NCBI RefSeq assembly: GCF_009901585.1
Contig: NZ_WXYO01000003.1
Location: 124,001-188,000 of the forward strand
Direction: 5' to 3'
From: Poritiphilus flavus
GTDB taxonomy: Bacteria > Bacteroidota > Bacteroidia > Flavobacteriales > Flavobacteriaceae
Length of the DNA: 64,000 nt
Below are positions 1 to 64,000 of this stretch, one piece after another; within the stretch, counting starts at the first letter, position 1, and each line of letters opens with the position of its first letter. Below the pieces are notes generated by a model. It was not told the origin of the DNA. It ran no database searches and saw only the letters and a list, made by a program, of their open reading frames with translations. A program made the position numbers and the translations under genes.

Positions 1-1559
1 TCAATGGAATGGCTGTTAACCGGACCCCTTTTGGGCCAGAATACGGCTTCTACCGAAGTAGCGGATTTCACAATGTCTTTTCTGCGAATGAACCCCAGGT
101 CCGATGAGAATTCTTCATCGACAAATACCCAGTCCGTAAAAACATTGAAAAACCTTGAATTCCTTCCCAGAAAAGCGCCCAGAGAATAATTGCCTTCTGA
201 ATCATCAGGCTGAAAGGATTTGTGTCCGTAGAATTTGCCAATCCAGACATTGTCTTCGGAGGCCAGATTGTAATCGATCCCGATCACCCTGTTATACTCC
301 TCTTCCCGTTCAACAAAGTCGTAATCCTTAAAAGACTGTCGATTGATAAAAAAGAGGCCGATGTTCGACCTGGCAAACACCTTTTGCTGCAGCGCGAGCA
401 TCATATTGTTATTGGATGCTATTTCATTCTCAAGGTCCTCGTCAGTTTGTATATTCAATAATCCCAAACGAAGGTTCTCATTGAGTTTCCCACTGAGCCT
501 TATACCTCCAATGATACGGTTTTGGATACTATTATCTGCACTGTCTGTAGCGATACCTATCCGGCGTGAGAAAAAGGGGTTGGCATCTCGTCCACCACCA
601 AAACTCCCGAAGAGGTCGTTATTGTCTATAAAGAATTGCCTGCGCTCGGGAAGCGAGATCTCAAAACGTGTGAGGTTGGTGAAAATATCATCAACTTCCA
701 CATTACTGAAATCCGGATTCAGGGTGATATCAAGATTCATCCCATTTCCAATGGCAACCTTGGCGTCACCTCCTACCTTGATGTTGTTTTCACCTACGTC
801 TGTCTCAAAATCCTTATCGCTGATAGCGTTTACATATGGGATGATGGCCAACGGAGTCCGGGATCTGCCTAAGGGCTTTTCAAACAGCATATCGCCCATA
901 AATGCGAGGTTTATGAGTGACTGGTTCTGCGGAACCTTGTACCATACACTTCTCTCGTTATTTTGAAAGTCAAAACGATAACTTTGAAACCTCCATTTGG
1001 TCTCACCTTCCCTGAATTTGAAGGAAGTCAGAGGTATAGCCAGCTCAGCGGTGTAATAACCATCATAGATCTTCGAGTCTCCCTTCCACTTAACATCCCA
1101 GGACGTGGTAAACCCTCGCAGACTGGAACCTCCTCCGGATATCAGCGCTTCCCTCCGTACTCCCAGGGGGTTTATTCCAAAAAGAAAGGCATTGGTCCCA
1201 TCGTTAAAGGTATCGAACAACAGACTTATATTGTCACTACCCCCGGCCCGAAAATCCCGTTGCAGAGAGGTAATCGTATAATCATCTCCGGGAGTATATT
1301 GGGTAATACCGATGTACAGAGTGGTTTCGCTAACCAGCATACGAATGTCCGTCTGATATTCAGCGGGAATGGAATCTGAGGGAAAATATTGCTGAAAAGG
1401 ACCTGCGGTTTCGGCAGTTTTCCAGGCAGCTTCATCTAATATGCCATCTGGTTCTATGGTCTCAACGGTATGCTTTACAGTAAAGGATTTTTGGGGAGTT
1501 TGTCCGAAACTTAGGAGGGAGAAGATTAGAAATGCTGTAAAGCAAATCGGTTTGGCCAT
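1..1559 (-). CDS. DUF5916 family outer-membrane protein with N-terminal CBM9-like domain (partial, C-terminus missing)
   Basis: The frame is open from an ATG at 1559 to the left edge, giving the first 519 residues; family members usually run to about 750-870 residues, so the rest lies outside the window. The protein starts with a signal peptide (MAKPICFTAFLIFSLLSFGQ). A family-9 carbohydrate-binding-like domain follows, with the typical DGILDEAAWKTAE opening and a QYFPSDS motif near residue 60. The rest matches the DUF5916 region, predicted to form an outer-membrane beta-barrel; motifs include GINPLGVRREALI and LNPDFSNVEVD. The substrate is unknown, although neighbouring family members are often linked to envelope or peptide metabolism. 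The family assignment is confident, the function is not. Confidence 0.85.
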   Translation of the reverse strand, partial: MAKPICFTAFLIFSLLSFGQTPQKSFTVKHTVETIEPDGILDEAAWKTAETAGPFQQYFPSDSIPAEYQTDIRMLVSETTLYIGITQYTPGDDYTITSLQRDFRAGGSDNISLLFDTFNDGTNAFLFGINPLGVRREALISGGGSSLRGFTTSWDVKWKGDSKIYDGYYTAELAIPLTSFKFREGETKWRFQSYRFDFQNNERSVWYKVPQNQSLINLAFMGDMLFEKPLGRSRTPLAIIPYVNAISDKDFETDVGENNIKVGGDAKVAIGNGMNLDITLNPDFSNVEVDDIFTNLTRFEISLPERRQFFIDNNDLFGSFGGGRDANPFFSRRIGIATDSADNSIQNRIIGGIRLSGKLNENLRLGLLNIQTDEDLENEIASNNNMMLALQQKVFARSNIGLFFINRQSFKDYDFVEREEEYNRVIGIDYNLASEDNVWIGKFYGHKSFQPDDSEGNYSLGAFLGRNSRFFNVFTDWVFVDEEFSSDLGFIRRKDIVKSATSVEAVFWPKRGPVNSHSI

Positions 1560-1657
1560 TAGTTTTGAATTAGTCAGCAGGCCCAAATTTAAGCCAATAA
1601 TCCGTTAAAAAAATGCCAAATTTTAGCCCGGAATTGATAAAGATTTAACGACTTCGC

Positions 1658-3901
1658 CTAGGATTTCTTAAACTTTTTCTTCCGTTTTTTCTTGGGGTTT
1701 TTAAAGAGGCGTTTAAAAAATCCATCCCTTTTCACCGGTTTACAATTCAGGCTGGCCAAAATTTCCTGATCGGGTTTCTCGAAGCGCACCCGGGTAATAT
1801 GGTTGAAGGAAGGATCACGGTTCAATTCTTTCATAAAAGTGGCAAAAAGAGGAAGGGCGGCACTGGCGCCTTGTCCGAGGCTGGTACTTTTAAACCCTAT
1901 CTCGTGCTGATCCAGTCCTACCCAGCTTACATGCACCAGCTTCGGCGTAATCGCGGCAAACCAGGCATCCTTATTGTTTTGTGTAGTACCGGTTTTTCCG
2001 GCGATGTCGTTCCTCAGGCCATAAGTAGTACGGATCCTCGCGGCTGTACCTTCATTGACCGTGGTTTTCATCATTTCTACCATTAGCTTGCGGGTAGCAT
2101 CTGAAAGCGCCTGTTCTTCAGGATCTGCCTCCTGGTGTTCAAAAAGCGGCTCTCCATTGGCCCGGGTAACTTTAGTGATCAAATAGGGACGAACTGCCCT
2201 GCCGTCATTCGCGAAGCTGGCATAAGCACCGGCTAATTCATCCAGTCCTATCTCACCGGTTCCCAGTGCAAGTGAAGGTTGTTCAGGAAGCTCAGCGGTA
2301 ATCCCCATATTGGCCGCCTGGCTTATTACAGTAGGAATTCCTGTCTTCTCCAATACTTTTACGGCAACCGTGTTCACCGATCGGCTCAGGGCCTGTTCCA
2401 TAGAGTAATTCAGGTAGGTTTCATCCTCATCACTGGAATTACCGGGCGACCAGCCTTCCAGATTTTTGTACTCTATTTCCTGAGCGGAAAAATAGGTACA
2501 GGGACTTATACCACTTTCCAGGGCAGCCGCATATACAATGGGTTTAAAAGTAGATCCCACCTGTCTTTTGCTTTGTGAAATATGGTCGTATTTGAAATGC
2601 TTGTGATCAATGCCACCTATCCATGTCAGCACGGCTCCGGTAGCCGGATCTAAAGACAAGGATCCGGTATTGAGGAATTTCATATAATGCCGTAGGCTGT
2701 CAATGGTACTGGCCTGAATACTCAGGTCTCCCTCCCAACTGCTTAAAACCATAGACTTTTTTGTAGAAAGGGAGTCTATCGCTTCGCTCTCACTAAGACC
2801 TTGACTGATCAATTTTTTAAAGGGACCGGAGTTTTTTACAGCACGGTTTATCAGTCCTTTATCCCGTATCCAGGGTGCACTATTGCCATGGCTTTTTTCA
2901 AATTGCCGTTGCAGCTTGCTCATATGCGCGGCCATGGTCTTTTCCGCCAGGAGCTGCATTTTATAGTCCAGTGTAGTATAGATCTTGAGGCCTGAAGTGT
3001 AAATGCTCAGTCCGTCGTCATCATTCTTTATTTCCTTTAGCCGCAGCAGCCTTTTTCGCAGTTCTTCTCTAAAGTAAGGCGCAATGCCTGTACTGTGATC
3101 GTAGTCTTTGTAGTTTAAGACCAGCGACTTCTCGATGATACTGTCCGCTTCCGCTTCCGCCAGGTACTCGTTGCGCACCATAGACCTTAGAACCAGGTCT
3201 CTCCGGGCTTTGCTTTTTTCGGGAAATACCCTGGGATTGTAAGAATAGGTCGCTTTGAGCATTCCAACCAAAACCGCGCTCTCTTCAATCCTGAGGTCTT
3301 TGGCATTTTTGCCAAAGAATTTCTGTGAAGCACTTTCAATTCCAAAAGTATTATCACCAAAAGAAACCGTATTCAGATAGTGCAAGAGCAAATCCCCTTT
3401 GGGATACACAGACTCCAGTCGCCTGGCAATGATCATTTCCTTGAGTTTGGTTGCCACGAGTCTTAGTTTGCCGGAAGCCTCTCTAGGATATAGGTTCTTT
3501 GCCAATTGTTGACTTATGGTACTACCTCCTCCGGCAGACTTGTCACGGAGTAGTACAGTTTTGAAAGCCACGCGAAAAAGGCTTCTATAGTCTACTCCTG
3601 AATGCTCATAAAACCTTTCGTCTTCAATAGCCACCAAGGCATCGGCCAGGTGCTGAGGAACTTCTTCCTTTGTTATCGGCTGTCTGTCATAGAGAAAATA
3701 CTTGCCAATAAGCACGCTATCACGGGAATAGATCTCGGACGCCTCCTGGTATTTAAGGTTCGCCAACTCGTCTGTCGAAGGGATCTTACCCCAAAGCCCT
3801 AAATTCACACTTATCACGAATAAGGAACAGAAGAACAAAACTGCTCCTAGTATATATAAGAGGTATCTGAGGATTAAAGATCTTTTCTTTTTTGAATTCA
3901 A
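1658..3901 (-). CDS. Class A penicillin-binding protein (bifunctional transglycosylase/transpeptidase, PBP1A-like)
   Basis: This 747-residue enzyme polymerises and cross-links peptidoglycan at the inner membrane. One membrane anchor spans about residues 10-33. The GT51 glycosyltransferase domain contains the catalytic-glutamate motif AIEDERFYEHSGVD (E93 region) and GGSTISQQLAKN (125-136). The transpeptidase domain has the three penicillin-binding motifs: S450-T-F-K453, S508-V-N510 and K636-T-G638-T-T. The C-terminus is a lysine/arginine-rich tail. The start is TTG: an in-frame TAG lies just upstream and no ATG precedes the membrane anchor. It is transcribed alone, away from the nuclease gene. 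Family and activity are clear; whether it is the main PBP1 of the cell is not shown. Confidence 0.95.
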   Translation of the reverse strand: MNSKKKRSLILRYLLYILGAVLFFCSLFVISVNLGLWGKIPSTDELANLKYQEASEIYSRDSVLIGKYFLYDRQPITKEEVPQHLADALVAIEDERFYEHSGVDYRSLFRVAFKTVLLRDKSAGGGSTISQQLAKNLYPREASGKLRLVATKLKEMIIARRLESVYPKGDLLLHYLNTVSFGDNTFGIESASQKFFGKNAKDLRIEESAVLVGMLKATYSYNPRVFPEKSKARRDLVLRSMVRNEYLAEAEADSIIEKSLVLNYKDYDHSTGIAPYFREELRKRLLRLKEIKNDDDGLSIYTSGLKIYTTLDYKMQLLAEKTMAAHMSKLQRQFEKSHGNSAPWIRDKGLINRAVKNSGPFKKLISQGLSESEAIDSLSTKKSMVLSSWEGDLSIQASTIDSLRHYMKFLNTGSLSLDPATGAVLTWIGGIDHKHFKYDHISQSKRQVGSTFKPIVYAAALESGISPCTYFSAQEIEYKNLEGWSPGNSSDEDETYLNYSMEQALSRSVNTVAVKVLEKTGIPTVISQAANMGITAELPEQPSLALGTGEIGLDELAGAYASFANDGRAVRPYLITKVTRANGEPLFEHQEADPEEQALSDATRKLMVEMMKTTVNEGTAARIRTTYGLRNDIAGKTGTTQNNKDAWFAAITPKLVHVSWVGLDQHEIGFKSTSLGQGASAALPLFATFMKELNRDPSFNHITRVRFEKPDQEILASLNCKPVKRDGFFKRLFKNPKKKRKKKFKKS

Positions 3902-4004
3902 GGTTCGCTAATTTGGGTGCAAGATGAAATTAAAAAATTAAAATGGCACCAACCTTAACAATTGCTTAAATTTCTATTTAATACATTTGGCCAAAACCAA
4001 AAGC

Positions 4005-4775
4005 ATGAAAAAACTGGCTGTACTGCTTTTCCTGGGGTGCAATTTTTTATACAGCAAACCTCCCGTCTGGTCAAAAACCGGTCACAGGACCATTGGATTG
4101 GTAGCAGAGCAACACCTGAAGGCTAAGACAAAAAGGGCCTTAAAGAAATTGCTGAATGGGCAGAGCTTGGCGGCGGTCTCTACCTTTGCGGATGAGATCA
4201 AGGCAGACAGTACATTTCGAAAATTCAGCGCCTGGCACTATGTAAATATACCACCAGGCCAGAAATACGGGGAGGAACCTCCAAGTCGCTACGGCGACCT
4301 CATTGTGGGTATTGAAAAATGCATCGCTGTAGCACAGGATAAGGAATCCCGAGCTGAAGACCGGGTGTTTTATCTCAAAATGCTAATACATCTTATCGGA
4401 GACCTGCATCAGCCCATGCATGTTGGAAAACTAGAGGATAGGGGAGGGAATGATATTCAGATCCAGTGGTTTGATCGTGGAACGAATCTTCACCGGCTCT
4501 GGGATGCGAATATGATAGACGATTACGGGATGAGTTATACCGAACTGGCTGATAAGCTGCCCAAAATCTCAAAAAAGCAAATCAAGGCCATTCAAAAGGG
4601 TGATGTGCTTGATTGGGTGGATGAGAGCCGGGACATTGCCGATAAAGTCTACGAGTCCGTAGAAGTAGGTGAGAAACTTTACTATAGATATCGTTACGTC
4701 TGGTGGGGCACCGTTGAAAATCAGCTACTTAAAGGTGGAGTAAGGTTAGCCAAAGTGCTAAATGATCTATTTTGA
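4005..4775 (+). CDS. S1/P1-type zinc-dependent nuclease, secreted
   Basis: This 256-residue enzyme belongs to the S1/P1 family, which degrades single-stranded nucleic acids with a tri-zinc centre. An N-terminal signal peptide (residues 1-18) is followed by W22, which in this family becomes the mature N-terminal zinc ligand, and by GH27. Other expected ligands are present: D63 (FADEIK), H78 (AWHYVN), the H129-L-I-G-D133-L-H135-Q-P-M-H motif, and H163/D167 in TNLHRLWDAN. A longer frame begins at a TTG at 3987, but the ATG at 4005 gives a normal signal peptide and is preferred. It probably acts in the periplasm or outside the cell, in phosphate or nucleotide scavenging. No operon partner is visible. 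Confidence 0.93.
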   Translation: MKKLAVLLFLGCNFLYSKPPVWSKTGHRTIGLVAEQHLKAKTKRALKKLLNGQSLAAVSTFADEIKADSTFRKFSAWHYVNIPPGQKYGEEPPSRYGDLIVGIEKCIAVAQDKESRAEDRVFYLKMLIHLIGDLHQPMHVGKLEDRGGNDIQIQWFDRGTNLHRLWDANMIDDYGMSYTELADKLPKISKKQIKAIQKGDVLDWVDESRDIADKVYESVEVGEKLYYRYRYVWWGTVENQLLKGGVRLAKVLNDLF

Positions 4776-4946
4776 ATCCCTTCTGAATCCCAATTTTATT
4801 CCTTTTGCCTTAATATTTAACCAGTCATCGAATTGATATACCCTGGCACGGGTTTTGAAGTTATATAAGTAGAGTTTTCTGCGAGGAAATTAGTGTTATT
4901 ACCCGCCCGCTAAAGATAGTAGGGAACTTGTAAAGAAAAGGGTGTT
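4776..4946. other. Intergenic stretch without recognised content
   Basis: AT-rich spacer between the nuclease stop and a bidirectional hairpin. I see no convincing reading frame, RNA gene or repeat in it. Confidence 0.5.
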
Positions 4947-4976
4947 AAAAAATCGGTTCAATCGGATCGATTTTTT
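4947..4976. terminator. Bidirectional hairpin terminator between convergent genes
   Basis: An AAAAATCG arm pairs with CGATTTTT around a 12-base loop and is flanked by A and T runs, so it can work in both directions. It lies between the nuclease gene (+) and alkB-like gene (-) and touches the stop codon of the latter. Confidence 0.55.
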
Positions 4977-5568
4977 ATTTAATTACCCTGAAGGTCAGAT
5001 TTATCCGCTCTCCAATGGTTCTGGCCGTTTTTGGGATCTGATGCAGCCAGTGGTGCTGTGTTGGGCCCTGCATTAGCAACAAACTTCCGTTTTCCAGTAA
5101 CAATTTATGTCTCAATTCAGTGCGATTTCGATGTTTTAGATGAAAGAAACGCTCTTGCCCAAGGCTTATGGAGGCAATAACCGGATTTCTGCCCAGTTCT
5201 TTTTCGTTGTCTGCATGCCAGCCATTGCTATCGCGCCCATCCCGGTAAAGATTTAGAAGGCAGGTAGTAAAGCTAACCGCGCAAAGTGCTTCAATACCTT
5301 CTTTAAGTATCCGGATTTCAGGGGTAAACGGCTCCGGGTGCATGGTAATGTTGGAATAGGCGTAGGGCTTTCCGTTATTGCCATACAGGGCTGTGAGCCT
5401 AGGTTGGGGATAGGTCTTGCCAAATACCGTAATCGGATCCTGTCTCCAGCTTACCGAATCCCTGAGTTCCCGGAATATGTCACCGGCCTGGGCCGGGTCG
5501 AGAAAGTTGGGAATATAGCTGATATCCGCATCAGGAAGATCCAGATTTTGAACGATGAGTTTGTGCAT
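4975..5568 (-). CDS. AlkB-like 2-oxoglutarate/Fe(II) dioxygenase (DNA alkylation repair)
   Basis: The 197-residue protein matches the AlkB/ALKBH2 family, which oxidatively removes methyl groups from 1-methyladenine and 3-methylcytosine. The iron ligands are visible as H118-x-D120 (WHADNE) and H176 (HWLHQIPK). The 2-oxoglutarate-binding arginines R188 and R194 lie in GERINLTFR. The GRDSNGWHADNE and RLTALYG segments are characteristic of the bacterial ALKBH2-like branch. The upstream AraC-type regulator gene ends three bases before this start, so the two are probably cotranscribed. The regulator pairing recalls the Ada alkylation response, but this AraC protein lacks an Ada methyltransferase domain. 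Confidence 0.93.
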   Translation of the reverse strand: MHKLIVQNLDLPDADISYIPNFLDPAQAGDIFRELRDSVSWRQDPITVFGKTYPQPRLTALYGNNGKPYAYSNITMHPEPFTPEIRILKEGIEALCAVSFTTCLLNLYRDGRDSNGWHADNEKELGRNPVIASISLGQERFFHLKHRNRTELRHKLLLENGSLLLMQGPTQHHWLHQIPKTARTIGERINLTFRVIK

Positions 5569-5571
5569 TCG

Positions 5572-6444
5572 CTAATTTAAGACATTTTTGAGCTGCTTTC
5601 GGTAAGCAGATGGCGTCTGTCCGGTAAATGACTTGAACGACTTATTGAAATGCGAGAAATTGTTGAATCCGCATTCAAAACACACTTCGGTAATGCTCAT
5701 TGGCTGTTCCGCCAGCAATTTGGAAGCGTGGACCAAACGGTATTCGTTAAGGAATTGCACAAAGGTCTTATTAGTGATCTTTTTAAAGTACCTGCAGAAG
5801 GATGGTACGGTCATACTCACCTTCTCCGCCATTTCCAATAAGGTGATCTCTTCCCGGAAATGCGCTTTGACATAGTTAAATACAATATTGATACGGTTGT
5901 TGTCCTTAACCTCGGTTTCCAGAGAAAAACCTTCGGCATTGAGGACTTTAAACTCCTTGGACTTACCCAACTCGTTCAGGATGTTCAATATGGCCAAAAG
6001 CCTGCTGAAGTCGGATTGTGTTTCCAGGGTTTCCATTTGCTCCCCAATGAGATCCTTGGTTTCCCCGTAAAAGGCGACACCACCTCTGGCTACCTGGAAC
6101 AATTCCTGTATCCTTTTCATCTCCGGGATATCGAAAAAATCATTTCCCAGAAAATCCAAACGCATCTGAACCACGATCTCACTTTTATTTCCGGTCAGGT
6201 AATCCGTAAGTCCGCAATGCGGAAGATCGCTGCCTATCAGGATGAGGTCGCCATCAGTATAATAGGACATATGACTGCCTATTTGGCGTTTTCCGGATCC
6301 TCCGTTCACATATACCAGTTCTATTTCCGGGTGATAGTGCCAGCTGTTGTTCTTATTAAGCCTGTCCTGATCAAATTTCTGGTACGTATAGGAGTTACCG
6401 AAATTGGGAGCAATGGCTTCAAAAGTAGGTTTTTGCTTTATCAT
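5572..6444 (-). CDS. AraC family transcriptional regulator with N-terminal cupin domain
   Basis: The protein has an N-terminal cupin-like sensing domain (about residues 25-110, with SWHYHPEIELVYV) and a C-terminal double helix-turn-helix of the AraC type (about 185-285, including MAEKVSMTVPSFCRYFKK and CGFNNFSHFNKSFK). An ATG six codons upstream (6462) is also possible. However, a promoter at 6464-6492 would place the transcript start at about 6460, so the ATG at 6444 (290 residues) is preferred. It precedes the alkB-like gene by three bases and probably shares its transcript. The effector is unknown; related cupin-AraC proteins in Bacteroidota usually respond to carbohydrates or stress. Confidence 0.88.
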   Translation of the reverse strand: MIKQKPTFEAIAPNFGNSYTYQKFDQDRLNKNNSWHYHPEIELVYVNGGSGKRQIGSHMSYYTDGDLILIGSDLPHCGLTDYLTGNKSEIVVQMRLDFLGNDFFDIPEMKRIQELFQVARGGVAFYGETKDLIGEQMETLETQSDFSRLLAILNILNELGKSKEFKVLNAEGFSLETEVKDNNRINIVFNYVKAHFREEITLLEMAEKVSMTVPSFCRYFKKITNKTFVQFLNEYRLVHASKLLAEQPMSITEVCFECGFNNFSHFNKSFKSFTGQTPSAYRKQLKNVLN

Positions 6445-6463
6445 TATTTGAGTCTTACACATA

Positions 6464-6492
6464 CAAAATTAACAAGGCCCTCAAACGTGCAA
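6464..6492 (-). promoter_or_regulatory. Bacteroidota-type promoter for the AraC-alkB operon
   Basis: On the minus strand, TTG (6492-6490) is followed after 18 bases by TAATTTTG (6471-6464), matching the -33/-7 consensus TTG-N19-TAnnTTTG. The predicted transcript start near 6460 favours translation from 6444 rather than 6462. Confidence 0.6.
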
Positions 6493-6613
6493 CTTTGCAA
6501 AATTACCCAAAATATGTTCTATATTACCTCTTAACTATTTTTTAACCTATTTGCAGGTTAAAATAACACATAAAGTGGAAAATTATGATGTAGTTCCGGC
6601 TAGATTTCAGCAG

Positions 6614-6621
6614 TAGGTTTG
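6614..6621 (+). promoter_or_regulatory. Candidate -7 element
   Basis: TAGGTTTG fits TAnnTTTG and lies 40 bases before the ATG at 6662. The -33 element is poor (TTC with a 17-base gap), so this is tentative. Confidence 0.4.
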
Positions 6622-6661
6622 TACTGTCAAATTTATTCATGAATCTAAAAAACAAGAAGTT

Positions 6662-7249
6662 ATGAAAGTAAATTGGAAAATCACGACAGTTGTAGCCGCC
6701 CTGTTCATTTCCATGACAGGTTTGGCTAAAGAAGCGAAGCATCTGCTTGAAATCGGGACAGAAGGAAAAAGCCTCATTTTTAAACTTCCGGCACAGTCGG
6801 CAGAAACAAAAATCAGCTTATTTGATCCCGAAGGACGTATTATTTTCTCTGATGCCGTTGAGGATCAGGAATTTTATGCAAAGCGGTTCGACCTGGATCT
6901 GCTGGAAGAAGGGGTCTACTCCATGAAAGTGGAAAACACTTTGAGAGAGATCACTTATTCCATAGATATAGATGAACCATCAGTAGAGATCCTTGCTAAG
7001 AAGGAGCGGACCAAACCGGTATTCAGAAAAACGGAAGACAAGGTCTTTTTGAACCTTCTGAACCTTGAAGGGAACAGTGTTTCTGTAAAGGTGATCGATG
7101 GTAACGGAAGAATGCTTTACAAAGAGGTGTTTAAGGGGGATCTGCTGATCGAGAAGGCCTTTAACTTTGAGAAAGCCTTTGATGACAGTTACACCCTGGT
7201 TGTAAAGGACGATCAAAACACCTATTACGAAACCATTGTGGTCAATTAG
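6662..7249 (+). CDS. Secreted hypothetical protein with two beta-sandwich-like repeats
   Basis: I do not recognise a named family. The 195-residue product has a signal peptide (residues 1-22, ending MTGLAKEA) and two similar halves. Each half has a beta-rich pattern around a turn: FDPEGRIIF at about residue 54 and IDGNGRMLYKE at about residue 143. The second half resembles the Ig-like C-terminal domains of proteins handled by the type IX secretion system (ending YETIVVN), but it is not a clear sorting signal. It is a single gene closed by a strong terminator. An envelope or surface role is likely. Confidence 0.7.
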   Translation: MKVNWKITTVVAALFISMTGLAKEAKHLLEIGTEGKSLIFKLPAQSAETKISLFDPEGRIIFSDAVEDQEFYAKRFDLDLLEEGVYSMKVENTLREITYSIDIDEPSVEILAKKERTKPVFRKTEDKVFLNLLNLEGNSVSVKVIDGNGRMLYKEVFKGDLLIEKAFNFEKAFDDSYTLVVKDDQNTYYETIVVN

Positions 7250-7275
7250 TTTAGTTAATTTTAATTCCAAGGAAA

Positions 7276-7302
7276 AGGGGTCATTAAATGGCCCCTTTTT
7301 TT
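7276..7302 (+). terminator. Intrinsic terminator
   Basis: AGGGGTCA pairs with TGGCCCCT around a five-base loop, followed by seven T residues. It ends the preceding plus-strand gene and overlaps the last codons of the convergent MOSC gene. Confidence 0.85.
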
Positions 7303-7931
7303 ATAAAGCGTTTTAGCTTGTCTCTTTTTCCCTGTGGAAGGGAGGTGTTGCTGAGTGCGAGTTGAAGTATTTCCTGATCTTTCTCTTTGGCGTATAGTAA
7401 ACTAAAGAACTGTGTAATTGTCAGTGGGTTTTTTGAAGCTTCAACCAGCTCGAGCGTATCTCCTGCAGCAACCTTACCCTCTTCCAAGACTCTCACGTAG
7501 GTTCCGGGATTTCCATATTCAATAAACTGCCTGAGGATCTCCTGGTCTCCGAAGCGGACACCTAATTTATAGCAGGGTTCCCTGGGTTGCGATACCTGTA
7601 CCAGGGCCGTACCCAGCCGGAAAACATCCCCGATCCGGATCTGGGAATCGTCCATATCCCCAACACTGAGATTTTCTCCGAACATACCCCAATCCCAGCT
7701 CAAGCCGGGATAGCGGTCCTTCCAGTAAGGATAATGATTGGCAGAATAGAGATAACAGGCCTTGTCCGGCCCCCCGTGCACCTTGCGATTGGCGATAGTA
7801 TCATTGGCAACTACCTCTTTTTCTAGCGCTATGGGAGATGAGGTAGGGTACTTGTAAATGCCGGTTTTTTCTTCTTTCCCATTCCAGAAAATGGTTGTGG
7901 GTTTCCCGATATTCGTAGCAATTATCTTCAT
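7284..7931 (-). CDS. MOSC domain protein, YiiM-like (molybdenum cofactor-dependent)
   Basis: The 215-residue protein has the MOSC beta-barrel domain (about residues 20-165). It carries the conserved cysteine C120 in QPREPCYKL, which in this family is expected to coordinate the molybdenum cofactor. Other family motifs are KVHGGPDKACYLY, WGMFGENL and RIGDVFRLG. The C-terminal helical segment (170-215) corresponds to the YiiM-type 3-alpha domain. YiiM-like proteins reduce N-hydroxylated compounds such as 6-hydroxylaminopurine; that activity here is inferred from the family. It is transcribed alone, convergent with the preceding gene. Confidence 0.9.
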   Translation of the reverse strand: MKIIATNIGKPTTIFWNGKEEKTGIYKYPTSSPIALEKEVVANDTIANRKVHGGPDKACYLYSANHYPYWKDRYPGLSWDWGMFGENLSVGDMDDSQIRIGDVFRLGTALVQVSQPREPCYKLGVRFGDQEILRQFIEYGNPGTYVRVLEEGKVAAGDTLELVEASKNPLTITQFFSLLYAKEKDQEILQLALSNTSLPQGKRDKLKRFIKKGAI

Positions 7932-7942
7932 TGCATAAAGAT

Positions 7943-7972
7943 AAAAAAACCACCCTGCTGCTGCAGAGTGGT
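7943..7972 (-). terminator. Intrinsic terminator (minus strand)
   Basis: Read on the minus strand, ACCAC-t-CTG pairs with CAG-g-GTGGT and is followed by seven T residues. It sits just downstream of the DUF6249 gene. Confidence 0.75.
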
Positions 7973-7999
7973 CCGCTTATTTTTTTGATAAATTCGTTT

Positions 8000-8356
8000 C
8001 TAGTCCTCTTCCTTTTCCAATTTCCTCGTTAAGGTAAAGCCTGCAAAAAGCCCGGCCCCGGCCATGAGGAAGATGGTGCCCGGAAAGGCCACTTCTTCAC
8101 GCATTCCTAAATTGTAAGAGAAAAAAGATGCAAGAAAGATGGCAATTCCTATACCCATAAGCAAAAGTGCCAGGTTCAGTATCAGTATCTTCCAGAATGG
8201 TGCGGTACCGCTGCGTTTACCTTTTACAAAAATACTGGCGTCAGCTCCTTTTTCTATAAGGGCCAAACGCTCTTTATTCCTTGTGGAAAAGTATAAATAG
8301 AATACCCCAAAGATTGCCCCGAATATGACTGCTGTTATGATTATTTCTCCTCCCAT
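8000..8356 (-). CDS. DUF6249 family small membrane protein
   Basis: A 118-residue protein with three hydrophobic segments (about 5-23, 54-78 and 90-108). A short cytoplasmic stretch after the first helix (STRNKERLALIEKGAD) is typical of the DUF6249 family, which is common beside ECF sigma factors in Bacteroidota. It is divergent from the sigma factor gene that follows. Function unknown. Confidence 0.75.
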   Translation of the reverse strand: MGGEIIITAVIFGAIFGVFYLYFSTRNKERLALIEKGADASIFVKGKRSGTAPFWKILILNLALLLMGIGIAIFLASFFSYNLGMREEVAFPGTIFLMAGAGLFAGFTLTRKLEKEED

Positions 8357-8416
8357 GTAATTGTTTTTTGATGATTAAACATTTGGTTTGCCCGTAGGAC
8401 GGATAGTTTTTGAAAA

Positions 8417-8456
8417 AGGTTACATTCAATTGGATTTTTTTTTAAATATGTAACCT
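8417..8456. promoter_or_regulatory. Nine-base inverted repeat upstream of an ECF sigma gene
   Basis: AGGTTACAT (8417-8425) and ATGTAACCT (8448-8456) form a perfect inverted repeat separated by 22 AT-rich bases. It ends 30 bases before the sigma factor ATG and lies between divergent genes. It could be an operator or an mRNA hairpin; no regulator is identified. Confidence 0.45.
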
Positions 8457-8486
8457 GAACCCTTTTTATGACGTCTTATGAGCTAA

Positions 8487-9071
8487 ATGAGCCAAAACCT
8501 AGACCAACACTATATTGAGCGGGCTTTAAATGGGGATACCAGAGCCTATGCGGTGCTAATAGACAGATATAAGCATATGGTCTATACTATGGCCGCCCAG
8601 ATAGTCAAAAATAATGAGGATGCGGAAGAAGTTGCTCAGGATGTTTTTTTAAAAGCCTTCAAGGCCTTAAACAGCTATAAGGGGGACGCCAAGTTCTCTA
8701 CATGGCTATATAAAATTGCATATTATCGAAGCCTGGATTATCTGAAGAAAAAGCAAAGAAGAATAAGTACGACCACAATAGACGTTTCACGGGAATACAG
8801 TATTTCTGCTCTGGATAGTGAAATGGATGACATGGAAGTACAGGAAAGACAGCAAATGGTAAAAAAAGCCATACAACAACTTCCGGAAGATGACGGGGTT
8901 TTGATCACATTGCATTATTACGAAGAGCTATCGCTGAAAGAGATTTCAGAAATTATGGGAAACAGTCCCAACGCCTTAAAGGTAAGATTGCACCGGGCGA
9001 GGAAAAAACTGGCAGATTTGTTAAAAAGTACTGTAGAACCGGAAATTTTAAATAGTTATGGAGGAAAATAA
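8487..9071 (+). CDS. ECF (RpoE-like) RNA polymerase sigma factor
   Basis: The 194-residue protein has sigma region 2 at about residues 20-90 (DRYKHMVYTMAAQIVKN, EDAEEVAQDVFLKAFKALN, FSTWLYKIAYYRSLDYLKKK). Region 4 lies at about 130-182 (QLPEDDGVLITLHYYEELS, LKEISEIMGNSPNALKVRL). This is a standard extracytoplasmic-function sigma factor. The next gene overlaps it by 14 bases and encodes a two-helix membrane protein, the usual place of an anti-sigma partner. A nine-base inverted repeat lies just upstream. Confidence 0.95.
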   Translation: MSQNLDQHYIERALNGDTRAYAVLIDRYKHMVYTMAAQIVKNNEDAEEVAQDVFLKAFKALNSYKGDAKFSTWLYKIAYYRSLDYLKKKQRRISTTTIDVSREYSISALDSEMDDMEVQERQQMVKKAIQQLPEDDGVLITLHYYEELSLKEISEIMGNSPNALKVRLHRARKKLADLLKSTVEPEILNSYGGK

Positions 9072-9471
9072 GGAAAAGATACTGGATCAGTTTATCGAGA
9101 AGACCGTTAAGGAAGCCGGTCTGGATTCTCCATCTATGGATTTCACCTCGGTAGTACTTTCAAAGCTGGAATCCCAAAAGAGTACGATTACAGCTTACAA
9201 ACCCTTGATCTCTTCCCGTACCTGGGCTATACTGATCGCGATCCTCTCTGCTACCGGGATCTGGGTTTTGTTTGGTAAGGCAGAATTTGAGTTCAGATGG
9301 CTTAAGGGTTTGGGCCTGGATACCTCTGCAATTAGCACATATATGGACAGGCCGGTTAATATTGAACTACCGGATATTGCCATGTATGCTATTGTAATTA
9401 TGGCACTCTTTGCCTTACTTCAGGCAATTCTACTAAAGGCACGCTGGGATAAACGTTTTCTTCCGGGTTGA
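9058..9471 (+). CDS. Two-helix membrane protein, putative anti-sigma partner
   Basis: The 137-residue protein starts inside the sigma gene (14-base overlap), so translation is probably coupled. It has an acidic soluble N-terminus (1-45), a hydrophobic helix at about 51-70 (TWAILIAILSATGIWVLF), a short loop and a second helix at about 103-127, ending in a basic tail. No zinc-binding HxxxCxxC motif is present. The anti-sigma role is inferred from position and topology, not from a recognised domain. Confidence 0.6.
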   Translation: MEENKEKILDQFIEKTVKEAGLDSPSMDFTSVVLSKLESQKSTITAYKPLISSRTWAILIAILSATGIWVLFGKAEFEFRWLKGLGLDTSAISTYMDRPVNIELPDIAMYAIVIMALFALLQAILLKARWDKRFLPG

Positions 9472-9498
9472 ACGGGTCCAGATCCAGGGATGCCGGAA

Positions 9499-9855
9499 TC
9501 AGATCAGGTAGTTTAAAGCCCAGTACATCAGTCCGAATTGCAAAGGAATACGTGCTATGAGTAGCCATACGGGTAGCCCCATACTCGCTTTTTTATCCCG
9601 TAACATATGAATATGTACAAGCAGGAAAACCACCAGCATCAGGACAATACCGTAGACGCTTATATTTCTGGTACCTGAAAAACACAGGCCCAGGCCCAAT
9701 AAGATCTCAGCAATCCCGCTAAGCCAGACCAACAGCTCTGGTTTCGGGAGGTAGGCAGGCATAATGCGCAGATATATGCGTGGGCGGATAAAGTGAAACA
9801 AGCCAGCAAAAACATAAATGCCGGCCATAAGATAAAGGTGCCAGGGATACTGCAT
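9499..9855 (-). CDS. DoxX-like four-helix membrane protein
   Basis: The 118-residue protein has four hydrophobic helices and the motifs YVFAGLFHFIRP and LSGIAEILLGLGL, which match the DoxX/MauE-like membrane family. Roles proposed for these families involve quinone or thiol redox chemistry, but nothing here fixes the substrate. It is a single gene, convergent with the sigma/partner pair. Confidence 0.78.
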   Translation of the reverse strand: MQYPWHLYLMAGIYVFAGLFHFIRPRIYLRIMPAYLPKPELLVWLSGIAEILLGLGLCFSGTRNISVYGIVLMLVVFLLVHIHMLRDKKASMGLPVWLLIARIPLQFGLMYWALNYLI

Positions 9856-9934
9856 GATGGCCTAAATTAATACAAAAAGCTTAGCTTGAGCAAACCAATT
9901 CAGGCTATAAACGGTATCCCTGGCCTTTCTTAAT

Positions 9935-11821
9935 TTATTTCACCATTTCGTAACTCCGCTTGATGAAGCGGGTTAGCTCTTCCCCTTTCAACAAACCTTT
10001 GGATAATCTTGCCAGATCAATTGATTGATTGATGAGGCGCTCTCTTTTCTTAGCGGTTTTGGTGTTGAGGATCTCACTGACCAACTCGTGGTTGGTATTG
10101 ACAATAAGATTGTACATTTCCGGCATATTACCCATGCCGAACATCCCACCGCCTCCGGTTTGTTGCATTTCCTTCATCCTGCGCATGAATTCCGGTTCCG
10201 TGATCATAAACGGAGCCGCATCACTGTCCATGGCCTCCAGTTGTACGGTATAGCTCTTGTCGTCTATCACCTCTTCGAGATTGCCTTTGAGCTTTTCCTT
10301 CTCCTCATCAGAAAGTTTGGAGATCTGCGTATCCTCCTTTTTGATGAGGTTATCCAGGTTGTCCGCATCCACTCTTGCGAAGGACAATTTCTCTTTGGAA
10401 GTTTCCAGTTTCTGCATCAAATGAGATACGATAGGGGAGTCCATCAACAGCACTTCGTAGCCCTTGGCCTTTGCGGCCTCAATATAGCTGTGTTGCGCTT
10501 CTTTGTCTGAGGCGTAAAGCACTACCAGCTTGTCGTCCTTATCCGTTTGCAGATCTTTTATCTTCTCCTGCAGTTCTTCAAACGTAAAGTAATTACCATC
10601 AACCGTAGGGTAAAGTGCAAATTTGTCAGCCTTTTCAAAGAATTTTTCTTCGGACAACATTCCGTACTCAATGACGATCTTAATGTCATTCCATTTCTTT
10701 TCAAAATCCTCCCGGTCTTTTTTGAAGATAGAACTAAGCTTATCCGCAACCTTTCTTGTGATATATGAGGAGATCTTTTTTACCGCCCCATCTGCCTGCA
10801 GGTAAGACCGCGACACATTTAACGGAATGTCCGGAGAATCTATAACTCCTCTTAGCATGGTAAGGAATTCCGGTACTATCCCTTCTACATTATCCGTAAC
10901 AAATACCTGGTTCTGATATAGCTGAATCCGGTCTTTCTGGATATTGAGATCGGTTGTCAGTTTCGGAAAATATAGTATTCCGGTAAGGTTAAAAGGGTAA
11001 TCTACATTCAGGTGGATGTGGAACAGGGGTTCCTCAAATTGCATAGGGTATAACTCCCGGTAGAAACCTTTATAGTCTTCCTCTTTCAGGCTGGCAGGTT
11101 TTTTAGTCCAGGCCGGATTGGGATTGTTGATGATATCGTCTACTTCCTGAGTTGGGGCCGGATCTTCTTCTTTGGCTCCCTCTGGTTTTGGAAGGGTTTC
11201 CGTACGTGTCCCAAACTTGATCGGGATTGGCATGAACTTGTTGTACTTCCTTAGCAATTCCCTGATCCGGGATTCTTCGAGAAATTCGGTGGAGTCTTCC
11301 GCTATATGAAGTATGATCTCCGTACCGTGAGATTCTTTGTTTCCCTTTTTTAGTGTAAATTCCGGAGAGCCGTCGCAAGACCAGTGCGCCGCAGGCTCGT
11401 CTTTGTAACTCTTGGTGATGATCTCTACTTTATCTGCAACCATGAAGGCGGAGTAGAAGCCAAGTCCAAAATGACCTATGATACCCGCATCCTTACCGCT
11501 GTCCTTGTACTTATCTAAAAACTCCTCTGCTCCGGAGAAGGCAACTTCATTGATGTATTTCTTTACCTCTGTGGAAGTCATCCCGATTCCCTGGTCCAGT
11601 ACGTGAAGCTTTTTGTTCTCCTTATCCACCTTTACTTCTATCTGAGGATCGCCGTATTCTATTTTGGCTTCCCCTATGGAGGTAAGATGTCTGAGCTTTA
11701 AAGTAGCGTCTGTAGCATTGGAGATCAGTTCCCTGAGGAAGATCTCGTGATCGCTGTATAAGAATTTCTTAATTAATGGAAATATGTTTTCTACTGAAAC
11801 ATTGATTTTGCCTGTGGCCAT
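9935..11821 (-). CDS. htpG: Molecular chaperone HtpG (Hsp90)
   Basis: The 628-residue product matches bacterial Hsp90, a cytosolic ATP-dependent chaperone. The N-terminal GHKL ATPase domain shows ELISNATDA, DQGIGM and GHFGLGFYSAF. The middle domain carries the catalytic-arginine region (FLTMLRGVIDSPDIPLNVSR). The C-terminal dimerisation domain ends near RFIKRSYEMVK. A longer frame begins at a TTG at 11842, but the ATG at 11821 starts at the conserved MATGKINV and is preferred. It stands alone, divergent from the candidate small RNA. Confidence 0.97.
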   Translation of the reverse strand: MATGKINVSVENIFPLIKKFLYSDHEIFLRELISNATDATLKLRHLTSIGEAKIEYGDPQIEVKVDKENKKLHVLDQGIGMTSTEVKKYINEVAFSGAEEFLDKYKDSGKDAGIIGHFGLGFYSAFMVADKVEIITKSYKDEPAAHWSCDGSPEFTLKKGNKESHGTEIILHIAEDSTEFLEESRIRELLRKYNKFMPIPIKFGTRTETLPKPEGAKEEDPAPTQEVDDIINNPNPAWTKKPASLKEEDYKGFYRELYPMQFEEPLFHIHLNVDYPFNLTGILYFPKLTTDLNIQKDRIQLYQNQVFVTDNVEGIVPEFLTMLRGVIDSPDIPLNVSRSYLQADGAVKKISSYITRKVADKLSSIFKKDREDFEKKWNDIKIVIEYGMLSEEKFFEKADKFALYPTVDGNYFTFEELQEKIKDLQTDKDDKLVVLYASDKEAQHSYIEAAKAKGYEVLLMDSPIVSHLMQKLETSKEKLSFARVDADNLDNLIKKEDTQISKLSDEEKEKLKGNLEEVIDDKSYTVQLEAMDSDAAPFMITEPEFMRRMKEMQQTGGGGMFGMGNMPEMYNLIVNTNHELVSEILNTKTAKKRERLINQSIDLARLSKGLLKGEELTRFIKRSYEMVK

Positions 11822-11961
11822 GTCTAAATATTTTTTAGTCAATTACTACTGCCGAAAGGCAAAAAAAGTACCATTGTTAAAAACAGTGACAAACTGACAC
11901 CCCTCAGGGCCATAAAAACAAGGGGAAGTAAAAGTTTAACATATTTTTTTGTTTAATATAT

Positions 11962-11992
11962 TTGTTTAAATATTAAACGTTATATATATTTG
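11962..11992 (+). promoter_or_regulatory. Strong Bacteroidota-type promoter for a short transcript
   Basis: TTG (11962-11964), 20 bases, then TATATTTG (11985-11992) matches the -33/-7 consensus almost perfectly. The predicted start is about 11998. The next strong terminator is only about 110 bases away and no full gene lies between. Confidence 0.7.
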
Positions 11993-11997
11993 ACATG

Positions 11998-12109
11998 ATT
12001 ATCAATGACTTAGTTGCTATGAAGGAGTCGCTAATGTTTTGTAATCAGTTTGTTTATTAATTGGTTAGGTTGTTTGAAAAGCGTGCTTTCCCCGAAAGCG
12101 CGCTTTTTT
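11998..12109 (+). ncRNA. Candidate small RNA (about 110 nt) upstream of tetR-aarF
   Basis: A consensus promoter (11962-11992) and a 13-bp GC-rich intrinsic terminator (12078-12109) bracket about 110 bases that contain no recognised gene. A 21-codon frame from an ATG at 11995 ends at 12060, but its start would precede the predicted transcript start. An inner ATG at 12019 leaves 13 codons (MKESLMFCNQFVY). The element is therefore either a regulatory RNA or a transcript with a tiny peptide. Confidence 0.5.
12078..12109 (+). terminator. Strong intrinsic terminator
   Basis: A 13-bp stem (AAAGCGTGCTTTC with GAAAGCGCGCTTT, one G-T wobble) closes a CCC loop and is followed by a T run. It ends the candidate small RNA. 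Confidence 0.88.
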
Positions 12110-12183
12110 ATGCAATATTCCCAAATAATTAACATCTATATTGTATAATATTTTTTAAATTTGCTTAAACAAAAATTCTAAAA

Positions 12184-12843
12184 ATGGCAACAAAAGCGGC
12201 GGCGAAAAAGGACCTCAGGAAAAACATCATTTCCGCATATATGGAGTTCGTGCTGGAAAACGAAACTAGGCCAAGATCCGTATTCAAATTCTGCAAATTG
12301 AACAATATAAAAGAAGAGGATTTTTATAAACATTTTGGTTCCATTGAAGGACTTGAAAAAGAGGTATGGCAGCAGTTCTATCACCAGACTTCTTCGCTAT
12401 TGGAGAAGAATGAAGCTTATGAAAGCTATTCCAGCAGGGATAAAATGCTCAGCTTTTTCTTTACATTCTTTGAATTGCTGACCCTTAACAGAAGTTATGC
12501 CCTTTTTGCACTTGGATCGCATAAGAATACCCTGAGCAGCCTGGAGCAGTTATCTGTATTAAGGCGTTCGTACAAGGATTTCGTCAATCTGCTTATTTCA
12601 GAAGATAATGCTGAGAAGAACCTGAAGATAACGAAATACAACCCAAAGTTGCTTTCCGAAGCGGCCTGGTTACAGTTTTTGTTTTTGCTCAAATTCTGGA
12701 TAGACGATTCTTCCGCCGGATTTGAAAAAACAGATCTGGCCATAGAGAAATCGGTCAATACCATTTTTGATGTATTTGACAATACTCCCCTGGAACGCAT
12801 AGTAGATCTCGGAAAATTCCTTTTTAAAGAAAGATTCGCCTAA
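12184..12843 (+). CDS. TetR family transcriptional regulator
   Basis: The 219-residue protein begins with a helical DNA-binding domain of the TetR type (about 10-60: AAKKDLRKNIISAYMEF, RSVFKFCKLNNI, FYKHFGSIEGLEKEVW). A longer all-helical ligand-binding region follows. The recognition-helix segment EDFYKHFGS fits the TetR consensus. The gene lies 18 bases before the ABC1-kinase gene and the two are probably an operon, an arrangement I associate with Bacteroidota. A TAAATTTG -7-like box is present near 12154. The ligand is unknown. Confidence 0.82.
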   Translation: MATKAAAKKDLRKNIISAYMEFVLENETRPRSVFKFCKLNNIKEEDFYKHFGSIEGLEKEVWQQFYHQTSSLLEKNEAYESYSSRDKMLSFFFTFFELLTLNRSYALFALGSHKNTLSSLEQLSVLRRSYKDFVNLLISEDNAEKNLKITKYNPKLLSEAAWLQFLFLLKFWIDDSSAGFEKTDLAIEKSVNTIFDVFDNTPLERIVDLGKFLFKERFA

Positions 12844-12861
12844 CATATATCCCTGAATTTA

Positions 12862-14199
12862 ATGAAGACCTTAGACAGGATACCTACTGGAAAAATAGAA
12901 AGAGCCGGACAACTCGTAAAAACCGGCATCAAAGTCGGAGGAAATTATGTTAAGTACTACGGCAAGAAACTGGTGACCCCGGGACTGGATAAGGAAGAAT
13001 TGAACGAGAATAATGCCTCGGATATTTACGACGGTCTTAAAAATCTAAAGGGAAGTGCGCTGAAAGTTGCTCAAATGCTAAGTATGGAGAAGAATCTTCT
13101 GCCACGTGCCTATGTGGAGAGGTTTTCCCTTGCTCAGTTTTCAGTTCCCCCACTCTCAGCGCCTTTGGTGAGGAAAACCTTCAGAAAATATTTCGGTAAA
13201 TATCCGGAAGAGGTTTTTGACACTTTTAACGAGAACTCTATCAATGCTGCCAGCATAGGCCAGGTACATAAGGCCTCAAAAAAAGGTACGGAATTGGCCG
13301 TAAAAATTCAATATCCCGGTGTAGCGGAAAGCATAAGCAGTGACCTTGCCCTTGTAAAGCCTGTAGCCCTGCGCATGTTCAACCTCCAGGCCAAGGATTC
13401 CGATAAATATTTTAAAGAGGTAGAGCACAAACTCATTGAGGAAACAAATTATGAACTCGAGCTGAGCCAAAGTGTTGAGATCACCACAGCTTGCCAGCAT
13501 ATCCCAAATCTTGAGTTTCCGAGATACTACAAAGAATTATCCAGTGAACGTATACTCACCATGGACTGGATGCACGGTCAGCATTTGGGCGAATTTACCA
13601 AAACCGCCTTCGATGCGGATCTGGGAAATAAGCTGGGGCAAACCCTTTGGGATTTCTATATGTTGCAGATGCATGGACTTAGAAAAGTACATGCGGATCC
13701 GCATCCCGGGAATTTCCTGGTCAGCGAAAGAGACACTTTGATCGCTATAGATTTCGGATGTATCAAGGAATTGCCGGATGAGTTTTACAATCCTTATTTT
13801 GAGCTGGCACAAAGGGATAATATCAATGATGACGAGTACCTGACTCAAAAATTGGTAGACCTGGAGATACTGTCCAGTCAAGATACCCCGGAGGAACATC
13901 GTTTTTTCAAAGCTCTGTTCAAGGAAATGCTGAGCTTGTTTACCTCTCCGTTTAACGAAGCCGAATTTGATTTTGGAGATGAGGTATTCTGGGGCCGTAT
14001 CGCCGACCTGAGCGAGCGCTATTCCAAGGACGAGCGCATCAGGCGTATGAACGGGAACAGAGGCTCAAAACATTTCCTGTATATAAATCGAACATTCTTT
14101 GGGCTTTATAACCTGCTCCATGACCTTAAAGCCAAAGTGACGGTAAAGAACTTTGAAAAGTACCTTACCGGGTTTCCTGTCAGAAAGGCCAGCGCATAA
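12862..14199 (+). CDS. ABC1/UbiB (AarF) family atypical kinase
   Basis: The 445-residue protein belongs to the AarF/UbiB/COQ8 protein-kinase-like family. Visible features are the KxGQ-like motif as K68-V-A-Q71, the alanine-rich loop NAASIGQVHKA (128-138) that replaces the usual P-loop, and the ATP-binding lysine K148 in AVKIQYPG. The catalytic loop is HADPHPGN (277-284) and the metal-binding aspartate is in IDFGC (D297). The family acts in isoprenoid quinone or lipid metabolism; flavobacteria use menaquinone, so a UbiB role in ubiquinone synthesis is not implied. Cotranscribed with the TetR gene. Confidence 0.92.
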   Translation: MKTLDRIPTGKIERAGQLVKTGIKVGGNYVKYYGKKLVTPGLDKEELNENNASDIYDGLKNLKGSALKVAQMLSMEKNLLPRAYVERFSLAQFSVPPLSAPLVRKTFRKYFGKYPEEVFDTFNENSINAASIGQVHKASKKGTELAVKIQYPGVAESISSDLALVKPVALRMFNLQAKDSDKYFKEVEHKLIEETNYELELSQSVEITTACQHIPNLEFPRYYKELSSERILTMDWMHGQHLGEFTKTAFDADLGNKLGQTLWDFYMLQMHGLRKVHADPHPGNFLVSERDTLIAIDFGCIKELPDEFYNPYFELAQRDNINDDEYLTQKLVDLEILSSQDTPEEHRFFKALFKEMLSLFTSPFNEAEFDFGDEVFWGRIADLSERYSKDERIRRMNGNRGSKHFLYINRTFFGLYNLLHDLKAKVTVKNFEKYLTGFPVRKASA

Positions 14200-14292
14200 A
14201 TCAATTATTTTTTGGTTATCTTAGATTTTGCGTTAAGCTTTACAACTTAAGGAACCGATCAGACTTTTCAAAAGAACGAAACAAACCACAAC

Positions 14293-15300
14293 ATGTACAA
14301 CTCCAAAATAATAGGCCTGGGTTATTTTGTGCCCGATAACGTCGTGACCAATGACGACCTTTCCAAACTGATGGATACCAATGACGAATGGATCCAGGAA
14401 AGAACAGGTATCAAAGAACGAAGGCATGTGATCAAAGGAGAGGACACTACAACTTCTATGGGAGTCAAGGCCGCCAGGATTGCCATTGAAAGGGCCGGAA
14501 TTGATAAGGACGATATTGATTTCATTGTATTCGCGACCTTAAGTCCTGATTACTACTTCCCGGGCCCGGGAGTGTTGGTACAGCGAGATCTGGGAATCAA
14601 AACCGTTGGGGCTGTGGATATCAGAAATCAATGTTCCGGTTTTGTTTACGGCGTTTCTCTGGCAGATCAGTATATCAAGAGTGGGATGTATAAAAACGTA
14701 CTGGTGATCGGTTCGGAATTGCACTCCCACGGCCTGGATATGACCACACGTGGAAGAGCTGTCTCTGTGATCTTTGGCGATGGTGCCGGAGCGGCGGTAC
14801 TCAGCAGGGAAGAAGATACCGAAAAGGGTATACTATCTACGCACCTGCACTCGGAAGGCCAGCATGCTGAGGAGCTCTCGCTGATAGCCCCGGGAATGGG
14901 TAAGCGATGGGTAAATGATATTCTGGCAGACAACGATCCTGAAGATGAGTCTTATTTTCCATACATGAACGGGCAGTTCGTTTTTAAGAATGCGGTTGTT
15001 CGATTTAGCGAAGTTATTATGGAAGGTCTCGCTGCCAATAATTTACAGCCCTCACAGATTGACATGCTCATACCGCATCAGGCCAACCTGAGGATCTCTC
15101 AATTTGTACAGAAGAAATTCGGGTTGAGGGACGACCAGGTATTTAACAATATCATGAGTTATGGGAATACCACAGCTGCCTCTATACCCATTGCCCTAAC
15201 GGAAGCCTGGGAGCAAGGGAAGGTCAAAGAAGGAGACCTGGTGGTGCTCGCTGCTTTTGGTAGTGGCTTTACCTGGGGTAGTGCGATTATCAGATGGTGA
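14293..15300 (+). CDS. 3-oxoacyl-ACP synthase III (FabH-like)
   Basis: The 335-residue thiolase-fold enzyme has the catalytic triad of FabH: C114 in IRNQCSGF, H262 in PHQAN and N292 in YGNTTAAS. The N-terminal TNDEWIQERTGI motif is typical. FabH condenses an acyl-CoA with malonyl-ACP to start fatty acid synthesis. The gene is not beside plsX or acpP, so it may be a second copy or a related acyl-condensing enzyme rather than the housekeeping FabH. It is followed closely by an FMN-binding protein gene. Confidence 0.9.
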   Translation: MYNSKIIGLGYFVPDNVVTNDDLSKLMDTNDEWIQERTGIKERRHVIKGEDTTTSMGVKAARIAIERAGIDKDDIDFIVFATLSPDYYFPGPGVLVQRDLGIKTVGAVDIRNQCSGFVYGVSLADQYIKSGMYKNVLVIGSELHSHGLDMTTRGRAVSVIFGDGAGAAVLSREEDTEKGILSTHLHSEGQHAEELSLIAPGMGKRWVNDILADNDPEDESYFPYMNGQFVFKNAVVRFSEVIMEGLAANNLQPSQIDMLIPHQANLRISQFVQKKFGLRDDQVFNNIMSYGNTTAASIPIALTEAWEQGKVKEGDLVVLAAFGSGFTWGSAIIRW

Positions 15301-15320
15301 TCTAAAGGAAATTAAAACGT

Positions 15321-15866
15321 ATGGGAAAGCGGCAGGCGAAGCTGAGCAGCAGGCTTATTAATTTTATCTCGGAGCAAAAACTCTTCTTTGTGGGCACAGC
15401 CATGGAGGAAGGAACCATAAACATATCACCCAAGGGTATGGATTCCCTAAGGGTTATTGACCAGAATCGGGTAATATGGCTTAATCTTACCGGCAGTGGG
15501 AACGAAACTGCCACACACCTTAAAAACAATAGCAGAATGACGTTAATGTTTTGCGCATTCGACAAAAAACCACTCATCCTCAGGCTTTACGGAACGGCCA
15601 AAGTCCATCACCAAAGGGACGCGGAATGGAAGGAGCACATCGGATTATTTCCTGAGATCCCAGGAGCCAGGCAACTTATCGATATGCAAATAGAGCTGGT
15701 ACAGTCTTCCTGTGGCTTTGGCGTACCCCTAATGGATTACATGGGGGAACGGCATCTGCTGGATACCTGGGCGCAGGAAAAGGGAGAAGAAGGCCTGCTG
15801 GAATACCGAAAGCAAAAGAATACCACCAGCCTGGACGGGCATCCTACGGGTATTTTTGAGACTTAG
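15321..15866 (+). CDS. Pyridoxamine 5'-phosphate oxidase family protein (FMN-binding split barrel)
   Basis: The 181-residue protein has the split-barrel features of the PNPOx-like family: ISEQKLFFVGTA at the N-terminus, NISPKGMDSLRVID, WLNLTGSGNET and MTLMFCAF. These proteins bind FMN or a related flavin and act as small-molecule oxidoreductases; the substrate is not predictable. It follows the FabH-like gene by 20 bases and is probably cotranscribed with it. Confidence 0.85.
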   Translation: MGKRQAKLSSRLINFISEQKLFFVGTAMEEGTINISPKGMDSLRVIDQNRVIWLNLTGSGNETATHLKNNSRMTLMFCAFDKKPLILRLYGTAKVHHQRDAEWKEHIGLFPEIPGARQLIDMQIELVQSSCGFGVPLMDYMGERHLLDTWAQEKGEEGLLEYRKQKNTTSLDGHPTGIFET

Positions 15867-15934
15867 TTAAATCCATAGTTTTCGTGAAAGTGTCTCCGGC
15901 TCCAGGGCGAGTTAAGCCCAATATCGAATCTGAA
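15863..15934 (-). pseudogene. Short coding-like remnant or dispersed repeat
   Basis: On the minus strand a 23-codon frame between two stops reads FRFDIGLNSPWSRRH then FHENYGFN. It has no start codon and overlaps the stop of the FMN-binding protein gene. It looks like the C-terminal tail of a lost gene or a translated dispersed repeat. The identity is uncertain. Confidence 0.25.
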
Positions 15935-15969
15935 CTACCTTGAGGTGCATATATGCCAGGAAAGGGGAT

Positions 15970-16308
15970 TTACTCAGTGATTTCCACCAACCATTTAGCG
16001 ATTTGTTTCTTAAGACCGCTGTCCAGGGAAGTGATCTTGATATGCTTTAAGGTATTGCCTTGTCCTTCCAATAGGCCAGCCGGATCTTTTAACCTTTCGA
16101 TATTGTAAAATCCCAGAGTGATGTGTTTCTTAGCAAATCGCATATAAGCAAAGTCCTTTCCGTTGTTGAAAACAGGCATTTTCCATTTTATTTCTTCGCG
16201 CACCTCACTCACCGACCTATGTACAAGTTCTCTTAGCTCCTCCAGTACAATGACCTGCTCCTCTGTGGCTCCGGCTATATAATCGCTAATCTGGCTGTTA
16301 TAGTTCAT
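15970..16308 (-). CDS. DUF1801 (YdhG-like) protein
   Basis: The 112-residue protein matches the DUF1801/YdhG fold: ELRELVHRSVSEVREEIKWKMPVF, then FAYMRFAKKHITLGFYN and a C-terminal helix (LKKQIAKWLVEI). Function is unknown. Its start overlaps the end of the upstream DUF4199 gene by 11 bases, so the two are translationally linked. Confidence 0.8.
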   Translation of the reverse strand: MNYNSQISDYIAGATEEQVIVLEELRELVHRSVSEVREEIKWKMPVFNNGKDFAYMRFAKKHITLGFYNIERLKDPAGLLEGQGNTLKHIKITSLDSGLKKQIAKWLVEITE

Positions 16309-16837
16309 TTTTTGTATTTGATTTTAGAAAGAAACTCAGCAGTAAGGTGAAGGCAAGCCCTGTTATAAGGTTTCCTACAAAGGCGTAAAAACTTTGGGTA
16401 GAAGTACTCAAATAAGCTGCTTTTTCTTCAAGTTTTGCATTTAACATATCCGCCTTTACACCGGCGGTTTCCATTTTCAATCTCAGTGCCTCAAGGGTTT
16501 CAATTACATAAGACGGGTATAATATTTCATAAAAAATAACCGTAAAAACCACACTGAATATCGCGGTTGCGGCGCTAACTATTAACCCCTGTACAAAGGC
16601 CTCTCTATATTTTATACCTCTTCCAAGTGTTTCTTTCCGTTTCTTAATGGCAAAATAGATCGCGAAGAGCAGAAAAAGGTAGAGCATTAGAAAGAGTATG
16701 GTTCCGCCAGTCATTTCAGTTTCCAAAGCAATGGCTTCGGGACCGATCAATTTGAATGCAATAAGGGTCAGCAATAGGGCGGTGCCTGCCAGTGCTACTA
16801 CAAATCCGTAAATTAGGGCTGTCTTTAGTTTTGCCAT
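16298..16837 (-). CDS. DUF4199 family membrane protein
   Basis: From the ATG at 16837 the product is 179 residues; a longer frame reaches 16888 but adds a leader unlike the family. Four hydrophobic helices are visible (about 5-29, 38-60, 72-100 and 140-168), with the soluble segment rich in charged residues before the last helix. This matches DUF4199, a Bacteroidota membrane family of unknown function. It lies between the LuxR-type gene and the DUF1801 gene, all on the minus strand. Confidence 0.8.
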   Translation of the reverse strand: MAKLKTALIYGFVVALAGTALLLTLIAFKLIGPEAIALETEMTGGTILFLMLYLFLLFAIYFAIKKRKETLGRGIKYREAFVQGLIVSAATAIFSVVFTVIFYEILYPSYVIETLEALRLKMETAGVKADMLNAKLEEKAAYLSTSTQSFYAFVGNLITGLAFTLLLSFFLKSNTKNEL

Positions 16838-16916
16838 TTTCTCGTTTTTAGCTGAGGTAAAATTCAAATTCAAATTGGCAAAATTCAACTAAATGAGGTT
16901 GGAAAAAAGGGTGGAT

Positions 16917-17345
16917 TTAATGGTTTCCACTCTTTTGTAGAACCCTGTCGCCATAAAACCTGAGTTCCTTTCGGTTTTTCAATCCCGTCTTTTTGTATAT
17001 TCTGTTGATATGGCTCTTTACCGTGCTGATATCAACAAAGAGTTCATCCGCGATTTCCTGGTTCTTCTTACCCGAACAAATAAGCTCAATAACCTCCCGT
17101 TCCCGGTCCGAAAGTCGTTCTTTATAGGCAATTTCAACTGCCTCGGTGTTCTTATTATTCCCCAAAGCCATCCCAAGTCCACAGACCAACAGTATAAAAG
17201 GCACCAACAGTAAGGCATTCACATTATTGATCTCTACAATGCCGTAGCTATTGGAATAATGGAATATATCAAAGATCAGTACTCCTAAGCTTATGAGTAC
17301 CGTTAAGAAAACCAAAAGTTTATTTTTTTTGATAGTGTTTACCAT
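16917..17345 (-). CDS. Membrane-anchored LuxR-type helix-turn-helix regulator
   Basis: The 142-residue protein has two N-terminal membrane helices (about 9-27 and 43-62) and a C-terminal LuxR/GerE DNA-binding domain (about 76-135) with LSDREREVIELICSGKKN and STVKSHINRIYKKTGL. It lacks a receiver domain, so it is probably a membrane-tethered regulator sensing the envelope directly. It heads a minus-strand cluster with the DUF4199 and DUF1801 genes and may regulate them. Confidence 0.85.
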   Translation of the reverse strand: MVNTIKKNKLLVFLTVLISLGVLIFDIFHYSNSYGIVEINNVNALLLVPFILLVCGLGMALGNNKNTEAVEIAYKERLSDREREVIELICSGKKNQEIADELFVDISTVKSHINRIYKKTGLKNRKELRFYGDRVLQKSGNH

Positions 17346-17939
17346 ACTCAGTGAATTCCTGGGTTACAATGGACCCTAAGGTACGGGTAGGTCAATCCCC
17401 GGGCTTTCGTTAGGGAATAAAAATAAGAAATTAAACCAACAGAAAACATCCCTCAAACAGCTTTAAGGGTATAGACTAATTGATTCTGACATTGGATTTA
17501 ATGGCCAGCTTAGGGATTAAAATAATATACAGAAGATTCAAGCGCCACTTTTTTAAATGTTTTTAGTTTGATGTATAGAATCCCAGCTTGACTTGATTGT
17601 AAATCCACTTTGGCTAATTTCTAATCCTAACGAAGATTTTTTAGTCTTAATGATCGGCATATACTCTACTCATAATTCGGCCCTCCGGAAGCTTACCAAA
17701 GGTTAATTCCCATTACATTATTTGTAAAATTTTCACTTCTTCGTATATAACTTAGAGTGAATTGAAACCCTCATTTTAGCGGCTCCAAGGCGCACTTTGG
17801 TAAAAATTTCGTTGAAGGAATTTACGGAAGATTAAAAAAAATGTCACGTTTTAGGAATTCGGTGCTTATAGGGTAAAAGATGCGAATGTGAATCACAGAA
17901 TGAATTTCACTAGCAAACCAGATTTGTACCTTAGAATAC
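17346..17939. other. 594-base intergenic region
   Basis: AT-rich region between a divergent LuxR-type regulator and the sigma/protease locus. I see no convincing reading frame, RNA gene or repeat. It probably contains the promoters of both flanking units; only the one at 17940 is clear. Confidence 0.5.
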
Positions 17940-17947
17940 TAACTTTG
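17940..17947 (+). promoter_or_regulatory. -7 promoter element of the sigma/protease locus
   Basis: TAACTTTG fits TAnnTTTG. It would start transcription at about 17954, after the first in-frame ATG (17949), so translation should begin at the ATG at 17970. No good -33 TTG lies at the right distance; an activator or an ECF holoenzyme could be needed. Confidence 0.45.
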
Positions 17948-17969
17948 AATGCATTTGAAAACCCTATTC

Positions 17970-18518
17970 ATGGAGAATAAGAATTTTGGTCTTACAGAAG
18001 CATCTTTTGCGGAAATGATCAATGACCTTAAGGCAAACGATACCCGTTTTTTCCTTCAGGTATTTCTCAAACAGTTTGAGGAAACCATATTGTATGTAAA
18101 ACGCGAATGTGGAGCAAGTCATGAAGATGCCTATGATGCAACCATGGATACGCTTCTGGAGTTCCGGTTGCGATTTGTAAATGGAAAATTACGCTATGGG
18201 AATCTGAGATTTTTATTCACCAAAATGACCACTCAAATGTATCTGAGAAACAAAAAAAACAATCAACCCCTAACGAACGATATTACAGGGATTCCAGAGC
18301 GGGAAGAAGAACGTTCGGACGCTGCGGTCCCCGAAGGTTTTAGCCGGGCCTGGAATAGCCTGGGTAAAAACTGCAAAGAACTGCTTACACAGCACTATTA
18401 CGGAAAAATGAAGCTAATTGAAATTGCAAAAATCACTTCAAAAAACCCTACTGCGGTTCGTAAACAGAAAGAGCGTTGTGTTAAAAAATTAAAAGATCTA
18501 ATGGTTGAAATTATATAA
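17970..18518 (+). CDS. ECF-like RNA polymerase sigma factor
   Basis: The 182-residue protein is a divergent sigma-70 family member. Region 2 lies at about 30-90 (FEETILYVKRECGASHEDAY, LRFLFTKMTTQMYLRNKK) and region 4 at about 127-178 (AWNSLGKNCKELLTQHYYGK, LIEIAKITSKNPTAVRKQK). The region 2 match is weak but the order and spacing are right. The next gene starts one base after its stop and encodes a one-helix membrane protein in the place of an anti-sigma factor. A subtilisin-like and a CHAT protease gene follow. It may control its own locus. Confidence 0.85.
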   Translation: MENKNFGLTEASFAEMINDLKANDTRFFLQVFLKQFEETILYVKRECGASHEDAYDATMDTLLEFRLRFVNGKLRYGNLRFLFTKMTTQMYLRNKKNNQPLTNDITGIPEREEERSDAAVPEGFSRAWNSLGKNCKELLTQHYYGKMKLIEIAKITSKNPTAVRKQKERCVKKLKDLMVEII

Positions 18519-18519
18519 T

Positions 18520-19197
18520 ATGGACATTGACAAAAACCTACAGCGATTTATTGACGATAAAACCTCTGATGAGGAGGCCGATGCACTTCTGGAAGTGTGG
18601 ATAACTAAAACCAAAGATGCCGAATTACGCACAGAAGCCAGCTCAATCCTTCAAAAAGATTACGGCCTTGGCAGGAATCCTAAAAAAGGTGGCAAATTAA
18701 AATATTTAAGACCCTTGTTGGTCGCGGCAAGTTTGGCACTGCTGTTTTCGATGTTTTTTATCAATCGCGACGATTTCAGTGCAACAGAGCTTGCAGCCCA
18801 ATATGTGGATACTGAAAGTCTGACTCATCCGGGAAATTCCAAAGGAGTAACCGAATTGGATACGAACAGAACCCGGGCCATTGTTGCCTTTAACAATACT
18901 GATTTTAATTTAGCGATTGTCCACTTCAATCAAATTAAAACAACCAGTGAAGAAGACAAATACTATCTCGGATTGGCCTACATGAAAAGCGGACAGATTC
19001 AACAGGCCATTGATACATTCGAAGAGGTTGGTGAGAGGAATGACGTACGCTTCAGACAGGAAATAAACTGGTTTTTAGCTTTATCCCATCTCCTCAACGG
19101 AAATACACCAAAGGCCACAGAATCAATAAAGAACATTCAAAATGGGGATTGGAAATATGACGATGCCCAGAAATTACTTCACCATATTAATAAATGA
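18520..19197 (+). CDS. One-pass membrane TPR protein, putative anti-sigma factor
   Basis: The 225-residue product has a cytoplasmic N-terminus (1-60; FIDDKTSDEEADALLEVW resembles the start of FecR/anti-sigma proteins). One membrane helix follows at about 65-83 (LRPLLVAASLALLFSMFF). The periplasmic C-terminal part holds TPR-like repeats (about 125-220: AFNNTDFNLAIVHFNQI, YYLGLAYMKSGQIQQAIDTF, LALSHLLNGNTPKATESI). Start at the ATG one base after the sigma stop. The topology fits a sigma-binding membrane sensor whose outer domain could be bound or cut by the downstream proteases; this is inference. Confidence 0.65.
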   Translation: MDIDKNLQRFIDDKTSDEEADALLEVWITKTKDAELRTEASSILQKDYGLGRNPKKGGKLKYLRPLLVAASLALLFSMFFINRDDFSATELAAQYVDTESLTHPGNSKGVTELDTNRTRAIVAFNNTDFNLAIVHFNQIKTTSEEDKYYLGLAYMKSGQIQQAIDTFEEVGERNDVRFRQEINWFLALSHLLNGNTPKATESIKNIQNGDWKYDDAQKLLHHINK

Positions 19198-19229
19198 AAA
19201 TGATTATTTTGAACAATAAACCCATTGCT

Positions 19230-20567
19230 ATGAAACTGCTAAAACACCTAATCGTTTTTTTGATCCTGATATTTCTGGTTTCTTCCACGACCTCATGTAG
19301 CCCTGAAGAGGTAGAAGTTCCAGTAGAAGTGGAAGCTTCCAGGGTTTCGGATGATGCTAACGAGGATGACGATGAAGATGACGACGAAGATGATGACGAC
19401 GATGACGACGACGATGAAGATGAATTAATTAAACATCCTACGCTTTTTTTCGTAAGACTGGATCCCAGCATTTCAGAAGATGAAATCGAAGATTTGTTGA
19501 CTGACTTAAATTCTGTGGAAGTATGGTTCCGGGAAGAAATCAATTTGAGATTATGGAATACCAACGTTTTTCCCTATACCAGTATGGCTGGGGAGCAGAT
19601 AACTAATATAGACGGCCAAATCGCCAGAGCCAAAAAAAGAGCTAAACTTAACGATGTCGAATTTAATTTTGGGTCTGTCCTAAGGGATCCCACGTCCTCC
19701 CAGGACCTATTTTGTTTTGAAAGCTCCAGTGTTTTGGCTCCAGCAAGTGATGCCTCTGTGAAAATTGCCATTTTCGATTCTGGGATTGATGAGAATGCTC
19801 TTATGGGTATTGCCCCTAATCTTTTGGATGAATACTCCGGTTACGATTATGTAAACGATGATGAGGTTCCAGAGGATCAGAATGGTCATGGAACTCAGAT
19901 AACCAGCCTGATTTATCATCTGATCAATAAGGAGCAGGAAGCTCCGGATATCACATTTGATATACGTAAAACCCATGATGCCCAGGGAATAGGATATCTT
20001 TCGCATCTGATTCCGGCCATTCTCGATTCCGTAGACGAGGGAGCGAAGATCCTGAATTTCAGTTTTAGCTATCAGGATGAGAATACAGATACATCAAATC
20101 GCCCATTGAGACTGGCTATCGATTACGCAGCGCAAAATGGTGTTCTGATGGTTGCTTCAGCCGGTAACACTAACAAAAACAACGATGCGGATGATATTAT
20201 TTCTTTTCCTGCTTCCTATCCCAGTAACCATATCCTTTCAGTAGCATCCCTGAGCTGTGAAGACAAACTTAGCGGGTTTAGCAGTTACGGTCGGAACACT
20301 GTTGATGTTGCTTATTTGGGAGAACATATCCCAACCACAGGCTTAAATGGTGCCCAATTAGACAAATCAGGGACCTCCTATACCACCGCCTATGTTACGG
20401 CAATGGCTGCCATTATGGCCTCTCATAACGAGAACATTAGTGCAGCTGCGATTAAATGCTCTCTGATTGAAACTTCTGTTTATTCCGACGAGTTGAAAGA
20501 CCTGATCTTATCTCAGGGTATTATCAACTTTTCGTCTGCACTTGAGCAAATGGGATCCTGCCAGTAG
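19230..20567 (+). CDS. Subtilisin-like (S8) serine protease lipoprotein with poly-acidic linker
   Basis: From the ATG at 19230 the 445-residue protein has a lipoprotein signal with lipobox SSTTSC (C23). An almost pure Asp/Glu linker follows (about 45-65), then a propeptide-like region to about 165. The S8 domain has D183 (IAIFDSGID), H220 (NGHGTQ), oxyanion N313 (SAGN) and S383 (SGTSYTTAYV), so it should be active. A longer frame from 19194 overlaps the previous stop but would place 12 extra residues before the signal. It is expected to be periplasmic or on an outer leaflet. Substrates may be its genetic neighbours. Confidence 0.92.
   Translation: MKLLKHLIVFLILIFLVSSTTSCSPEEVEVPVEVEASRVSDDANEDDDEDDDEDDDDDDDDDEDELIKHPTLFFVRLDPSISEDEIEDLLTDLNSVEVWFREEINLRLWNTNVFPYTSMAGEQITNIDGQIARAKKRAKLNDVEFNFGSVLRDPTSSQDLFCFESSSVLAPASDASVKIAIFDSGIDENALMGIAPNLLDEYSGYDYVNDDEVPEDQNGHGTQITSLIYHLINKEQEAPDITFDIRKTHDAQGIGYLSHLIPAILDSVDEGAKILNFSFSYQDENTDTSNRPLRLAIDYAAQNGVLMVASAGNTNKNNDADDIISFPASYPSNHILSVASLSCEDKLSGFSSYGRNTVDVAYLGEHIPTTGLNGAQLDKSGTSYTTAYVTAMAAIMASHNENISAAAIKCSLIETSVYSDELKDLILSQGIINFSSALEQMGSCQ
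19362..19424 (+). repeat. GAN-trinucleotide microsatellite encoding an Asp/Glu tract
   Basis: About 21 consecutive GAT, GAC, GAA and GAG codons give an uninterrupted acidic run just after the lipobox. Slippage would change the length in frame. Confidence 0.85.
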
Positions 20568-20589
20568 TTGGTTGTAAGCAATAGTCTGT

Positions 20590-20632
20590 AAGTCTTTTCC
20601 TGTTATTAATCCCAATAGGAAAAGACTTCTTG
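20590..20632 (+). terminator. 12-bp perfect hairpin after the S8 protease gene
   Basis: AAGTCTTTTCCT pairs exactly with AGGAAAAGACTT around a 15-base loop. The T tract is short and broken (CTTGTATTT), so it may only attenuate transcription into the CHAT gene. Confidence 0.6.
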
Positions 20633-20649
20633 TATTTCGGTTCTAAAAG

Positions 20650-20668
20650 GTAGGTGGGTCGAACCTAC
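20650..20668. promoter_or_regulatory. Inverted repeat before the CHAT gene
   Basis: GTAGGT (20650-20655) and ACCTAC (20663-20668) flank seven bases, 30 bases before the start codon. Possible operator; no consensus promoter is seen between it and the gene. Confidence 0.35.
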
Positions 20669-20697
20669 ATTCATTATCTTAGCTTCAACCCTATGAA

Positions 20698-23616
20698 ATG
20701 AAAATAAGACCCCACCCTTTTCAGCTCTTGATCTGCATCACAAACAAAAAGGCGGTATTATTGCTATGCCTTTTTTTTGCTTCATTCACCGTCTTTAGCA
20801 ACGACTATTTTGAAGAACTCTATCAGCAACTTAATGCCAATATAGACGTAGAGAATTTCGAAGCGAACTTTCGCCTGATCGAGGAATGGGAAAAAGATAG
20901 CCAGTTTAAGCTATTGGACTGTTATGCCAAAGGCAGGATTTACCATAAAATAGGACTGTCGCATTACCTTGCTTATCAGGAAAAAAAAGCAGTCTATTAT
21001 TTTAAAGAGAAAGTACTTCCGCTATGGGAGGGTTGCAAGACCGTGCCAACCACTGAAAAGGCCAATACCGTCTACAATCTGGGGATCTGTTATCAGTATT
21101 TAGGAAATAATGAAGAGGCCAAAGTCTACCTGGATGAAGCTTTGGATATTTTTGAGAAAGATCCTCAATACCCTGCCTATCAATTGGCGCTGAAATACCA
21201 TGGTATTGCTTTGTTTTATGAAGAAAACAGTGATTATTTCAGGTCACAGCTTTATCTTTCAAGCGCTATAGATCTGTTCGAAAAAGAAAACGCGGTCCTT
21301 GAACAATTCGATGCCCTGAACGATGCGGTTACCCTTCAAATGGATTTTAAGGACTATGATCAGGCATCGGACTATGCGGATAAAGCCTTTGCTCTTGCCC
21401 AAACCCACAGTGGAGAAATCCCTTTTCAGGACCTGGCTCCGGTCTATCTAAACGCCGCGACCATTTATTATGAGCAGGAAAAATTCGAAGCTTCTCGTGA
21501 ACGCGCTGAAAAGGCATTACAGATTATGGATAAGGAAGGGACCCCCCAGTTCCATGCCATAGGGCTGGAAATCCTGGCATTCCTGCACATGGAGAAAGGG
21601 CAGTTTAAGGCCGCAGAGGAATTAATGCATAGGGTCTTGTACAAAAGGAAGCAGTTTTACAAAGAAGATGGTGGATTAAGCCTTATGGCGTTGACCCATG
21701 AAAACTTTGCCGAGCTATACCTCCGTAAGGGCGACCTGTATAAGGCCAACGAACAACTTAAAAAGGGTTTTGCTATTGCTATGCCCGGAGCCAGCTTAGA
21801 TAAATATGAAACACCCATTATAAAAAACTTCAGTACAATTGACGAAAGGGCACTGATACGCCTGTTGGAGTTAAAAACCCGAATATTTGAAAAAAGATTT
21901 GAGCAGTCAGGTGATTTTATCTACATGCAACGTTCGCTTAATGTACAGCACAAGATTGATTCCGTTATCAATCGAGGACTTCTTTCCTTTCAGTTTGAAC
22001 AATCAAAGCTAGATTTTCTGAATACCCGATTTGAGCATTACGGAAAAGGCCTGCAGAACGCCTTGCAATTGTACGACATCACTAATGACCAATTTTATTT
22101 AGAGGAAGCCTTCAAATTCTCTACAAAAACCAAAGCCTCCATTCTGCAACAAGAACTCAATCGTGTAAATGCGCTCAGATCTACAGTTTCAAATGATGTC
22201 TTGGTTAGAGAACAGGAATTGCGACAACGAATGAACGAACAGCAAGACTTACTTCTGGAGGCATCTGATGAACTTAGAGATTCCCTGTCCCAGACCTTTA
22301 TAAAGTCTCAGAATGCTTTGGAAGCCTTTCAGGTAGAAATTGAAAAAAACGAACCACAATACTTTCAAGAACGATACAAATTCTTAAAAGCACCAGTTGT
22401 TAAAGTACTTCAGGAAGAACTTCCTGAAGACATGGCCATGGTTGAATTCTTTGTGGCACAGGATACGGTTCATGCCTTCTGGATTGGAGGGGAAGCTTTT
22501 CTGAATACAGCCGCCCATTTGGATGATCAGCTAAAAGGAAGCATTGCACGTTTTACCGAACAATGCCGTAACCCCGAATTAACCATTTCAACAAAAGACT
22601 CGCAGTACATTTATGACAAGCTGCTAAAGGAAGGAGTCAACCAGCTGAAAAGTGTAGAACGCCTTTGCATTATCCCCGATGGGGTCCTTCATACCGTATC
22701 ATTTGAGGCTTTAAATGATGGTCAGGACTACCTTATCCGGAGATTTGCTTTTTCCTATGCCTATGCACCGGCATTAATAAGTAAGGATCCCGAAGATTCT
22801 TACGAGCCCTCTTATGATTACCTTGGCTTTGGCACTACATATAGCGATCAATTGAACCCCTTACTACGCTCAAAAAAAAGGTTTTTTGGAAAGGAAACCC
22901 TGTCAAAGCTAACCCTTGCGGGAAAGGAAGTGGAGCAAGCCGCTCAAATTTTCAAGGGTAAAACTTTTCAAGATCAGAAAGCAACACTTGAGAATTTTTA
23001 TACGCACGCGGAAGAGGCGCGTATCATCCATCTTTCTCTTCATGGATTGGTGGATGTAGACGACCCCAATCGTTCATGTGTCATCTTTGACGATTCTCAT
23101 CAGAACTTCCTGCTTTCCCCTACAGGTCTTTATAAAATGCGCATCACCGCAGACCTGGTATTGCTAAGTGCCTGCCATTCGGCTAGTGGAAGAATCTACA
23201 AGGGTGAGGGTGTTCAGGGAATGAGCAAGGCTTTTTTACTAGCCGGAGCACAAAATGTGCTTTCCAGTCTTTGGAATGCAAGTGAGGCAAGTTCTATGGA
23301 GATGACCCAAAATCTATTGAAAAACATTGATAAAGGGCTTCCTTTTGACAACGCCTTACGCGAGTCCAAACTAAAATACCTACAGCAGGCGCCTCCTAGC
23401 CAACAGCACCCTTACTATTGGGCCAATTTTATTCTTCTCGGTCAGGTGGATCAGGCCTTAAAATCTGAATCCTTCCCAGTTCCACTTTTGATGTTGGTTA
23501 GTGTGGTGGTCATCCTTATTGTTGTGTTTTTCTCTAGAAAATTTTTGAAGGGGTTTTCACTTTCCCCACCAGGCACCGCTCTATTGCCTGAAAACAAAAA
23601 AAGCTCCCTTAAATAG
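20698..23616 (+). CDS. TPR-CHAT (caspase-like) protease, predicted periplasmic and membrane-anchored
   Basis: The 972-residue protein has a signal peptide (about 18-34), TPR repeats (about 80-480; for example NLGICYQYLGNNEEAKVYL), and a helical linker (500-560). The C-terminal CHAT peptidase domain (about 570-915) carries H782 (HLSLHG) and C826 (LLSACHSASG), the caspase-like dyad, plus an LCIIPDGVLHTVSFEAL segment. A membrane helix at 928-946 followed by basic residues suggests a C-terminal anchor with the catalytic domain in the periplasm. CHAT proteases fused to TPRs cut partners in response to signals. It follows a sigma factor, membrane TPR protein and S8 protease, suggesting a proteolytic signalling cascade. 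Confidence 0.9.
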   Translation: MKIRPHPFQLLICITNKKAVLLLCLFFASFTVFSNDYFEELYQQLNANIDVENFEANFRLIEEWEKDSQFKLLDCYAKGRIYHKIGLSHYLAYQEKKAVYYFKEKVLPLWEGCKTVPTTEKANTVYNLGICYQYLGNNEEAKVYLDEALDIFEKDPQYPAYQLALKYHGIALFYEENSDYFRSQLYLSSAIDLFEKENAVLEQFDALNDAVTLQMDFKDYDQASDYADKAFALAQTHSGEIPFQDLAPVYLNAATIYYEQEKFEASRERAEKALQIMDKEGTPQFHAIGLEILAFLHMEKGQFKAAEELMHRVLYKRKQFYKEDGGLSLMALTHENFAELYLRKGDLYKANEQLKKGFAIAMPGASLDKYETPIIKNFSTIDERALIRLLELKTRIFEKRFEQSGDFIYMQRSLNVQHKIDSVINRGLLSFQFEQSKLDFLNTRFEHYGKGLQNALQLYDITNDQFYLEEAFKFSTKTKASILQQELNRVNALRSTVSNDVLVREQELRQRMNEQQDLLLEASDELRDSLSQTFIKSQNALEAFQVEIEKNEPQYFQERYKFLKAPVVKVLQEELPEDMAMVEFFVAQDTVHAFWIGGEAFLNTAAHLDDQLKGSIARFTEQCRNPELTISTKDSQYIYDKLLKEGVNQLKSVERLCIIPDGVLHTVSFEALNDGQDYLIRRFAFSYAYAPALISKDPEDSYEPSYDYLGFGTTYSDQLNPLLRSKKRFFGKETLSKLTLAGKEVEQAAQIFKGKTFQDQKATLENFYTHAEEARIIHLSLHGLVDVDDPNRSCVIFDDSHQNFLLSPTGLYKMRITADLVLLSACHSASGRIYKGEGVQGMSKAFLLAGAQNVLSSLWNASEASSMEMTQNLLKNIDKGLPFDNALRESKLKYLQQAPPSQQHPYYWANFILLGQVDQALKSESFPVPLLMLVSVVVILIVVFFSRKFLKGFSLSPPGTALLPENKKSSLK

Positions 23617-23686
23617 TCACGTTTTAGCTTTCGCTCTCTTATAGCTATAAAGGATTGTTTTAAATCTATCTATAGTTCCAAAAGAT

Positions 23687-24454
23687 ATGAGAACCCTAAA
23701 GTGTGCATTACCCGTATTAATTTTCTTATTGTTTTCATTCCACTCAGAAATTGTTGCTCAGGACGGAGTAAAATTTTGGGCCGGGCACTCGTTGGGAACT
23801 AAGCTAACTGAGCAGTGGCGTATAAGAGTCGGACAGCTTTACCTTTTCGATGAGGTCATGGACCTGAGCTCCTTGCAGAACAGTGCCAGAATTGAATACC
23901 GGTTTAATAGCAAATTCAGGATCGGGCTGGGTTATGTACGCTCTTCAGACCCCTCAGACCCGGACCAGGAGGCTCGTAACCGTTTAGACCCCAGAATACG
24001 ATATAATTTCAGGCTCGGGAAGCTGAGAGTTGCAAATACTTTGCGGACGGAGTGGCATTTCCCCGAACGAAGCAAGTTTGAATATCGCATTCGTTATGCC
24101 CTTCGTTTGCATCGTGGAGATTGGGGATTACCCCTTAATATGACTCCATACATTACCAATGAACTCCATTATTACCTGGACGGGAGACCCTTTCAATACA
24201 GGGACCCTCAGGGAGAGGCAGTTGTGAAACAATCTCCCGACGGACTACATGCTCACCGAATTATGCTGGGTCTGCGTTTTAAACCGTTCAAGCGCGCAAA
24301 TGCCAGCATTTATTTTATGAGACAGACGGAATTCAATCTGGGAAACAAATATAGAAGGATCAACGTCACTGACCCCAGGAACGGTGAAGTGAAAAGGGAT
24401 TTCAACAATTTCTCGGTTCTGGCCTTCAATTTTTCTTATCGCTTGAAAATATAG
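23687..24454 (+). CDS. DUF2490 outer-membrane beta-barrel protein
   Basis: The 255-residue protein has a signal peptide (1-24, ending EIVAQ) and alternating amphipathic strands throughout, ending in an aromatic-hydrophobic strand (FSVLAFNFSYRLKI) as in outer-membrane barrels. The pattern, including WHFPERSKFEYRIRY, matches DUF2490. Function unknown. It lies 70 bases after the CHAT gene with no terminator between, so it may belong to the same transcript. Confidence 0.75.
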   Translation: MRTLKCALPVLIFLLFSFHSEIVAQDGVKFWAGHSLGTKLTEQWRIRVGQLYLFDEVMDLSSLQNSARIEYRFNSKFRIGLGYVRSSDPSDPDQEARNRLDPRIRYNFRLGKLRVANTLRTEWHFPERSKFEYRIRYALRLHRGDWGLPLNMTPYITNELHYYLDGRPFQYRDPQGEAVVKQSPDGLHAHRIMLGLRFKPFKRANASIYFMRQTEFNLGNKYRRINVTDPRNGEVKRDFNNFSVLAFNFSYRLKI

Positions 24455-24493
24455 CAGAATCTCTAATAAACATAACCCTAAAAAATATTTATC

Positions 24494-25537
24494 ATGAGTA
24501 CTATAAAAAAAGCAAACAGCTGTAAATGTGTTTCAGATTTTAAATTGGACACTTCGATCATCAAGAGTCATAAACCCGAAGCAGGCGATGTGGCGGTCTT
24601 CGAGGTATTGGAGATTGGTTCTCTTAATGCGATACAGGACTTTGAAGGTCGCAATTGCTACATTTTCGAAGGAGACCAGATCATGTTGGCTTTCGGCAAC
24701 CGGTATGCTACGAATCAATTTGAGGCCTATGTTCCTCCCACATATCAATCCGAATACGATCTCGTAGGAAAGGGAGGTGTGGCAGGAGCGGTAACTTCTA
24801 TGTTCTACAAGTTACAGGAGATTGGACCTACTAAAATCAGGCTCATCGGATATGCATCAGATGAGCAGGGCGTTATCAATACCATCTATCGCCATAAGGA
24901 GAAGGTAGCATTCCAACCTTTGGTTGAAAGGAAGTTCAAGACCATACTTTCCCTGGGATCCAGCATGGACAGTGGAAAGACCACAACGGCTGCCTTTCTT
25001 TCTCGAGGTCTTAAGAATGCCGGAAACCGTGTAGCTTACATCAAGCTGACAGGCACTATATTCAACAAGGATAAAATGCTTTGTTTCGATTGCGGAGCCG
25101 ATTATGTCAGTGACTTTTCAGAATTGGGTTTCCCGTCAACTTATCTATGTTCCCGGGACACGATATTAGACATATATGAATCCCTGCTAAAGGAAGTGGG
25201 CGCAGCGAACCCCGACTATGTTGTTATAGAGATTGCCGACGGTCTTTATCAAAGAGAAACCAATCAGTTGATACACCACCTACCTTTTACTAATACAATA
25301 GACCACGTTATCTTATCCTGTAGTGACAGTCTGGCTGTGAATACCGGTCTACGTTTGCTGTCTCCGATATTTGGCAATAGATTATTTGCCCTTGGCGGAT
25401 TGTTCACAGGAAGCCCCTTACTGGTCCAGGAAGTTGAACAACGGGAAACTTTACCGGTACTGGATCTTGAAAAGCTGGTTGATGGGACGCTTCTCCGTGA
25501 TCTTTTGACCTCCAAGAAAGTAAAAATAGCGATGTAA
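24494..25537 (+). CDS. P-loop NTPase of unknown function
   Basis: I do not recognise a named family. The 347-residue protein has an unclassified N-terminal domain (1-145) and a nucleotide-binding domain with an atypical Walker A, G155-S-S-M-D-S-G161-K-T-T. Acidic motifs follow (FDCGADYV, VVIEIADGL). The arrangement resembles SIMIBI-class NTPases such as MobB, BioD or DUF1611 proteins. Two cysteine pairs (C10/C12 and CFDC near 196) may bind metal. It is cytoplasmic by sequence, 39 bases after the barrel gene and 26 before the next. Confidence 0.6.
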   Translation: MSTIKKANSCKCVSDFKLDTSIIKSHKPEAGDVAVFEVLEIGSLNAIQDFEGRNCYIFEGDQIMLAFGNRYATNQFEAYVPPTYQSEYDLVGKGGVAGAVTSMFYKLQEIGPTKIRLIGYASDEQGVINTIYRHKEKVAFQPLVERKFKTILSLGSSMDSGKTTTAAFLSRGLKNAGNRVAYIKLTGTIFNKDKMLCFDCGADYVSDFSELGFPSTYLCSRDTILDIYESLLKEVGAANPDYVVIEIADGLYQRETNQLIHHLPFTNTIDHVILSCSDSLAVNTGLRLLSPIFGNRLFALGGLFTGSPLLVQEVEQRETLPVLDLEKLVDGTLLRDLLTSKKVKIAM

Positions 25538-25563
25538 AATCGTCTTGCTAAAAATTTAGGACA

Positions 25564-26046
25564 ATGAATTTTTCCAAGCCCCAGGCTATTTTATTCAGTG
25601 CTGTTTTTCTAGGTATAGTGATCTCCCCAATTGCACAAAATTGTGCAAGGAAGCCAAAGGATAGCTTCCCATTGTCTTACTATCCCATGTTCGCCAAAAA
25701 GAGGTCCGAAAACTATGGGCTTTATTATGTGGTAGGACATGATACCCTGGGGAATAAAAATAGGATCCCCTATAGACTGGTAGGAACCGGTGGATTTAAC
25801 CAGGTGCGGAGACAGATCAACAGGGGGCCTAAAAAAGAAAGGGGAATTCCTTTTCTTAAAAAGGTTTCTCAAACCTTAGCACACAAAGACGTCAAGCTTT
25901 ACAAAAAGCTGGTTCATTTGGAACTCGTTAAAGGGTATTACCATTTGGAGAATTATTTTTTGCATAAGGATACCATTCCGGTACTGGAGAGAACAATATC
26001 AAAATATAAACTAAAAGATCATGAAGAACTTCTGGACCTCCCTTAA
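25564..26046 (+). CDS. Small secreted or anchored protein linked to an HTTM gene
   Basis: The 160-residue protein has an N-terminal hydrophobic segment (7-24) ending in AQNC-A, which could be a signal peptide or a lipobox-like site. A conserved-looking motif FPLSYYPMFAKKR (about 40-52) follows; the rest is basic and helical. It overlaps the downstream HTTM-DCC gene by 26 bases, so the two products are probably made together. I cannot assign a function. SYYPMF-type proteins beside HTTM genes may be substrates or subunits. Confidence 0.6.
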   Translation: MNFSKPQAILFSAVFLGIVISPIAQNCARKPKDSFPLSYYPMFAKKRSENYGLYYVVGHDTLGNKNRIPYRLVGTGGFNQVRRQINRGPKKERGIPFLKKVSQTLAHKDVKLYKKLVHLELVKGYYHLENYFLHKDTIPVLERTISKYKLKDHEELLDLP

Positions 26047-27355
26047 GAAAAGGTGGTTTATCCCCGTTGCCCCCGAACGCCTGGCCTTATTACGGATCGC
26101 GACCGGACTTTTTTGCCTGTGGTATCTTTTTTCCAGATACGATATGCTTCAGCGAATGATTCGGAATGCGGATGCCTTTGAGCCTGTAGGAATGCTGTCC
26201 TGGATGAAGCAACCTTTAGAACCAAATACGTTTTGGTGGATTAGTTTGGTGCTCATAGGCCTTAATCTCTGCTTTATCTTCGGTTGGAAATTCAGGATAA
26301 CAGGACCTGCTTTTGCACTGCTCGCCCTGTTGTTTTTCACCTATCGCAATTCATGGTCAATGATTTACCACAATCGTAACGCCCTGGTATTGCATATGGT
26401 GATCTTGGGTCTTGTGGCATCTGCCGATGCCTGGTCTTTGGACTCGTGGAATAAGAGGCGAAAGGGACTTAGAAAAAAGCAGGAAAACTGGAAATACGGT
26501 TGGCCTGTTATGCTGATCTGTGCGGTTACTGTGGGATCTTATTTCTTGTCAGGTGTGGCTAAGCTTGCAGGCGACCTGGCGTTAGAATGGGCTAATGGAA
26601 GTGCCATGAGGTCACAAGTCGCGGTGGATGCCATCAGAAAATCTGTTTTGGGTGCGGAAACTGCTCCATTGTTTAACGTGATTTATAAGCATACATGGTT
26701 GTTTTTAGTGATGGGTGTATTTACATTTCTTGTGGAGTTGGGCGCCCCTCTGGCGCTTCTTCATAAGAGATTGGGTAAACTTTGGGCCGTACTTACATTT
26801 GGTATGCACTGGGGTATCTTTTTTATAATGGGTATTACGTTCAGGTATCAGATGAGCGGACTGATTTTTCTATCTTTTTTTGAACCGGAAAAACTCTTTA
26901 GCAATCAAAAAAAGAAACCCGTACTAAACAATGCCAAAAGTTCATTGCAAAAACTTAGTGAAACCAGTCCTATTGTACTTTTTGACGGGGCCTGTAATTT
27001 GTGCAATGGTTGGGTACAGTTCATCCTAAGATATGAAAGGGAGGCCGAAATTAGTTTTGCTTCGCTACAATCGGAGCCCGCAAGGCAATTGTTGGAATCA
27101 TATGGACTGCGACAGGATTTGAGTTCCATCGTCCTCGTTGAAGATCAGAATCTCTTTCAAAAAAGTGACGCCATACTAAAAATCATAGAAAAGCTTAGGC
27201 TCCCGTGGTCCCTTATGATCTTTTTCACCTTTATCCCAAGACCTTTAAGGAATACGGCATATTCCTTTGTGGCACGATATCGATACACCTGGTTTGGAAA
27301 GCGAGATCGGTGCGATCTGTTCCCGCAGGCACAAAAGCTCAGATTCATAGAATAG
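26021..27355 (+). CDS. HTTM domain membrane protein fused to a DCC-family thiol oxidoreductase domain
   Basis: The 444-residue protein has an N-terminal HTTM domain (about 15-290), the membrane domain related to vitamin K-dependent gamma-carboxylase, with at least six hydrophobic helices. A C-terminal DUF393/DCC domain (about 316-440) carries the motif FDGACNLCNGW (C325, C328) and the typical ending RYTWFGKRDRCDLFP. DCC proteins are thioredoxin-like. HTTM-DCC fusions are known in Bacteroidota but their reaction is not established. It starts 26 bases inside the previous gene. Confidence 0.85.
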   Translation: MKNFWTSLKKRWFIPVAPERLALLRIATGLFCLWYLFSRYDMLQRMIRNADAFEPVGMLSWMKQPLEPNTFWWISLVLIGLNLCFIFGWKFRITGPAFALLALLFFTYRNSWSMIYHNRNALVLHMVILGLVASADAWSLDSWNKRRKGLRKKQENWKYGWPVMLICAVTVGSYFLSGVAKLAGDLALEWANGSAMRSQVAVDAIRKSVLGAETAPLFNVIYKHTWLFLVMGVFTFLVELGAPLALLHKRLGKLWAVLTFGMHWGIFFIMGITFRYQMSGLIFLSFFEPEKLFSNQKKKPVLNNAKSSLQKLSETSPIVLFDGACNLCNGWVQFILRYEREAEISFASLQSEPARQLLESYGLRQDLSSIVLVEDQNLFQKSDAILKIIEKLRLPWSLMIFFTFIPRPLRNTAYSFVARYRYTWFGKRDRCDLFPQAQKLRFIE

Positions 27356-27408
27356 TTTTTAACCAGCAATGAAATTGAGCTGCTAAAAATCCTAGAACTA
27401 CTAAGCAG

Positions 27409-29094
27409 ATGCGAACAACGAAATGGCGTTTGATCAAAGGATTTGCAAAGGGGCAGAAAGCGCTTCTTACCATAACACTGTTGCTTGGTTTTACCTATAA
27501 CTTGTTTACAATACTTATCCCGATCAGTATTGGTAAATTTTATGAATTTGCCTTTGGGTTCTCTTCTCACAGGCTTAAGGCCTTTGGGTTTATACCCTTT
27601 ATGGATACGGAAGATCATATCTCGTTCCTGGTAGTGTTTTTCACCCTTGTGATCTTCCGCTTTGGCTTTGAATACGGTAATCGCTATGGTATGTCATTAG
27701 TAGGGGAACGTTTTGTCAAGTCTTTAAGAGAACGTCTGTTTGATTGTCAAATGCAAATTGCGTTACCGGTATATAGCGAGAAGGGTATTGGGAAGTATTT
27801 GCTGCGCTTTAGCGGAGATTTAAAAAGTATCCAGAACTATTTGAAACAAGGCCTGATGCGCTTTGTTCAGGATGTCACGCTCCTCAGTATAGTATTCATG
27901 GTTATTACTGCAATCGATGCGTTAATGGCCTTACTAATTCTGGGAGTCTTGGTACTGGCTTCCTTTATACTATGGCTGATTAATAAAGTGATCTATAAAC
28001 AATCTCTTGAACGTCGCAACCTGAGGTCTGGAATGCTCTCTTTCGTGAATACCAGATTAAGGGCAATGATAAGTCTTAAGGCCTTCAATAAAAATACTCC
28101 GGAAAACAAACGGTATCACAAACGCTCAACGAGTTTGTATCAAATTGGTAGAAAATATGCCAATACCCTTGCCCTGATGCAGGCGAGTGTTCCCGCTATC
28201 ACCTATACCCTTCTGGGGGTAATTATGGTTTATGTACTTAACTCTCCAACCTATCAAAAGAATCATGGGGGTTCCACGCTTTTAGTGGTAATATTGCTTA
28301 TACTTTCTATTCTTCCGGTATTAAGACGTGTACTTAGAGTAAGTATAGTTTGGAAACTGGGTAATATCTCGTTTGATAAACTGATTCAGGTATTCGAATT
28401 GCCAAAAGAAAATGAGTTACCGTTTCAAGAATTATCCCGTGAGAAAGACCCGATTATATTTGAAAACGTTCAATTTTCATATAATAATGCACCTAAGTCT
28501 GTATTCAGGAATCTGAATCTTGTTATCCAACCGGGAAATACAACGCTCTTATTTGGGCCTTCAGGATGTGGTAAATCTACAATCATAAAACTCTTACTCA
28601 AAACAGTTTCTCCCGGAAAAGGACGATTGAAGATTGGTGAGATTCCCTATACTGTACTTTCGGAAAAAGCGATCAGAAAACGGATCGCTGTGGTTTCTAA
28701 TGATTATCCTTTGTATGGAAGGGATGTATACGAAGCCATTGTCTATAGTCGTAGCAAGGAGCGTAAGATTCGGGCGTCGAAATTGTTGGCATACATGCAG
28801 TATTTTGAGAACCCCAAAGATCATCTGCAACTACATGACCGTATCGGAGATCTTGGCAGCAACCTAAACTCGGGTCAGTCCAAGTTACTGCAATATTGCC
28901 GTGCCTTCCTTACGGACAAACCTATCCTCATTATCGAGGAACCTTTCAAGTCTTTAAGCTGCAGAACCAGGAGTCGTGTTTTGGATAAATTGAAAGATCT
29001 GCAAAACGAAAAAACAATCATTTTGATAAGCCACTCCCAAAAAACTCAACTGAAAACAGATCAAACAATCAATTTGGCTGCCCAGGTCCAATAA
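27409..29094 (+). CDS. ABC transporter (membrane and ATPase domains fused) with degenerate motifs
   Basis: The 561-residue protein has a six-helix ABC membrane domain (about 20-310) and a nucleotide-binding domain (345-555). Walker A is intact (GPSGCGKST, 383-391) and the H-loop His is H542. Other motifs deviate: the Q-loop glutamine is replaced (VVSNDYP, 428-434), the signature reads LNSGQ (486-490), Walker B ends in two glutamates (LIIEEP, 507-512) and the D-loop SALD is KSLS. ATP binding is likely; normal hydrolysis is uncertain. It closes the co-directional cluster before a terminator. Substrate unknown. Confidence 0.88.
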   Translation: MRTTKWRLIKGFAKGQKALLTITLLLGFTYNLFTILIPISIGKFYEFAFGFSSHRLKAFGFIPFMDTEDHISFLVVFFTLVIFRFGFEYGNRYGMSLVGERFVKSLRERLFDCQMQIALPVYSEKGIGKYLLRFSGDLKSIQNYLKQGLMRFVQDVTLLSIVFMVITAIDALMALLILGVLVLASFILWLINKVIYKQSLERRNLRSGMLSFVNTRLRAMISLKAFNKNTPENKRYHKRSTSLYQIGRKYANTLALMQASVPAITYTLLGVIMVYVLNSPTYQKNHGGSTLLVVILLILSILPVLRRVLRVSIVWKLGNISFDKLIQVFELPKENELPFQELSREKDPIIFENVQFSYNNAPKSVFRNLNLVIQPGNTTLLFGPSGCGKSTIIKLLLKTVSPGKGRLKIGEIPYTVLSEKAIRKRIAVVSNDYPLYGRDVYEAIVYSRSKERKIRASKLLAYMQYFENPKDHLQLHDRIGDLGSNLNSGQSKLLQYCRAFLTDKPILIIEEPFKSLSCRTRSRVLDKLKDLQNEKTIILISHSQKTQLKTDQTINLAAQVQ

Positions 29095-29118
29095 AACCCA
29101 AAAATTTCCGGGATTTTT

Positions 29119-29157
29119 AAAGCCTTCTCTATTGACTCATTTAAAAGGCTTTTTTTA
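29119..29157 (+). terminator. Intrinsic terminator ending the 18-29 kb cluster
   Basis: AAAGCCTT pairs with AAGGCTTT around a 18-base loop, followed by a run of seven T residues. Confidence 0.75.
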
Positions 29158-29175
29158 AGAAACTCACTTCAAAAT

Positions 29176-29206
29176 TTGCGCAAGTAAAAACTTGCGTTTA
29201 TATTTG
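29176..29206 (+). promoter_or_regulatory. Promoter of the ArsR operon
   Basis: TTG (29176-29178), 20 bases, then TATATTTG (29199-29206) fits the Bacteroidota consensus. The start is predicted near 29213, 30 bases before the ArsR ATG. Two inverted repeats overlap it. Confidence 0.7.
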
Positions 29207-29222
29207 CAAGCAAACACTTGCA
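29179..29222. promoter_or_regulatory. Paired operator sites for the ArsR regulator
   Basis: Two inverted repeats with shared half-sites: CGCAAG-N6-CTTGCG (29179-29196) and TGCAAG-N6-CTTGCA (29205-29222), centres 26 bases apart. The first lies between -33 and -7, the second covers -7 and the transcript start, as expected for autorepression. Confidence 0.7.
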
Positions 29223-29242
29223 TAAATTTAGGCCAATTGTTT

Positions 29243-29572
29243 ATGAGAAGAGATGTATTTAATGCTATAGCCGACCCAACAAGGAGGAGTATACTGATGT
29301 CCCTGACCAAGGAGTCCCAGAATGTAAATGCCCTGGCCGACAGGTTTGATATCACCAGGCAAGCGGTATCCCTTCATATCAAATACCTTCAGCAGTGCGG
29401 TGTAATAACTGTAAAAAAGGAAGGTCGCGAACGCTATTGTAAGCTGGAGGCCCAAAAACTATCGGAAGTGGCTGATTGGTTAGAGCCATTCAGGAAAATG
29501 TGGACCGGAAAATTCAATCAACTGGAGGATTTACTGGACGAATTGCAATCCAAACCTCGTAAGGAACCCTAA
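29243..29572 (+). CDS. ArsR family winged-helix repressor
   Basis: From the ATG at 29243 the protein has 109 residues, starting with the typical MRRDVFNAIADPTRRSIL. The winged helix follows (NVNALADRFDITRQAVSLHI, recognition helix about 40-55; wing VKKEGRERYCKLE). A longer frame from 29192 would begin inside the operators and before the transcript start, so it is rejected. No metal-binding ELCVCD motif is seen, so it is likely a non-metal ArsR. It forms an operon with an SRPBCC gene, a common pair, and probably represses itself. Confidence 0.92.
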   Translation: MRRDVFNAIADPTRRSILMSLTKESQNVNALADRFDITRQAVSLHIKYLQQCGVITVKKEGRERYCKLEAQKLSEVADWLEPFRKMWTGKFNQLEDLLDELQSKPRKEP

Positions 29573-29584
29573 AAGCCAAATTAA

Positions 29585-30025
29585 ATGGAAGAAAAACCAC
29601 TGATCTTAGAACGAGAATTCAATGCGCCAATAGAATTGGTTTGGCGTGCAATTACCGAAAAGGAGTTAATGAAAAAATGGTATTTCGATATCTCTGATTT
29701 TAAACCGCAGGTAGGCTGCAAGTTTCATTTTGAAGGAGGTCAGGAAGACAAATGTTATGTGCATTTGTGTGAGGTACTTGAAGTAATACCCCTTAAGAAA
29801 CTCAAGTATTCCTGGCGCTACGAAGGGTACGAAGGGATTTCTTTTGTAACCTTTGAATTGTTTTCCGATGGAGAGAAAACCAAAGTGAAGCTGATCCATG
29901 AAGGTATTGAAACATTTACAAACCCGGATTTTATCCGAGACAACTTTGTTGGGGGTTGGAATTACCTGATTCACGAATCCTTAAAGGCATACCTGGAAGA
30001 AGGCAAAGCGCTAAGGTACTGGTAA
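29585..30025 (+). CDS. SRPBCC (AHSA1-like) domain protein
   Basis: The 146-residue protein has the START/AHSA1-like fold: LEREFNAPIELVWRAITEKEL, KWYFDISDF, then beta strands ending SWRYEGYEGISFVTFELF and a C-terminal helix (GWNYLIHESLKAYLEEG). These proteins bind hydrophobic ligands. It follows the ArsR gene by 12 bases, so it is in the same operon; AHSA1 genes next to ArsR repressors are common and the pair's function is unknown. Confidence 0.88.
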   Translation: MEEKPLILEREFNAPIELVWRAITEKELMKKWYFDISDFKPQVGCKFHFEGGQEDKCYVHLCEVLEVIPLKKLKYSWRYEGYEGISFVTFELFSDGEKTKVKLIHEGIETFTNPDFIRDNFVGGWNYLIHESLKAYLEEGKALRYW

Positions 30026-30078
30026 TTAATGCTTCAATAAGTTCTAAAAAACCAAAACAGAGAATAAATACCACCATT

Positions 30079-30606
30079 ATGAAATACTTAGTTTACATCT
30101 TAGCAATAATTGCCATCCTGTTTATCGCATTTTTACTGGCAGGATTCATCAAATCCAAAGTGTCTTACAACTGTGAAATAATGGTCAATAAGCCAGTGGC
30201 CGAGTCCTGGGCGGTCACCCAGGATGAAGAGAAATTGTCCGCCTGGTTGCCGGGATTTCAGAAGATTGAGCATATCAGTGGCAGCCCGGGAACTGTAGGG
30301 GCCGTGTCTGATGTATATTTTGAAAATGACGGAAAACAAATGACTATCCGGGAAACCATTACGGAAATAGTGCCGAACGAGTCCATATCGATGTCTTATG
30401 AGTCCGACTTTATGAATATGGATTACAAAATGGCCATGACTTCCGTAGATGGAAAAACAAAGATCTCATCGAGCACTACTGCCGCAGGAAATGGAGTGTT
30501 TTCCAGGTCCATGATGGCTTTTATTGGCGGTACCTTCAAATCGCAGGAGGAAACAAATCTTACCAAGCTCAAAAAAACGATTGAGCAAAACACAAAGAAT
30601 TATTAA
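30079..30606 (+). CDS. Membrane-anchored SRPBCC family protein
   Basis: The longest frame starts at 29956 inside the previous gene; the ATG at 30079 gives a 175-residue protein with a clean N-terminal membrane helix (3-25) and is preferred. The rest fits a polyketide-cyclase/SRPBCC fold: VNKPVAESWAVTQDEEKLSAW, then VYFENDGKQMTIRETITEI and a long C-terminal helix. It is third in the ArsR operon. Ligand unknown. Confidence 0.78.
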   Translation: MKYLVYILAIIAILFIAFLLAGFIKSKVSYNCEIMVNKPVAESWAVTQDEEKLSAWLPGFQKIEHISGSPGTVGAVSDVYFENDGKQMTIRETITEIVPNESISMSYESDFMNMDYKMAMTSVDGKTKISSSTTAAGNGVFSRSMMAFIGGTFKSQEETNLTKLKKTIEQNTKNY

Positions 30607-30629
30607 TATAACCTTCTTATACCTTAAGC

Positions 30630-30666
30630 CATAAAATAAAAGAACCCTGACAGTATCGTCAGGGTT
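30630..30666 (-). terminator. Repeated hairpin terminator, copy 1
   Basis: On the minus strand AACCCTGAC pairs with GTCAGGGTT (9 bp, six-base loop) and is followed by CTTTTATTTTAT. It lies downstream of the minus-strand AraC gene. Two more copies of the same hairpin occur at 39591 and 39752. Confidence 0.85.
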
Positions 30667-30705
30667 CGCTAACTTTCGTTGGCAGATCATTGCCCCTCAG
30701 TGCAA

Positions 30706-31566
30706 TTACAACTGCAAGGTATGGGACGGGAGATATCCAAAATAGGATTTGTATGACTTACTGAAATGGGAGTAGTCTTCAAAACCGACATCCAAATAGA
30801 TTTCCGTAGGTCTTTTTGCCGTATGCACGATGAGTTCCCTCGCGGTTTGCAGCCTTTTTTCCTTTATCCATTTAAAGGGTGAGGTTCCAAAAACTTCCTG
30901 GAATTCCCTTTTAAAGCCTGAAAGACTTCGCCCGGATAATTGAGCCAGTTCCTGAAGACCGATTTTTTTGATGTACATGTTTTCCATGAAAAGCTTTAAG
31001 TCAACTTTAGCTGGAATGGCCATGTGGAACAAAAACTCAGGTAAGGTTTTGGTGTTGTTGGAAAGGTTCAATAGTATTTCGAACGTTTTTACCCTGAAAA
31101 GCTCCTTACTGGTTTTGGCTGCATTCCTGATGTAGGGTCTCATGGATTGAAAGGCTGCATTTAGAAGATCCTCGGCCTGAAATATCACGTAAGGCCTCGC
31201 TAACTTCTGCCAAGGTTTACTGAAGCTGTGATTTTGAAGGAACTCCAGTAGAAACTCATCCTTGAGGAAAAACAATATACTTTGGTAGGGAGAACCCACT
31301 TTTTGATATTTCAGTATCGTATGTTTAGGGATCAGAATGGATTGCCCCGGTAGCAATTCAAGACTTCTTCCTTCTATGATCAGCTTACAAGAACCGGAAG
31401 ATACATGTAGGATTTCGTGTTGGGTTGTATAACCCACGCCTCTTACTTCGTGCTGGCCGTCATGACAACTCTCAAGTATGGTCAGATCATCAAGCTCCAC
31501 TATTTCATGGTTCTCGAGATGGTTCTTGAACTGCTGAGGCATGACAAAAGTATCCAAAACTTCCAT
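30706..31566 (-). CDS. AraC family transcriptional regulator
   Basis: The 286-residue protein has an N-terminal cupin-like sensing domain (about 10-110: EILHVSSGSCKLIIEGR, LLPGQSILIPKHT) and a C-terminal AraC DNA-binding domain (about 185-285: IGLQELAQLSGRSLSGFKR, VGFEDYSHFSKSYKSYFG). A longer frame begins at a TTG (31590); the ATG at 31566 is preferred. It is followed by a repeated hairpin terminator and preceded by a beta-propeller gene on the same strand, which it may regulate. Confidence 0.9.
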   Translation of the reverse strand: MEVLDTFVMPQQFKNHLENHEIVELDDLTILESCHDGQHEVRGVGYTTQHEILHVSSGSCKLIIEGRSLELLPGQSILIPKHTILKYQKVGSPYQSILFFLKDEFLLEFLQNHSFSKPWQKLARPYVIFQAEDLLNAAFQSMRPYIRNAAKTSKELFRVKTFEILLNLSNNTKTLPEFLFHMAIPAKVDLKLFMENMYIKKIGLQELAQLSGRSLSGFKREFQEVFGTSPFKWIKEKRLQTARELIVHTAKRPTEIYLDVGFEDYSHFSKSYKSYFGYLPSHTLQL

Positions 31567-31642
31567 AGTCCTATTCCAGATATATTTCAAAAATAATCAA
31601 GATGTCCGGGGTACTTTCCATAGTGGAGCAAATTAGTCTCTA

Positions 31643-32950
31643 TTATCTGATGAGTACCATAGAGTGAGCGCCTCTTGCCACCGGAACGCTGTGGTTAGTA
31701 TTTACCAAAAAAGGTATCTCCCCGGCTTGTTTAACAACCCGCCAAAAATCGATTCTACCTCCCTTTTCGGCATCGTCAAAACTGTCGAATACGGCAACGG
31801 CCAGATAATTGTCCGAGGCATCAAAGACAACTGCTTCGGGCAGTATTCCCTGAAAATAATGATCAGCAAGATGGTTGAGTTTTCCGGTCTCTTTGTCAAT
31901 CGAAAGCAGGGAGAGGGAACTGTACCAGGTGATACGTGGTTCTGCATCATTGATCCCATATGGCAGGTAACTCCTTTCCAAATTAGTGGTAACCAACAAT
32001 GAGCCATCATGGCTTATTGAAAAACCCTCTGGACTTATGCCGGCTTCTGCCGTCGATATATTGGAATGCAATACTTTCCCATCCTGGGGTTGGTTATCAA
32101 AACGGATGCTATTCAGCTGCCCTCTGGGAGCTTCTATCCAGGTGCCGTCCACATCCGGTCCCCAGTAAAGACAAGTTGTAATATAATGACTTCCATCCGG
32201 GGTGAAATCTCCTTTCATGGGGAATTTCCCGGTTCCGACAACATTTCCATGAGCCTCAACAGCAGGTTCTTCGGAGGAAAAGTCTACCCTTATAAAGGCA
32301 ATTTGGTTGGCATTTTGCATGACCGCGGCCAGAAATTTACCTGATGGGTGCCAATCAATTTCGTTTGCGGCAGTTTCCGGATCCACATTGGGAATGCTGT
32401 AGGTGAATACCTTGCCCAGTTTTCCATTCTCGAAAGGAATTAGCCCCAGATTCTGGTTACCATTGCTGTAATAACCGATAGCCAGCCATTCTCCATTGGG
32501 GCTTACGGAAACCCCTACAGGTCGCTCTCCAATGTCTTTTGTTTCCAATAACTTAGGATTCTTAAGGTCGCTGACATCAAAAACGGACAACAGTCTGCCA
32601 ATGCTAAAGTCATTAAAAGTGGTGCCACCCTCGGAGGGTGGTGTAAAGGTTTCAACCACAAAGGCATATTTGCCATCTGGAGAAACCGCTACTGAACATG
32701 GCGGACCAGCTACTGAATTGGTGGCGAAGGTTTCATAAGACTTCCATTCTTTATAGTTTCCGTTCAACGGAATCAAACTAATCGCATCCTTTCCATCCGC
32801 TTCTCCCAACTTTCCATCTACATAAGCAGATGAAACCATGTCGGCATCCGAAACGGAAACCAGGGCCTTACCTTTAAAATCCAAAGGAGCCATCCTATCC
32901 TGGGCAAAGGCCACCTGCCCTAAAACCATAATTAATACAAGTATTCTCAT
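31643..32950 (-). CDS. Secreted beta-propeller protein (lactonase-like)
   Basis: The 435-residue protein has a signal peptide (1-16, ending VAFAQ) and at least six propeller blades marked by repeated SPDG-type turns: VAVSPDGKYAFVVE, VSVSPNGEWLAIG, DWHPSGKFLAAV, DFTPDGSHYITT, SISHDGSLLVTT and VFDASDNYLAVAV. This resembles the seven-bladed lactonase/WD40-like superfamily. Enzyme activity cannot be inferred. Same strand as the AraC gene downstream, with a 76-base gap. Confidence 0.82.
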   Translation of the reverse strand: MRILVLIMVLGQVAFAQDRMAPLDFKGKALVSVSDADMVSSAYVDGKLGEADGKDAISLIPLNGNYKEWKSYETFATNSVAGPPCSVAVSPDGKYAFVVETFTPPSEGGTTFNDFSIGRLLSVFDVSDLKNPKLLETKDIGERPVGVSVSPNGEWLAIGYYSNGNQNLGLIPFENGKLGKVFTYSIPNVDPETAANEIDWHPSGKFLAAVMQNANQIAFIRVDFSSEEPAVEAHGNVVGTGKFPMKGDFTPDGSHYITTCLYWGPDVDGTWIEAPRGQLNSIRFDNQPQDGKVLHSNISTAEAGISPEGFSISHDGSLLVTTNLERSYLPYGINDAEPRITWYSSLSLLSIDKETGKLNHLADHYFQGILPEAVVFDASDNYLAVAVFDSFDDAEKGGRIDFWRVVKQAGEIPFLVNTNHSVPVARGAHSMVLIR

Positions 32951-33021
32951 TATTCAAAATGTTTTATAGATATGGGTCCAAATGTAGTGGAGTGGGCCTG
33001 GATTTACTGGTCACTGAAGAC

Positions 33022-33059
33022 CAAAAAAAGGTCTGTGGAGCCCAAAGCGCACAGACCTT
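33022..33059 (-). terminator. Intrinsic terminator (minus strand)
   Basis: AAGGTCTGTG pairs with CACAGACCTT (10 bp, 12-base loop); on the minus strand it is followed by seven T residues. It lies downstream of the paralogous lipoprotein genes. Confidence 0.8.
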
Positions 33060-33172
33060 AATTGCGTTTTTAAGGGAGGAATCTTTTCCGTAACAATAAT
33101 AAGTAATTCACTATGCAATATCTGGACTGTTTTTTCGTGGAAGAATACTTCATATTGTAGCCATATTTTTGA

Positions 33173-33814
33173 TTACTGCGCTTTTAGCGTTACCGCAAAT
33201 GTGCCAACAGAGCCGGCAAATTGGTTGCCTACTGAGAATTTACCCTCAATCTTAGGCCCTACCTTTGAATCAATTAATTCACCTTCTATCCAATACGTAA
33301 GCATCTCGTCAGGGTTGGGATATTCTCCGCTAACTTGATTCTCTTCCATATTCCATGTGCCCGGTACTTCTCTGGTTACCAACCCGTAGCTGATCAGCAA
33401 GCCCGAGCCGTTTTGAGAAAAATTCAGATCGAGATCTCTGGTTGTTAGCTCCAAAGTGGAGCTTCCGCTAAAATTTCCCTCAAACATGTTTTCAATGGAA
33501 ATCATTTTAGAGCTAATACCTCCGTTATTAAATGCTATTACCTGGATCTCGGAAACACCCAATGGTAAGGTCTTATCCCAGGAAATAACACCGGTTTGCG
33601 GGTTTATGTCTACGCCCTGGTTAGAACCCTGAAGGCCAAACTGACCAATATCACCGTGCCAATCTACTACGGGTGGGGCGCTGTTGCCCTCAACATAGAA
33701 AATGGCGCTTAGGTTTTCATAATCGAATTGGGGGGGACTAACATTGCTGTCATCCGATTTAGAGCAGGAACAAAAGATCACTAATAACAGTAAGCCTGAC
33801 AATAAGTTTCGCAT
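33173..33814 (-). CDS. Lipoprotein with Ig-like fold (paralogue A)
   Basis: From the ATG at 33814 the 213-residue product has a lipobox ending in CSC (about residues 15-18). An Ig-like region contains SAPPVVDWHGDIGQFGL, then VDINPQTGVISWDKTLPLG and VIAFNNGG. These motifs recur almost position for position in the next gene upstream. A second variable domain fills residues 100-213. The function is unknown; surface exposure is likely because the two follow SusD-like lipoprotein conventions (CSKSDD). Confidence 0.75.
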   Translation of the reverse strand: MRNLLSGLLLLVIFCSCSKSDDSNVSPPQFDYENLSAIFYVEGNSAPPVVDWHGDIGQFGLQGSNQGVDINPQTGVISWDKTLPLGVSEIQVIAFNNGGISSKMISIENMFEGNFSGSSTLELTTRDLDLNFSQNGSGLLISYGLVTREVPGTWNMEENQVSGEYPNPDEMLTYWIEGELIDSKVGPKIEGKFSVGNQFAGSVGTFAVTLKAQ

Positions 33815-33835
33815 TATGACATTCATTTTTAAAGG

Positions 33836-34486
33836 TTATTCTATTAGATCTGCCCTGAAATTCTCTGTTGGCAGCAACTCACCAAGCTCGAAACCCATTA
33901 CTCCTTCTATATAGGCCTCTTCATTGGTATGAACGACGATCCCTTTGAGGAACCTTTGGTCAACCTCCTCTCCCTCAAAGAAAAAGAGGGCGTTTATACT
34001 GTCTTTACTAATTTCCCAGAAACCTTCTACAGAAGTACTGAAGTGTTCATAAGAGCAACTTCCTTCCGGATTAAATTTCAGGTTTATAAAGATCGGTTCT
34101 CCTTCCACGAGGATGAAAGTGTCAAAGAGCCCCTTAAACTCTCCGTGAAACAAATGCTCTATCTCCAGAAATGCTGAAGTGGATCCGGCATTGTTAAAAG
34201 CCAGGACTTCAATGACATTCAGACCTGTAGGCAGGGTTTTTTTCCATGAAACAATTCCGGAATTGCTGTCTATGGAGATGCCTTTGACTGCATTTTTAAT
34301 TCCAAACCGCCCTTTGTTGCCATTCCAGTTGACCATTGGTGGGGCACTGCTCCCGGCGGTATAGAAGGGTGTGATAACCTCTTCGGAAAATCTAAGCTCT
34401 GGTGGGGAAATCTCATCATCAGATTTAGAACATGCCAGAGACATCCAAAGAAGCAGGCCGGTGTAAAAGATATTTGAAGATTTCAT
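33836..34486 (-). CDS. Lipoprotein with Ig-like fold (paralogue B)
   Basis: The 216-residue product (ATG at 34486, after a longer frame from 34525) has a lipobox ending LACSKSDD. The same Ig-like motifs as paralogue A are present: SAPPMVNWNGNKGRFGI, ISIDSNSGIVSWKKTLPTG and VLAFNNAG. The C-terminal domains differ, so the pair arose by tandem duplication followed by divergence of the second half. The two stops and starts are about 20 bases apart, giving one operon. Confidence 0.75.
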   Translation of the reverse strand: MKSSNIFYTGLLLWMSLACSKSDDEISPPELRFSEEVITPFYTAGSSAPPMVNWNGNKGRFGIKNAVKGISIDSNSGIVSWKKTLPTGLNVIEVLAFNNAGSTSAFLEIEHLFHGEFKGLFDTFILVEGEPIFINLKFNPEGSCSYEHFSTSVEGFWEISKDSINALFFFEGEEVDQRFLKGIVVHTNEEAYIEGVMGFELGELLPTENFRADLIE

Positions 34487-34567
34487 TGGATTTATACTTA
34501 TATGACTCGAAATGATATTTAACAATGAACTGTGTATTAATAGCTTTCCACATCAGGAGTAAGCCCC

Positions 34568-34726
34568 TTATTCCTGTGTAATTTTTCTGATCTTCTCGTT
34601 TCCACCATCGGCCACGTAAAGGTTGGCTTTCGATTTTAGAGCGGCCCCATAAGGAAAATCAAATTGGGTAGCAATTGCTGATTTTAACGAACTCGGCTTA
34701 GGAGGAGTTAGCAGACTTTTTTTGGC
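34568..34726 (-). pseudogene. Remnant of an NHL-repeat protein
   Basis: Directly after the collagen-like gene's stop, and in the same frame, the minus strand reads on for 52 codons. It includes ATQFDFPYGAALKSKANLY and VADGGNEKIRKITQE before a TAA at 34568. These are typical NHL beta-propeller repeat sequences, but there is no start codon. It is the 3' end of a lost or truncated NHL protein. Confidence 0.7.
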
Positions 34727-35347
34727 TTAATCCTCAAGCTCAAAAAGCGTTTTTATCTCTTCATAGGACATTTCCCCGTAGTCCTGGGAATTGGAAGACT
34801 TAGAAGTTGCAGTTGTACCCCCCGGAATCAATACATATCTGAATGCTTCGAAAAAAGGGCTTCCGGCGGCTTGTCCCTCTTCGTTTGCGGCCACAATAAT
34901 ATCCAGTTCACCGGCTTGTTCAGCCCGGAAATAATAAGACTGCTGGCGCGCTACACCAAATACAATTGGCAGGGGATAAACATCCGTATCTCCGGTAATG
35001 GCGTTGGGATTTGAACGCCCGAATACCATAACTACTCCTTGTTGTATAATCTCATCGGTCATTTCCGGAGCGTTTATCGTAAATGTTGCTGAAGTTGTTA
35101 TGATATCGTCAGCGAATTCAGAATCTATCCATCCGGAATACATAACATTCGCCGTGCCGGGCTCCCCCTGCTCTCCTTGTTCACCTTGTGCTCCTGGTTC
35201 ACCGGCTGCTCCGGTAGGCCCCTGTTCTCCCTGAGGTCCCTGTGGCCCGATAGCGCCATCTTCTCCATCCTTAGCGCAGCTTCCCGGGAAAATAAGTGTA
35301 AAGGAGAAAAATAATATAGTCGCTACCTTTTTTTCTAATGCTTTCAT
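34727..35347 (-). CDS. Collagen-like lipoprotein
   Basis: The 206-residue protein has a lipoprotein signal with lipobox FPGSC (C24). A collagen-like Gly-X-Y stretch of about 13 triplets follows (27-65; GPQGPQGEQGPTGAAGEPG). A beta-rich C-terminal domain follows (70-205). Collagen-like runs can trimerise and extend a surface domain. It lies between the hybrid two-component gene and an NHL remnant on the same strand. Confidence 0.85.
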   Translation of the reverse strand: MKALEKKVATILFFSFTLIFPGSCAKDGEDGAIGPQGPQGEQGPTGAAGEPGAQGEQGEQGEPGTANVMYSGWIDSEFADDIITTSATFTINAPEMTDEIIQQGVVMVFGRSNPNAITGDTDVYPLPIVFGVARQQSYYFRAEQAGELDIIVAANEEGQAAGSPFFEAFRYVLIPGGTTATSKSSNSQDYGEMSYEEIKTLFELED

Positions 35348-35451
35348 AATACATCATTTTAAGAATTAATATCTCAAATGTATCGTGCTAGCAGATGAGG
35401 TGGGTGATGGTATGTAACAAAGTGGTCACAATATGTAACCCAGGTTGTAAA

Positions 35452-38400
35452 TTATTGATATACAATAGATTGAAGATATTCCGAGGGTGTTTTTTTGAAG
35501 GTTTCCTTAAAGCACTTCATAAAATAACGAGGAGTGTTGAACCCTACGGTATAGGCCACTTCGCTAATGGTCAGATCGGATGACTTAAGAAGGTTGATGG
35601 CCTGATTTAAACGTTGAGAACGTATAAAGGCTGAGGTGGACAAACCTGTATAGGCCAATAACTTTCTGTGCAGTTGCATTCTGCTCATGCCTGCTTTCTG
35701 GCTAAAGGATTCAGCGTTGAATTCAGGATCGGTAAGATATTCATCAAGAATTTGCTGTACCCTATTTAGGAAGGCTTCATCACCCGGGGTTATGGCAATA
35801 TCTTTTGGTTTTAATACAAACTCCTTTCTGTACCTGTCCCGGAGTTTCTTTCGAACAGTGACCAGATTGGCAATCCGCTGCCTTAGGACCTTTATTTTGA
35901 ATGGCTTGGTGATATAGTCATCAGCACCCGAAGTCAGGCCTTTGAGTTCAAATTCTTCGCCCATACTGGCCGTTAACAGGATAATTGGAATGTGACTGGT
36001 ACGCTGATCTTTTTTAAGCACATCACATAGATCTATTCCGTTTAGTAAGGGCATTCTTATATCAGATAATATGATATCAGGTATGCGGGAAGTAGCAAGC
36101 TCCATTCCGGTTTTTCCGTTTTGGGCTTCCAGAATTCTATATTCCTTCTCTAGGGCTGATTTGATAAAACTTCGTATCTCATCGTGATCCTCAATGATCA
36201 GCAGTATTGGAAGCTCTGCATTAAGACCATTAAGATGGCCTTCATTTTCTGTGTAAATCCTGGAAACACGACCCTTTTCAGTGTTAAGCTCAGAGGTTTC
36301 CACTATCCATTCTTGCTTAAAAGCGCTCTTGTTAACCGGCATTTCTATGCGAAATTCCAGGATATCGTCCTGCTCGCGCCTCAACGCTATTTTACCGCCG
36401 TAAACTTTAACTAGTTCTCTTACCAGGGATAGACCTATGCCCATTCCTTCCGAGTAGTCGTTGTGTTGATAAAAACGATCAAACAGTTTTTCCAGGGGTA
36501 ATTCTGAAGCATCCCTGGCGGTGTTCCTGACGCTGAAATAGACACGGTCCGCCTTTTTCCAGGCTGAAAAACAACACAACCCATTCGGGGAGGTATACTT
36601 GAAGGCATTGGAAAGAAGATTGGTTATAATCTTTTCAATTACATCTTCATCATACCAGGCCAGTCCAATACCGGTAATCTCCGCTTCGTATCGCAAATTT
36701 TTGGTTTGGGCGCTGAATTGAAAAGAGCTGGAAATAGTCTGTAAAAGAAGACCTAAATTACCTTCACTGATCTTCATATTGAGTTTGCCATCCTCTAATT
36801 TGGCAAGCTCCAAAAGCTGATCGACCAGGCAACTTAGGCGATTGGCGTTTCGCTGGACCAGCGAAAAGTTTGATCGATCAAATTCCGATAAATTACCCTC
36901 TAGTAAAGAACTGTCTATTGGGCCGGAGATCAAGGTAAGCGGAGTTTTGAATTCATGGGCAATTTCAGTGTAAAGCCTGGACTTCATGTCATGAAGCTTT
37001 TTTAGTCGCCGTGCATTCTCCTGGCTTATTTTCAAATTGAGTTTCATATTCCATCTCCATTTCGCGTAAACATGCAAGCCAAATACGACAGAGCAGAGCA
37101 ACAGCACGTACAGTATTTTGGCAATGGTACTTAGGTACCAAGGAGGTTTAATATAGATCCTTAGAGTAGTACTTTCCTGATTGCTTGTCATACCATATGG
37201 CACAGCTTTTACTTTTAAAGTGTGATTTCCATAGGGAACATTGGTGAAATAAGCGGTCTGTAGATCGGTGGTTCTCCACTCATCATCGTCCAATGCGTAG
37301 AGATAGCGAATATTTTCAGGAGAGCTAAAGTCTAATGCGGAGAAACGAACTGAAAAATCGTTCTGATTAGAAGCGAGATAAAGCTCCTTTATAAAAGGGG
37401 CAGTAAGGGGCGCTATATGGCTTTTGTCTTCGGCATTGTTGATCTGGATTTTGGATATAAGGGGACGCGGATTGCTTTTAACCGAAAAAGTCTGTGAAAG
37501 ATCTATTTTTTGGATCCCTTCGTTTGTCCCAAAATACATCAGATCCTCGACTTGGTCATAGAACCCCGAACCAAAAAGAAAAGCGTTGGAGATCAGGCCA
37601 TCGTTTGTGGTAAAATGCCTCATGGTCTTAGTAACTTCGTTAAAGACATAGATACCATCACTAATGGTGGTGATCCAAAGGTTCTGATCCGAGTCTATCT
37701 GCAAGTCCATCACTTTCTTGTCGAATACCTTACCCTGATATTCTAATTTGGCAAATCCGTTGCTATCCTCAAGGTATCGTACCACTCCAAATTCAGTACC
37801 AAACCACATTTGGCCTTTTTCGTCCTCTACTGTACTCAGAATAATATCGGAACTGATGGAATTCAGCGCTTTCTTTGAGTTTCTAAAGCCGGTAATTTCC
37901 GGACTTACCGTGTTCTTGTCTATGGCTGAAATATCTTTGATTGAATACAAACCATAACCTGCGGTAATGACCCAAAGCCGGTCCCTGGAATCGATTAGGA
38001 TATCAATTATTTTGGCCTCACCGTTCTTGGACCCTGTGTTTAGTGGGATGAATTTGAGCAATTTTCCCTGCTCGTCCAGCAGGTGAAGCCCCATCCAGGA
38101 ACCTACCCATAAACGGCCTTTTCTATCTTTAGCAAGTCCATAGACCACCAACTTTTTATCAAACATTGTGGATATAGGAATGGTGACATTTGGACTGTCA
38201 TCCACCACTTTGTAGATCTCTTCCATGGCCGAACTGGCCATGATGCTTTCTCCTTCATCAAATAAGGCGGTGATACCCCTATCTTGTATGATATGTAGAA
38301 CACTATTATCCTCTACCTTAAAAAGGCCCTTGGCGCCACCCAGATAAATAGAACCTTTGTGTTTTATAATTCTCCTTGCATGAAGTTCAATTGGATTCTG

Positions 38401-39384
38401 CAGAAAAGCTTTCTCTTGTTTTCGCTCTTTATATAGACCCTTGTCCGTTCCTACCCAGAGGTTTCCCTGTGAATCGGCAAAAACGGTCTTGATCTGCCTG
38501 TTGGTGGTATCTATGTCCGTGCTTACTTTTGTTAGTTCAAACCGGGTAGTATTCAGTTTAAAAAGGGAAGTGCCTGAGGCCAGGAAATAGCCCCCTTTGG
38601 TATCCGCAGCAATACTCACGACTGTTTCGTCTATGGCAATCTGTCTGTCTATTTTATTCTCCTTATACAGAATAAGATTGTCTTTCAGCCCTACTACAAG
38701 GCCCACAGATGGAATGTATTCCAGCAGCTGAATAGTTGAATCGAAGGTATGGACCAGAATTTTAGTTTCGGATCCAAGACTTTGGCGATATAGATGTTGA
38801 TTATCCGTTAGCCAAAGGAAATCTTCTGAGGCAGCGATGTTCGATTTAAAAGTTCCATATCCCAGGTTTCTCCTCGAGCCCGTAAAGAAGTTGTAAACCT
38901 GGAAGCCTTCCTCTGTAGCGGATAGTAAGTATTTATCATTTACGGAAATTGCCTTAAAAACAATATTTCCTGAAGAAACATCGGGCTCTTCAAGAGCAAA
39001 GTTGGCAAAGCTCATTTTGTGGGGTGAAAACTTTGTTAAGCCGCCCCCATGCGTTCCAATCCAAAGACTATTATCAGGATCAGCAACTATTGTACGGACC
39101 CAATTAGCCATAAGGGATTCAGTTTCCCTGGGAGAATTTCGGAGAATCTCAAAGCTGTAGCCGTCATATCGGTGCAAACCGTCTTGGGTGCCTACCCAAA
39201 TAAATCCTTTAGCGTCTTGAGTAATGCAGGATATCCAGCTGTTATTCATGCCATTTTCGATCTTCGCAAACGACATTTTTGGGCTCTTTTGCCCGTGAAG
39301 CGTTGGGCAATAGTGCAACAAGACCTGAAAAAACAAAAAAACTTTTAGAAGGTTTGTATTTAAAATGGCTATTCTGAACACCAC
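35452..39384 (-). CDS. Hybrid two-component system protein with beta-propeller sensor
   Basis: The 1310-residue protein joins a full signalling chain. A periplasmic two-bladed propeller sensor spans about 35-690 (for example GFIWVGTQDGLHRYDG, NLWVGTDKGLYKE), then a Y_Y_Y domain and a membrane helix at about 752-776. A HisKA domain with H810 (EIAHEFKTPLTL), an ATPase domain (NLLSNAFKYTSP), a receiver with phospho-acceptor D1108 (ILSDIRMPLLNG) and a C-terminal AraC-type DNA-binding domain complete it. Such proteins detect a ligand and turn on adjacent genes, usually polysaccharide loci. Here no SusC/SusD pair is adjacent. The start is GTG; no ATG lies before the signal peptide. Confidence 0.95.
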   Translation of the reverse strand: MVFRIAILNTNLLKVFLFFQVLLHYCPTLHGQKSPKMSFAKIENGMNNSWISCITQDAKGFIWVGTQDGLHRYDGYSFEILRNSPRETESLMANWVRTIVADPDNSLWIGTHGGGLTKFSPHKMSFANFALEEPDVSSGNIVFKAISVNDKYLLSATEEGFQVYNFFTGSRRNLGYGTFKSNIAASEDFLWLTDNQHLYRQSLGSETKILVHTFDSTIQLLEYIPSVGLVVGLKDNLILYKENKIDRQIAIDETVVSIAADTKGGYFLASGTSLFKLNTTRFELTKVSTDIDTTNRQIKTVFADSQGNLWVGTDKGLYKERKQEKAFLQNPIELHARRIIKHKGSIYLGGAKGLFKVEDNSVLHIIQDRGITALFDEGESIMASSAMEEIYKVVDDSPNVTIPISTMFDKKLVVYGLAKDRKGRLWVGSWMGLHLLDEQGKLLKFIPLNTGSKNGEAKIIDILIDSRDRLWVITAGYGLYSIKDISAIDKNTVSPEITGFRNSKKALNSISSDIILSTVEDEKGQMWFGTEFGVVRYLEDSNGFAKLEYQGKVFDKKVMDLQIDSDQNLWITTISDGIYVFNEVTKTMRHFTTNDGLISNAFLFGSGFYDQVEDLMYFGTNEGIQKIDLSQTFSVKSNPRPLISKIQINNAEDKSHIAPLTAPFIKELYLASNQNDFSVRFSALDFSSPENIRYLYALDDDEWRTTDLQTAYFTNVPYGNHTLKVKAVPYGMTSNQESTTLRIYIKPPWYLSTIAKILYVLLLCSVVFGLHVYAKWRWNMKLNLKISQENARRLKKLHDMKSRLYTEIAHEFKTPLTLISGPIDSSLLEGNLSEFDRSNFSLVQRNANRLSCLVDQLLELAKLEDGKLNMKISEGNLGLLLQTISSSFQFSAQTKNLRYEAEITGIGLAWYDEDVIEKIITNLLSNAFKYTSPNGLCCFSAWKKADRVYFSVRNTARDASELPLEKLFDRFYQHNDYSEGMGIGLSLVRELVKVYGGKIALRREQDDILEFRIEMPVNKSAFKQEWIVETSELNTEKGRVSRIYTENEGHLNGLNAELPILLIIEDHDEIRSFIKSALEKEYRILEAQNGKTGMELATSRIPDIILSDIRMPLLNGIDLCDVLKKDQRTSHIPIILLTASMGEEFELKGLTSGADDYITKPFKIKVLRQRIANLVTVRKKLRDRYRKEFVLKPKDIAITPGDEAFLNRVQQILDEYLTDPEFNAESFSQKAGMSRMQLHRKLLAYTGLSTSAFIRSQRLNQAINLLKSSDLTISEVAYTVGFNTPRYFMKCFKETFKKTPSEYLQSIVYQ

Positions 39385-39590
39385 GGGGCCAATTGGGTAA
39401 ATCCACGGCCTGTTTAAGCTTAAAAAAACTTAAAATGTCCGGAGGTTTACCACTGTTTCTGTTACCAATAAAGCGTTTGATAGACTGTAAATCAAGACAA
39501 TATGTGTTAACGGATAAGTTTTTTGTGTATTTGTCTCTAAATGCACTGTCGCTTGATCTTTCTCATACTTTATACTATCTGGAACAGATT

Positions 39591-39624
39591 CAAATAAAAG
39601 AACCCTGACAGAATCGTCAGGGTT
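39591..39624 (-). terminator. Repeated hairpin terminator, copy 2
   Basis: Same AACCCTGAC/GTCAGGGTT stem as copy 1, followed on the minus strand by CTTTTATTTG. It is the second of two terminators downstream of the barrel receptor gene. Confidence 0.8.
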
Positions 39625-39751
39625 GCCTGGATTGCCAGATGAAATGGATATTCATCAGCAATTTCTTTCATATTAGCCTATCAATGATAGCTTTGGCGTT
39701 TTGGTACATCCAAAATTGCAAGAGGAAACTTATATTTCTTGTATTTGGTGA

Positions 39752-39788
39752 TATAAAATAAAAGAACCCTGACAGAATCGTCAGGGTT
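39752..39788 (-). terminator. Repeated hairpin terminator, copy 3
   Basis: Same stem, followed on the minus strand by CTTTTATTTTATAT. It is the first terminator after the barrel receptor stop. Its flanks resemble those of copy 2. Confidence 0.85.
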
Positions 39789-39855
39789 CCTTGGATTGAC
39801 GGGCGAAATGGAAGTCAACCAACCAATCCTTCCAAATTACCCTATCAATTCACCC

Positions 39856-42306
39856 TTATAATATTCCACCACTACCTTGCTTGGTGTTGCTGTCTCTTCT
39901 TTTCCGTTGCGCCTTCCTGTTCTTGCCACTTCCAAAGCGGTAAGAAAGTCCGGTATAAACCGTCTGGCTTTCCCAGTTGAATACCCCTGATTGTACATAG
40001 GGACGATCTCCGTCGAAACCAAATTGCATCGTATTGAAAATATCGTTGTAATTCACGCTAAAGGTCCCCTTGCCCTGTGCAAAGCTGTATCGTGCCCCCA
40101 GGTTCACAAAATACATGGGGTCAACTTCAAACTGCAGGTTTTGGTTTCGCCCCCTGTAGAATCCGAACAATTGGATGGTCAGCTTTTTGGTAGCCTTAAA
40201 ACTGTTGTTCATTCTCAGGTTCCATGCTGTGTTATCTACATTGACCCTTTCGGTTATGATGTCGTCTTCTGTTGCCGTACCAACTACCCCCTGCAAGGTT
40301 TCAGTAACCCCTCTTTGCGTTTGTGAAAAGAGATCAAAACTTCCGTTAATACTCCACCATTTGGTGGGCCTGTAGTTGGTAGAGAACTCAAATCCGTAGG
40401 CTGAGGTATTATCAAAATTATCAAAGGTCAGAATGATCTTGTTCAGGTCTAATCGATCAATATAAACAGCCCTGTTGATCTCATCCTTGATCCTTCTGTA
40501 GAACACTCCTGCTGTGATACTCCCATTTTTAAGCCTTCTGGTATAATTGGCCTCTACGGAATTGGTAAACTGGGGTACCAGACTTGGATTTCCAAAGGAA
40601 GAAATAAGCGGAGTGGCCCATTCCCTGATCGGGTTTACCTGGGACAATCCAGGCCTGTCTACCCTTCGGCTCACACTGAGCTGAAACTGATTCTTTTCAC
40701 TCGGTCTGTAAGTGATAAAACCTGAAGGATATATTTGGGTATATTCGTCGGTAAAGGCCCTTACCTGGTTCGTATCTGCTTTTACAGTTACGTCTTCTAC
40801 CCTTACACCTAACTGGTACGACCATTTTTCATAGTTCTGTCCAAAGGTGGCGTAGGCGGAATAAATATCCATTCCATAGATAAAATCCGTACTGGGCGTA
40901 GGGATGAGATCCCCACTGGAATTAAAAGACAGCCCCGTTGAGGTGTAATCCACTTCGGTTTCAAAGGTTCTGGATTCCAGGCCGGCTTCCAGCTTTGAGA
41001 TGGAATCCAAGGGGTTTACATAATCCAGGTTGATAAAGGTCTGATCCCTTCGTGTATCCACAAAATCCTTGTAATCCGGGAACAGTGTGGCGCCTGTAGA
41101 CTGAAAGTCCGCGTCTTCGTCGTTCTCAAAACGATTGTGATCAATTTCCAGCTCAATATTGTGCCCTTCTTTTTTGAATTCCAGTTTATAATCAAAATTA
41201 TACTGCTGGCTGGAATTGTCCTGATCGCTCCTGAAGAGCTGGTTTGTATTTCGGGCCATATCGTTGTTATAGGTCACCCTGGTCTCACCAAGTGTTGTAC
41301 CGTTATATAAATTCTGGTTGGTAAAGAAGGAAATGGTGTTCTTTTCGTTGAGATAAAAATCGATACCAACTTTAAATAGATGGGATTGGTTGTTGTCCAG
41401 GAATCCAAAGTCCTGAAGCGAGTTCTCATCCGCTCTGAATATGTTTCCGTTGTTTACATATTTCCCGACATTATTCCCGTAGTTGCCGTATAGGTTTACC
41501 TTTCCGTTCCGGTAATTCAGGTCTATGGTACTGTTGAATTTCGCTTCAATATCGACGGTCAGCCCTGTACTGATATTACCGTTGAACCCGATATTCGCAT
41601 TTTTGTGAAGTACAATATTGATGATACCGCTCATCCCTTCCGGATTGTATTTAGCGGAGGGGTTGGTAATCAACTCTATGGACTTGATAGAGGTAGAAGG
41701 AATCTGTCTGAGTAATTGAGCTACGGGTACGTTGGAGAGCTTTCCATCTACCATCACCCTTACGTTGGAATTTCCACGGAGGGTAAGTTCTCCGGTCTGG
41801 GAGTCCACATTGACAGAGGGAATATTGTTCATGATATCCGATGCCGTGGCCCCGGCTGTTGTCAGGTCTTTGCCCACGTTGATCACCTTACGGTCTATTT
41901 TCTGTTCAATAGTGGTTCTTTCAGCTACCACATCCACCCCGCTGAGTTCTTCGGCCTCTTCTTCAAGGGATATTACCCCGAGGTCTAATTTCCTGTTGCT
42001 CTTGGTGATCCGTATTTGTGTGGAATAGGTCTTAAACCCAATAAACTGCACCTCAAAGGTGAAATCTCCTTCAGGTATCTTCTTTACCTCAAAACTACCG
42101 TCCTCCGTGGTTATTCCTCCGGTAATGGTGCTGTTATCCTCAGTGGACTTAATGACGATGGCGGCGTAAGCTACGGGTTGTTTTAACGTCTTATCAATGA
42201 CCTTTCCCGTGACGCTGCCAATACGTAAGTCGGAGGGGTCTGTTAAGGGTGTGGCCTTCAATGCGCCGCTCAGCAGAAGGGCGCAAAGTAAAAGAGCTTT
42301 GCTCAT
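39856..42306 (-). CDS. Outer-membrane beta-barrel receptor (OMP_b-brl_3, TonB-dependent type)
   Basis: The 816-residue protein has a signal peptide (1-18), a carboxypeptidase-regulatory-like domain (about 30-115: GSVTGKVIDKTLKQPVAYAA) and a plug-type domain (about 130-240: ATASDIMNNIPSVNVD, GIINIVLHKN). The long beta-barrel (250-800) ends in basic residues. This matches the PF14905-type barrel receptors of Bacteroidota. TonB dependence is inferred from the fold. The ligand is unknown, and no SusD partner lies beside it. Confidence 0.92.
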   Translation of the reverse strand: MSKALLLCALLLSGALKATPLTDPSDLRIGSVTGKVIDKTLKQPVAYAAIVIKSTEDNSTITGGITTEDGSFEVKKIPEGDFTFEVQFIGFKTYSTQIRITKSNRKLDLGVISLEEEAEELSGVDVVAERTTIEQKIDRKVINVGKDLTTAGATASDIMNNIPSVNVDSQTGELTLRGNSNVRVMVDGKLSNVPVAQLLRQIPSTSIKSIELITNPSAKYNPEGMSGIINIVLHKNANIGFNGNISTGLTVDIEAKFNSTIDLNYRNGKVNLYGNYGNNVGKYVNNGNIFRADENSLQDFGFLDNNQSHLFKVGIDFYLNEKNTISFFTNQNLYNGTTLGETRVTYNNDMARNTNQLFRSDQDNSSQQYNFDYKLEFKKEGHNIELEIDHNRFENDEDADFQSTGATLFPDYKDFVDTRRDQTFINLDYVNPLDSISKLEAGLESRTFETEVDYTSTGLSFNSSGDLIPTPSTDFIYGMDIYSAYATFGQNYEKWSYQLGVRVEDVTVKADTNQVRAFTDEYTQIYPSGFITYRPSEKNQFQLSVSRRVDRPGLSQVNPIREWATPLISSFGNPSLVPQFTNSVEANYTRRLKNGSITAGVFYRRIKDEINRAVYIDRLDLNKIILTFDNFDNTSAYGFEFSTNYRPTKWWSINGSFDLFSQTQRGVTETLQGVVGTATEDDIITERVNVDNTAWNLRMNNSFKATKKLTIQLFGFYRGRNQNLQFEVDPMYFVNLGARYSFAQGKGTFSVNYNDIFNTMQFGFDGDRPYVQSGVFNWESQTVYTGLSYRFGSGKNRKAQRKRRDSNTKQGSGGIL

Positions 42307-42675
42307 GTCGTTCGTTTTTGATTGATTGATTGATGTTAACTACTGGACGACAAAGGGCCATATATGTTACCATATCCCGGTTTTTTTAACAAATTTTAAC
42401 AAGCTGAAGAACAGTATGGAATTGGAGAAGAGCGGATTAGCATTTTGTACATTAAGAAGCGATATCTTTGAGGGCAAGGAGTGGGTACGTGCACAAGAAA
42501 AGCAAAACCCCGACGAAGCCGCCGGGGTTTCTTCATTGATAAGCTATACTAAACACTAACCATTAACTATAAAAAATATAGCGATATCAATGACTAATTT
42601 TTTGTTCTACCAATAGACGAACTTTTTTACGAATAGTTACAGTTATTAACACACTTTAACACGCCGCAACGCACT
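42307..42675. other. 369-base intergenic region
   Basis: Region between divergent genes. It contains a short frame (42416-42559, 47 codons) whose end is only a translated hairpin, plus that hairpin at 42505. No other content is seen. Confidence 0.5.
42505..42530. terminator. Orphan GC-rich hairpin terminator
   Basis: AAACCCCG pairs with CGGGGTTT around a 10-base loop. On the minus strand it is followed by a T-rich run (TTTTGCTTTT). No gene ends beside it, so it may close an unidentified short transcript. Confidence 0.6.
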
Positions 42676-43035
42676 ATGAAAAAGACACTCGTATTCGGAG
42701 CATCAACGCAACCTAATCGCTATAGTAATTTGGCCATTCACAGGCTTGTGGCCAAAGGTATCGAGACCGTAGCATTCGGCAGGATGGCAGGGGAGGTATT
42801 GAATGTACAAATAAAAACTAATTTGGAGGATTTTCAAAATATTCACACCCTAACTTTGTATATGAATCCGTACAATCAACGAACCTTTTACGACGCCATC
42901 CTTGATCTCGCTCCTAAACGCGTTATTTTTAATCCGGGTACGGAAAACTTCCATTTTTATGAATTACTTCGCGAAAAGGATATTGAGGTTGAAGTAGGCT
43001 GTACCCTGGTCATGCTGGCTACGGGACAGTACTGA
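42676..43035 (+). CDS. CoA-binding domain protein (CoA_binding_2)
   Basis: The 119-residue protein has the Rossmann-type CoA_binding_2 fold: KKTLVFGASTQPNRYSN at the start, NIHTLTLYMNPYNQR in the middle and FNPGTENFHF before the last strand, ending VEVGCTLVMLATGQY. Related small proteins (YccU-like) bind CoA but have no defined role. It converges on the symporter gene stop one base away. Confidence 0.88.
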   Translation: MKKTLVFGASTQPNRYSNLAIHRLVAKGIETVAFGRMAGEVLNVQIKTNLEDFQNIHTLTLYMNPYNQRTFYDAILDLAPKRVIFNPGTENFHFYELLREKDIEVEVGCTLVMLATGQY

Positions 43036-43036
43036 T

Positions 43037-44491
43037 TTATTTTCGGATCAGGTATAAACCGATAAAAGTCAGCATTCCGTTGATAGGTAGCAATTCATAA
43101 CCCACAGTATAACCCCCCAGCCAGGCTGAAGGCATATTCGCAATACCAATAATCAGACCGACTACCACTACCGCCACCAACCAACTGTAGCGGTCCTTAA
43201 TGTCGTATTTAGTGAAAATACCGAAAGCGAATAAGCCTAGTAAGGGTCCGTAGGTGTAGGTGGCTACCGTAAGTAAACCGTCAATGACATTGCGGTCTAA
43301 AACATATTTAAAGGCGATGACCACCAAAATCAGTAGCAGGCTCATCCAGACATGGGTTCTTTTTCGCAGCCTTTTCTGATCCTTTTCCGGTTTACTCTCA
43401 ATGCTCAGAAAATCAACACAAAATGAGGTAGTAAGCGAGGTTAGGGCGCTATCCGCGCTACTGTATGCCGCCGCGATCAGCCCTAGCATAAAAGTTGCCC
43501 CGACAAGTATCCCAAGATCACCGTTTAACGCGATTTCCGGGAACAAAAGGTCTGTTTTTGGCGATCCGTCCATCAGCGGTATCCCGATCTGGAATTTTGC
43601 CGCGTAGATGAACAACAAGGCACCCAGCAACATGAATATAAAGGTTACCACTCCCAGCGATATACTGAAAGTGATCATATTTTTTTTGGCGTCCTTAAGG
43701 TTCCTGCAAGTAAGGTTTTTTTGCATCATATCCTGATCCAGCCCCGTCATACAAATAGTAATGAACATCCCACCCAGAAAGGATTTCACAAAATGGTTTC
43801 TGGCGAAAAAATCCTCAAAAAAGAAGGTCTTGTTGTATTGTTTGAATTCGTTTGACGCGATGAAATCCCCCAGGCTCCAGTCCAATCCCTTAAGAATAAA
43901 ATGGATGGATAAGATAACCGAGAGTATCATAAAGAGTGTTTGGAGCGTGTCCGTCCATACAATCGTTTTAATCCCGCCCCTAAAGGTGTAAACCCAGATA
44001 AGGATTATGGAAAGGGTTACCGTGAGCTCAAAAGGTACATTCCAGGCGTCAAAAACAAATTGTTGTAGTACAATAGCTACGAGGAATAACCTGAAAGCGG
44101 CTCCCAGAACCCTGGAAATAAAGAAGGAAACCGCCCCAACCTTATGACTGACCGTTCCAAATCGGCGGTTTAGGTACTCGTATATGGAGGTTAGGTTCCA
44201 TTTGTAGTAGACCGGGAGCAAGACATAGGCCACCACAAAATAACCTACAACATAACCCATGACCACCTGCATATAGCTAAACTGCGAATCGGCAACCCAG
44301 CCGGGAACCGAAATAAAGGTCACACCAGACAGTGAAGCCCCTATCATGCCAAAGGCGACCAAATACCAGGGAGACTGCTTTCCAGCCTTGAAAAAGTCCG
44401 TATTGGAATCGTTTTTCCCGGTAAAGTATGAAATCAATAAAAGCAAGAGAAAATAACCGCCTACCAGAAGGAGAATATGCGAAGCCGTCAT
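43037..44491 (-). CDS. Sodium:solute symporter (SSS family)
   Basis: The frame continues upstream to 44740 over the recR start, but the ATG at 44491 (484 residues) begins right before the first membrane helix ([21 protein letters not shown]) and is preferred. About 13 hydrophobic helices are visible. Signature segments include [19 protein letters not shown] and [16 protein letters not shown], typical of the sodium:solute symporters. The substrate cannot be assigned. It is divergent from recR. Confidence 0.9.
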
Positions 44492-44536
44492 AGAAATAAA
44501 TTTCAGATGCAAAGTACAAAAAGTAAAAATAGTGCG

Positions 44537-44544
44537 TAATTTTG
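44537..44544 (+). promoter_or_regulatory. -7 promoter element of recR
   Basis: TAATTTTG fits TAnnTTTG and ends five bases before the recR ATG at 44550, so the mRNA would have almost no leader. No -33 TTG is at the right distance. Confidence 0.45.
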
Positions 44545-44549
44545 CTGTT

Positions 44550-45170
44550 ATGGAATTTTCATCCAAACTTTTAGAGAACGCGGTGGACGAAATGTCGCAA
44601 CTTCCGGGAATAGGGAAACGTACGGCTTTGCGACTGGTGATGCATCTGCTGAAGCAGCCGCTGGATAAGACAGCGCGCCTGTCGTCTGCCCTGCTGACCC
44701 TGAAAGAAGAGATAAAGTTCTGTAGCAATTGCCATAACATCTCAGATCAGGAGATTTGTGAAATATGCAGTAATCCAAAAAGGGATCCTGGCACCGTTTG
44801 CGTGGTAGAGGATATCAGGGATGTCATGGCCATAGAGAATACCGGGCAATACCGGGGCTTATACCATGTATTGGGAGGAAAGATCTCTCCCGTAGAAGGT
44901 ATTGGGCCGCAAGACCTGACCATAGCCTCCCTTATCGCTAAGGCCAAAGAGGGAAAAATCAAAGAAATGATCTTTGCGCTAAGTTCAACAATGGAGGGAG
45001 ATACCACCAATTTCTACATCTATAAACAACTGGAAGGTATAGACATAAAGACCTCCACCATAGCACGTGGAATTGCGGTTGGAGATGAACTTGAATATGC
45101 CGATGAAGTAACCCTTGGAAGAAGCATCCTGAACAGGATTCCTTTTGAAGGTTCCTTGAAATTATCTTAA
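44550..45170 (+). CDS. recR: Recombination mediator protein RecR
   Basis: The 206-residue protein has the RecR layout: an N-terminal helix-hairpin-helix ([17 protein letters not shown]), a C4 zinc finger (C58, C61, C70, C73), a Toprim domain ([20 protein letters not shown]) and a C-terminal Walker B-like segment. With RecF and RecO it loads RecA at gaps. A GTG frame from 44532 would extend it by six codons; the ATG is preferred. Confidence 0.96.
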
Positions 45171-45215
45171 GGATAGTTTTATACAATAAATCTAAAAATA
45201 CGGCCGTTTTTTTAC

Positions 45216-45223
45216 TATTTTTG
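45216..45223 (+). promoter_or_regulatory. -7 promoter element before the E2 gene
   Basis: TATTTTTG fits TAnnTTTG and lies 37 bases before the ATG; no clear -33 element. Confidence 0.4.
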
Positions 45224-45260
45224 CAAAATAGTAATCAGAAACTGCGTCTAAAATAACAAT

Positions 45261-46625
45261 ATGTCAAAGTTTGAACTAAAATTGCCGCAAATGGGTGAGA
45301 GTGTAGCTGAGGCTACCCTGACTTCCTGGTTGAAGGAAGTTGGCGACACCATTGAGATGGATGAGGCGGTTTTTGAGATAGCAACGGACAAGGTAGACTC
45401 CGAAGTACCCAGCGAGGTTGAAGGTGTTTTGATTGAAAAACTTTTTGGAGTTGACGATATTATACAGGTAGGGCAAACCGTAGCGGTAATCCAGGTGAAT
45501 GGATCAGCCACAACTTCAGAAGCGGAGGCTACAGCAGTGGTTGAAGCTGTAGAGGAGCCTGAGGTAGCGGCTCAGCAGCTGGAGACCGAGGTTACCCAGG
45601 TCGTAAAACAAATTAGCGGCTCTGAAAGTGAAACGGTTTCCGCACCCAGCCTGGAAAGGTTCTACTCGCCCCTGGTAAAGAATATCGCCAAGGAGGAAGG
45701 TATCTCGATGGCTGAGTTAGACGGTATTCAGGGAACCGGCAAGGAAGGCAGAGTAACTAAAAATGACATACTACAGTATATAGAAGCTCGTACCTCTGGT
45801 AAATCCGCAGTTGAAGAAGTACAGCAGCCGGAGCAGCCTGCGCAGCCCGAACCCGTACAACCACAAGCCACAAACAAGCTGCCGGAACCTCCCGTTAGCA
45901 AGGTCCAGCCGGGAGCAGAGGATGAGGTAATCCCCATGAGCCGTATGGGCAAGCTAATTGCGCATCATATGCGTGAAAGTGTGGCTACTTCTGCCCATGT
46001 ACAGAGTTTTATCGAAGCTGATGTGACAAACATTGTCAACTGGAGAAATAAAGTAAAGGCCGAATTTGAAAAGCGGGAGGGAGAGAAGCTCACCTTTACA
46101 CCGATTTTCATGGAAGCCGTGGCTAAAGCCTTGAAAAATTTCCCGATGATCAATATTTCCGTAAGTGGGGATACGGTGATCCGGAAAAAGAACATCAATA
46201 TCGGGATGGCGGCGGCTTTACCTGATGGCAACCTGATCGTCCCGGTGATCAAGAATGCAGACCAGTTGAATTTGGTTGGAATGGCAAAGGTGGTTAACGA
46301 TCTGGCCTTCAGGGCCAAAAACAACGCATTAAAACCGGATGAGGTTCAGGATGGAACCTACACGGTTACCAATGTGGGTTCCTTCGGAAGTGTTTTCGGG
46401 ACACCGATCATCAATCAGCCTCAGGTAGCTATACTGGCTCTGGGAGCTATAAGAAAAGTACCATCTGTCATTGAAACTGAAGAAGGAGACTTTATTGGAA
46501 TACGGAGTAAAATGTTCCTGTCTCACAGCTACGACCACAGAGTGGTAAACGGCGCCCTTGGCGGGATGTTCGTAAAAGCTGTTGCCGATTATCTGGAGGC
46601 CTGGGATACGAACAGGGAGATTTAA
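45261..46625 (+). CDS. Dihydrolipoyl acyltransferase, E2 component of a 2-oxoacid dehydrogenase
   Basis: The 454-residue protein has one lipoyl domain (about 3-78; lipoyl-lysine K44 in ATDKVDSE), a proline/acid-rich linker, an E1/E3-binding domain (about 135-171) and the catalytic acyltransferase domain (about 220-450). H426 in the DHRVV segment is catalytic. The usual aspartate after VV is asparagine here (DHRVVNGALGG), a variation I recall from Bacteroidota E2 proteins. With one lipoyl domain and no neighbouring E1 genes, it may be the branched-chain type; the exact substrate is open. Terminator follows. Confidence 0.93.
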   Translation: MSKFELKLPQMGESVAEATLTSWLKEVGDTIEMDEAVFEIATDKVDSEVPSEVEGVLIEKLFGVDDIIQVGQTVAVIQVNGSATTSEAEATAVVEAVEEPEVAAQQLETEVTQVVKQISGSESETVSAPSLERFYSPLVKNIAKEEGISMAELDGIQGTGKEGRVTKNDILQYIEARTSGKSAVEEVQQPEQPAQPEPVQPQATNKLPEPPVSKVQPGAEDEVIPMSRMGKLIAHHMRESVATSAHVQSFIEADVTNIVNWRNKVKAEFEKREGEKLTFTPIFMEAVAKALKNFPMINISVSGDTVIRKKNINIGMAAALPDGNLIVPVIKNADQLNLVGMAKVVNDLAFRAKNNALKPDEVQDGTYTVTNVGSFGSVFGTPIINQPQVAILALGAIRKVPSVIETEEGDFIGIRSKMFLSHSYDHRVVNGALGGMFVKAVADYLEAWDTNREI

Positions 46626-46648
46626 GCATAAAAGCATTGTATGGTATT

Positions 46649-46678
46649 AAGCCCTGGGTTTCATCTCAGGGCTTTTTT
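46649..46678 (+). terminator. Intrinsic terminator after the E2 gene
   Basis: AAGCCCTG pairs with CAGGGCTT around a 10-base loop, followed by six T residues. Confidence 0.88.
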
Positions 46679-46706
46679 ATATTTAATGATCTAAACGTTT
46701 AGCGCT

Positions 46707-47492
46707 ATGAGGTTCCTTGTTTTATGTATTTGCATGGTCCTGGTTTCCTGCGGATCAAAACCTTCAAAAGAAAGTATAGAGGCCTACCAGGCAAAGGTCT
46801 TCGAACGAGGGGATATCTCCTTACCTTATCGTATTCTGTTACCTAAGGAATTCGATCCTCAGAAAAGCTATCCCCTGGTGCTGGTTTTGCACGGAGCCGG
46901 AGAACGCGGTTTGGATAATGAGGCACAGCTAACCCATGGCAGTTCAGTTTTTCTGGAACCGGAGAACAGGGAAAAATTCCCAGCAATTGTGGTCTTTCCG
47001 CAGTGCCCGGAAGAGAGCTATTGGGCAAATGTGGACAGGCAACGAAAATTAATGACCTTTAATTTCACCTTTCAACCAGCTGGTGAGGCTACGCCGGCAA
47101 TGAAAAGTTTACAGGCTTTGTTTGACGAGCTTCTCCAAAATCATAAGATAGACCGGAGTCGGATTTACGTAGGAGGACTTTCCATGGGTGGAATGGGTAC
47201 TTTTGAATTCGTTCGCAGGAACCCGGGTACCATCGCTGCGGCCTTCGCCATTTGTGGAGGGGCCCATCCGGACACTGCAGCCAATCTCACTGACACCAAA
47301 TGGTGGGTCTTTCACGGGGATGCGGATATGGTGGTAGATTACGAACACTCTGTGGAAATCGTAAATGCGCTCAAAGAACAGGGAGCGGAGGTACAGTTTA
47401 CCACTTACGAAGGGGTGAATCACAACAGCTGGGAAAATGCCTTTGCAGAACCGGACTTATTGCCCTGGCTCTTCTCGAATCAGCTGAAATGA
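46707..47492 (+). CDS. Lipoprotein alpha/beta hydrolase (esterase-like)
   Basis: The 261-residue protein has a lipobox VLVSC (C15) and an alpha/beta-hydrolase domain. The nucleophile elbow is G157-L-S159-M-G-G, the oxyanion region is VLHGAGERG, the acid is in HGDADMVV (D207 likely) and the histidine is H239 in GVNHNSW. The pattern is close to PHB-depolymerase/phospholipase-like esterases. An envelope-bound esterase or carboxylesterase role is likely; the substrate is unknown. Confidence 0.88.
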   Translation: MRFLVLCICMVLVSCGSKPSKESIEAYQAKVFERGDISLPYRILLPKEFDPQKSYPLVLVLHGAGERGLDNEAQLTHGSSVFLEPENREKFPAIVVFPQCPEESYWANVDRQRKLMTFNFTFQPAGEATPAMKSLQALFDELLQNHKIDRSRIYVGGLSMGGMGTFEFVRRNPGTIAAAFAICGGAHPDTAANLTDTKWWVFHGDADMVVDYEHSVEIVNALKEQGAEVQFTTYEGVNHNSWENAFAEPDLLPWLFSNQLK

Positions 47493-47525
47493 TCAACAGA
47501 CACTTTCACGTCATAGCTGAAAGCG

Positions 47526-47533
47526 TATCTTTG
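47526..47533 (+). promoter_or_regulatory. -7 promoter element before the exonuclease gene
   Basis: TATCTTTG fits TAnnTTTG and lies 17 bases before the ATG at 47550; the -33 element is unclear. Confidence 0.4.
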
Positions 47534-47549
47534 TCCAAAATCTGTATTA

Positions 47550-48326
47550 ATGGAGCTAAAGCTTAGCAAACCCATTTGCTTTTTCGACCTGGAAACTACC
47601 GGGACCAATGTGGCTAAGGACAGGATCGTTGAGATCTCTATTTTTAAGATCTATCCTAACGGAAATAAGGAAAGCAAGACCTGGCTGGTTAATCCGGAAA
47701 TGACCATTCCGGATGTAGCAGTGGCTGTCCACGGGATTTCCAATGAAAAGGTATCCGGAGAGCCTACTTTTAAGGAGTTGTCCAGGCAGATTTACAATAT
47801 GATAAGGGACAGCGATCTGGCCGGGTTTAATTCGGATCGATTTGATATCCCCTTACTCGCAGAGGAAATGCTTAGGGCTGAGGTGGATTTTGATATGAAA
47901 AACATGGTGTCTGTGGATGTACAGACCATATTCCATAAAATGGAAAAGCGAACCCTGGCAGCGGCTTACAAGTTCTATTGTGATAAAGAATTATCCGATG
48001 CCCATAGTGCGGAGGCCGATACCCAGGCCACCTACGAAGTGCTGTTGGCACAACTGGATCGTTACCCGGAGCTGGAAAACAATGTAAAGAAGCTGGCTGA
48101 GTTTTCAAGGAGAAAACAATCTGTGGACTTTGCCGGATTCATTTTACTGGATGAGGATGAAGATGAAATATTCTCTTTTGGCAAACACAAGGGAAAAAAG
48201 GTACTGGAAGTTCTGGAAAAGGAGCCGGGGTATTTCGGATGGATACAAAATGCAGACTTCCCCTTGTACACCAAAAAAATACTTACCCAAATTAAACTTC
48301 GTTCCCTGAACAACAAATTAGGGTAA
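47550..48326 (+). CDS. 3'-5' exonuclease, DEDDh type (DnaQ-like)
   Basis: The 258-residue protein has the DnaQ-like exonuclease motifs: FFDLETTG (D13, E15), the second acidic motif in GFNSDRFDIPLL, and HSAEADTQATYEV with the catalytic His and Asp. The C-terminus (from about 205) carries FGKHKGKKVLEVL, a DUF3820-like domain of unknown role often found in related exonucleases. It is the first gene of a run with the FAH hydrolase, the Hpt protein and cinA. Confidence 0.9.
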   Translation: MELKLSKPICFFDLETTGTNVAKDRIVEISIFKIYPNGNKESKTWLVNPEMTIPDVAVAVHGISNEKVSGEPTFKELSRQIYNMIRDSDLAGFNSDRFDIPLLAEEMLRAEVDFDMKNMVSVDVQTIFHKMEKRTLAAAYKFYCDKELSDAHSAEADTQATYEVLLAQLDRYPELENNVKKLAEFSRRKQSVDFAGFILLDEDEDEIFSFGKHKGKKVLEVLEKEPGYFGWIQNADFPLYTKKILTQIKLRSLNNKLG

Positions 48327-48344
48327 AGCGGAATAGTCCATATT

Positions 48345-48956
48345 ATGAAGATCATTTGCATAGGCCGTAACTATACGGAACACATCAATGAATTGCATAA
48401 TGAACGTCCGGAGGAACCGGTGGTTTTCATTAAACCGGATTCCGCTGTATTGCCCAGGGAACAGGACTTCTATATCCCGGAATTTTCCAATGATGTACAC
48501 TACGAAGTCGAAATCCTGGTGAAAATAAAGAAAGTAGGAAAGCATATTGATCAAAGATTTGCGCACACCTACTACGATGAGATAGGCCTGGGGATAGATT
48601 TTACGGCAAGGGACCTTCAGGCAACCTTAAAAAAGAAGGGCTTACCCTGGGAAAAGGCCAAGGGTTTTGATGGTGCTGCAGTAATAGGGGAATGGCTTCC
48701 AAAATCTGATTTTAAGGATGTAAACAACCTGAACTTTGTCCTGAAGAAGAACGGTGAAGTAGTACAAAAGGGGAATAGCGGGCAGATGATCTGGAAGATT
48801 GACGAGATCATTTCTTTCGTTTCTACCTATTTTACCTTGAAAAAAGGGGATGTGATTTTTACCGGAACACCAGCGGGTGTTGGTAAAATTAGCGTAAATG
48901 ATTACCTTTCCGGTACGCTAGAAGACAAAGAACTGTTTGGTATAAAAGTGAAGTAA
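48345..48956 (+). CDS. Fumarylacetoacetate hydrolase family protein
   Basis: The 203-residue protein has the FAH fold with metal and catalytic motifs HYEVEILVKI, GLGIDFTARDLQ, KGFDGAAVIGEW and FTGTPAGVGK. Members hydrolyse or decarboxylate beta-diketo acids and oxaloacetate. The specific substrate is unknown. It ends immediately before the Hpt gene. Confidence 0.92.
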   Translation: MKIICIGRNYTEHINELHNERPEEPVVFIKPDSAVLPREQDFYIPEFSNDVHYEVEILVKIKKVGKHIDQRFAHTYYDEIGLGIDFTARDLQATLKKKGLPWEKAKGFDGAAVIGEWLPKSDFKDVNNLNFVLKKNGEVVQKGNSGQMIWKIDEIISFVSTYFTLKKGDVIFTGTPAGVGKISVNDYLSGTLEDKELFGIKVK

Positions 48957-49295
48957 ATGATATACAGTCTGGACAAAATAAATGAAATGGCGGATGGAGA
49001 TCAGGATTTTGTAAATTCTGTCATTTCGGTTTTTCTCGAAGAAGTGCCCCAGGATCTGGAAGATCTTGAGAGCGCTATTGCTTCTATGGATTACGAAAAC
49101 GTCTATAAACTGGCACATAAGATTAAACCTAATGTGGATCTCTTGGGTATGGAACAAACCCGTGCTACAGCCCTGGAGATCGAGACCCTTGGAAAGAGTT
49201 CTGCGAATAGTGCCGAGATCGCGGAAAAGTTTCCACTCCTCAAAAAAGATGTCTTACAGGTAATTTCTGAGCTTAAAAAAGACTTCGACCTCTGA
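48957..49295 (+). CDS. Orphan Hpt (histidine phosphotransfer) domain protein
   Basis: The 112-residue helical protein has the phosphotransfer motif [13 protein letters not shown] with the phospho-accepting H54. It begins directly after the FAH stop and its stop overlaps the cinA start, so translation is coupled. It has no fused sensor or receiver; the cognate hybrid kinase is not in this operon. Confidence 0.88.
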
Positions 49296-50542
49296 TGTTA
49301 GCCGAGATCATTACGATAGGAGATGAGATCCTTATCGGTCAGATCACAGATACTAATTCTGCCTTTATTGCTTCAGAACTGAATAGAATTGGAGTTTCTG
49401 TTTATCAGATTACTTCGGTACAGGACGATAGGTCTCACATTCTAAAGGCCTTGAAGGATGCAGAATCCAGGGCGGATGTGGTTTTTATTACGGGAGGATT
49501 AGGGCCAACTAAGGACGATATCACCAAACACACCCTGGCAGAGTATTTTGAGGATACCCTGGTTCCCAGGCCCGAAGTACTGGAACATATCGAAGAATTA
49601 TTCAAAAAGTACATTTCAACCCCAATTTCCGATCTCAACCGACAACAGGCTCTGATCCCTTCCAGGGCAGAGGTTTTGCACAATGCCTATGGTACCGCTC
49701 CCGGCATGTGGATCAGAAAGGGAAATAAGGTATTCATTTCCATGCCCGGTGTACCCTTCGAAATGAAAAACCTGATGACCCACCATATCATTCCCAAAAT
49801 CACGGTGGAATTTGAGCGGCCTTACATTCTTCATCGTACCATTATGACTTATGGACTTGGGGAAAGTGCGATCGCTCAACGTATTGAAACCTGGGAAGAC
49901 GAACTGCCGGCCTACATAAAGCTGGCCTATCTGCCAAACCTGGGCAAGGTTAGGCTCAGGCTTACCGCGAAAGGCACGGACAAAGAGCATCTTAAAACGT
50001 CCATGGAAGTTGAAATAAAAAAACTATACGGGCTAATAGGTGATATCATTTCGGGAGAAGAAGAGAATGGGGCCATAGAGGCGGTTGTTGCCTCTTTATT
50101 GACAAAACGGAATCTTACCCTCGCGGTTGCCGAAAGCTTTACCGGTGGAAATATTGCAGCCAAACTTACTGCAATACCAGGTGCTTCCGCCTATTTCATG
50201 GGGAGCATTGTCAGTTATGCTACTGCTGCCAAGATCCAGGTTTTGGGGATTCCCAAAGAGCTGGTGGAAAAGTACTCCGTGGTTAGCCCGGAAGTGGCCG
50301 GGGCCATGGCTGAACAGGCTAAAAGCCAGCTTCAATCTGATTTTGCAATCGCCACAACCGGTAACGCCGGACCAACCAAGGGTGATTCCGACGCAGATGT
50401 CGGAACCGTTTACATCGCCATTGCCTCCCCTTCGGGTGTAAAAGCGCAAAAGTTTACTATGGGAAATCACCGTACCAGAATCGTGCAAAAGTCTGTCCAC
50501 AAGGCATTTGAGATGCTTAAGGCTGAAATTTTAAATTTCTAG
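49295..50542 (+). CDS. cinA: CinA family protein (competence/damage-inducible; NMN deamidase-type)
   Basis: The 415-residue protein has both CinA parts: an N-terminal MoCF-like domain ([30 protein letters not shown]) and a C-terminal CinA/PncC-type domain ([25 protein letters not shown]). The C-domain family hydrolyses nicotinamide mononucleotide; in full-length CinA an ADP-ribose pyrophosphatase activity is described for the N-domain. The start codon overlaps the Hpt stop. Confidence 0.94.
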
Positions 50543-50551
50543 AAAAGATTG

Positions 50552-50582
50552 TTGTGGGTCCCGCAAAAATGAGCTAAATTTG
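50552..50582 (+). promoter_or_regulatory. Promoter of the ribosomal protein cluster
   Basis: TTG (50552-50554), 20 bases, then TAAATTTG (50575-50582) fits the Bacteroidota consensus, 33 bases before the rpmB ATG. Confidence 0.7.
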
Positions 50583-50615
50583 CACCCTGTTTAAAATCAA
50601 GTAAAAAGTAACGCA

Positions 50616-50852
50616 ATGTCAAAAGTCTGCGAGATTACTGGGAAGAGGGCAATGTTCGGAAACAACGTTTCTTTTTCGATCAATAAGACCAAGAGAAGAT
50701 TTAACGTAAATCTATCTAAAAAGCGTTTTTATATTCCTGAGGAAGACAGATGGATCACTCTAAAAGTGTCTACCAGGGCACTTAAGACCATCAATAAAAA
50801 GGGAATTTCCGCAGTTTTAAAGGAAGCAAGAGAACAAGGATTGGTAAAATAA
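50616..50852 (+). CDS. rpmB: 50S ribosomal protein L28
   Basis: The 78-residue protein is L28: CEITGKRAMFGNNVS at the start, then basic segments (KTKRRFNVNLSKKRF) and a C-terminal VSTRALKTINKKG. It begins the rpmB-rpmG-DUF4295 cluster, an order I associate with Bacteroidota. Confidence 0.97.
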   Translation: MSKVCEITGKRAMFGNNVSFSINKTKRRFNVNLSKKRFYIPEEDRWITLKVSTRALKTINKKGISAVLKEAREQGLVK

Positions 50853-50872
50853 TCCAAATACGATAGTTTAAG

Positions 50873-51055
50873 ATGGCAAAAAAGGGAAACAGAGTCCAGG
50901 TAATTTTAGAGTGTACCGAGCATAAGAAATCCGGTATGCCAGGGACTTCCAGATATATCACGACGAAGAACAAAAAGAATTCGCCAGACAGATTGGAGAT
51001 CAAGAAATTTAATCCAATCCTTAAGCGTATGACCATTCACAAAGAGATAAAATAA
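50873..51055 (+). CDS. rpmG: 50S ribosomal protein L33
   Basis: The 60-residue basic protein matches L33 ([39 protein letters not shown]). It lacks the paired zinc-binding cysteines of the C+ type. It follows rpmB by 20 bases. Confidence 0.96.
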
Positions 51056-51061
51056 GAAACC

Positions 51062-51214
51062 ATGGCAAAGAAGACGGTAGCAACCTTACAATCGAGTTCA
51101 AAAAGACTTACCAAAGCCATTAAAATGGTAAAATCTCCAAAAAGCGGTGCTTACACTTTTGTTGAAGGTGTTATGCCTCCGGAATTGGTTAACGATTGGT
51201 TAGCTAAGAAATAA
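51062..51214 (+). CDS. DUF4295 family small basic protein
   Basis: A 50-residue basic protein starts seven bases after rpmG: MAKKTVATLQSSSKRLTKAI at the start and EGVMPPELVNDWLAKK at the end. This is the DUF4295 family, always small and seen next to L28/L33 genes in Bacteroidota, so a ribosome-linked role is likely but unproven. Confidence 0.9.
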   Translation: MAKKTVATLQSSSKRLTKAIKMVKSPKSGAYTFVEGVMPPELVNDWLAKK

Positions 51215-51236
51215 CCCATCGATCTAAGATATTCTC

Positions 51237-51264
51237 AAGCCGCTTTATAAAGCGGCTTTTTTAT
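51237..51264 (+). terminator. Intrinsic terminator of the ribosomal cluster
   Basis: The 22-base perfect palindrome AAGCCGCTTTATAAAGCGGCTT is followed by a T run. Confidence 0.9.
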
Positions 51265-51344
51265 TGGCATTAATTCGGATACTTTAAGATCGTAAGTGCC
51301 AGAACATTTCAGCGGTTATCCACACAATGTTAAAGTGCATTTCC

Positions 51345-51352
51345 TATCTTTG
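51345..51352 (+). promoter_or_regulatory. -7 promoter element before ftsY
   Basis: TATCTTTG fits TAnnTTTG, 22 bases before the ftsY ATG; no strict -33 TTG. Confidence 0.45.
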
Positions 51353-51374
51353 GTAAACCGATTCAATTAGCAGC

Positions 51375-52337
51375 ATGAGCTTATTTAAAAAGATATTTTC
51401 GTCTCAGAAAAAGGAGACGCTGGACAAGGGTCTGGAAAAATCCAAAACCAGTTTTTTTTCAAAACTCAGCAAGGCCGTTGCAGGGAAATCCAAGGTGGAT
51501 GATGAGGTTCTGGACGACCTGGAAGAAGTACTGGTCACTTCCGATGTGGGGGTTGATACCACGCTTAAGATCATAGAAAGAATAGAAGAGCGCGTAGCCC
51601 GTGATAAATACATGGGTACGGAAGAATTGCACGGCATACTCAGAGAGGAAATTGCCGGATTATTGTCGGAAACCCACCAGGGAGAGGCCACCGACTTTGT
51701 AATCCCGGAAGGGGCCAAACCTTTTGTAGTTATGGTGGTTGGTGTAAACGGAGTAGGAAAGACCACTACCATTGGTAAACTGGCCCATCAGTTCAGGCAG
51801 CAGGGTCTAAAAGTAATCTTGGGCGCAGGGGATACCTTTAGGGCCGCGGCCATAGATCAATTACAGGTATGGGCAGATAGGGTAGATGTTCCCATAATCA
51901 AACAGAAAATGGGCAGCGACCCGGCTTCAGTCGCTTTCGATACCCTGAGTTCTGCTGTAAACCAGGATGCCGATGTGGTTTTGATCGATACTGCGGGCCG
52001 CCTCCACAACAAGGTGAATCTGATGAACGAACTGGGCAAAGTGAAACGGGTTATGCAAAAGGTTATCCCAGACGCTCCCCATGATGTATTGTTGGTGCTG
52101 GATGGTTCTACAGGACAAAACGCCTTCGAACAGGCGAAGCAGTTTACCAAAGCCACCGAAGTGACTTCCCTGGCTGTAACCAAACTGGATGGTACCGCCA
52201 AAGGGGGTGTCGTGATCGGAATCTCAGATCAGTTTCAGATACCGGTTAAATACATTGGTGTAGGCGAGGGTATTGACGATCTCCAGGTTTTTAATAAATA
52301 CGAATTTGTAGACTCTTTCTTTAATACCGGAACTTGA
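51375..52337 (+). CDS. ftsY: Signal recognition particle receptor FtsY
   Basis: The 320-residue SRP GTPase has a short basic N-terminus, the N-domain helices (about 40-100) and the G-domain with Walker A GVNGVGKTT (123-131), DTAGR (205-209) and TKLDG (269-273), plus the ALLDAR-type region GAGDTFRAAAIDQL. It docks the ribosome-SRP complex at the membrane. The acidic A-domain of E. coli FtsY is missing, as is normal here. Its stop overlaps the next start by four bases. Confidence 0.97.
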   Translation: MSLFKKIFSSQKKETLDKGLEKSKTSFFSKLSKAVAGKSKVDDEVLDDLEEVLVTSDVGVDTTLKIIERIEERVARDKYMGTEELHGILREEIAGLLSETHQGEATDFVIPEGAKPFVVMVVGVNGVGKTTTIGKLAHQFRQQGLKVILGAGDTFRAAAIDQLQVWADRVDVPIIKQKMGSDPASVAFDTLSSAVNQDADVVLIDTAGRLHNKVNLMNELGKVKRVMQKVIPDAPHDVLLVLDGSTGQNAFEQAKQFTKATEVTSLAVTKLDGTAKGGVVIGISDQFQIPVKYIGVGEGIDDLQVFNKYEFVDSFFNTGT

Positions 52338-53200
52338 AATTATTACTGAGCATCGGACTCTTGTTGTTATGCCCTTTTGCCTGGGGTCAGATAGAGCATC
52401 CCAAAGCCAGCCCCTTTTCCCGGATAGAACAGCAGATAGGACTTTCTAAAATCACGGTTGAGTATTCCAGACCGGCCGTTCGCGGTCGGGAAATTTTTGG
52501 GGATCTGGTCCCATATGGCCGAATTTGGCGGGTAGGTGCAAATGCTTCCACGAAGTTTACCACAGATACGGATCTAACTATAGGCGGGAGCCGACTTCCT
52601 GCCGGGACCTATGCCTTGTACGCTTTCCCGGAAGAGCAGTCCTGGCAGATTGTTTTTCATACAAACACTGGTCATTGGGGAGACGGCAGAAAAGCCTACA
52701 ATCCGAAAGAGGATGCCTTTAGAATTAGGCTGACCCCTGAAAAGATTAGCGATAAACAGGAAAACTTCCTGATCACCTTTGACGAAATCGATCACAATAG
52801 CATGAAAATGCTTTGGCTATGGGATCGTACGAGGATCACCATCCCTATCTCCGTAGATACACATGCTGCAATGCAACGGGAGATCAGCAGAAAAATAACA
52901 GATAAGCCCACGGCCCAAACCTATTATGAGGCCGGCAGGTATCTCCAGGAGCAGGGAAAGGATTTTGAGCTTGCCCTGGACTATTTGAATAAAGCCCTGG
53001 AGCAAGGAGGGGATACTTACTACTTTCACCGGGTAAAATCCCTGGTAGAAGCTGCTCTGGGTGATTTTCCCTCCGCGATAGTTTCCGCTCAGAAATCCCT
53101 GGAACTCGCATCTGCCGAAGGTAAGGATGAATTTGTCCGGATGAACCAAAAAAACATCGATGACTGGAAATCGGTCTTAAAAGCAAATAAGAATGAATAG
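52334..53200 (+). CDS. DUF2911 protein with C-terminal TPR-like region, secreted
   Basis: The start is TTG, overlapping the ftsY stop; it is needed because the signal peptide (1-18, LLLSIGLLLLCPFAWGQ) lies right after it and the first internal ATG is far downstream. The DUF2911 domain (about 25-150: ITVEYSRPAVRGREIFG, IWRVGANASTKFTTD) is followed by a helical TPR-like stretch (190-285: YYEAGRYLQEQGKDFELAL). Function unknown. The next gene overlaps it by eight bases. Confidence 0.85.
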   Translation: MKLLLSIGLLLLCPFAWGQIEHPKASPFSRIEQQIGLSKITVEYSRPAVRGREIFGDLVPYGRIWRVGANASTKFTTDTDLTIGGSRLPAGTYALYAFPEEQSWQIVFHTNTGHWGDGRKAYNPKEDAFRIRLTPEKISDKQENFLITFDEIDHNSMKMLWLWDRTRITIPISVDTHAAMQREISRKITDKPTAQTYYEAGRYLQEQGKDFELALDYLNKALEQGGDTYYFHRVKSLVEAALGDFPSAIVSAQKSLELASAEGKDEFVRMNQKNIDDWKSVLKANKNE

Positions 53201-54875
53201 AATTATATGGCTATTGCTATTTGCCACGCTTTTGTCGTGCAAGCAGGAAGTGAAAAAAACGGAAGCGGAGGTTGTACTCTGGGAACCATATAACGATTCG
53301 GCCCAGGTGGCGGCTAATCAGGATCATGAAGTAGAACGAATGCGTTACAAACTTATACAGTCTAAAGTAATTGATAAGAACGAGGTCTTCCGGCCACTTT
53401 ATGCTGAAGTTTCCGCCTTTTCCGAAACATCCTACCAAAAGCTCAAACCGCTGGTCCTGGAACAGGATATTCCCACAATTCAAGCTGCTGTCCGGTCCGG
53501 TAAGTTAACTTACGAAGAGTTGGTCTTGTTCTACCTCTACCGCATTTACAAATACGAACTGGATAATGTTACTACTCTGAATACGGTAATCGCATTGAAT
53601 CCCAATGTGGTTGATGAGGCGAGACAGCGGGATTCGGAATTAAAAGCGGGGGATACCGGGGATAAACATGCCATTTACGGTATGCCCATATTACTTAAAG
53701 ACAATATCAATTCCAGTGGTATGCGCACTACGGCCGGATCCATTGCTCTTGCTTACAACGATCCGGAAGATGCCTTCATCGTACGGCAATTAAAGGATAA
53801 AGGAGCCCTTATATTGGGTAAAGTAAATCTCAGCGAATGGGCGTACTTCATGTGTAGTGGTTGCCCGGTGGGATACAGCGCGATTGGCGGACAGACCCTT
53901 AACCCTTACGGTCCCAGACAGTTTGAATCCGGAGGATCCAGTTCGGGAAGCGGTACTTCTGTTGCTGCTAATTACGCCGTTGCCGCTGTGGGCACGGAAA
54001 CCTCCGGCTCCATCTTGTCCCCCTCCAGCCAGAATTCCGTGGTAGGCCTGAAACCTACCGTAGGCCTTTTGAGCAGATCGGGTATCGTTCCTATCTCAGG
54101 AACCCTGGATACCCCCGGTCCGATGACCAAAAATGTGACGGACAATGGAATATTCCTGGATGCTATGAGGGGTTTTGACGAGACGGATGAGGCCTCGGTA
54201 CAGACAAATTGGGAAGGTGTATGGTACAAACCGGCCGAAGATGACAGCGGCCTTAAAGGGAAAAAACTTGGGGTGTTTAAAAGTTTAATGGAAAGTGATT
54301 CAATTTACAGGACTACCGTCGCAAAACTACGCGATTTAGGAGCTCGGATCTTTGAGTTTAGTCCACCTGAAGTAGATATGAGTGGCTTCATCAATATCTT
54401 GAATATGGATATGAAGCACGATCTGCCGGCTTACCTTGAACGTTTTACTAAGAACAATTCGGAAGTGACTATCAACTCTATCGCTGATGCTGTAGCATTC
54501 AATGAAAGCGATTCCCTGCTCCGAATTCCTTATGGACATGCCTTGTTTGAAGGCATACTGGCGGATTCGACAACGGCGGAGGAATTGGCAGAAATTAAAG
54601 CCCGTCTCCAGAAAAACGGCAGGACCTACTTTAATACTGCCATGAATGAATTCAGGCTGGATGCGGTCTTGTCCATAAACAACTACCACGCCGGATATGC
54701 CGCTGTCGCCAAATACCCGGCTCTAACTGTACCCATGGGGTACAAAGAGTCCGGAGAGCCTATTAGTCTGACCTTTATCGGAAAACAATACGAAGAAGGG
54801 AGACTACTGAAATTAGGAAAGGCTTTCGAAGATGCAATTCAGGCACGCAATATGCCTCAGGGGTATGAGGACTGA
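53193..54875 (+). CDS. Amidase lipoprotein (amidase signature family)
   Basis: The 560-residue protein has a lipobox LLSC (C16) and an amidase-signature domain from about 95. The Ser-cisSer-Lys triad is visible as K169 (LLKDNI), the cis-Ser in GGSSSGSG (247-254, about S250) and the nucleophile S273 in GTETSGSIL. The usual TDTGGS is TETSGS here. Related secreted Bacteroidota amidases resemble glutamyl-tRNA amidotransferase A folds but act on small amides. It is the last gene before the octamer repeat region. Confidence 0.93.
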   Translation: MNRIIWLLLFATLLSCKQEVKKTEAEVVLWEPYNDSAQVAANQDHEVERMRYKLIQSKVIDKNEVFRPLYAEVSAFSETSYQKLKPLVLEQDIPTIQAAVRSGKLTYEELVLFYLYRIYKYELDNVTTLNTVIALNPNVVDEARQRDSELKAGDTGDKHAIYGMPILLKDNINSSGMRTTAGSIALAYNDPEDAFIVRQLKDKGALILGKVNLSEWAYFMCSGCPVGYSAIGGQTLNPYGPRQFESGGSSSGSGTSVAANYAVAAVGTETSGSILSPSSQNSVVGLKPTVGLLSRSGIVPISGTLDTPGPMTKNVTDNGIFLDAMRGFDETDEASVQTNWEGVWYKPAEDDSGLKGKKLGVFKSLMESDSIYRTTVAKLRDLGARIFEFSPPEVDMSGFINILNMDMKHDLPAYLERFTKNNSEVTINSIADAVAFNESDSLLRIPYGHALFEGILADSTTAEELAEIKARLQKNGRTYFNTAMNEFRLDAVLSINNYHAGYAAVAKYPALTVPMGYKESGEPISLTFIGKQYEEGRLLKLGKAFEDAIQARNMPQGYED

Positions 54876-54879
54876 TTAG

Positions 54880-55202
54880 TAGTAGTCAGTGAACAGTAAT
54901 CAGTGAACAGTCCTTGAGCTTGCGTTCCGAGAGTTCAACAATCTAACCGTCTAAATATCCAAACGTCTAAGAATCTAACCGTCTAACTATCCAAAAGTCT
55001 AAAAATCCAGCCATCCAAAAGTCTAAAAATCTAACCTTCCAACTATCCAACAGTCTAAATTTCCAAATTCTCAAATTGACAAATCGCCTTCCTGCTTTAA
55101 AAATGCAGTGCCAAAGCTTAACTTAAACTTGGGGTGGGGCTTAGAACCCCATTTTCAGTGGGCAGTTTGCAGTGGGCAGTTAACAGTCCTTCAGCTAGGC
55201 TT
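54880..55202. repeat. Array-flanking CAGTGAACAGT/CAGTGGGCAGT repeats
   Basis: Short direct repeats (CAGTGAACAGT twice near 54887-54912 and CAGTGGGCAGT twice near 55159-55182) precede each octamer array, and related segments follow. Together with the arrays they make up a gene-free block of about 500 bases. Confidence 0.7.
54943..55086. repeat. Octamer tandem array 1 (18 units, consensus CYAANNNT)
   Basis: Eighteen consecutive 8-base units keep exact register, each close to CYAANNNT (for example CTAACCGT, CTAACTAT, CCAAAAGT, CTAAAAAT, CCAGCCAT). The last few units decay. Confidence 0.92.
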
Positions 55203-55402
55203 CCAGGAATCTAAGAATCTAACCGTCTAACTATCCAAAAGTCTAAAAATCCAGCCATCCAAAAGTCTAAAAATCTAACCGTCTAAATATCCAAACGTCT
55301 AACCGTCTAAAAATCTAACCGTCCAACTATCCAAACGTCTAACCGTCTAAAAATCTAACCGTCCAACTATCCTACCGTCTAAATTTTCATATTCTCAAAT
55401 TG
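55203..55402. repeat. Octamer tandem array 2 (25 units, consensus CYAANNNT)
   Basis: Twenty-five 8-base units in exact register. A 70-base stretch is identical to array 1 (54967-55036 equals 55211-55280) and an internal 40-base block recurs. Both arrays end with units like CTAAATTT then TCAAATTG. Confidence 0.92.
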
Positions 55403-55404
55403 CA

Positions 55405-55432
55405 ATCCTCCTTCGGCAAAGCTTCGGAGGAT
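55405..55432. repeat. Dispersed inverted repeat, copy 1
   Basis: A palindromic segment, ATCCTCC-TTCGGCAAAGCTTC-GGAGGAT, directly after array 2. A near-identical reverse copy is at 59541-59566. Confidence 0.6.
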
Positions 55433-55450
55433 GAAAGTGGAAAGAAATCG

Positions 55451-55458
55451 TATTTTTG
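55451..55458 (+). promoter_or_regulatory. -7 promoter element of rimO
   Basis: TATTTTTG fits TAnnTTTG, so transcription would start near 55465. This rules out the TTG at 55456 as start and supports the ATG at 55477. Confidence 0.55.
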
Positions 55459-55476
55459 CAGTCCAGAAAGAAATTC

Positions 55477-56841
55477 ATGCGTACCAAATCCCTGAAAAAG
55501 AATAAGATCAATGTAGTTACTCTGGGCTGTTCCAAAAACCTTTACGATTCTGAGGTATTAATGGGTCAGCTTAAGGCGAATCAGAAAGAGGTGGTTCACG
55601 AGGAGGAAGGCAATGTAGTGGTGATCAATACCTGCGGTTTTATTGCTAATGCCAAAGAAGAGAGCGTAAATACCATTTTAGATTTCGTTCGCAAGAAGGA
55701 GTCAGGAGAAGTAGACAAGGTCTTTGTTACCGGATGCCTTAGCGAGCGCTACAAGCCGGACCTGGAAAAGGAGATCCCTGATGTAGATGCCTACTTTGGA
55801 ACCAGCGACCTGCCAAACCTGCTTAAGGCCCTGGGCGCGGACTATAAACACGAATTAATAGGCGACAGACTTACCACTACACCCAAAAACTACGCCTATC
55901 TTAAGATAGCAGAAGGTTGTGACAGGCCCTGTTCTTTTTGCGCCATACCTTTGATGAGAGGAAAACACCGGAGCAAACCGATTGAGGAACTGGTACTTGA
56001 AGCTGAAAAATTAGCTGCAAAAGGGGTGAAAGAGCTTATTTTGATCGCCCAGGACCTTACTTACTACGGGCTCGACCTCTACAAAAAGCGTCAACTGGCA
56101 GACTTGCTCGGGGCCTTGGTCCAGGTAGAAGGTATTGAATGGATCCGTTTGCACTACGCCTTCCCCACTGGATTTCCAATGGATGTGCTAGAGGTTATGC
56201 GGAAAGAGCCTAAGATCTGCAATTATATAGACATTCCGCTACAGCATATCTCCGATAAGATCTTAAAAAGTATGCGCAGGGGTACGACGGAAGAGAAGAC
56301 CACCGCGCTCTTGCAGAACTTCAGGAAGGCCGTTCCGGATATGGCGATCAGAACAACATTGATCGTGGGATATCCCGGGGAGACCAAAGAGGATTTTCAG
56401 TTACTCAAAGAATGGGTCAGGAAAATGCGCTTTGAACGCTTGGGATGCTTCACCTACAGTCATGAAGAAAATACCCACGCCTTCCAACTCAATGACGATG
56501 TTCCCGAAATCCTAAAGCAGCAACGCGCTAATGAGATCATGGAATTACAGTCACAGATCTCCTGGGAACTGAACCAGGAGAAGGTAGGGAAGGTCTTTCG
56601 ATGCCTGATCGATCGCAAAGAGGGAAATTACTTTGTCGGAAGGACAGAATTCGACTCCCCTGATGTGGACAATGAAGTGCTTGTAGACGCATCCCGTTTC
56701 TATTTAAAGCAAGGTGATTTCGCTACAATCCGCATTACCGATGCGGCAGACTTTGACCTCTACGGTGAACCGGTTTCAGTATCTTCTGAATTGGAAACCT
56801 TTTCAGAGGTAGGATCAAAAAACGGCTCTGAGATAAATTAG
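55477..56841 (+). CDS. rimO: Ribosomal protein S12 methylthiotransferase RimO
   Basis: The 454-residue radical SAM enzyme methylthiolates Asp88 of S12. The N-terminal cluster cysteines are C18 (TLGCSKN), C53 (NTCGF) and C87 (GCLSERY). The SAM cluster motif CxxxCxxC is at C148/C152/C155 (GCDRPCSFCAIP). The C-terminal TRAM domain follows (about 375-435). The start is the ATG at 55477; a longer TTG frame begins before the predicted transcript start. Confidence 0.95.
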   Translation: MRTKSLKKNKINVVTLGCSKNLYDSEVLMGQLKANQKEVVHEEEGNVVVINTCGFIANAKEESVNTILDFVRKKESGEVDKVFVTGCLSERYKPDLEKEIPDVDAYFGTSDLPNLLKALGADYKHELIGDRLTTTPKNYAYLKIAEGCDRPCSFCAIPLMRGKHRSKPIEELVLEAEKLAAKGVKELILIAQDLTYYGLDLYKKRQLADLLGALVQVEGIEWIRLHYAFPTGFPMDVLEVMRKEPKICNYIDIPLQHISDKILKSMRRGTTEEKTTALLQNFRKAVPDMAIRTTLIVGYPGETKEDFQLLKEWVRKMRFERLGCFTYSHEENTHAFQLNDDVPEILKQQRANEIMELQSQISWELNQEKVGKVFRCLIDRKEGNYFVGRTEFDSPDVDNEVLVDASRFYLKQGDFATIRITDAADFDLYGEPVSVSSELETFSEVGSKNGSEIN

Positions 56842-56855
56842 GAGTTGATTTTCTC

Positions 56856-57647
56856 CTATAAAATCACATTGGAGATCAGATTTTCTACGGTTGGATGATC
56901 GTTTCCTCCGGGCGGCTCAATGGTAATATTCAGCGATTCCGCATGGTCTATATATTTCAGGCTTATCCATTGCTGATTCGTTGGTACCAGACCCATATTG
57001 ATCATCTCACCTTCAACATCCGCCCACATTTGATAAACCTTCTCGGCATCCAGGGTGGGTAGCCCCTGTGAATTCACCACTACCTCCTTGGTCGCATGGT
57101 TTAAATAAGCTATCACTTTAGATTCCGGAAGTAATTGGTTTCCAACAAGTACCAGGGGAACCACATTCGGATTATTGATCTGCTGATACCGCATATTGGT
57201 TTCCTGGTAGTTTTGTTCCAGATCGTTTATTCTCGATTGCATTTCGGCCGTCTGTTGTTGTAACAACTGCAGGTTCTCTTCGGCCGTTTGCCATCTCAGG
57301 TATAGCCAGAACGAGCCCAGGGCAAAAAGAGCTGCCAGACTTGCGGCCACTAATAAGCGGCTTCGCTGAAAAGTAGGGGATTCGGAAGCTGAATTCAATT
57401 GTCGGACACCTACTTCCTTATTTTCAGACTCCAGCGAACTTTTTAAGGACTGCTTCACCTTTTCAGGTGGGTCTACGGCATTTTCAAAGGCCATGCGCTC
57501 AAAGTCTTCTTCCATAATCCGGTATTGCTCTCTGAGTTCCATGTCTTCATTAAGAGCCTTTTCAACAGCGACTACTTCCTTATCTCCCAGTTCCCCCAGA
57601 AGATATAATTCCAAAAGTCCTTCGTCTATGATCTTTTTCTTATCCAT
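56856..57647 (-). CDS. Anti-sigma factor (RskA-like C-terminal domain)
   Basis: The 263-residue protein has a cytoplasmic N-terminus (1-95), a membrane helix at about 98-117, a coiled-coil (about 120-155: LQLLQQQTAEMQSRINDLEQ) and an extracytoplasmic domain ending in an NxSxxG-type region (EVVVNSQGLPTLDAEKVYQ, PPGGNDHP). This is the RskA/anti-sigma-K layout. Its start overlaps the sigma stop by eight bases, so translation is coupled. Confidence 0.88.
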   Translation of the reverse strand: MDKKKIIDEGLLELYLLGELGDKEVVAVEKALNEDMELREQYRIMEEDFERMAFENAVDPPEKVKQSLKSSLESENKEVGVRQLNSASESPTFQRSRLLVAASLAALFALGSFWLYLRWQTAEENLQLLQQQTAEMQSRINDLEQNYQETNMRYQQINNPNVVPLVLVGNQLLPESKVIAYLNHATKEVVVNSQGLPTLDAEKVYQMWADVEGEMINMGLVPTNQQWISLKYIDHAESLNITIEPPGGNDHPTVENLISNVIL

Positions 57648-58209
57648 ATGCCAACGCTTCGATAAACCATAACACTAACAATGCCTCATTCTGATAACGC
57701 TGCCGAAGCTGTTTCAACGCTTGTCTTACATAAGATTTGAAGGTCCCAAGTGGAACCCCCATCTCCTCATGCGCTTCGCGATGGGTTAATCCCTGGAAAT
57801 AAACCAACTCCAGAGCCCTGCGGTGATGTGGTTCCAACTTTTTTAGTATACCGTTCAGGGCGGTGTAATCTGGTTTTGTTAGTTCCGCACTTTTATTATC
57901 ATATACATTTAAATCTTCCGTTTGGATGAGGTTGTCCGTCTTTCTTAGTGCATTTAAGGTGGTATTTTTGGCGATTCGGTAAGCCCAGGTATAAAACTTA
58001 CCCTTTTGTGAGTCATAAGTCCCGATTTTTTGCCAGATCTTCACAAAGGTATCTTGTAGTATGTCGTTGGCAAGGTCTTCCCGTTTACACATCCTGAGAA
58101 TAACGCCATACAAGGCTCCCGAGTACTTGTCGTACAAGGAGTACAGAGCGTCCTTTTCACCATTACGCAGCCTCTCTAGTGCCAAAATGTCTCCAGCCTT
58201 TGTGCTCAT
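57640..58209 (-). CDS. ECF RNA polymerase sigma factor
   Basis: The 189-residue protein has sigma region 2 (about 20-85: LYDKYSGALYGVILRMC, DILQDTFVKIWQKIGTYD, FYTWAYRIAKNTTLNALR) and region 4 (about 115-172: LEPHHRRALELVYFQGLTH, EEMGVPLGTFKSYVRQAL). It pairs with the overlapping anti-sigma gene. The fasciclin gene starts 124 bases away in the opposite direction, an arrangement often seen in this family; whether the sigma factor regulates it is unknown. Confidence 0.95.
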   Translation of the reverse strand: MSTKAGDILALERLRNGEKDALYSLYDKYSGALYGVILRMCKREDLANDILQDTFVKIWQKIGTYDSQKGKFYTWAYRIAKNTTLNALRKTDNLIQTEDLNVYDNKSAELTKPDYTALNGILKKLEPHHRRALELVYFQGLTHREAHEEMGVPLGTFKSYVRQALKQLRQRYQNEALLVLWFIEALAYG

Positions 58210-58332
58210 ATTTGTGTTAAAGATATGATAAAAAAGCCCCCTTGCTCATCCCTCGGCCAATACCCTGTGTAATTAAGAGAGAAAAGTGCACGAATTCAAT
58301 CACCTTTTAAAATTAAATCTAAAAAACAAATC

Positions 58333-58854
58333 ATGAAAAAAGTACTCTTTATTATTTCGACAGCGGCCTTGTTTTTATTCGTTCAGACCGTATCAGCTCA
58401 GAATAAATCCAAGGATATAGTAGATATCGCTGTATCCGTAGACGATTTCTCAACCCTGGTTTCCGCATTACAGGCGGCAGATCTTGTTAATGCCCTAAAA
58501 GGAGACGGGCCGTTTACGGTTTTCGCCCCGGTAAATTCCGGTTTCGCCAAAATAGATTCAAACGCCCTGAATTCATTGTTGCAACCTGAGAACAAGGAAA
58601 AGCTGGCTGCGATTCTCACCTATCATGTGGTAGCCGGAAAACTGGCAGCAGCCGACGTGGTTAAAGCCCTGGAAAGCGGCAACGGTAAAGCGGAGTTAAC
58701 CACTTTAAATGGAGCCAAAGTGATGGCGGTTAAGAAAGATGATGGGATCTACCTAAAAGATACCAAAGGAAATTACAGCAAAATTGCAAAGACTGATGTA
58801 ATGGCTTCTAACGGAGTGATTCATATTATCGAAGATGTGGTGATGCCCAACTAA
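58333..58854 (+). CDS. Secreted fasciclin domain protein
   Basis: The 173-residue protein has a signal peptide (1-22, ending TVSAQ) and one fasciclin (FAS1) domain: DIVDIAVSVDDFSTLVSAL, the H1-like GPFTVFAPVNSGFAKI and the closing NGVIHIIEDVVMPN. Fasciclin proteins mediate adhesion or cell-surface contact. It is divergent from the sigma/anti-sigma pair and ends at a strong terminator. Confidence 0.93.
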   Translation: MKKVLFIISTAALFLFVQTVSAQNKSKDIVDIAVSVDDFSTLVSALQAADLVNALKGDGPFTVFAPVNSGFAKIDSNALNSLLQPENKEKLAAILTYHVVAGKLAAADVVKALESGNGKAELTTLNGAKVMAVKKDDGIYLKDTKGNYSKIAKTDVMASNGVIHIIEDVVMPN

Positions 58855-58877
58855 GGGAGGGTTATGTTGTTGTTTCC

Positions 58878-58909
58878 AAAAGCACCGCTTCCTAAGGCGG
58901 TGCTTTTTT
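58878..58909. terminator. Bidirectional intrinsic terminator
   Basis: AAAAGCACCGC pairs with GCGGTGCTTTT around an eight-base loop, with A and T runs on both sides. It separates the fasciclin gene from the convergent SRPBCC gene. Confidence 0.9.
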
Positions 58910-59423
58910 ACATATTTACAAACTCAAAGCCCGCCAATGGGATCTTAGTGAGATCAAATTCTGTTTCGTTAAGCAAAATCCCATGTTCCAGATAGGCCTT
59001 GAGGTTTGCCATCCAGAAGCTCCAGCCGTTACTGCAACCGTAGTGAATATTTAACTTGCTCTCTTCATCAGTCGGGATCTCATATTGTCTTAAACTAAGC
59101 AAAACAGCCTTGCCATGATCTTCCAGGCTTATGGCTACCTTACTTACTTCCGCGAAAGAGATCTCAATATAATTCTTACCATTTGCCTGGATGACCTGGC
59201 CTTTTTCCTGTCCATCCCAATTGTGCCATTCCCAGATATAAGTATCGCCAGCCTTTATAAACTCTTTTGAGTCGCGAAGTTTGCCCTCGGAGGTAAGATA
59301 ATCCGCCTTCCTGAGGAACCAGGAGCAAATCCCTTCGGAGGTGCCCCAGCACCAGTACATTTTCTCCATTGATGTCTTAATGTAGATCTTCTTTGTAAAG
59401 GAATCGAAGCTTAATTTTTCCAT
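58908..59423 (-). CDS. SRPBCC/START-like domain protein
   Basis: The 171-residue protein has an AHSA1-like ligand-binding fold: FTKKIYIKTSMEKMYWCWGT, WEWHNWDGQEKGQV, IEISFAEVSKVAISL and a C-terminal GWSFWMANLKAYLEHG helix. The ligand is unknown. It is a single gene. Confidence 0.85.
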   Translation of the reverse strand: MEKLSFDSFTKKIYIKTSMEKMYWCWGTSEGICSWFLRKADYLTSEGKLRDSKEFIKAGDTYIWEWHNWDGQEKGQVIQANGKNYIEISFAEVSKVAISLEDHGKAVLLSLRQYEIPTDEESKLNIHYGCSNGWSFWMANLKAYLEHGILLNETEFDLTKIPLAGFEFVNM

Positions 59424-59540
59424 GATTGATGTATTAATTGATGATTGTTTATGCGATTAGCCAATGAATTATGTAGGGATAAAACCGGTTTTAGCGCGTA
59501 AATGCAACTAAATAATAGCATCTGTCCACTGGCTAATTTA

Positions 59541-59566
59541 TCCTCCGAAGCTTTGGCTAAGGAGGA
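59541..59566. repeat. Dispersed inverted repeat, copy 2
   Basis: TCCTCCGAAGCTTTGGCTAAGGAGGA matches the reverse complement of copy 1 at 55405-55432 apart from a few bases in the centre. Confidence 0.6.
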
Positions 59567-59615
59567 CTGCTAAATGCCAACTGATTTCACCCTTCGTAGT
59601 TTCAGCGAGGGAGGT

Positions 59616-60794
59616 TTATTCACTCCCCTTACGTTCCAATTCTATCTGGTAGAGCTGTCTTCCCAATTCTGCCAGAAAGGGAATGCCCGTTTCGTCGTAT
59701 TCGTAGGCATCGTCATTGAAGATCCCGTCCTTGTTTACGAGTATGGTCGCGGTGAGCATAAATTCAATCCCGTTACGGGTATCAACAATATAAGCGCAAT
59801 CCGTTAGCGCCCCGTAAGCAAATCCTACTTTATTGTATATCTGGATATGGTCCGGGATGACGTCATCTGTATCTCCGTATAGGAAAAACTTGCAGTAACC
59901 GTCGTAATAGGTCTTAGGATCGTAATCCGCTTCTCTCGGAAGGATCTGCATGGCATCCAGCAGAAACTCACGCTGATCCTCACTTAAGCGAAACTGCTCT
60001 TCGTCGCTGAAGTTTTGAGGAAAAACAACCCGTTTCAAAACCCCGTGCTGTGTGGCTATGGGATAATAGTTCTTTAAACTAAAATCAAAAGGTTCCATAT
60101 AAAGCGAATCCTCAGCATAGTAGCCCCTGCCCTTCATGACCCCTTCAAGTTCAAGTGCCTTCGGCTCCGTATTCATTAGGGAGGAAGTGGTGGCCAGGGT
60201 ACTGTCATTCATGTAAAGGATAAGCGGTTTAGTAGTAAGCACATCGGAGTGAAATCCCAACCTGTGCGAAATGCGTACCGGGGAAACGCCTTTTTCGCTT
60301 AGATTGTGATTTATGGTGTCTTGCCCAAGAAATTCCAGCAATCTGTTGTTGGCATGATTATCACTTACCGCAAAGATCTTTATAACGTCTTCGGCAAAGG
60401 TGTTTTCTACGGAATCTCCTTCAATGTAGAATTTTACATCCCGGGAGAGGCTGTCAATATGATTCAGTTTTTCCAATGCAAGTACGGCAATGGGAAATTT
60501 AACTGTACTCGCGGGGTAGAAATACCTATCCTTGTCTACCTGGAAGTCGAAATCACTGAACAATATGCTGTCATTCCTGCGGTCTATTTGGGTATAGCGA
60601 ATTTGTACTTCATAGTTCTCTACACTGTCCATCACCTTCCTGATCTTTGGATTGTCTGAGGACAAGGCAACCTCTAGCGGATTTTTTTGCGAAACTCCGG
60701 CAGCGCAATTGAGGATTAACAAGGTCCCTGACAAAAACAAAAAGAGCCGGATGTACCTTAATATAAAATTGAAAATGTAGTGAACGTTAACCAT
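59616..60794 (-). CDS. Lipoprotein serine hydrolase of the class A beta-lactamase-like fold
   Basis: The 392-residue protein has a lipobox LNC (C30) and a beta-lactamase/transpeptidase-like domain. The SxxK motif is S96-T-V-K99 (PASTVKF), the SDN motif is 144-146 (AVSDNHANN) and the third motif is KVG (322-324) instead of the KTG of beta-lactamases. It is therefore likely an esterase or peptidase rather than a true beta-lactamase. The start overlaps an upstream small gene by eight bases. Substrate unknown. Confidence 0.87.
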   Translation of the reverse strand: MVNVHYIFNFILRYIRLFLFLSGTLLILNCAAGVSQKNPLEVALSSDNPKIRKVMDSVENYEVQIRYTQIDRRNDSILFSDFDFQVDKDRYFYPASTVKFPIAVLALEKLNHIDSLSRDVKFYIEGDSVENTFAEDVIKIFAVSDNHANNRLLEFLGQDTINHNLSEKGVSPVRISHRLGFHSDVLTTKPLILYMNDSTLATTSSLMNTEPKALELEGVMKGRGYYAEDSLYMEPFDFSLKNYYPIATQHGVLKRVVFPQNFSDEEQFRLSEDQREFLLDAMQILPREADYDPKTYYDGYCKFFLYGDTDDVIPDHIQIYNKVGFAYGALTDCAYIVDTRNGIEFMLTATILVNKDGIFNDDAYEYDETGIPFLAELGRQLYQIELERKGSE

Positions 60795-61044
60795 CGTAAA
60801 TTTCTCCGCGATTAGGTTTTAAATCATCTCTTACCTGCCGCATCTGGGATTCATTTACCACCAGGTAGGCAATGCTATGTGCATCGCTGAGGTCCGTAGA
60901 CCCGCTTATCTGAAGATCCAGACCCTCCAATACGGCATATTCCAGCAGATGCTTTTTATAATGCTGGGCAGTATTCCTGGCAGTGGGTCCCCGGAAATCC
61001 CAGATCAACTTGATTTTTTTTGCTTTAGTGTCCTGTTTTTCCAT
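60787..61044 (-). CDS. Small hypothetical protein, serine-hydrolase neighbour
   Basis: I do not recognise this 85-residue protein. It is hydrophilic with a basic N-terminus and a mixed alpha/beta pattern (KIKLIWDFRGPTARNTAQHY, SDAHSIAYLVVNESQMR). It lies between an SRPBCC gene and the serine hydrolase, overlapping the latter by eight bases, so coexpression is likely. Confidence 0.7.
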   Translation of the reverse strand: MEKQDTKAKKIKLIWDFRGPTARNTAQHYKKHLLEYAVLEGLDLQISGSTDLSDAHSIAYLVVNESQMRQVRDDLKPNRGEIYDG

Positions 61045-61047
61045 GGC

Positions 61048-61503
61048 CTAAGATTCTGAAACGGAAACTCCTTTTTCTGCGAATGCCTTAAAGTCCTGCA
61101 GGTACTTGAGCGATTGCTTTTTAAATGCTCCCGGCATGAGGAAACCCATAACTTTCATCATAAACCCTGAGAATTGAAATTCTGATTCAGAGATCCATTT
61201 GGTCGTATGATCATCGAGATCGTTGAAGTAATTTTTTTGGATGTTATGTACTCCTTTGGTGTCATACGTGGTATGGAATTCATAAGGTAAATTGCGTTTG
61301 ATGATGGTCTCAACCAGCACCATTTCCCGTTTACCCATCTTGTAATGTAACTCCATTTTGGCCCCTTCTTCCCCGGGATTGCCGGAAATCTGTTTGTACT
61401 CCGTCAAACCACGCTGCCAATGCCTCATGTTTTCAGGATTATCCAGCTTTTTTATGAATTCCGTCCTGGGAAGATCAATAGTAATTTCAGTCGTATATTT
61501 CAT
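61048..61503 (-). CDS. SRPBCC family protein
   Basis: The 151-residue protein has a polyketide-cyclase/SRPBCC fold: TEITIDLPRTEFIKKLDNPE, WQRGLTEYKQISGNPGEEG and the C-terminal ALKYLQDFKAF-like helix. It is the first gene of a three-gene unit with the small hypothetical and the serine hydrolase. Ligand unknown. Confidence 0.85.
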   Translation of the reverse strand: MKYTTEITIDLPRTEFIKKLDNPENMRHWQRGLTEYKQISGNPGEEGAKMELHYKMGKREMVLVETIIKRNLPYEFHTTYDTKGVHNIQKNYFNDLDDHTTKWISESEFQFSGFMMKVMGFLMPGAFKKQSLKYLQDFKAFAEKGVSVSES

Positions 61504-61748
61504 CGGATTAGTTAGTTTCCACTAATTTAAGAAATTAAAAGCGCAATTAAATCTACAGCCGTAACAGCCATGTCTTCGCTCTGGACAGTTACAAATAGCA
61601 TAGCGGGTATTGGTAGGTCCAAAGTTTTATGCTAACGAATGTGTTAACGAGAAGGAATAACGACCTTAAAGTTTACCGCGACCTTAAGGATGATAAGACT
61701 TGCGCTGTTTTACAACATTCTCAAAGTGTTAATACCTAAGTCAAATCC

Positions 61749-61778
61749 TTGTGTACGATTTTGTAATGCTTATTTTTG
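61749..61778 (+). promoter_or_regulatory. Consensus Bacteroidota promoter
   Basis: TTG (61749-61751), 19 bases, then TATTTTTG (61771-61778) matches the consensus exactly. The start predicted near 61784 is practically on the next gene's ATG (61783), so the mRNA would be leaderless or nearly so. Confidence 0.7.
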
Positions 61779-61782
61779 CCCA

Positions 61783-62673
61783 ATGCATTTTTTGAAGCAT
61801 TCCATAAAAATTACAGCTTTTTTGTCTGGAGTTGTCGCCCTATTTTTTGCACTCTCATGCGAAGGCATATGGAAAAAAGACACAGATAACACCCCACTGG
61901 CCAGGGTAGGAGATACCTATCTTTACAGGGAAGAGGTGCAGGCTCTGTTGCGTGATAATATCTCCAAAGAAGACAGCGCCTCATTCGTATCCAACTACAT
62001 CAATACCTGGGCTACTAAACAACTTTTACTGTCTAAAGCGAAGATCAATTTGTCTGAAGAAAAGCTGGCTGAATTTGAACGTCTGGTAGCTAATTACCGT
62101 ACGGATCTTTATACCAGGGCTTACAAGGAGGCGTTGGTACAGCAGTCCGAAGATACCACGATCAGTACTGCACAATTGCGGGATTTCTACGACAAACAAA
62201 AGGAAAACTTTAAACTGAAGGAAAAACTGGTTAAGCTCCGATTTGTAGAACTTCCAAACCAGTTTTTGAACAAAGACGAGGTTATAGAAAGACTGAAACG
62301 TTTTAATTCGGAAGATCTGATGTATCTGGATTCCATCGGAGTGCAATTCAAAAAGTTAAATTTTAATGATTCACTCTGGATCCGGGCTTCAAGGGTGATA
62401 GAGGAAGTACCACCACTGAACCTGGAGAATCAGGACCGATACTTAAAAAAATCACAATTTTTTGAATTGGAGGATGCATCGGGAGTATATTTGGCAAAGG
62501 TAACGGGTGTCCTGAGGGTCAATGACATCGCCCCTTTGTCCTACATTGAACCCACTCTTAGGCAAGTACTTTTGAACAGGAGGAAGTTAGAATACATAAG
62601 AAAATTAGAAACTGATATTATTGATGAGGCTACGAGAGAAGAAGAATTTGAGGTTTATTATGAACAGGACTAG
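61783..62673 (+). CDS. Periplasmic SurA/PpiD-like chaperone lipoprotein without a visible PPIase domain
   Basis: The longest frame starts at 61690, but the ATG at 61783 gives a clean lipoprotein signal (lipobox LSC, C26) and 296 residues. The helical part (60-180: YLYREEVQALL, YINTWATKQLLLSKAKINL) fits the SurA N-terminal chaperone domain; no parvulin motif follows. It probably assists outer-membrane protein folding. The next gene, a SurA-like isomerase, overlaps it by 14 bases. Confidence 0.78.
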   Translation: MHFLKHSIKITAFLSGVVALFFALSCEGIWKKDTDNTPLARVGDTYLYREEVQALLRDNISKEDSASFVSNYINTWATKQLLLSKAKINLSEEKLAEFERLVANYRTDLYTRAYKEALVQQSEDTTISTAQLRDFYDKQKENFKLKEKLVKLRFVELPNQFLNKDEVIERLKRFNSEDLMYLDSIGVQFKKLNFNDSLWIRASRVIEEVPPLNLENQDRYLKKSQFFELEDASGVYLAKVTGVLRVNDIAPLSYIEPTLRQVLLNRRKLEYIRKLETDIIDEATREEEFEVYYEQD

Positions 62674-64000
62674 AGCACTGCTTTTTTGGTCCTTTTTACT
62701 TTCCATAGTCACCGGATTTTCACAGGTGCGCGATTCTATTGCAGATATCCAGGTTGAGCCCCCGGCAGCTCCTATGGAGGCCAGCGCGGAAGTTAAGAAG
62801 GATTCCAGCGAAACCCTAAAAAAGGTAAAACTTGACGGAATTTCAGCAGTGGTAGGAGATTACGTAATTCTGGATTCCGATGTGGAAAAAGCCCTCATTG
62901 ACCTGCGCAACCAGGGAGCCTCCACCGAAGATATTACGCACTGCAGCCTGCTTGGAAAACTGATGGAGGACCGTTTGTATGCGCACCAGGCGGTACAAGA
63001 CAGTATTCTGGTGTCCGATGATGAAGTTAACGCTACCAGTGACCGCCAACTCCAACAATTGGTACAGCAGGTAGGATCTATGGAAAAAGTCCTGGATTTC
63101 TATAAGAAAGAAACCGTAGAAGATTTCAGGGAAGAGTTGTACAACATCAACAAGCTGCGCATGCTCTCCGAGCGAATGCAGCAGAAGATCGTCGGAGATA
63201 TTGAGGTTACCCCGGAAGAAGTAAGACAGTTTTTTAATAGAATACCGGAAGATGAGCGCCCGGTCTTTGGTGCGGAACTGGAGATCTCCCAGATTGTCAA
63301 ACAACCGGAAATTCCGGAAGTGGAGAAACAGCGGGTGATAGACAAATTGAACGAAATTAAGGCGGATGTGGAGGATAATGACGCTAAGTTCAGCGTTAAA
63401 GCCATCCTCTATTCTCAGGATCCCGGATCCAAACCTAAAGGTGGTTTTTACAGCATGACACGCCAGACCCCCTTTGTAAAGGAGTTTAAGGATGTCGCTT
63501 TTAGCCTGAGGGAGGGTGAGATCTCAGAACCTTTCGAAACCGCTTTCGGCTATCATATTATTTATATAGAAAAAGTAAGAGGACAGGAACGGGATCTGAG
63601 GCATATCCTTATTCAACCTGAGGTTCCTCAAAAGGCCATAGAAGAAGCCAAGACAGAACTGGACTCCATTCGCAAGCACATCATTGAAGGGAAGTACACT
63701 TTTGCCGAGGCAGCGCTTAATTTTTCGGATGAAAAAGAGACCAAATTCGATGGTGGCCTGCTCCGGAATCCGACCAATTTCGATTCCCGTTTTGAGCTGA
63801 CCAAGATGGACCCAACACTGTACAACCAGGTGCGGAACCTGAAAGACAACGAAATATCGTATCCCCTCCTTGAGGCAGACCCCAGGGGAGGCCCTCCAAA
63901 ATACAAGATCCTTAAGGTTACCAACCGATACGATGAACACGTAGCGGACTTTGCCAGAGACTATCTTAAGATCCAGGAGCTGGCACTAAGGGAGAAGCAG
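62660..64000 (+). CDS. SurA-like peptidyl-prolyl isomerase (partial, C-terminus missing)
   Basis: The frame is open to the right edge (447 codons). A signal peptide (about 1-22) is followed by a chaperone domain (GISAVVGDYVILDSDVEKAL). Two parvulin-type PPIase repeats follow (about 200-305 and 310-420: GEISEPFETAFGYHIIYI, LRHILIQPEVP). This is the SurA layout, an outer-membrane protein folding catalyst. It starts inside the preceding gene, so the pair is coexpressed. The end lies outside the window. Confidence 0.9.
   Translation, partial: MNRTRALLFWSFLLSIVTGFSQVRDSIADIQVEPPAAPMEASAEVKKDSSETLKKVKLDGISAVVGDYVILDSDVEKALIDLRNQGASTEDITHCSLLGKLMEDRLYAHQAVQDSILVSDDEVNATSDRQLQQLVQQVGSMEKVLDFYKKETVEDFREELYNINKLRMLSERMQQKIVGDIEVTPEEVRQFFNRIPEDERPVFGAELEISQIVKQPEIPEVEKQRVIDKLNEIKADVEDNDAKFSVKAILYSQDPGSKPKGGFYSMTRQTPFVKEFKDVAFSLREGEISEPFETAFGYHIIYIEKVRGQERDLRHILIQPEVPQKAIEEAKTELDSIRKHIIEGKYTFAEAALNFSDEKETKFDGGLLRNPTNFDSRFELTKMDPTLYNQVRNLKDNEISYPLLEADPRGGPPKYKILKVTNRYDEHVADFARDYLKIQELALREKQ

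Follow-up and report, generated by a model that had tools for sequence, protein, structure and literature searches.

The window analysed here (64,000 nt of Poritiphilus flavus, GCF_009901585.1, NZ_WXYO01000003.1 positions 124,001 to 188,000, forward strand) contains, judging from sequence, a divergent copy of a conserved sigma/anti-sigma/CHAT gene set, plus a subtilisin protease. The set comprises a sigma factor, a likely membrane brake and a predicted caspase-like envelope protease, is conserved in many marine Bacteroidota, and suggests a route by which an envelope signal could switch genes on. We propose, with the balance standing about even, that this locus serves envelope signalling, as a cassette in which the CHAT protein gates sigma via a membrane anti-sigma. 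As the preliminary description stated, four intact adjacent open reading frames, all on the + strand (17949–23616), encode, in order, the sigma factor, a TPR protein with a single membrane pass, a lipoprotein of the S8 type and a TPR-CHAT protein.

The first gene (17949–18518, + strand) encodes an ECF-type sigma factor of 189 residues. It matches TIGR02937 over residues 39–183 with 36.5 bits, under the curated cut-off of 42.9, and Sigma70_r4_2 with an E-value of 0.008. A second in-frame Met is located at residue 8 (position 17970).

The next gene 3' of sigma (18520–19197, + strand) encodes the anti-sigma candidate, a protein of 225 residues, with its likeliest start at the ATG one base past the sigma stop. 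It is composed of a three-helix N-terminal domain, one transmembrane helix by hydropathy (residues 66–81, about 18715–18762) and a TPR domain (residues 115–224; TPR_2, 29 bits) predicted to be periplasmic. The helix is flanked by K/R-rich sequence on its N side and acidic sequence on its C side. The AlphaFold model has a mean pLDDT of 82, with the TPR part mostly above 90. A Foldseek search with this model gives no match at E 0.001 or better, and the 50 best matches listed are mostly TPR or other repeat or helical proteins, with no anti-sigma factor among them; therefore, the model does not confirm an anti-sigma fold of the N-terminal domain. The protein does have the layout of an anti-sigma factor (helical N-domain, one membrane helix, outer domain) and co-varies with sigma, as described below, in agreement with the anti-sigma position assigned to it earlier. 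It is likely a brake on the adjoining sigma.

The third gene (19194–20567, + strand) encodes an S8 subtilisin-type lipoprotein of 457 residues, or of 445 if the internal ATG at 19230 is the start. Cys35, a lipobox candidate, is followed by an acidic linker, an N-terminal domain and a catalytic domain, and the protein matches PF00082 with 103 bits. The catalytic residues are D195, H232, N325 and S395 from the start at 19194; the previously listed D183/H220/S383 are right for the start at 19230 and become D195/H232/S395 from 19194. The triad and the oxyanion Asn are present in all 16 module S8 proteins, the window copy among them, and a module S8 profile built without the window matches the window protein with 151 bits (residues 13–444). 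The 130-nt gap between S8 and CHAT holds a 15-bp hairpin by RNA folding (20590–20628, + strand), a terminator or attenuator candidate, so CHAT need not share a transcript with S8. The region 20565–20700 folds with −35.5 kcal/mol (z −3.6 versus shuffles), and no clear T-run is found 3' of the hairpin.

The fourth gene (20698–23616, + strand) encodes the TPR-CHAT protease, 972 residues with a signal-like N-terminus, a TPR superhelix, a CHAT domain (residues 635–916; PF12770, 170 bits) and a C-terminal transmembrane helix (residues 928–952). The helix is modelled at the same residues by AlphaFold (mean pLDDT 84), and hydropathy is 2.06 at the N-terminus and 3.29 at the C-terminus. The CHAT domain follows the TPRs and carries the claimed His/Cys dyad, H782/C826. 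The pair is present in all 120 CHATs compared, including all 94 sigma-linked ones, which suggests catalysis. By hydropathy, 88/94 sigma-linked CHATs have the C-terminal membrane helix, versus 12/26 others; 63 of the 94 linked copies pass the threshold for an N-terminal export signal, and 84 pass a laxer one. The window CHAT is the sole CHAT match in the P. flavus genome and forms a long branch in the tree, inside no well-supported clade. A DUF2490 gene at 23687 was dropped as a part of the cassette, since the genes after CHAT in the same-order locus L091 differ in size and are on the opposite strand.

The window proteins belong to CHAT-linked families. Leave-one-out profiles, in which the row of the window is omitted from alignments made with the window included and the database size is set to 4000, match the window sigma (77 bits, E 2.8e-22; it was among the seeds that gathered the sigma set), the anti-sigma candidate (106 bits, E 5.4e-31) and the CHAT protein (E 9.9e-162) over most of their length. 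Therefore, the locus exceeds chance.

CHAT genes are found in 88/199 sampled genomes of the host's family, and an ECF sigma lies within five genes of CHAT for 85/100 CHAT genes of this family. Reciprocally, a CHAT gene is located no more than 10 kb away for 79/107 relatives of the window sigma, versus about 1% by a rough estimate. No sigma is called nearby at 26/120 mapped CHAT loci. Arrangements of this kind are found in different genera of the host's family, and Kordia periserrulae DSM 25731 is one carrier of the cassette. The preliminary description named rare co-occurrence of the genes as a ground for refuting its idea; the neighbour comparison favours the idea for sigma, the TPR protein and CHAT, but the exact four-gene order is rare: sigma, TPR protein, S8 and CHAT stand in line only in the window and L091 among the 120 mapped loci, where other arrangements are much commoner.

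The three proteins also co-vary. Their distance matrices are correlated (r 0.74–0.85 over 92 loci, 0/2000 permutations as high), with 0.85 for sigma versus anti-sigma, and native pairs outdo swapped pairs in 28/28 same-genome comparisons. The TPR half of the anti-sigma follows CHAT: it is present at 92/92 CHAT-linked loci, whose partners were pre-selected at 191–299 aa, versus 2/20 CHAT-unlinked sigma paralogues. Of these unlinked partners, 13 match the N-terminal and membrane part only and five match poorly or not at all. The segment 3' of the anti-sigma membrane helix is kept within subtypes, with little in common across them, and is divergent in the window. A universal cleavage motif past the helix is rejected, because conservation is at the subtype level only.

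The S8 protein is optional. It immediately adjoins CHAT at 15/100 family loci, and CHAT and the anti-sigma are kept in the rest. At ten loci within the S8 clade a small lipoprotein takes its place, and a profile recognises an S8-like N-terminal domain in five of the ten. A profile of this N-terminal domain alone, built without the window, misses the window S8, whereas the full-length profile finds it. Pfam offers no convincing model for the domain; the best is the Fervidolysin prodomain (E 0.013, one relative, below the cut-off). Because S8 is optional, it is rejected as the central component, and CHAT is the likelier gate.

These features are compatible with the following mechanism. The ECF-type sigma would be kept inactive by the N-terminal domain of the one-pass inner-membrane anti-sigma, in which a short periplasmic TPR makes up the other half. 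TPR-CHAT would be exported with its C-terminal helix as an anchor, so that the separase-like protease domain may sit next to that membrane on its periplasmic side. The lipoprotein encoded 5' of CHAT, an S8 protease in the window and an S8-like N-terminal domain alone in some relatives, could serve as an accessory sensor, a trigger or a processed partner. Once activated, CHAT would target the periplasmic portion of the anti-sigma, the likeliest event being a site-1 cut in the stretch that links the membrane to the TPR, and the general site-2 protease pathway would then release sigma; the P. flavus genome has two matches to M50 proteases. In many relatives, the freed sigma would turn on the lipoprotein-CHAT operon or itself. 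In a fuller version, which we hold only tentatively and rather doubt, an ECF sigma switch would have a site-1 protease dedicated to it, namely the periplasmic separase/caspase-fold protein, and this protease would be triggered by a lipoprotein that derives from a subtilisin N-terminal domain. This lipoprotein would be at the surface or in the periplasm; in part of the family the subtilisin catalytic domain would have been lost and the prodomain-like piece kept as a signal protein, so that a protease prodomain would now be the input of a second protease.

The motif GG[T/G]TAACA, a putative ECF-type promoter motif, occurs in relatives 5' of the CHAT operon where this is divergent from sigma (23/34 loci in the discovery set). 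Among held-out divergent loci it is present in 14/35, versus 29/1066 other genes (p 2.6e-12), and 21/35 are without it. At convergent loci it is located 5' of sigma (13/33), 5' of CHAT in 0/33 and 5' of the gene preceding CHAT in 1/28. Co-directional loci have it 5' of sigma in 1/26, and that one is L091, convergent-type by sequence. In the window, generic promoter and terminator scans stay at shuffle level and only a one-mismatch copy is found, at 17871, which is at chance level; promoter autoregulation is therefore rejected for the window, and any such loop in P. flavus would be presumed from its relatives.

The motif bears on a possible, though not favoured, alternative, namely that CHAT and the lipoprotein are outputs only. 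The anti-sigma would sense envelope stress by its own TPR and be cut by general proteases, and sigma would drive production of CHAT and S8, which would serve in envelope quality control or as toxic effectors and would have no contact with the anti-sigma. In favour of this, the motif faces the CHAT operon where loci are divergent, and the adjoining lipoproteins and proteases differ from locus to locus, as expected of effectors. However, the motif shifts to sigma in convergent loci, the anti-sigma TPR tracks CHAT linkage, co-variation is strong even among same-genome paralogues, and DdvA, an anti-sigma factor considered below, unites both functions in one protein.

It is unlikely that CHAT is a non-proteolytic sensor or scaffold, with its TPR superhelix bound to the TPR of the anti-sigma and control exerted through conformation, as a split DdvA. 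DdvA is an anti-sigma factor of Myxococcus xanthus according to the accessible part of the source (PMC4374960), a solved structure of that name has a CHAT domain, and both partners here carry TPRs. On the other hand, the invariant His/Cys pair of the sigma-linked CHATs suggests catalysis, and the pair is kept in DdvA too. DdvA also weighs against gating by CHAT: it carries a His/Cys-bearing CHAT internally, so a domain of this type does not require a separate anti-sigma as its target.

The preliminary description proposed a protease-gated switch, one form of which has the S8 lipoprotein as the gate (site-1 protease) and CHAT as secondary. The S8 triad is intact in all 16 proteins, and S8 is adjacent and predicted to be exported, but the dispensability of S8 and the small lipoproteins that replace it in its own clade make this quite improbable. 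The defence role that was also suggested, in which the cassette, by analogy with Craspase, would serve phage defence or abortive infection, is the most improbable of all: the CHAT fold is similar to Csx29, which in the accessible text cuts the anti-sigma-like Csx30 (PMC10028731), and S8 matches PADLOC IetS models (E 1.7e-9 and weaker), but these matches span the S8 protease part alone, the three non-sigma proteins are predicted to be exported, and similar arrangements span genera of the host's family. PADLOC gave no specific support for a defence-system identity, which was set aside: S8 also matches its subtilase model (E 6.2e-12), the subtilase and IetS models both being S8 proteases, sigma and CHAT have one weak match each (that of CHAT being a TPR match), and the TPR protein has none.

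Should our proposal hold and the anti-sigma be cut by CHAT, envelope signalling would become a mainstream role of caspase-fold proteases, Craspase, DdvA and ECF54 would be tied together as forms of one theme, and the cassette would be a simple system for asking what activates CHAT proteases.

In literature searches, we found no description of a Bacteroidota sigma/TPR anti-sigma/CHAT cassette. The parts are less distinct than the earlier phrase "different set of parts" implied, as they overlap with DdvA, Csx29, ECF54 and, in the accessible text, caspase–ECF sigma–TPR neighbourhoods (PMC8195603). In a fold search, the closest matches of the CHAT model are the Csx29/Craspase TPR-CHAT proteins (Csx29 at the top) and separase; the transmembrane anti-sigma DdvA is matched as well. 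PDB 8rot and 8rw5 are, going by name, presumably DdvA of the M. xanthus DdvS–DdvA pair. The CHAT profile matches DdvA with an E-value of 1.9e-6, His and Cys being aligned. DdvS–DdvA and the cassette each pair an ECF sigma with a transmembrane anti-sigma, a candidate one in the cassette, and both include the TPR-CHAT fold. In DdvA the TPR-CHAT lies within the anti-sigma polypeptide, whereas in the window the two are separate genes (18520–19197 and 20698–23616), CHAT is predicted to be anchored C-terminally and the anti-sigma candidate bears its own short TPR.

Craspase is presumably cytoplasmic. The window CHAT scores 25.6 bits against the Csx29-type model NF041237, short of the cut-off of 300. 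In the accessible accounts of the type III-E CRISPR system (Cas7-11, Csx29, Csx30, CASP-sigma), a TPR-CHAT protease cuts the inhibitor of an ECF-type sigma (PMC10028731, PMC11106740), and the cassette resembles it in having a TPR-CHAT protease together with an ECF-type sigma and its candidate inhibitor. However, Craspase is RNA-guided, and a lipoprotein or S8 is not among the parts described there.

For the ECF54 group, carboxypeptidase, subtilase and CHAT are reported as conserved neighbours and proteolytic control has been proposed, in the accessible text (PMC8999054). The same text describes ECF54 as being without an anti-sigma factor (Geodermatophilus example), whereas in the window the gene next to sigma encodes a candidate membrane anti-sigma, which is constant across loci, S8 being optional. 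In caspase-EACC2 neighbourhoods, a caspase-fold protein has an ECF sigma and a DUF1822 TPR protein as neighbours (PMC8195603). That group is defined there by the EACC2 domain, and the window locus has no EACC2 or DUF1822 match.

In RseA/DegS/RseP regulated intramembrane proteolysis, a one-pass anti-sigma with a periplasmic half is cut by envelope proteases; the cassette likewise has a candidate one-pass anti-sigma with a predicted periplasmic half, and predicted envelope proteases. RseA/DegS/RseP-type systems use HtrA, with DegS as the envelope protease in the accessible text (PMC8103513), whereas the adjacent, putatively dedicated protease of the cassette has a predicted separase/caspase fold.

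The four cassette genes of the window are all intact and lie on the + strand: the ECF-type sigma gene (17949–18518), the gene of the membrane TPR protein that is the anti-sigma candidate (18520–19197), the S8 lipoprotein gene (19194–20567), and the TPR-CHAT gene (20698–23616). The first three are tightly packed, and CHAT follows 130 nt further on; RNA folding of this S8–CHAT gap gives a strong 15-bp hairpin (20590–20628) with no clear T-run. The sigma scores 36.5 bits, under the curated ECF cut-off of 42.9, and a PF12770 search finds a single CHAT gene in the 5.0-Mb genome. Elsewhere in the window, another ECF-type sigma relative (8532–9026, + strand) is followed by a 137-aa gene, with no CHAT within 10 kb.

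CHAT is present in 88/199 genomes of the family (Flavobacteriaceae) and 101/198 of the phylum (Bacteroidota). We fetched 120 CHAT neighbourhoods: 100 family loci hand-picked among the matches listed, frequently two or more from a single genome, plus 20 taken from the phylum draw; of the latter, G301 and G305 belong to the same family. They were mapped along with the window, and as one fetched locus (L177) yielded no CHAT call, the mapped loci number 120 including the window. A sigma gene lies at most five genes from CHAT in 85/100 family loci and 94/120 mapped loci (window counted). The order of sigma and CHAT is convergent in 33 mapped loci, divergent in 34, co-directional in 26 (including the window), and other in one; 26 have no sigma, at least one of them through a gene-calling miss (L082, where a separate search finds sigma beside CHAT). 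A separate scan of named records gave the best 79 loci out of 525 relatives, and a few of these 79 repeat genomes of the first set; they include Aquimarina, Kordia, Tenacibaculum, Pseudozobellia, and Saprospiraceae. Sigma is near CHAT in 49 of these best 79, and in 42/53 of the loci of at least 20 kb. In two loci where no sigma was called in the vicinity (L158 and L159), a CHAT of ~1060 aa stands beside a ~657-aa signal-peptide protein that by eye resembles a caspase.

In the reciprocal search with the window sigma, 79/107 non-self places are within 10 kb of CHAT, among the CHAT matches listed. The other 28 have no listed CHAT within that distance, and 20 of them were fetched as a control. Thirteen of the 20 unlinked partners match just the N-terminal and membrane part of the anti-sigma, while for five the match is poor or absent, which means that some of these five may not be anti-sigma genes; the remaining two are a full match at a contig end (L264) and a weak one (L274). 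The TPR part is covered in 92/92 CHAT-linked partners, a contrast that is somewhat flattered because the linked partners were pre-selected by length. Five unlinked loci (L263, L267, L273, L277, and L279) have the same anti-sigma N-terminus fused to a large C-terminal part, giving a total of 606–969 aa.

The linked proteins also co-vary. Across the 92 loci, pairwise distances correlate at 0.85 (sigma/anti-sigma), 0.74 (sigma/CHAT), and 0.76 (anti-sigma/CHAT), values reached by 0/2000 permutations. Locus pairs from the same genome control for species history, and in 28/28 of them the correlation is higher for the native sigma–CHAT pairing than for the swapped pairing. With its own row left out of profiles whose alignments had been built with the window included, the window matches the linked families at E 2.8e-22 (sigma), 5.4e-31 (anti-sigma), and 9.9e-162 (CHAT).

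The motif GG[T/G]TAACA precedes the operon divergent from sigma in 23/34 divergent loci, and sigma itself in 13/33 convergent loci. Because it was discovered in these very sequences, it was tested on other loci, where it occurs in 14/35 versus 29/1066 other genes (p 2.6e-12); two already-seen loci were skipped, and many of this held-out set come from the same family and are thus not wholly independent. Co-directional loci carry the motif before sigma in 1/26, and the window has no convincing copy. In convergent loci such as L062, the motif before sigma forms an inverted pair, so the gene divergent from sigma, which carries the motif in 6/29, may be a further target.

S8 directly adjoins CHAT in 15/100 family loci, plus the window. 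By estimate this is far above chance, since the family genomes that have S8 genes (191/199) hold 1 to 11 each. Directly upstream of CHAT, the named-record loci (best 79 of 525) have S8 in nine and an S8-like N-terminal domain alone in five. A simple rule combining Cys and hydropathy classes the same-strand gene preceding CHAT as lipoprotein-like in 42/60 convergent and divergent loci. Ahead of the catalytic domain, module S8s have a common N-terminal domain of ~75 residues, and in ten divergent loci without S8 a small lipoprotein occupies the slot. The N-terminal-domain profile matches two of these ten (L087, E 4.8e-4; L090, E 4.8e-3), and the full-length module S8 profile matches five (L087, L108, L090, L106, and L112), in matches that include the signal peptide; when profiles are compared using 25 such lipoproteins, the probability is 95%. 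In a tree built from the final 420 residues of CHAT, all 15 non-window S8-linked CHATs fall in one clade (100/100 support) that also contains exactly the ten small-lipoprotein loci. The simplest reading is a single S8 association, then loss of the catalytic domain. The window CHAT is a long branch in no supported clade, and its link to S8 may therefore be ancient or have arisen independently; the window S8 scores 151 bits against the module S8 profile, versus 97.5 for the best non-module S8 of the fetched loci.

A different subtype is seen in L145, L128, and 11 similar divergent loci, where a ~330-aa lipoprotein precedes a ~650-aa protein upstream of CHAT. In L145, the one scanned for domains, the latter is a PKD/DUF7849 protein, and a retropepsin-like aspartyl protease just downstream is a further protease tied to the same sigma set.

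Hydropathy and flanking charges predict a cytoplasmic N-terminal domain and an outside TPR for the anti-sigma candidate. In the S8 protein, an acidic linker comes after a lipobox-like Cys35. The window CHAT has a predicted signal-like N-terminus (hydropathy) and a predicted C-terminal helix (residues 928–952 of the model); among sigma-linked CHATs, the C-terminus passes the hydropathy threshold in 88/94 and the N-terminus in only 63/94 (84/94 with a laxer threshold). In the anti-sigma model (mean pLDDT 82), three helices at the N-terminus are followed by a membrane helix and then a TPR domain. Most of the fold matches listed for it are TPR proteins or repeat or helical proteins of other kinds, and no hit reaches E 0.001. 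The CHAT model (mean pLDDT 84) matches the TPR-CHAT protease Csx29/Craspase best, separase next, and also DdvA of Myxococcus xanthus (Foldseek E 3e-14, TM-score 0.25; VIA Z 22.4). Its superhelix superposes on DdvA only loosely, as the rmsd is 13.2 over 600 residues. The profile of the CHAT catalytic part matches DdvA at E 1.9e-6, with His and Cys aligned.

We favour CHAT, rather than S8, as the gate of the sigma switch, since it is the one constant protease in the set, its topology matches, its catalytic His/Cys pair is kept (94/94 sigma-linked CHATs), and its precedents are coupled to anti-sigmas. CHAT would cut the anti-sigma, and a site-2 step could come from the M50 proteases of the genome, which has two matches. 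The strongest hint that the separate anti-sigma and CHAT proteins may work together is by analogy with DdvA, which serves as anti-sigma factor to the ECF sigma DdvS (PMC4374960) and unites an anti-sigma factor and a CHAT domain in one protein. In Craspase, Csx29 is described as cutting Csx30 and thereby freeing a sigma (PMC10028731). The cassette anti-sigmas have no cut motif in common, which fits the site at which Craspases cut Csx30: it is non-conserved and seems set by structural positioning (PMC11106740).

In searches of an open-access library, we found no description of the Bacteroidota cassette. Its parts have precedents. Subtilase and CHAT neighbours were already noted for the sigma group ECF54, which resembles the cassette in this respect and differs in being described without an anti-sigma (PMC8999054). 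An earlier report has caspase genes in neighbourhoods that also contain an ECF sigma and a TPR protein (PMC8195603). Whereas DdvA combines anti-sigma and CHAT in one protein, the cassette has two separate proteins. The cassette is thus a variation on a known theme, with ECF54, the caspase/ECF sigma/TPR neighbourhoods, DdvA, and Craspase as its precedents.
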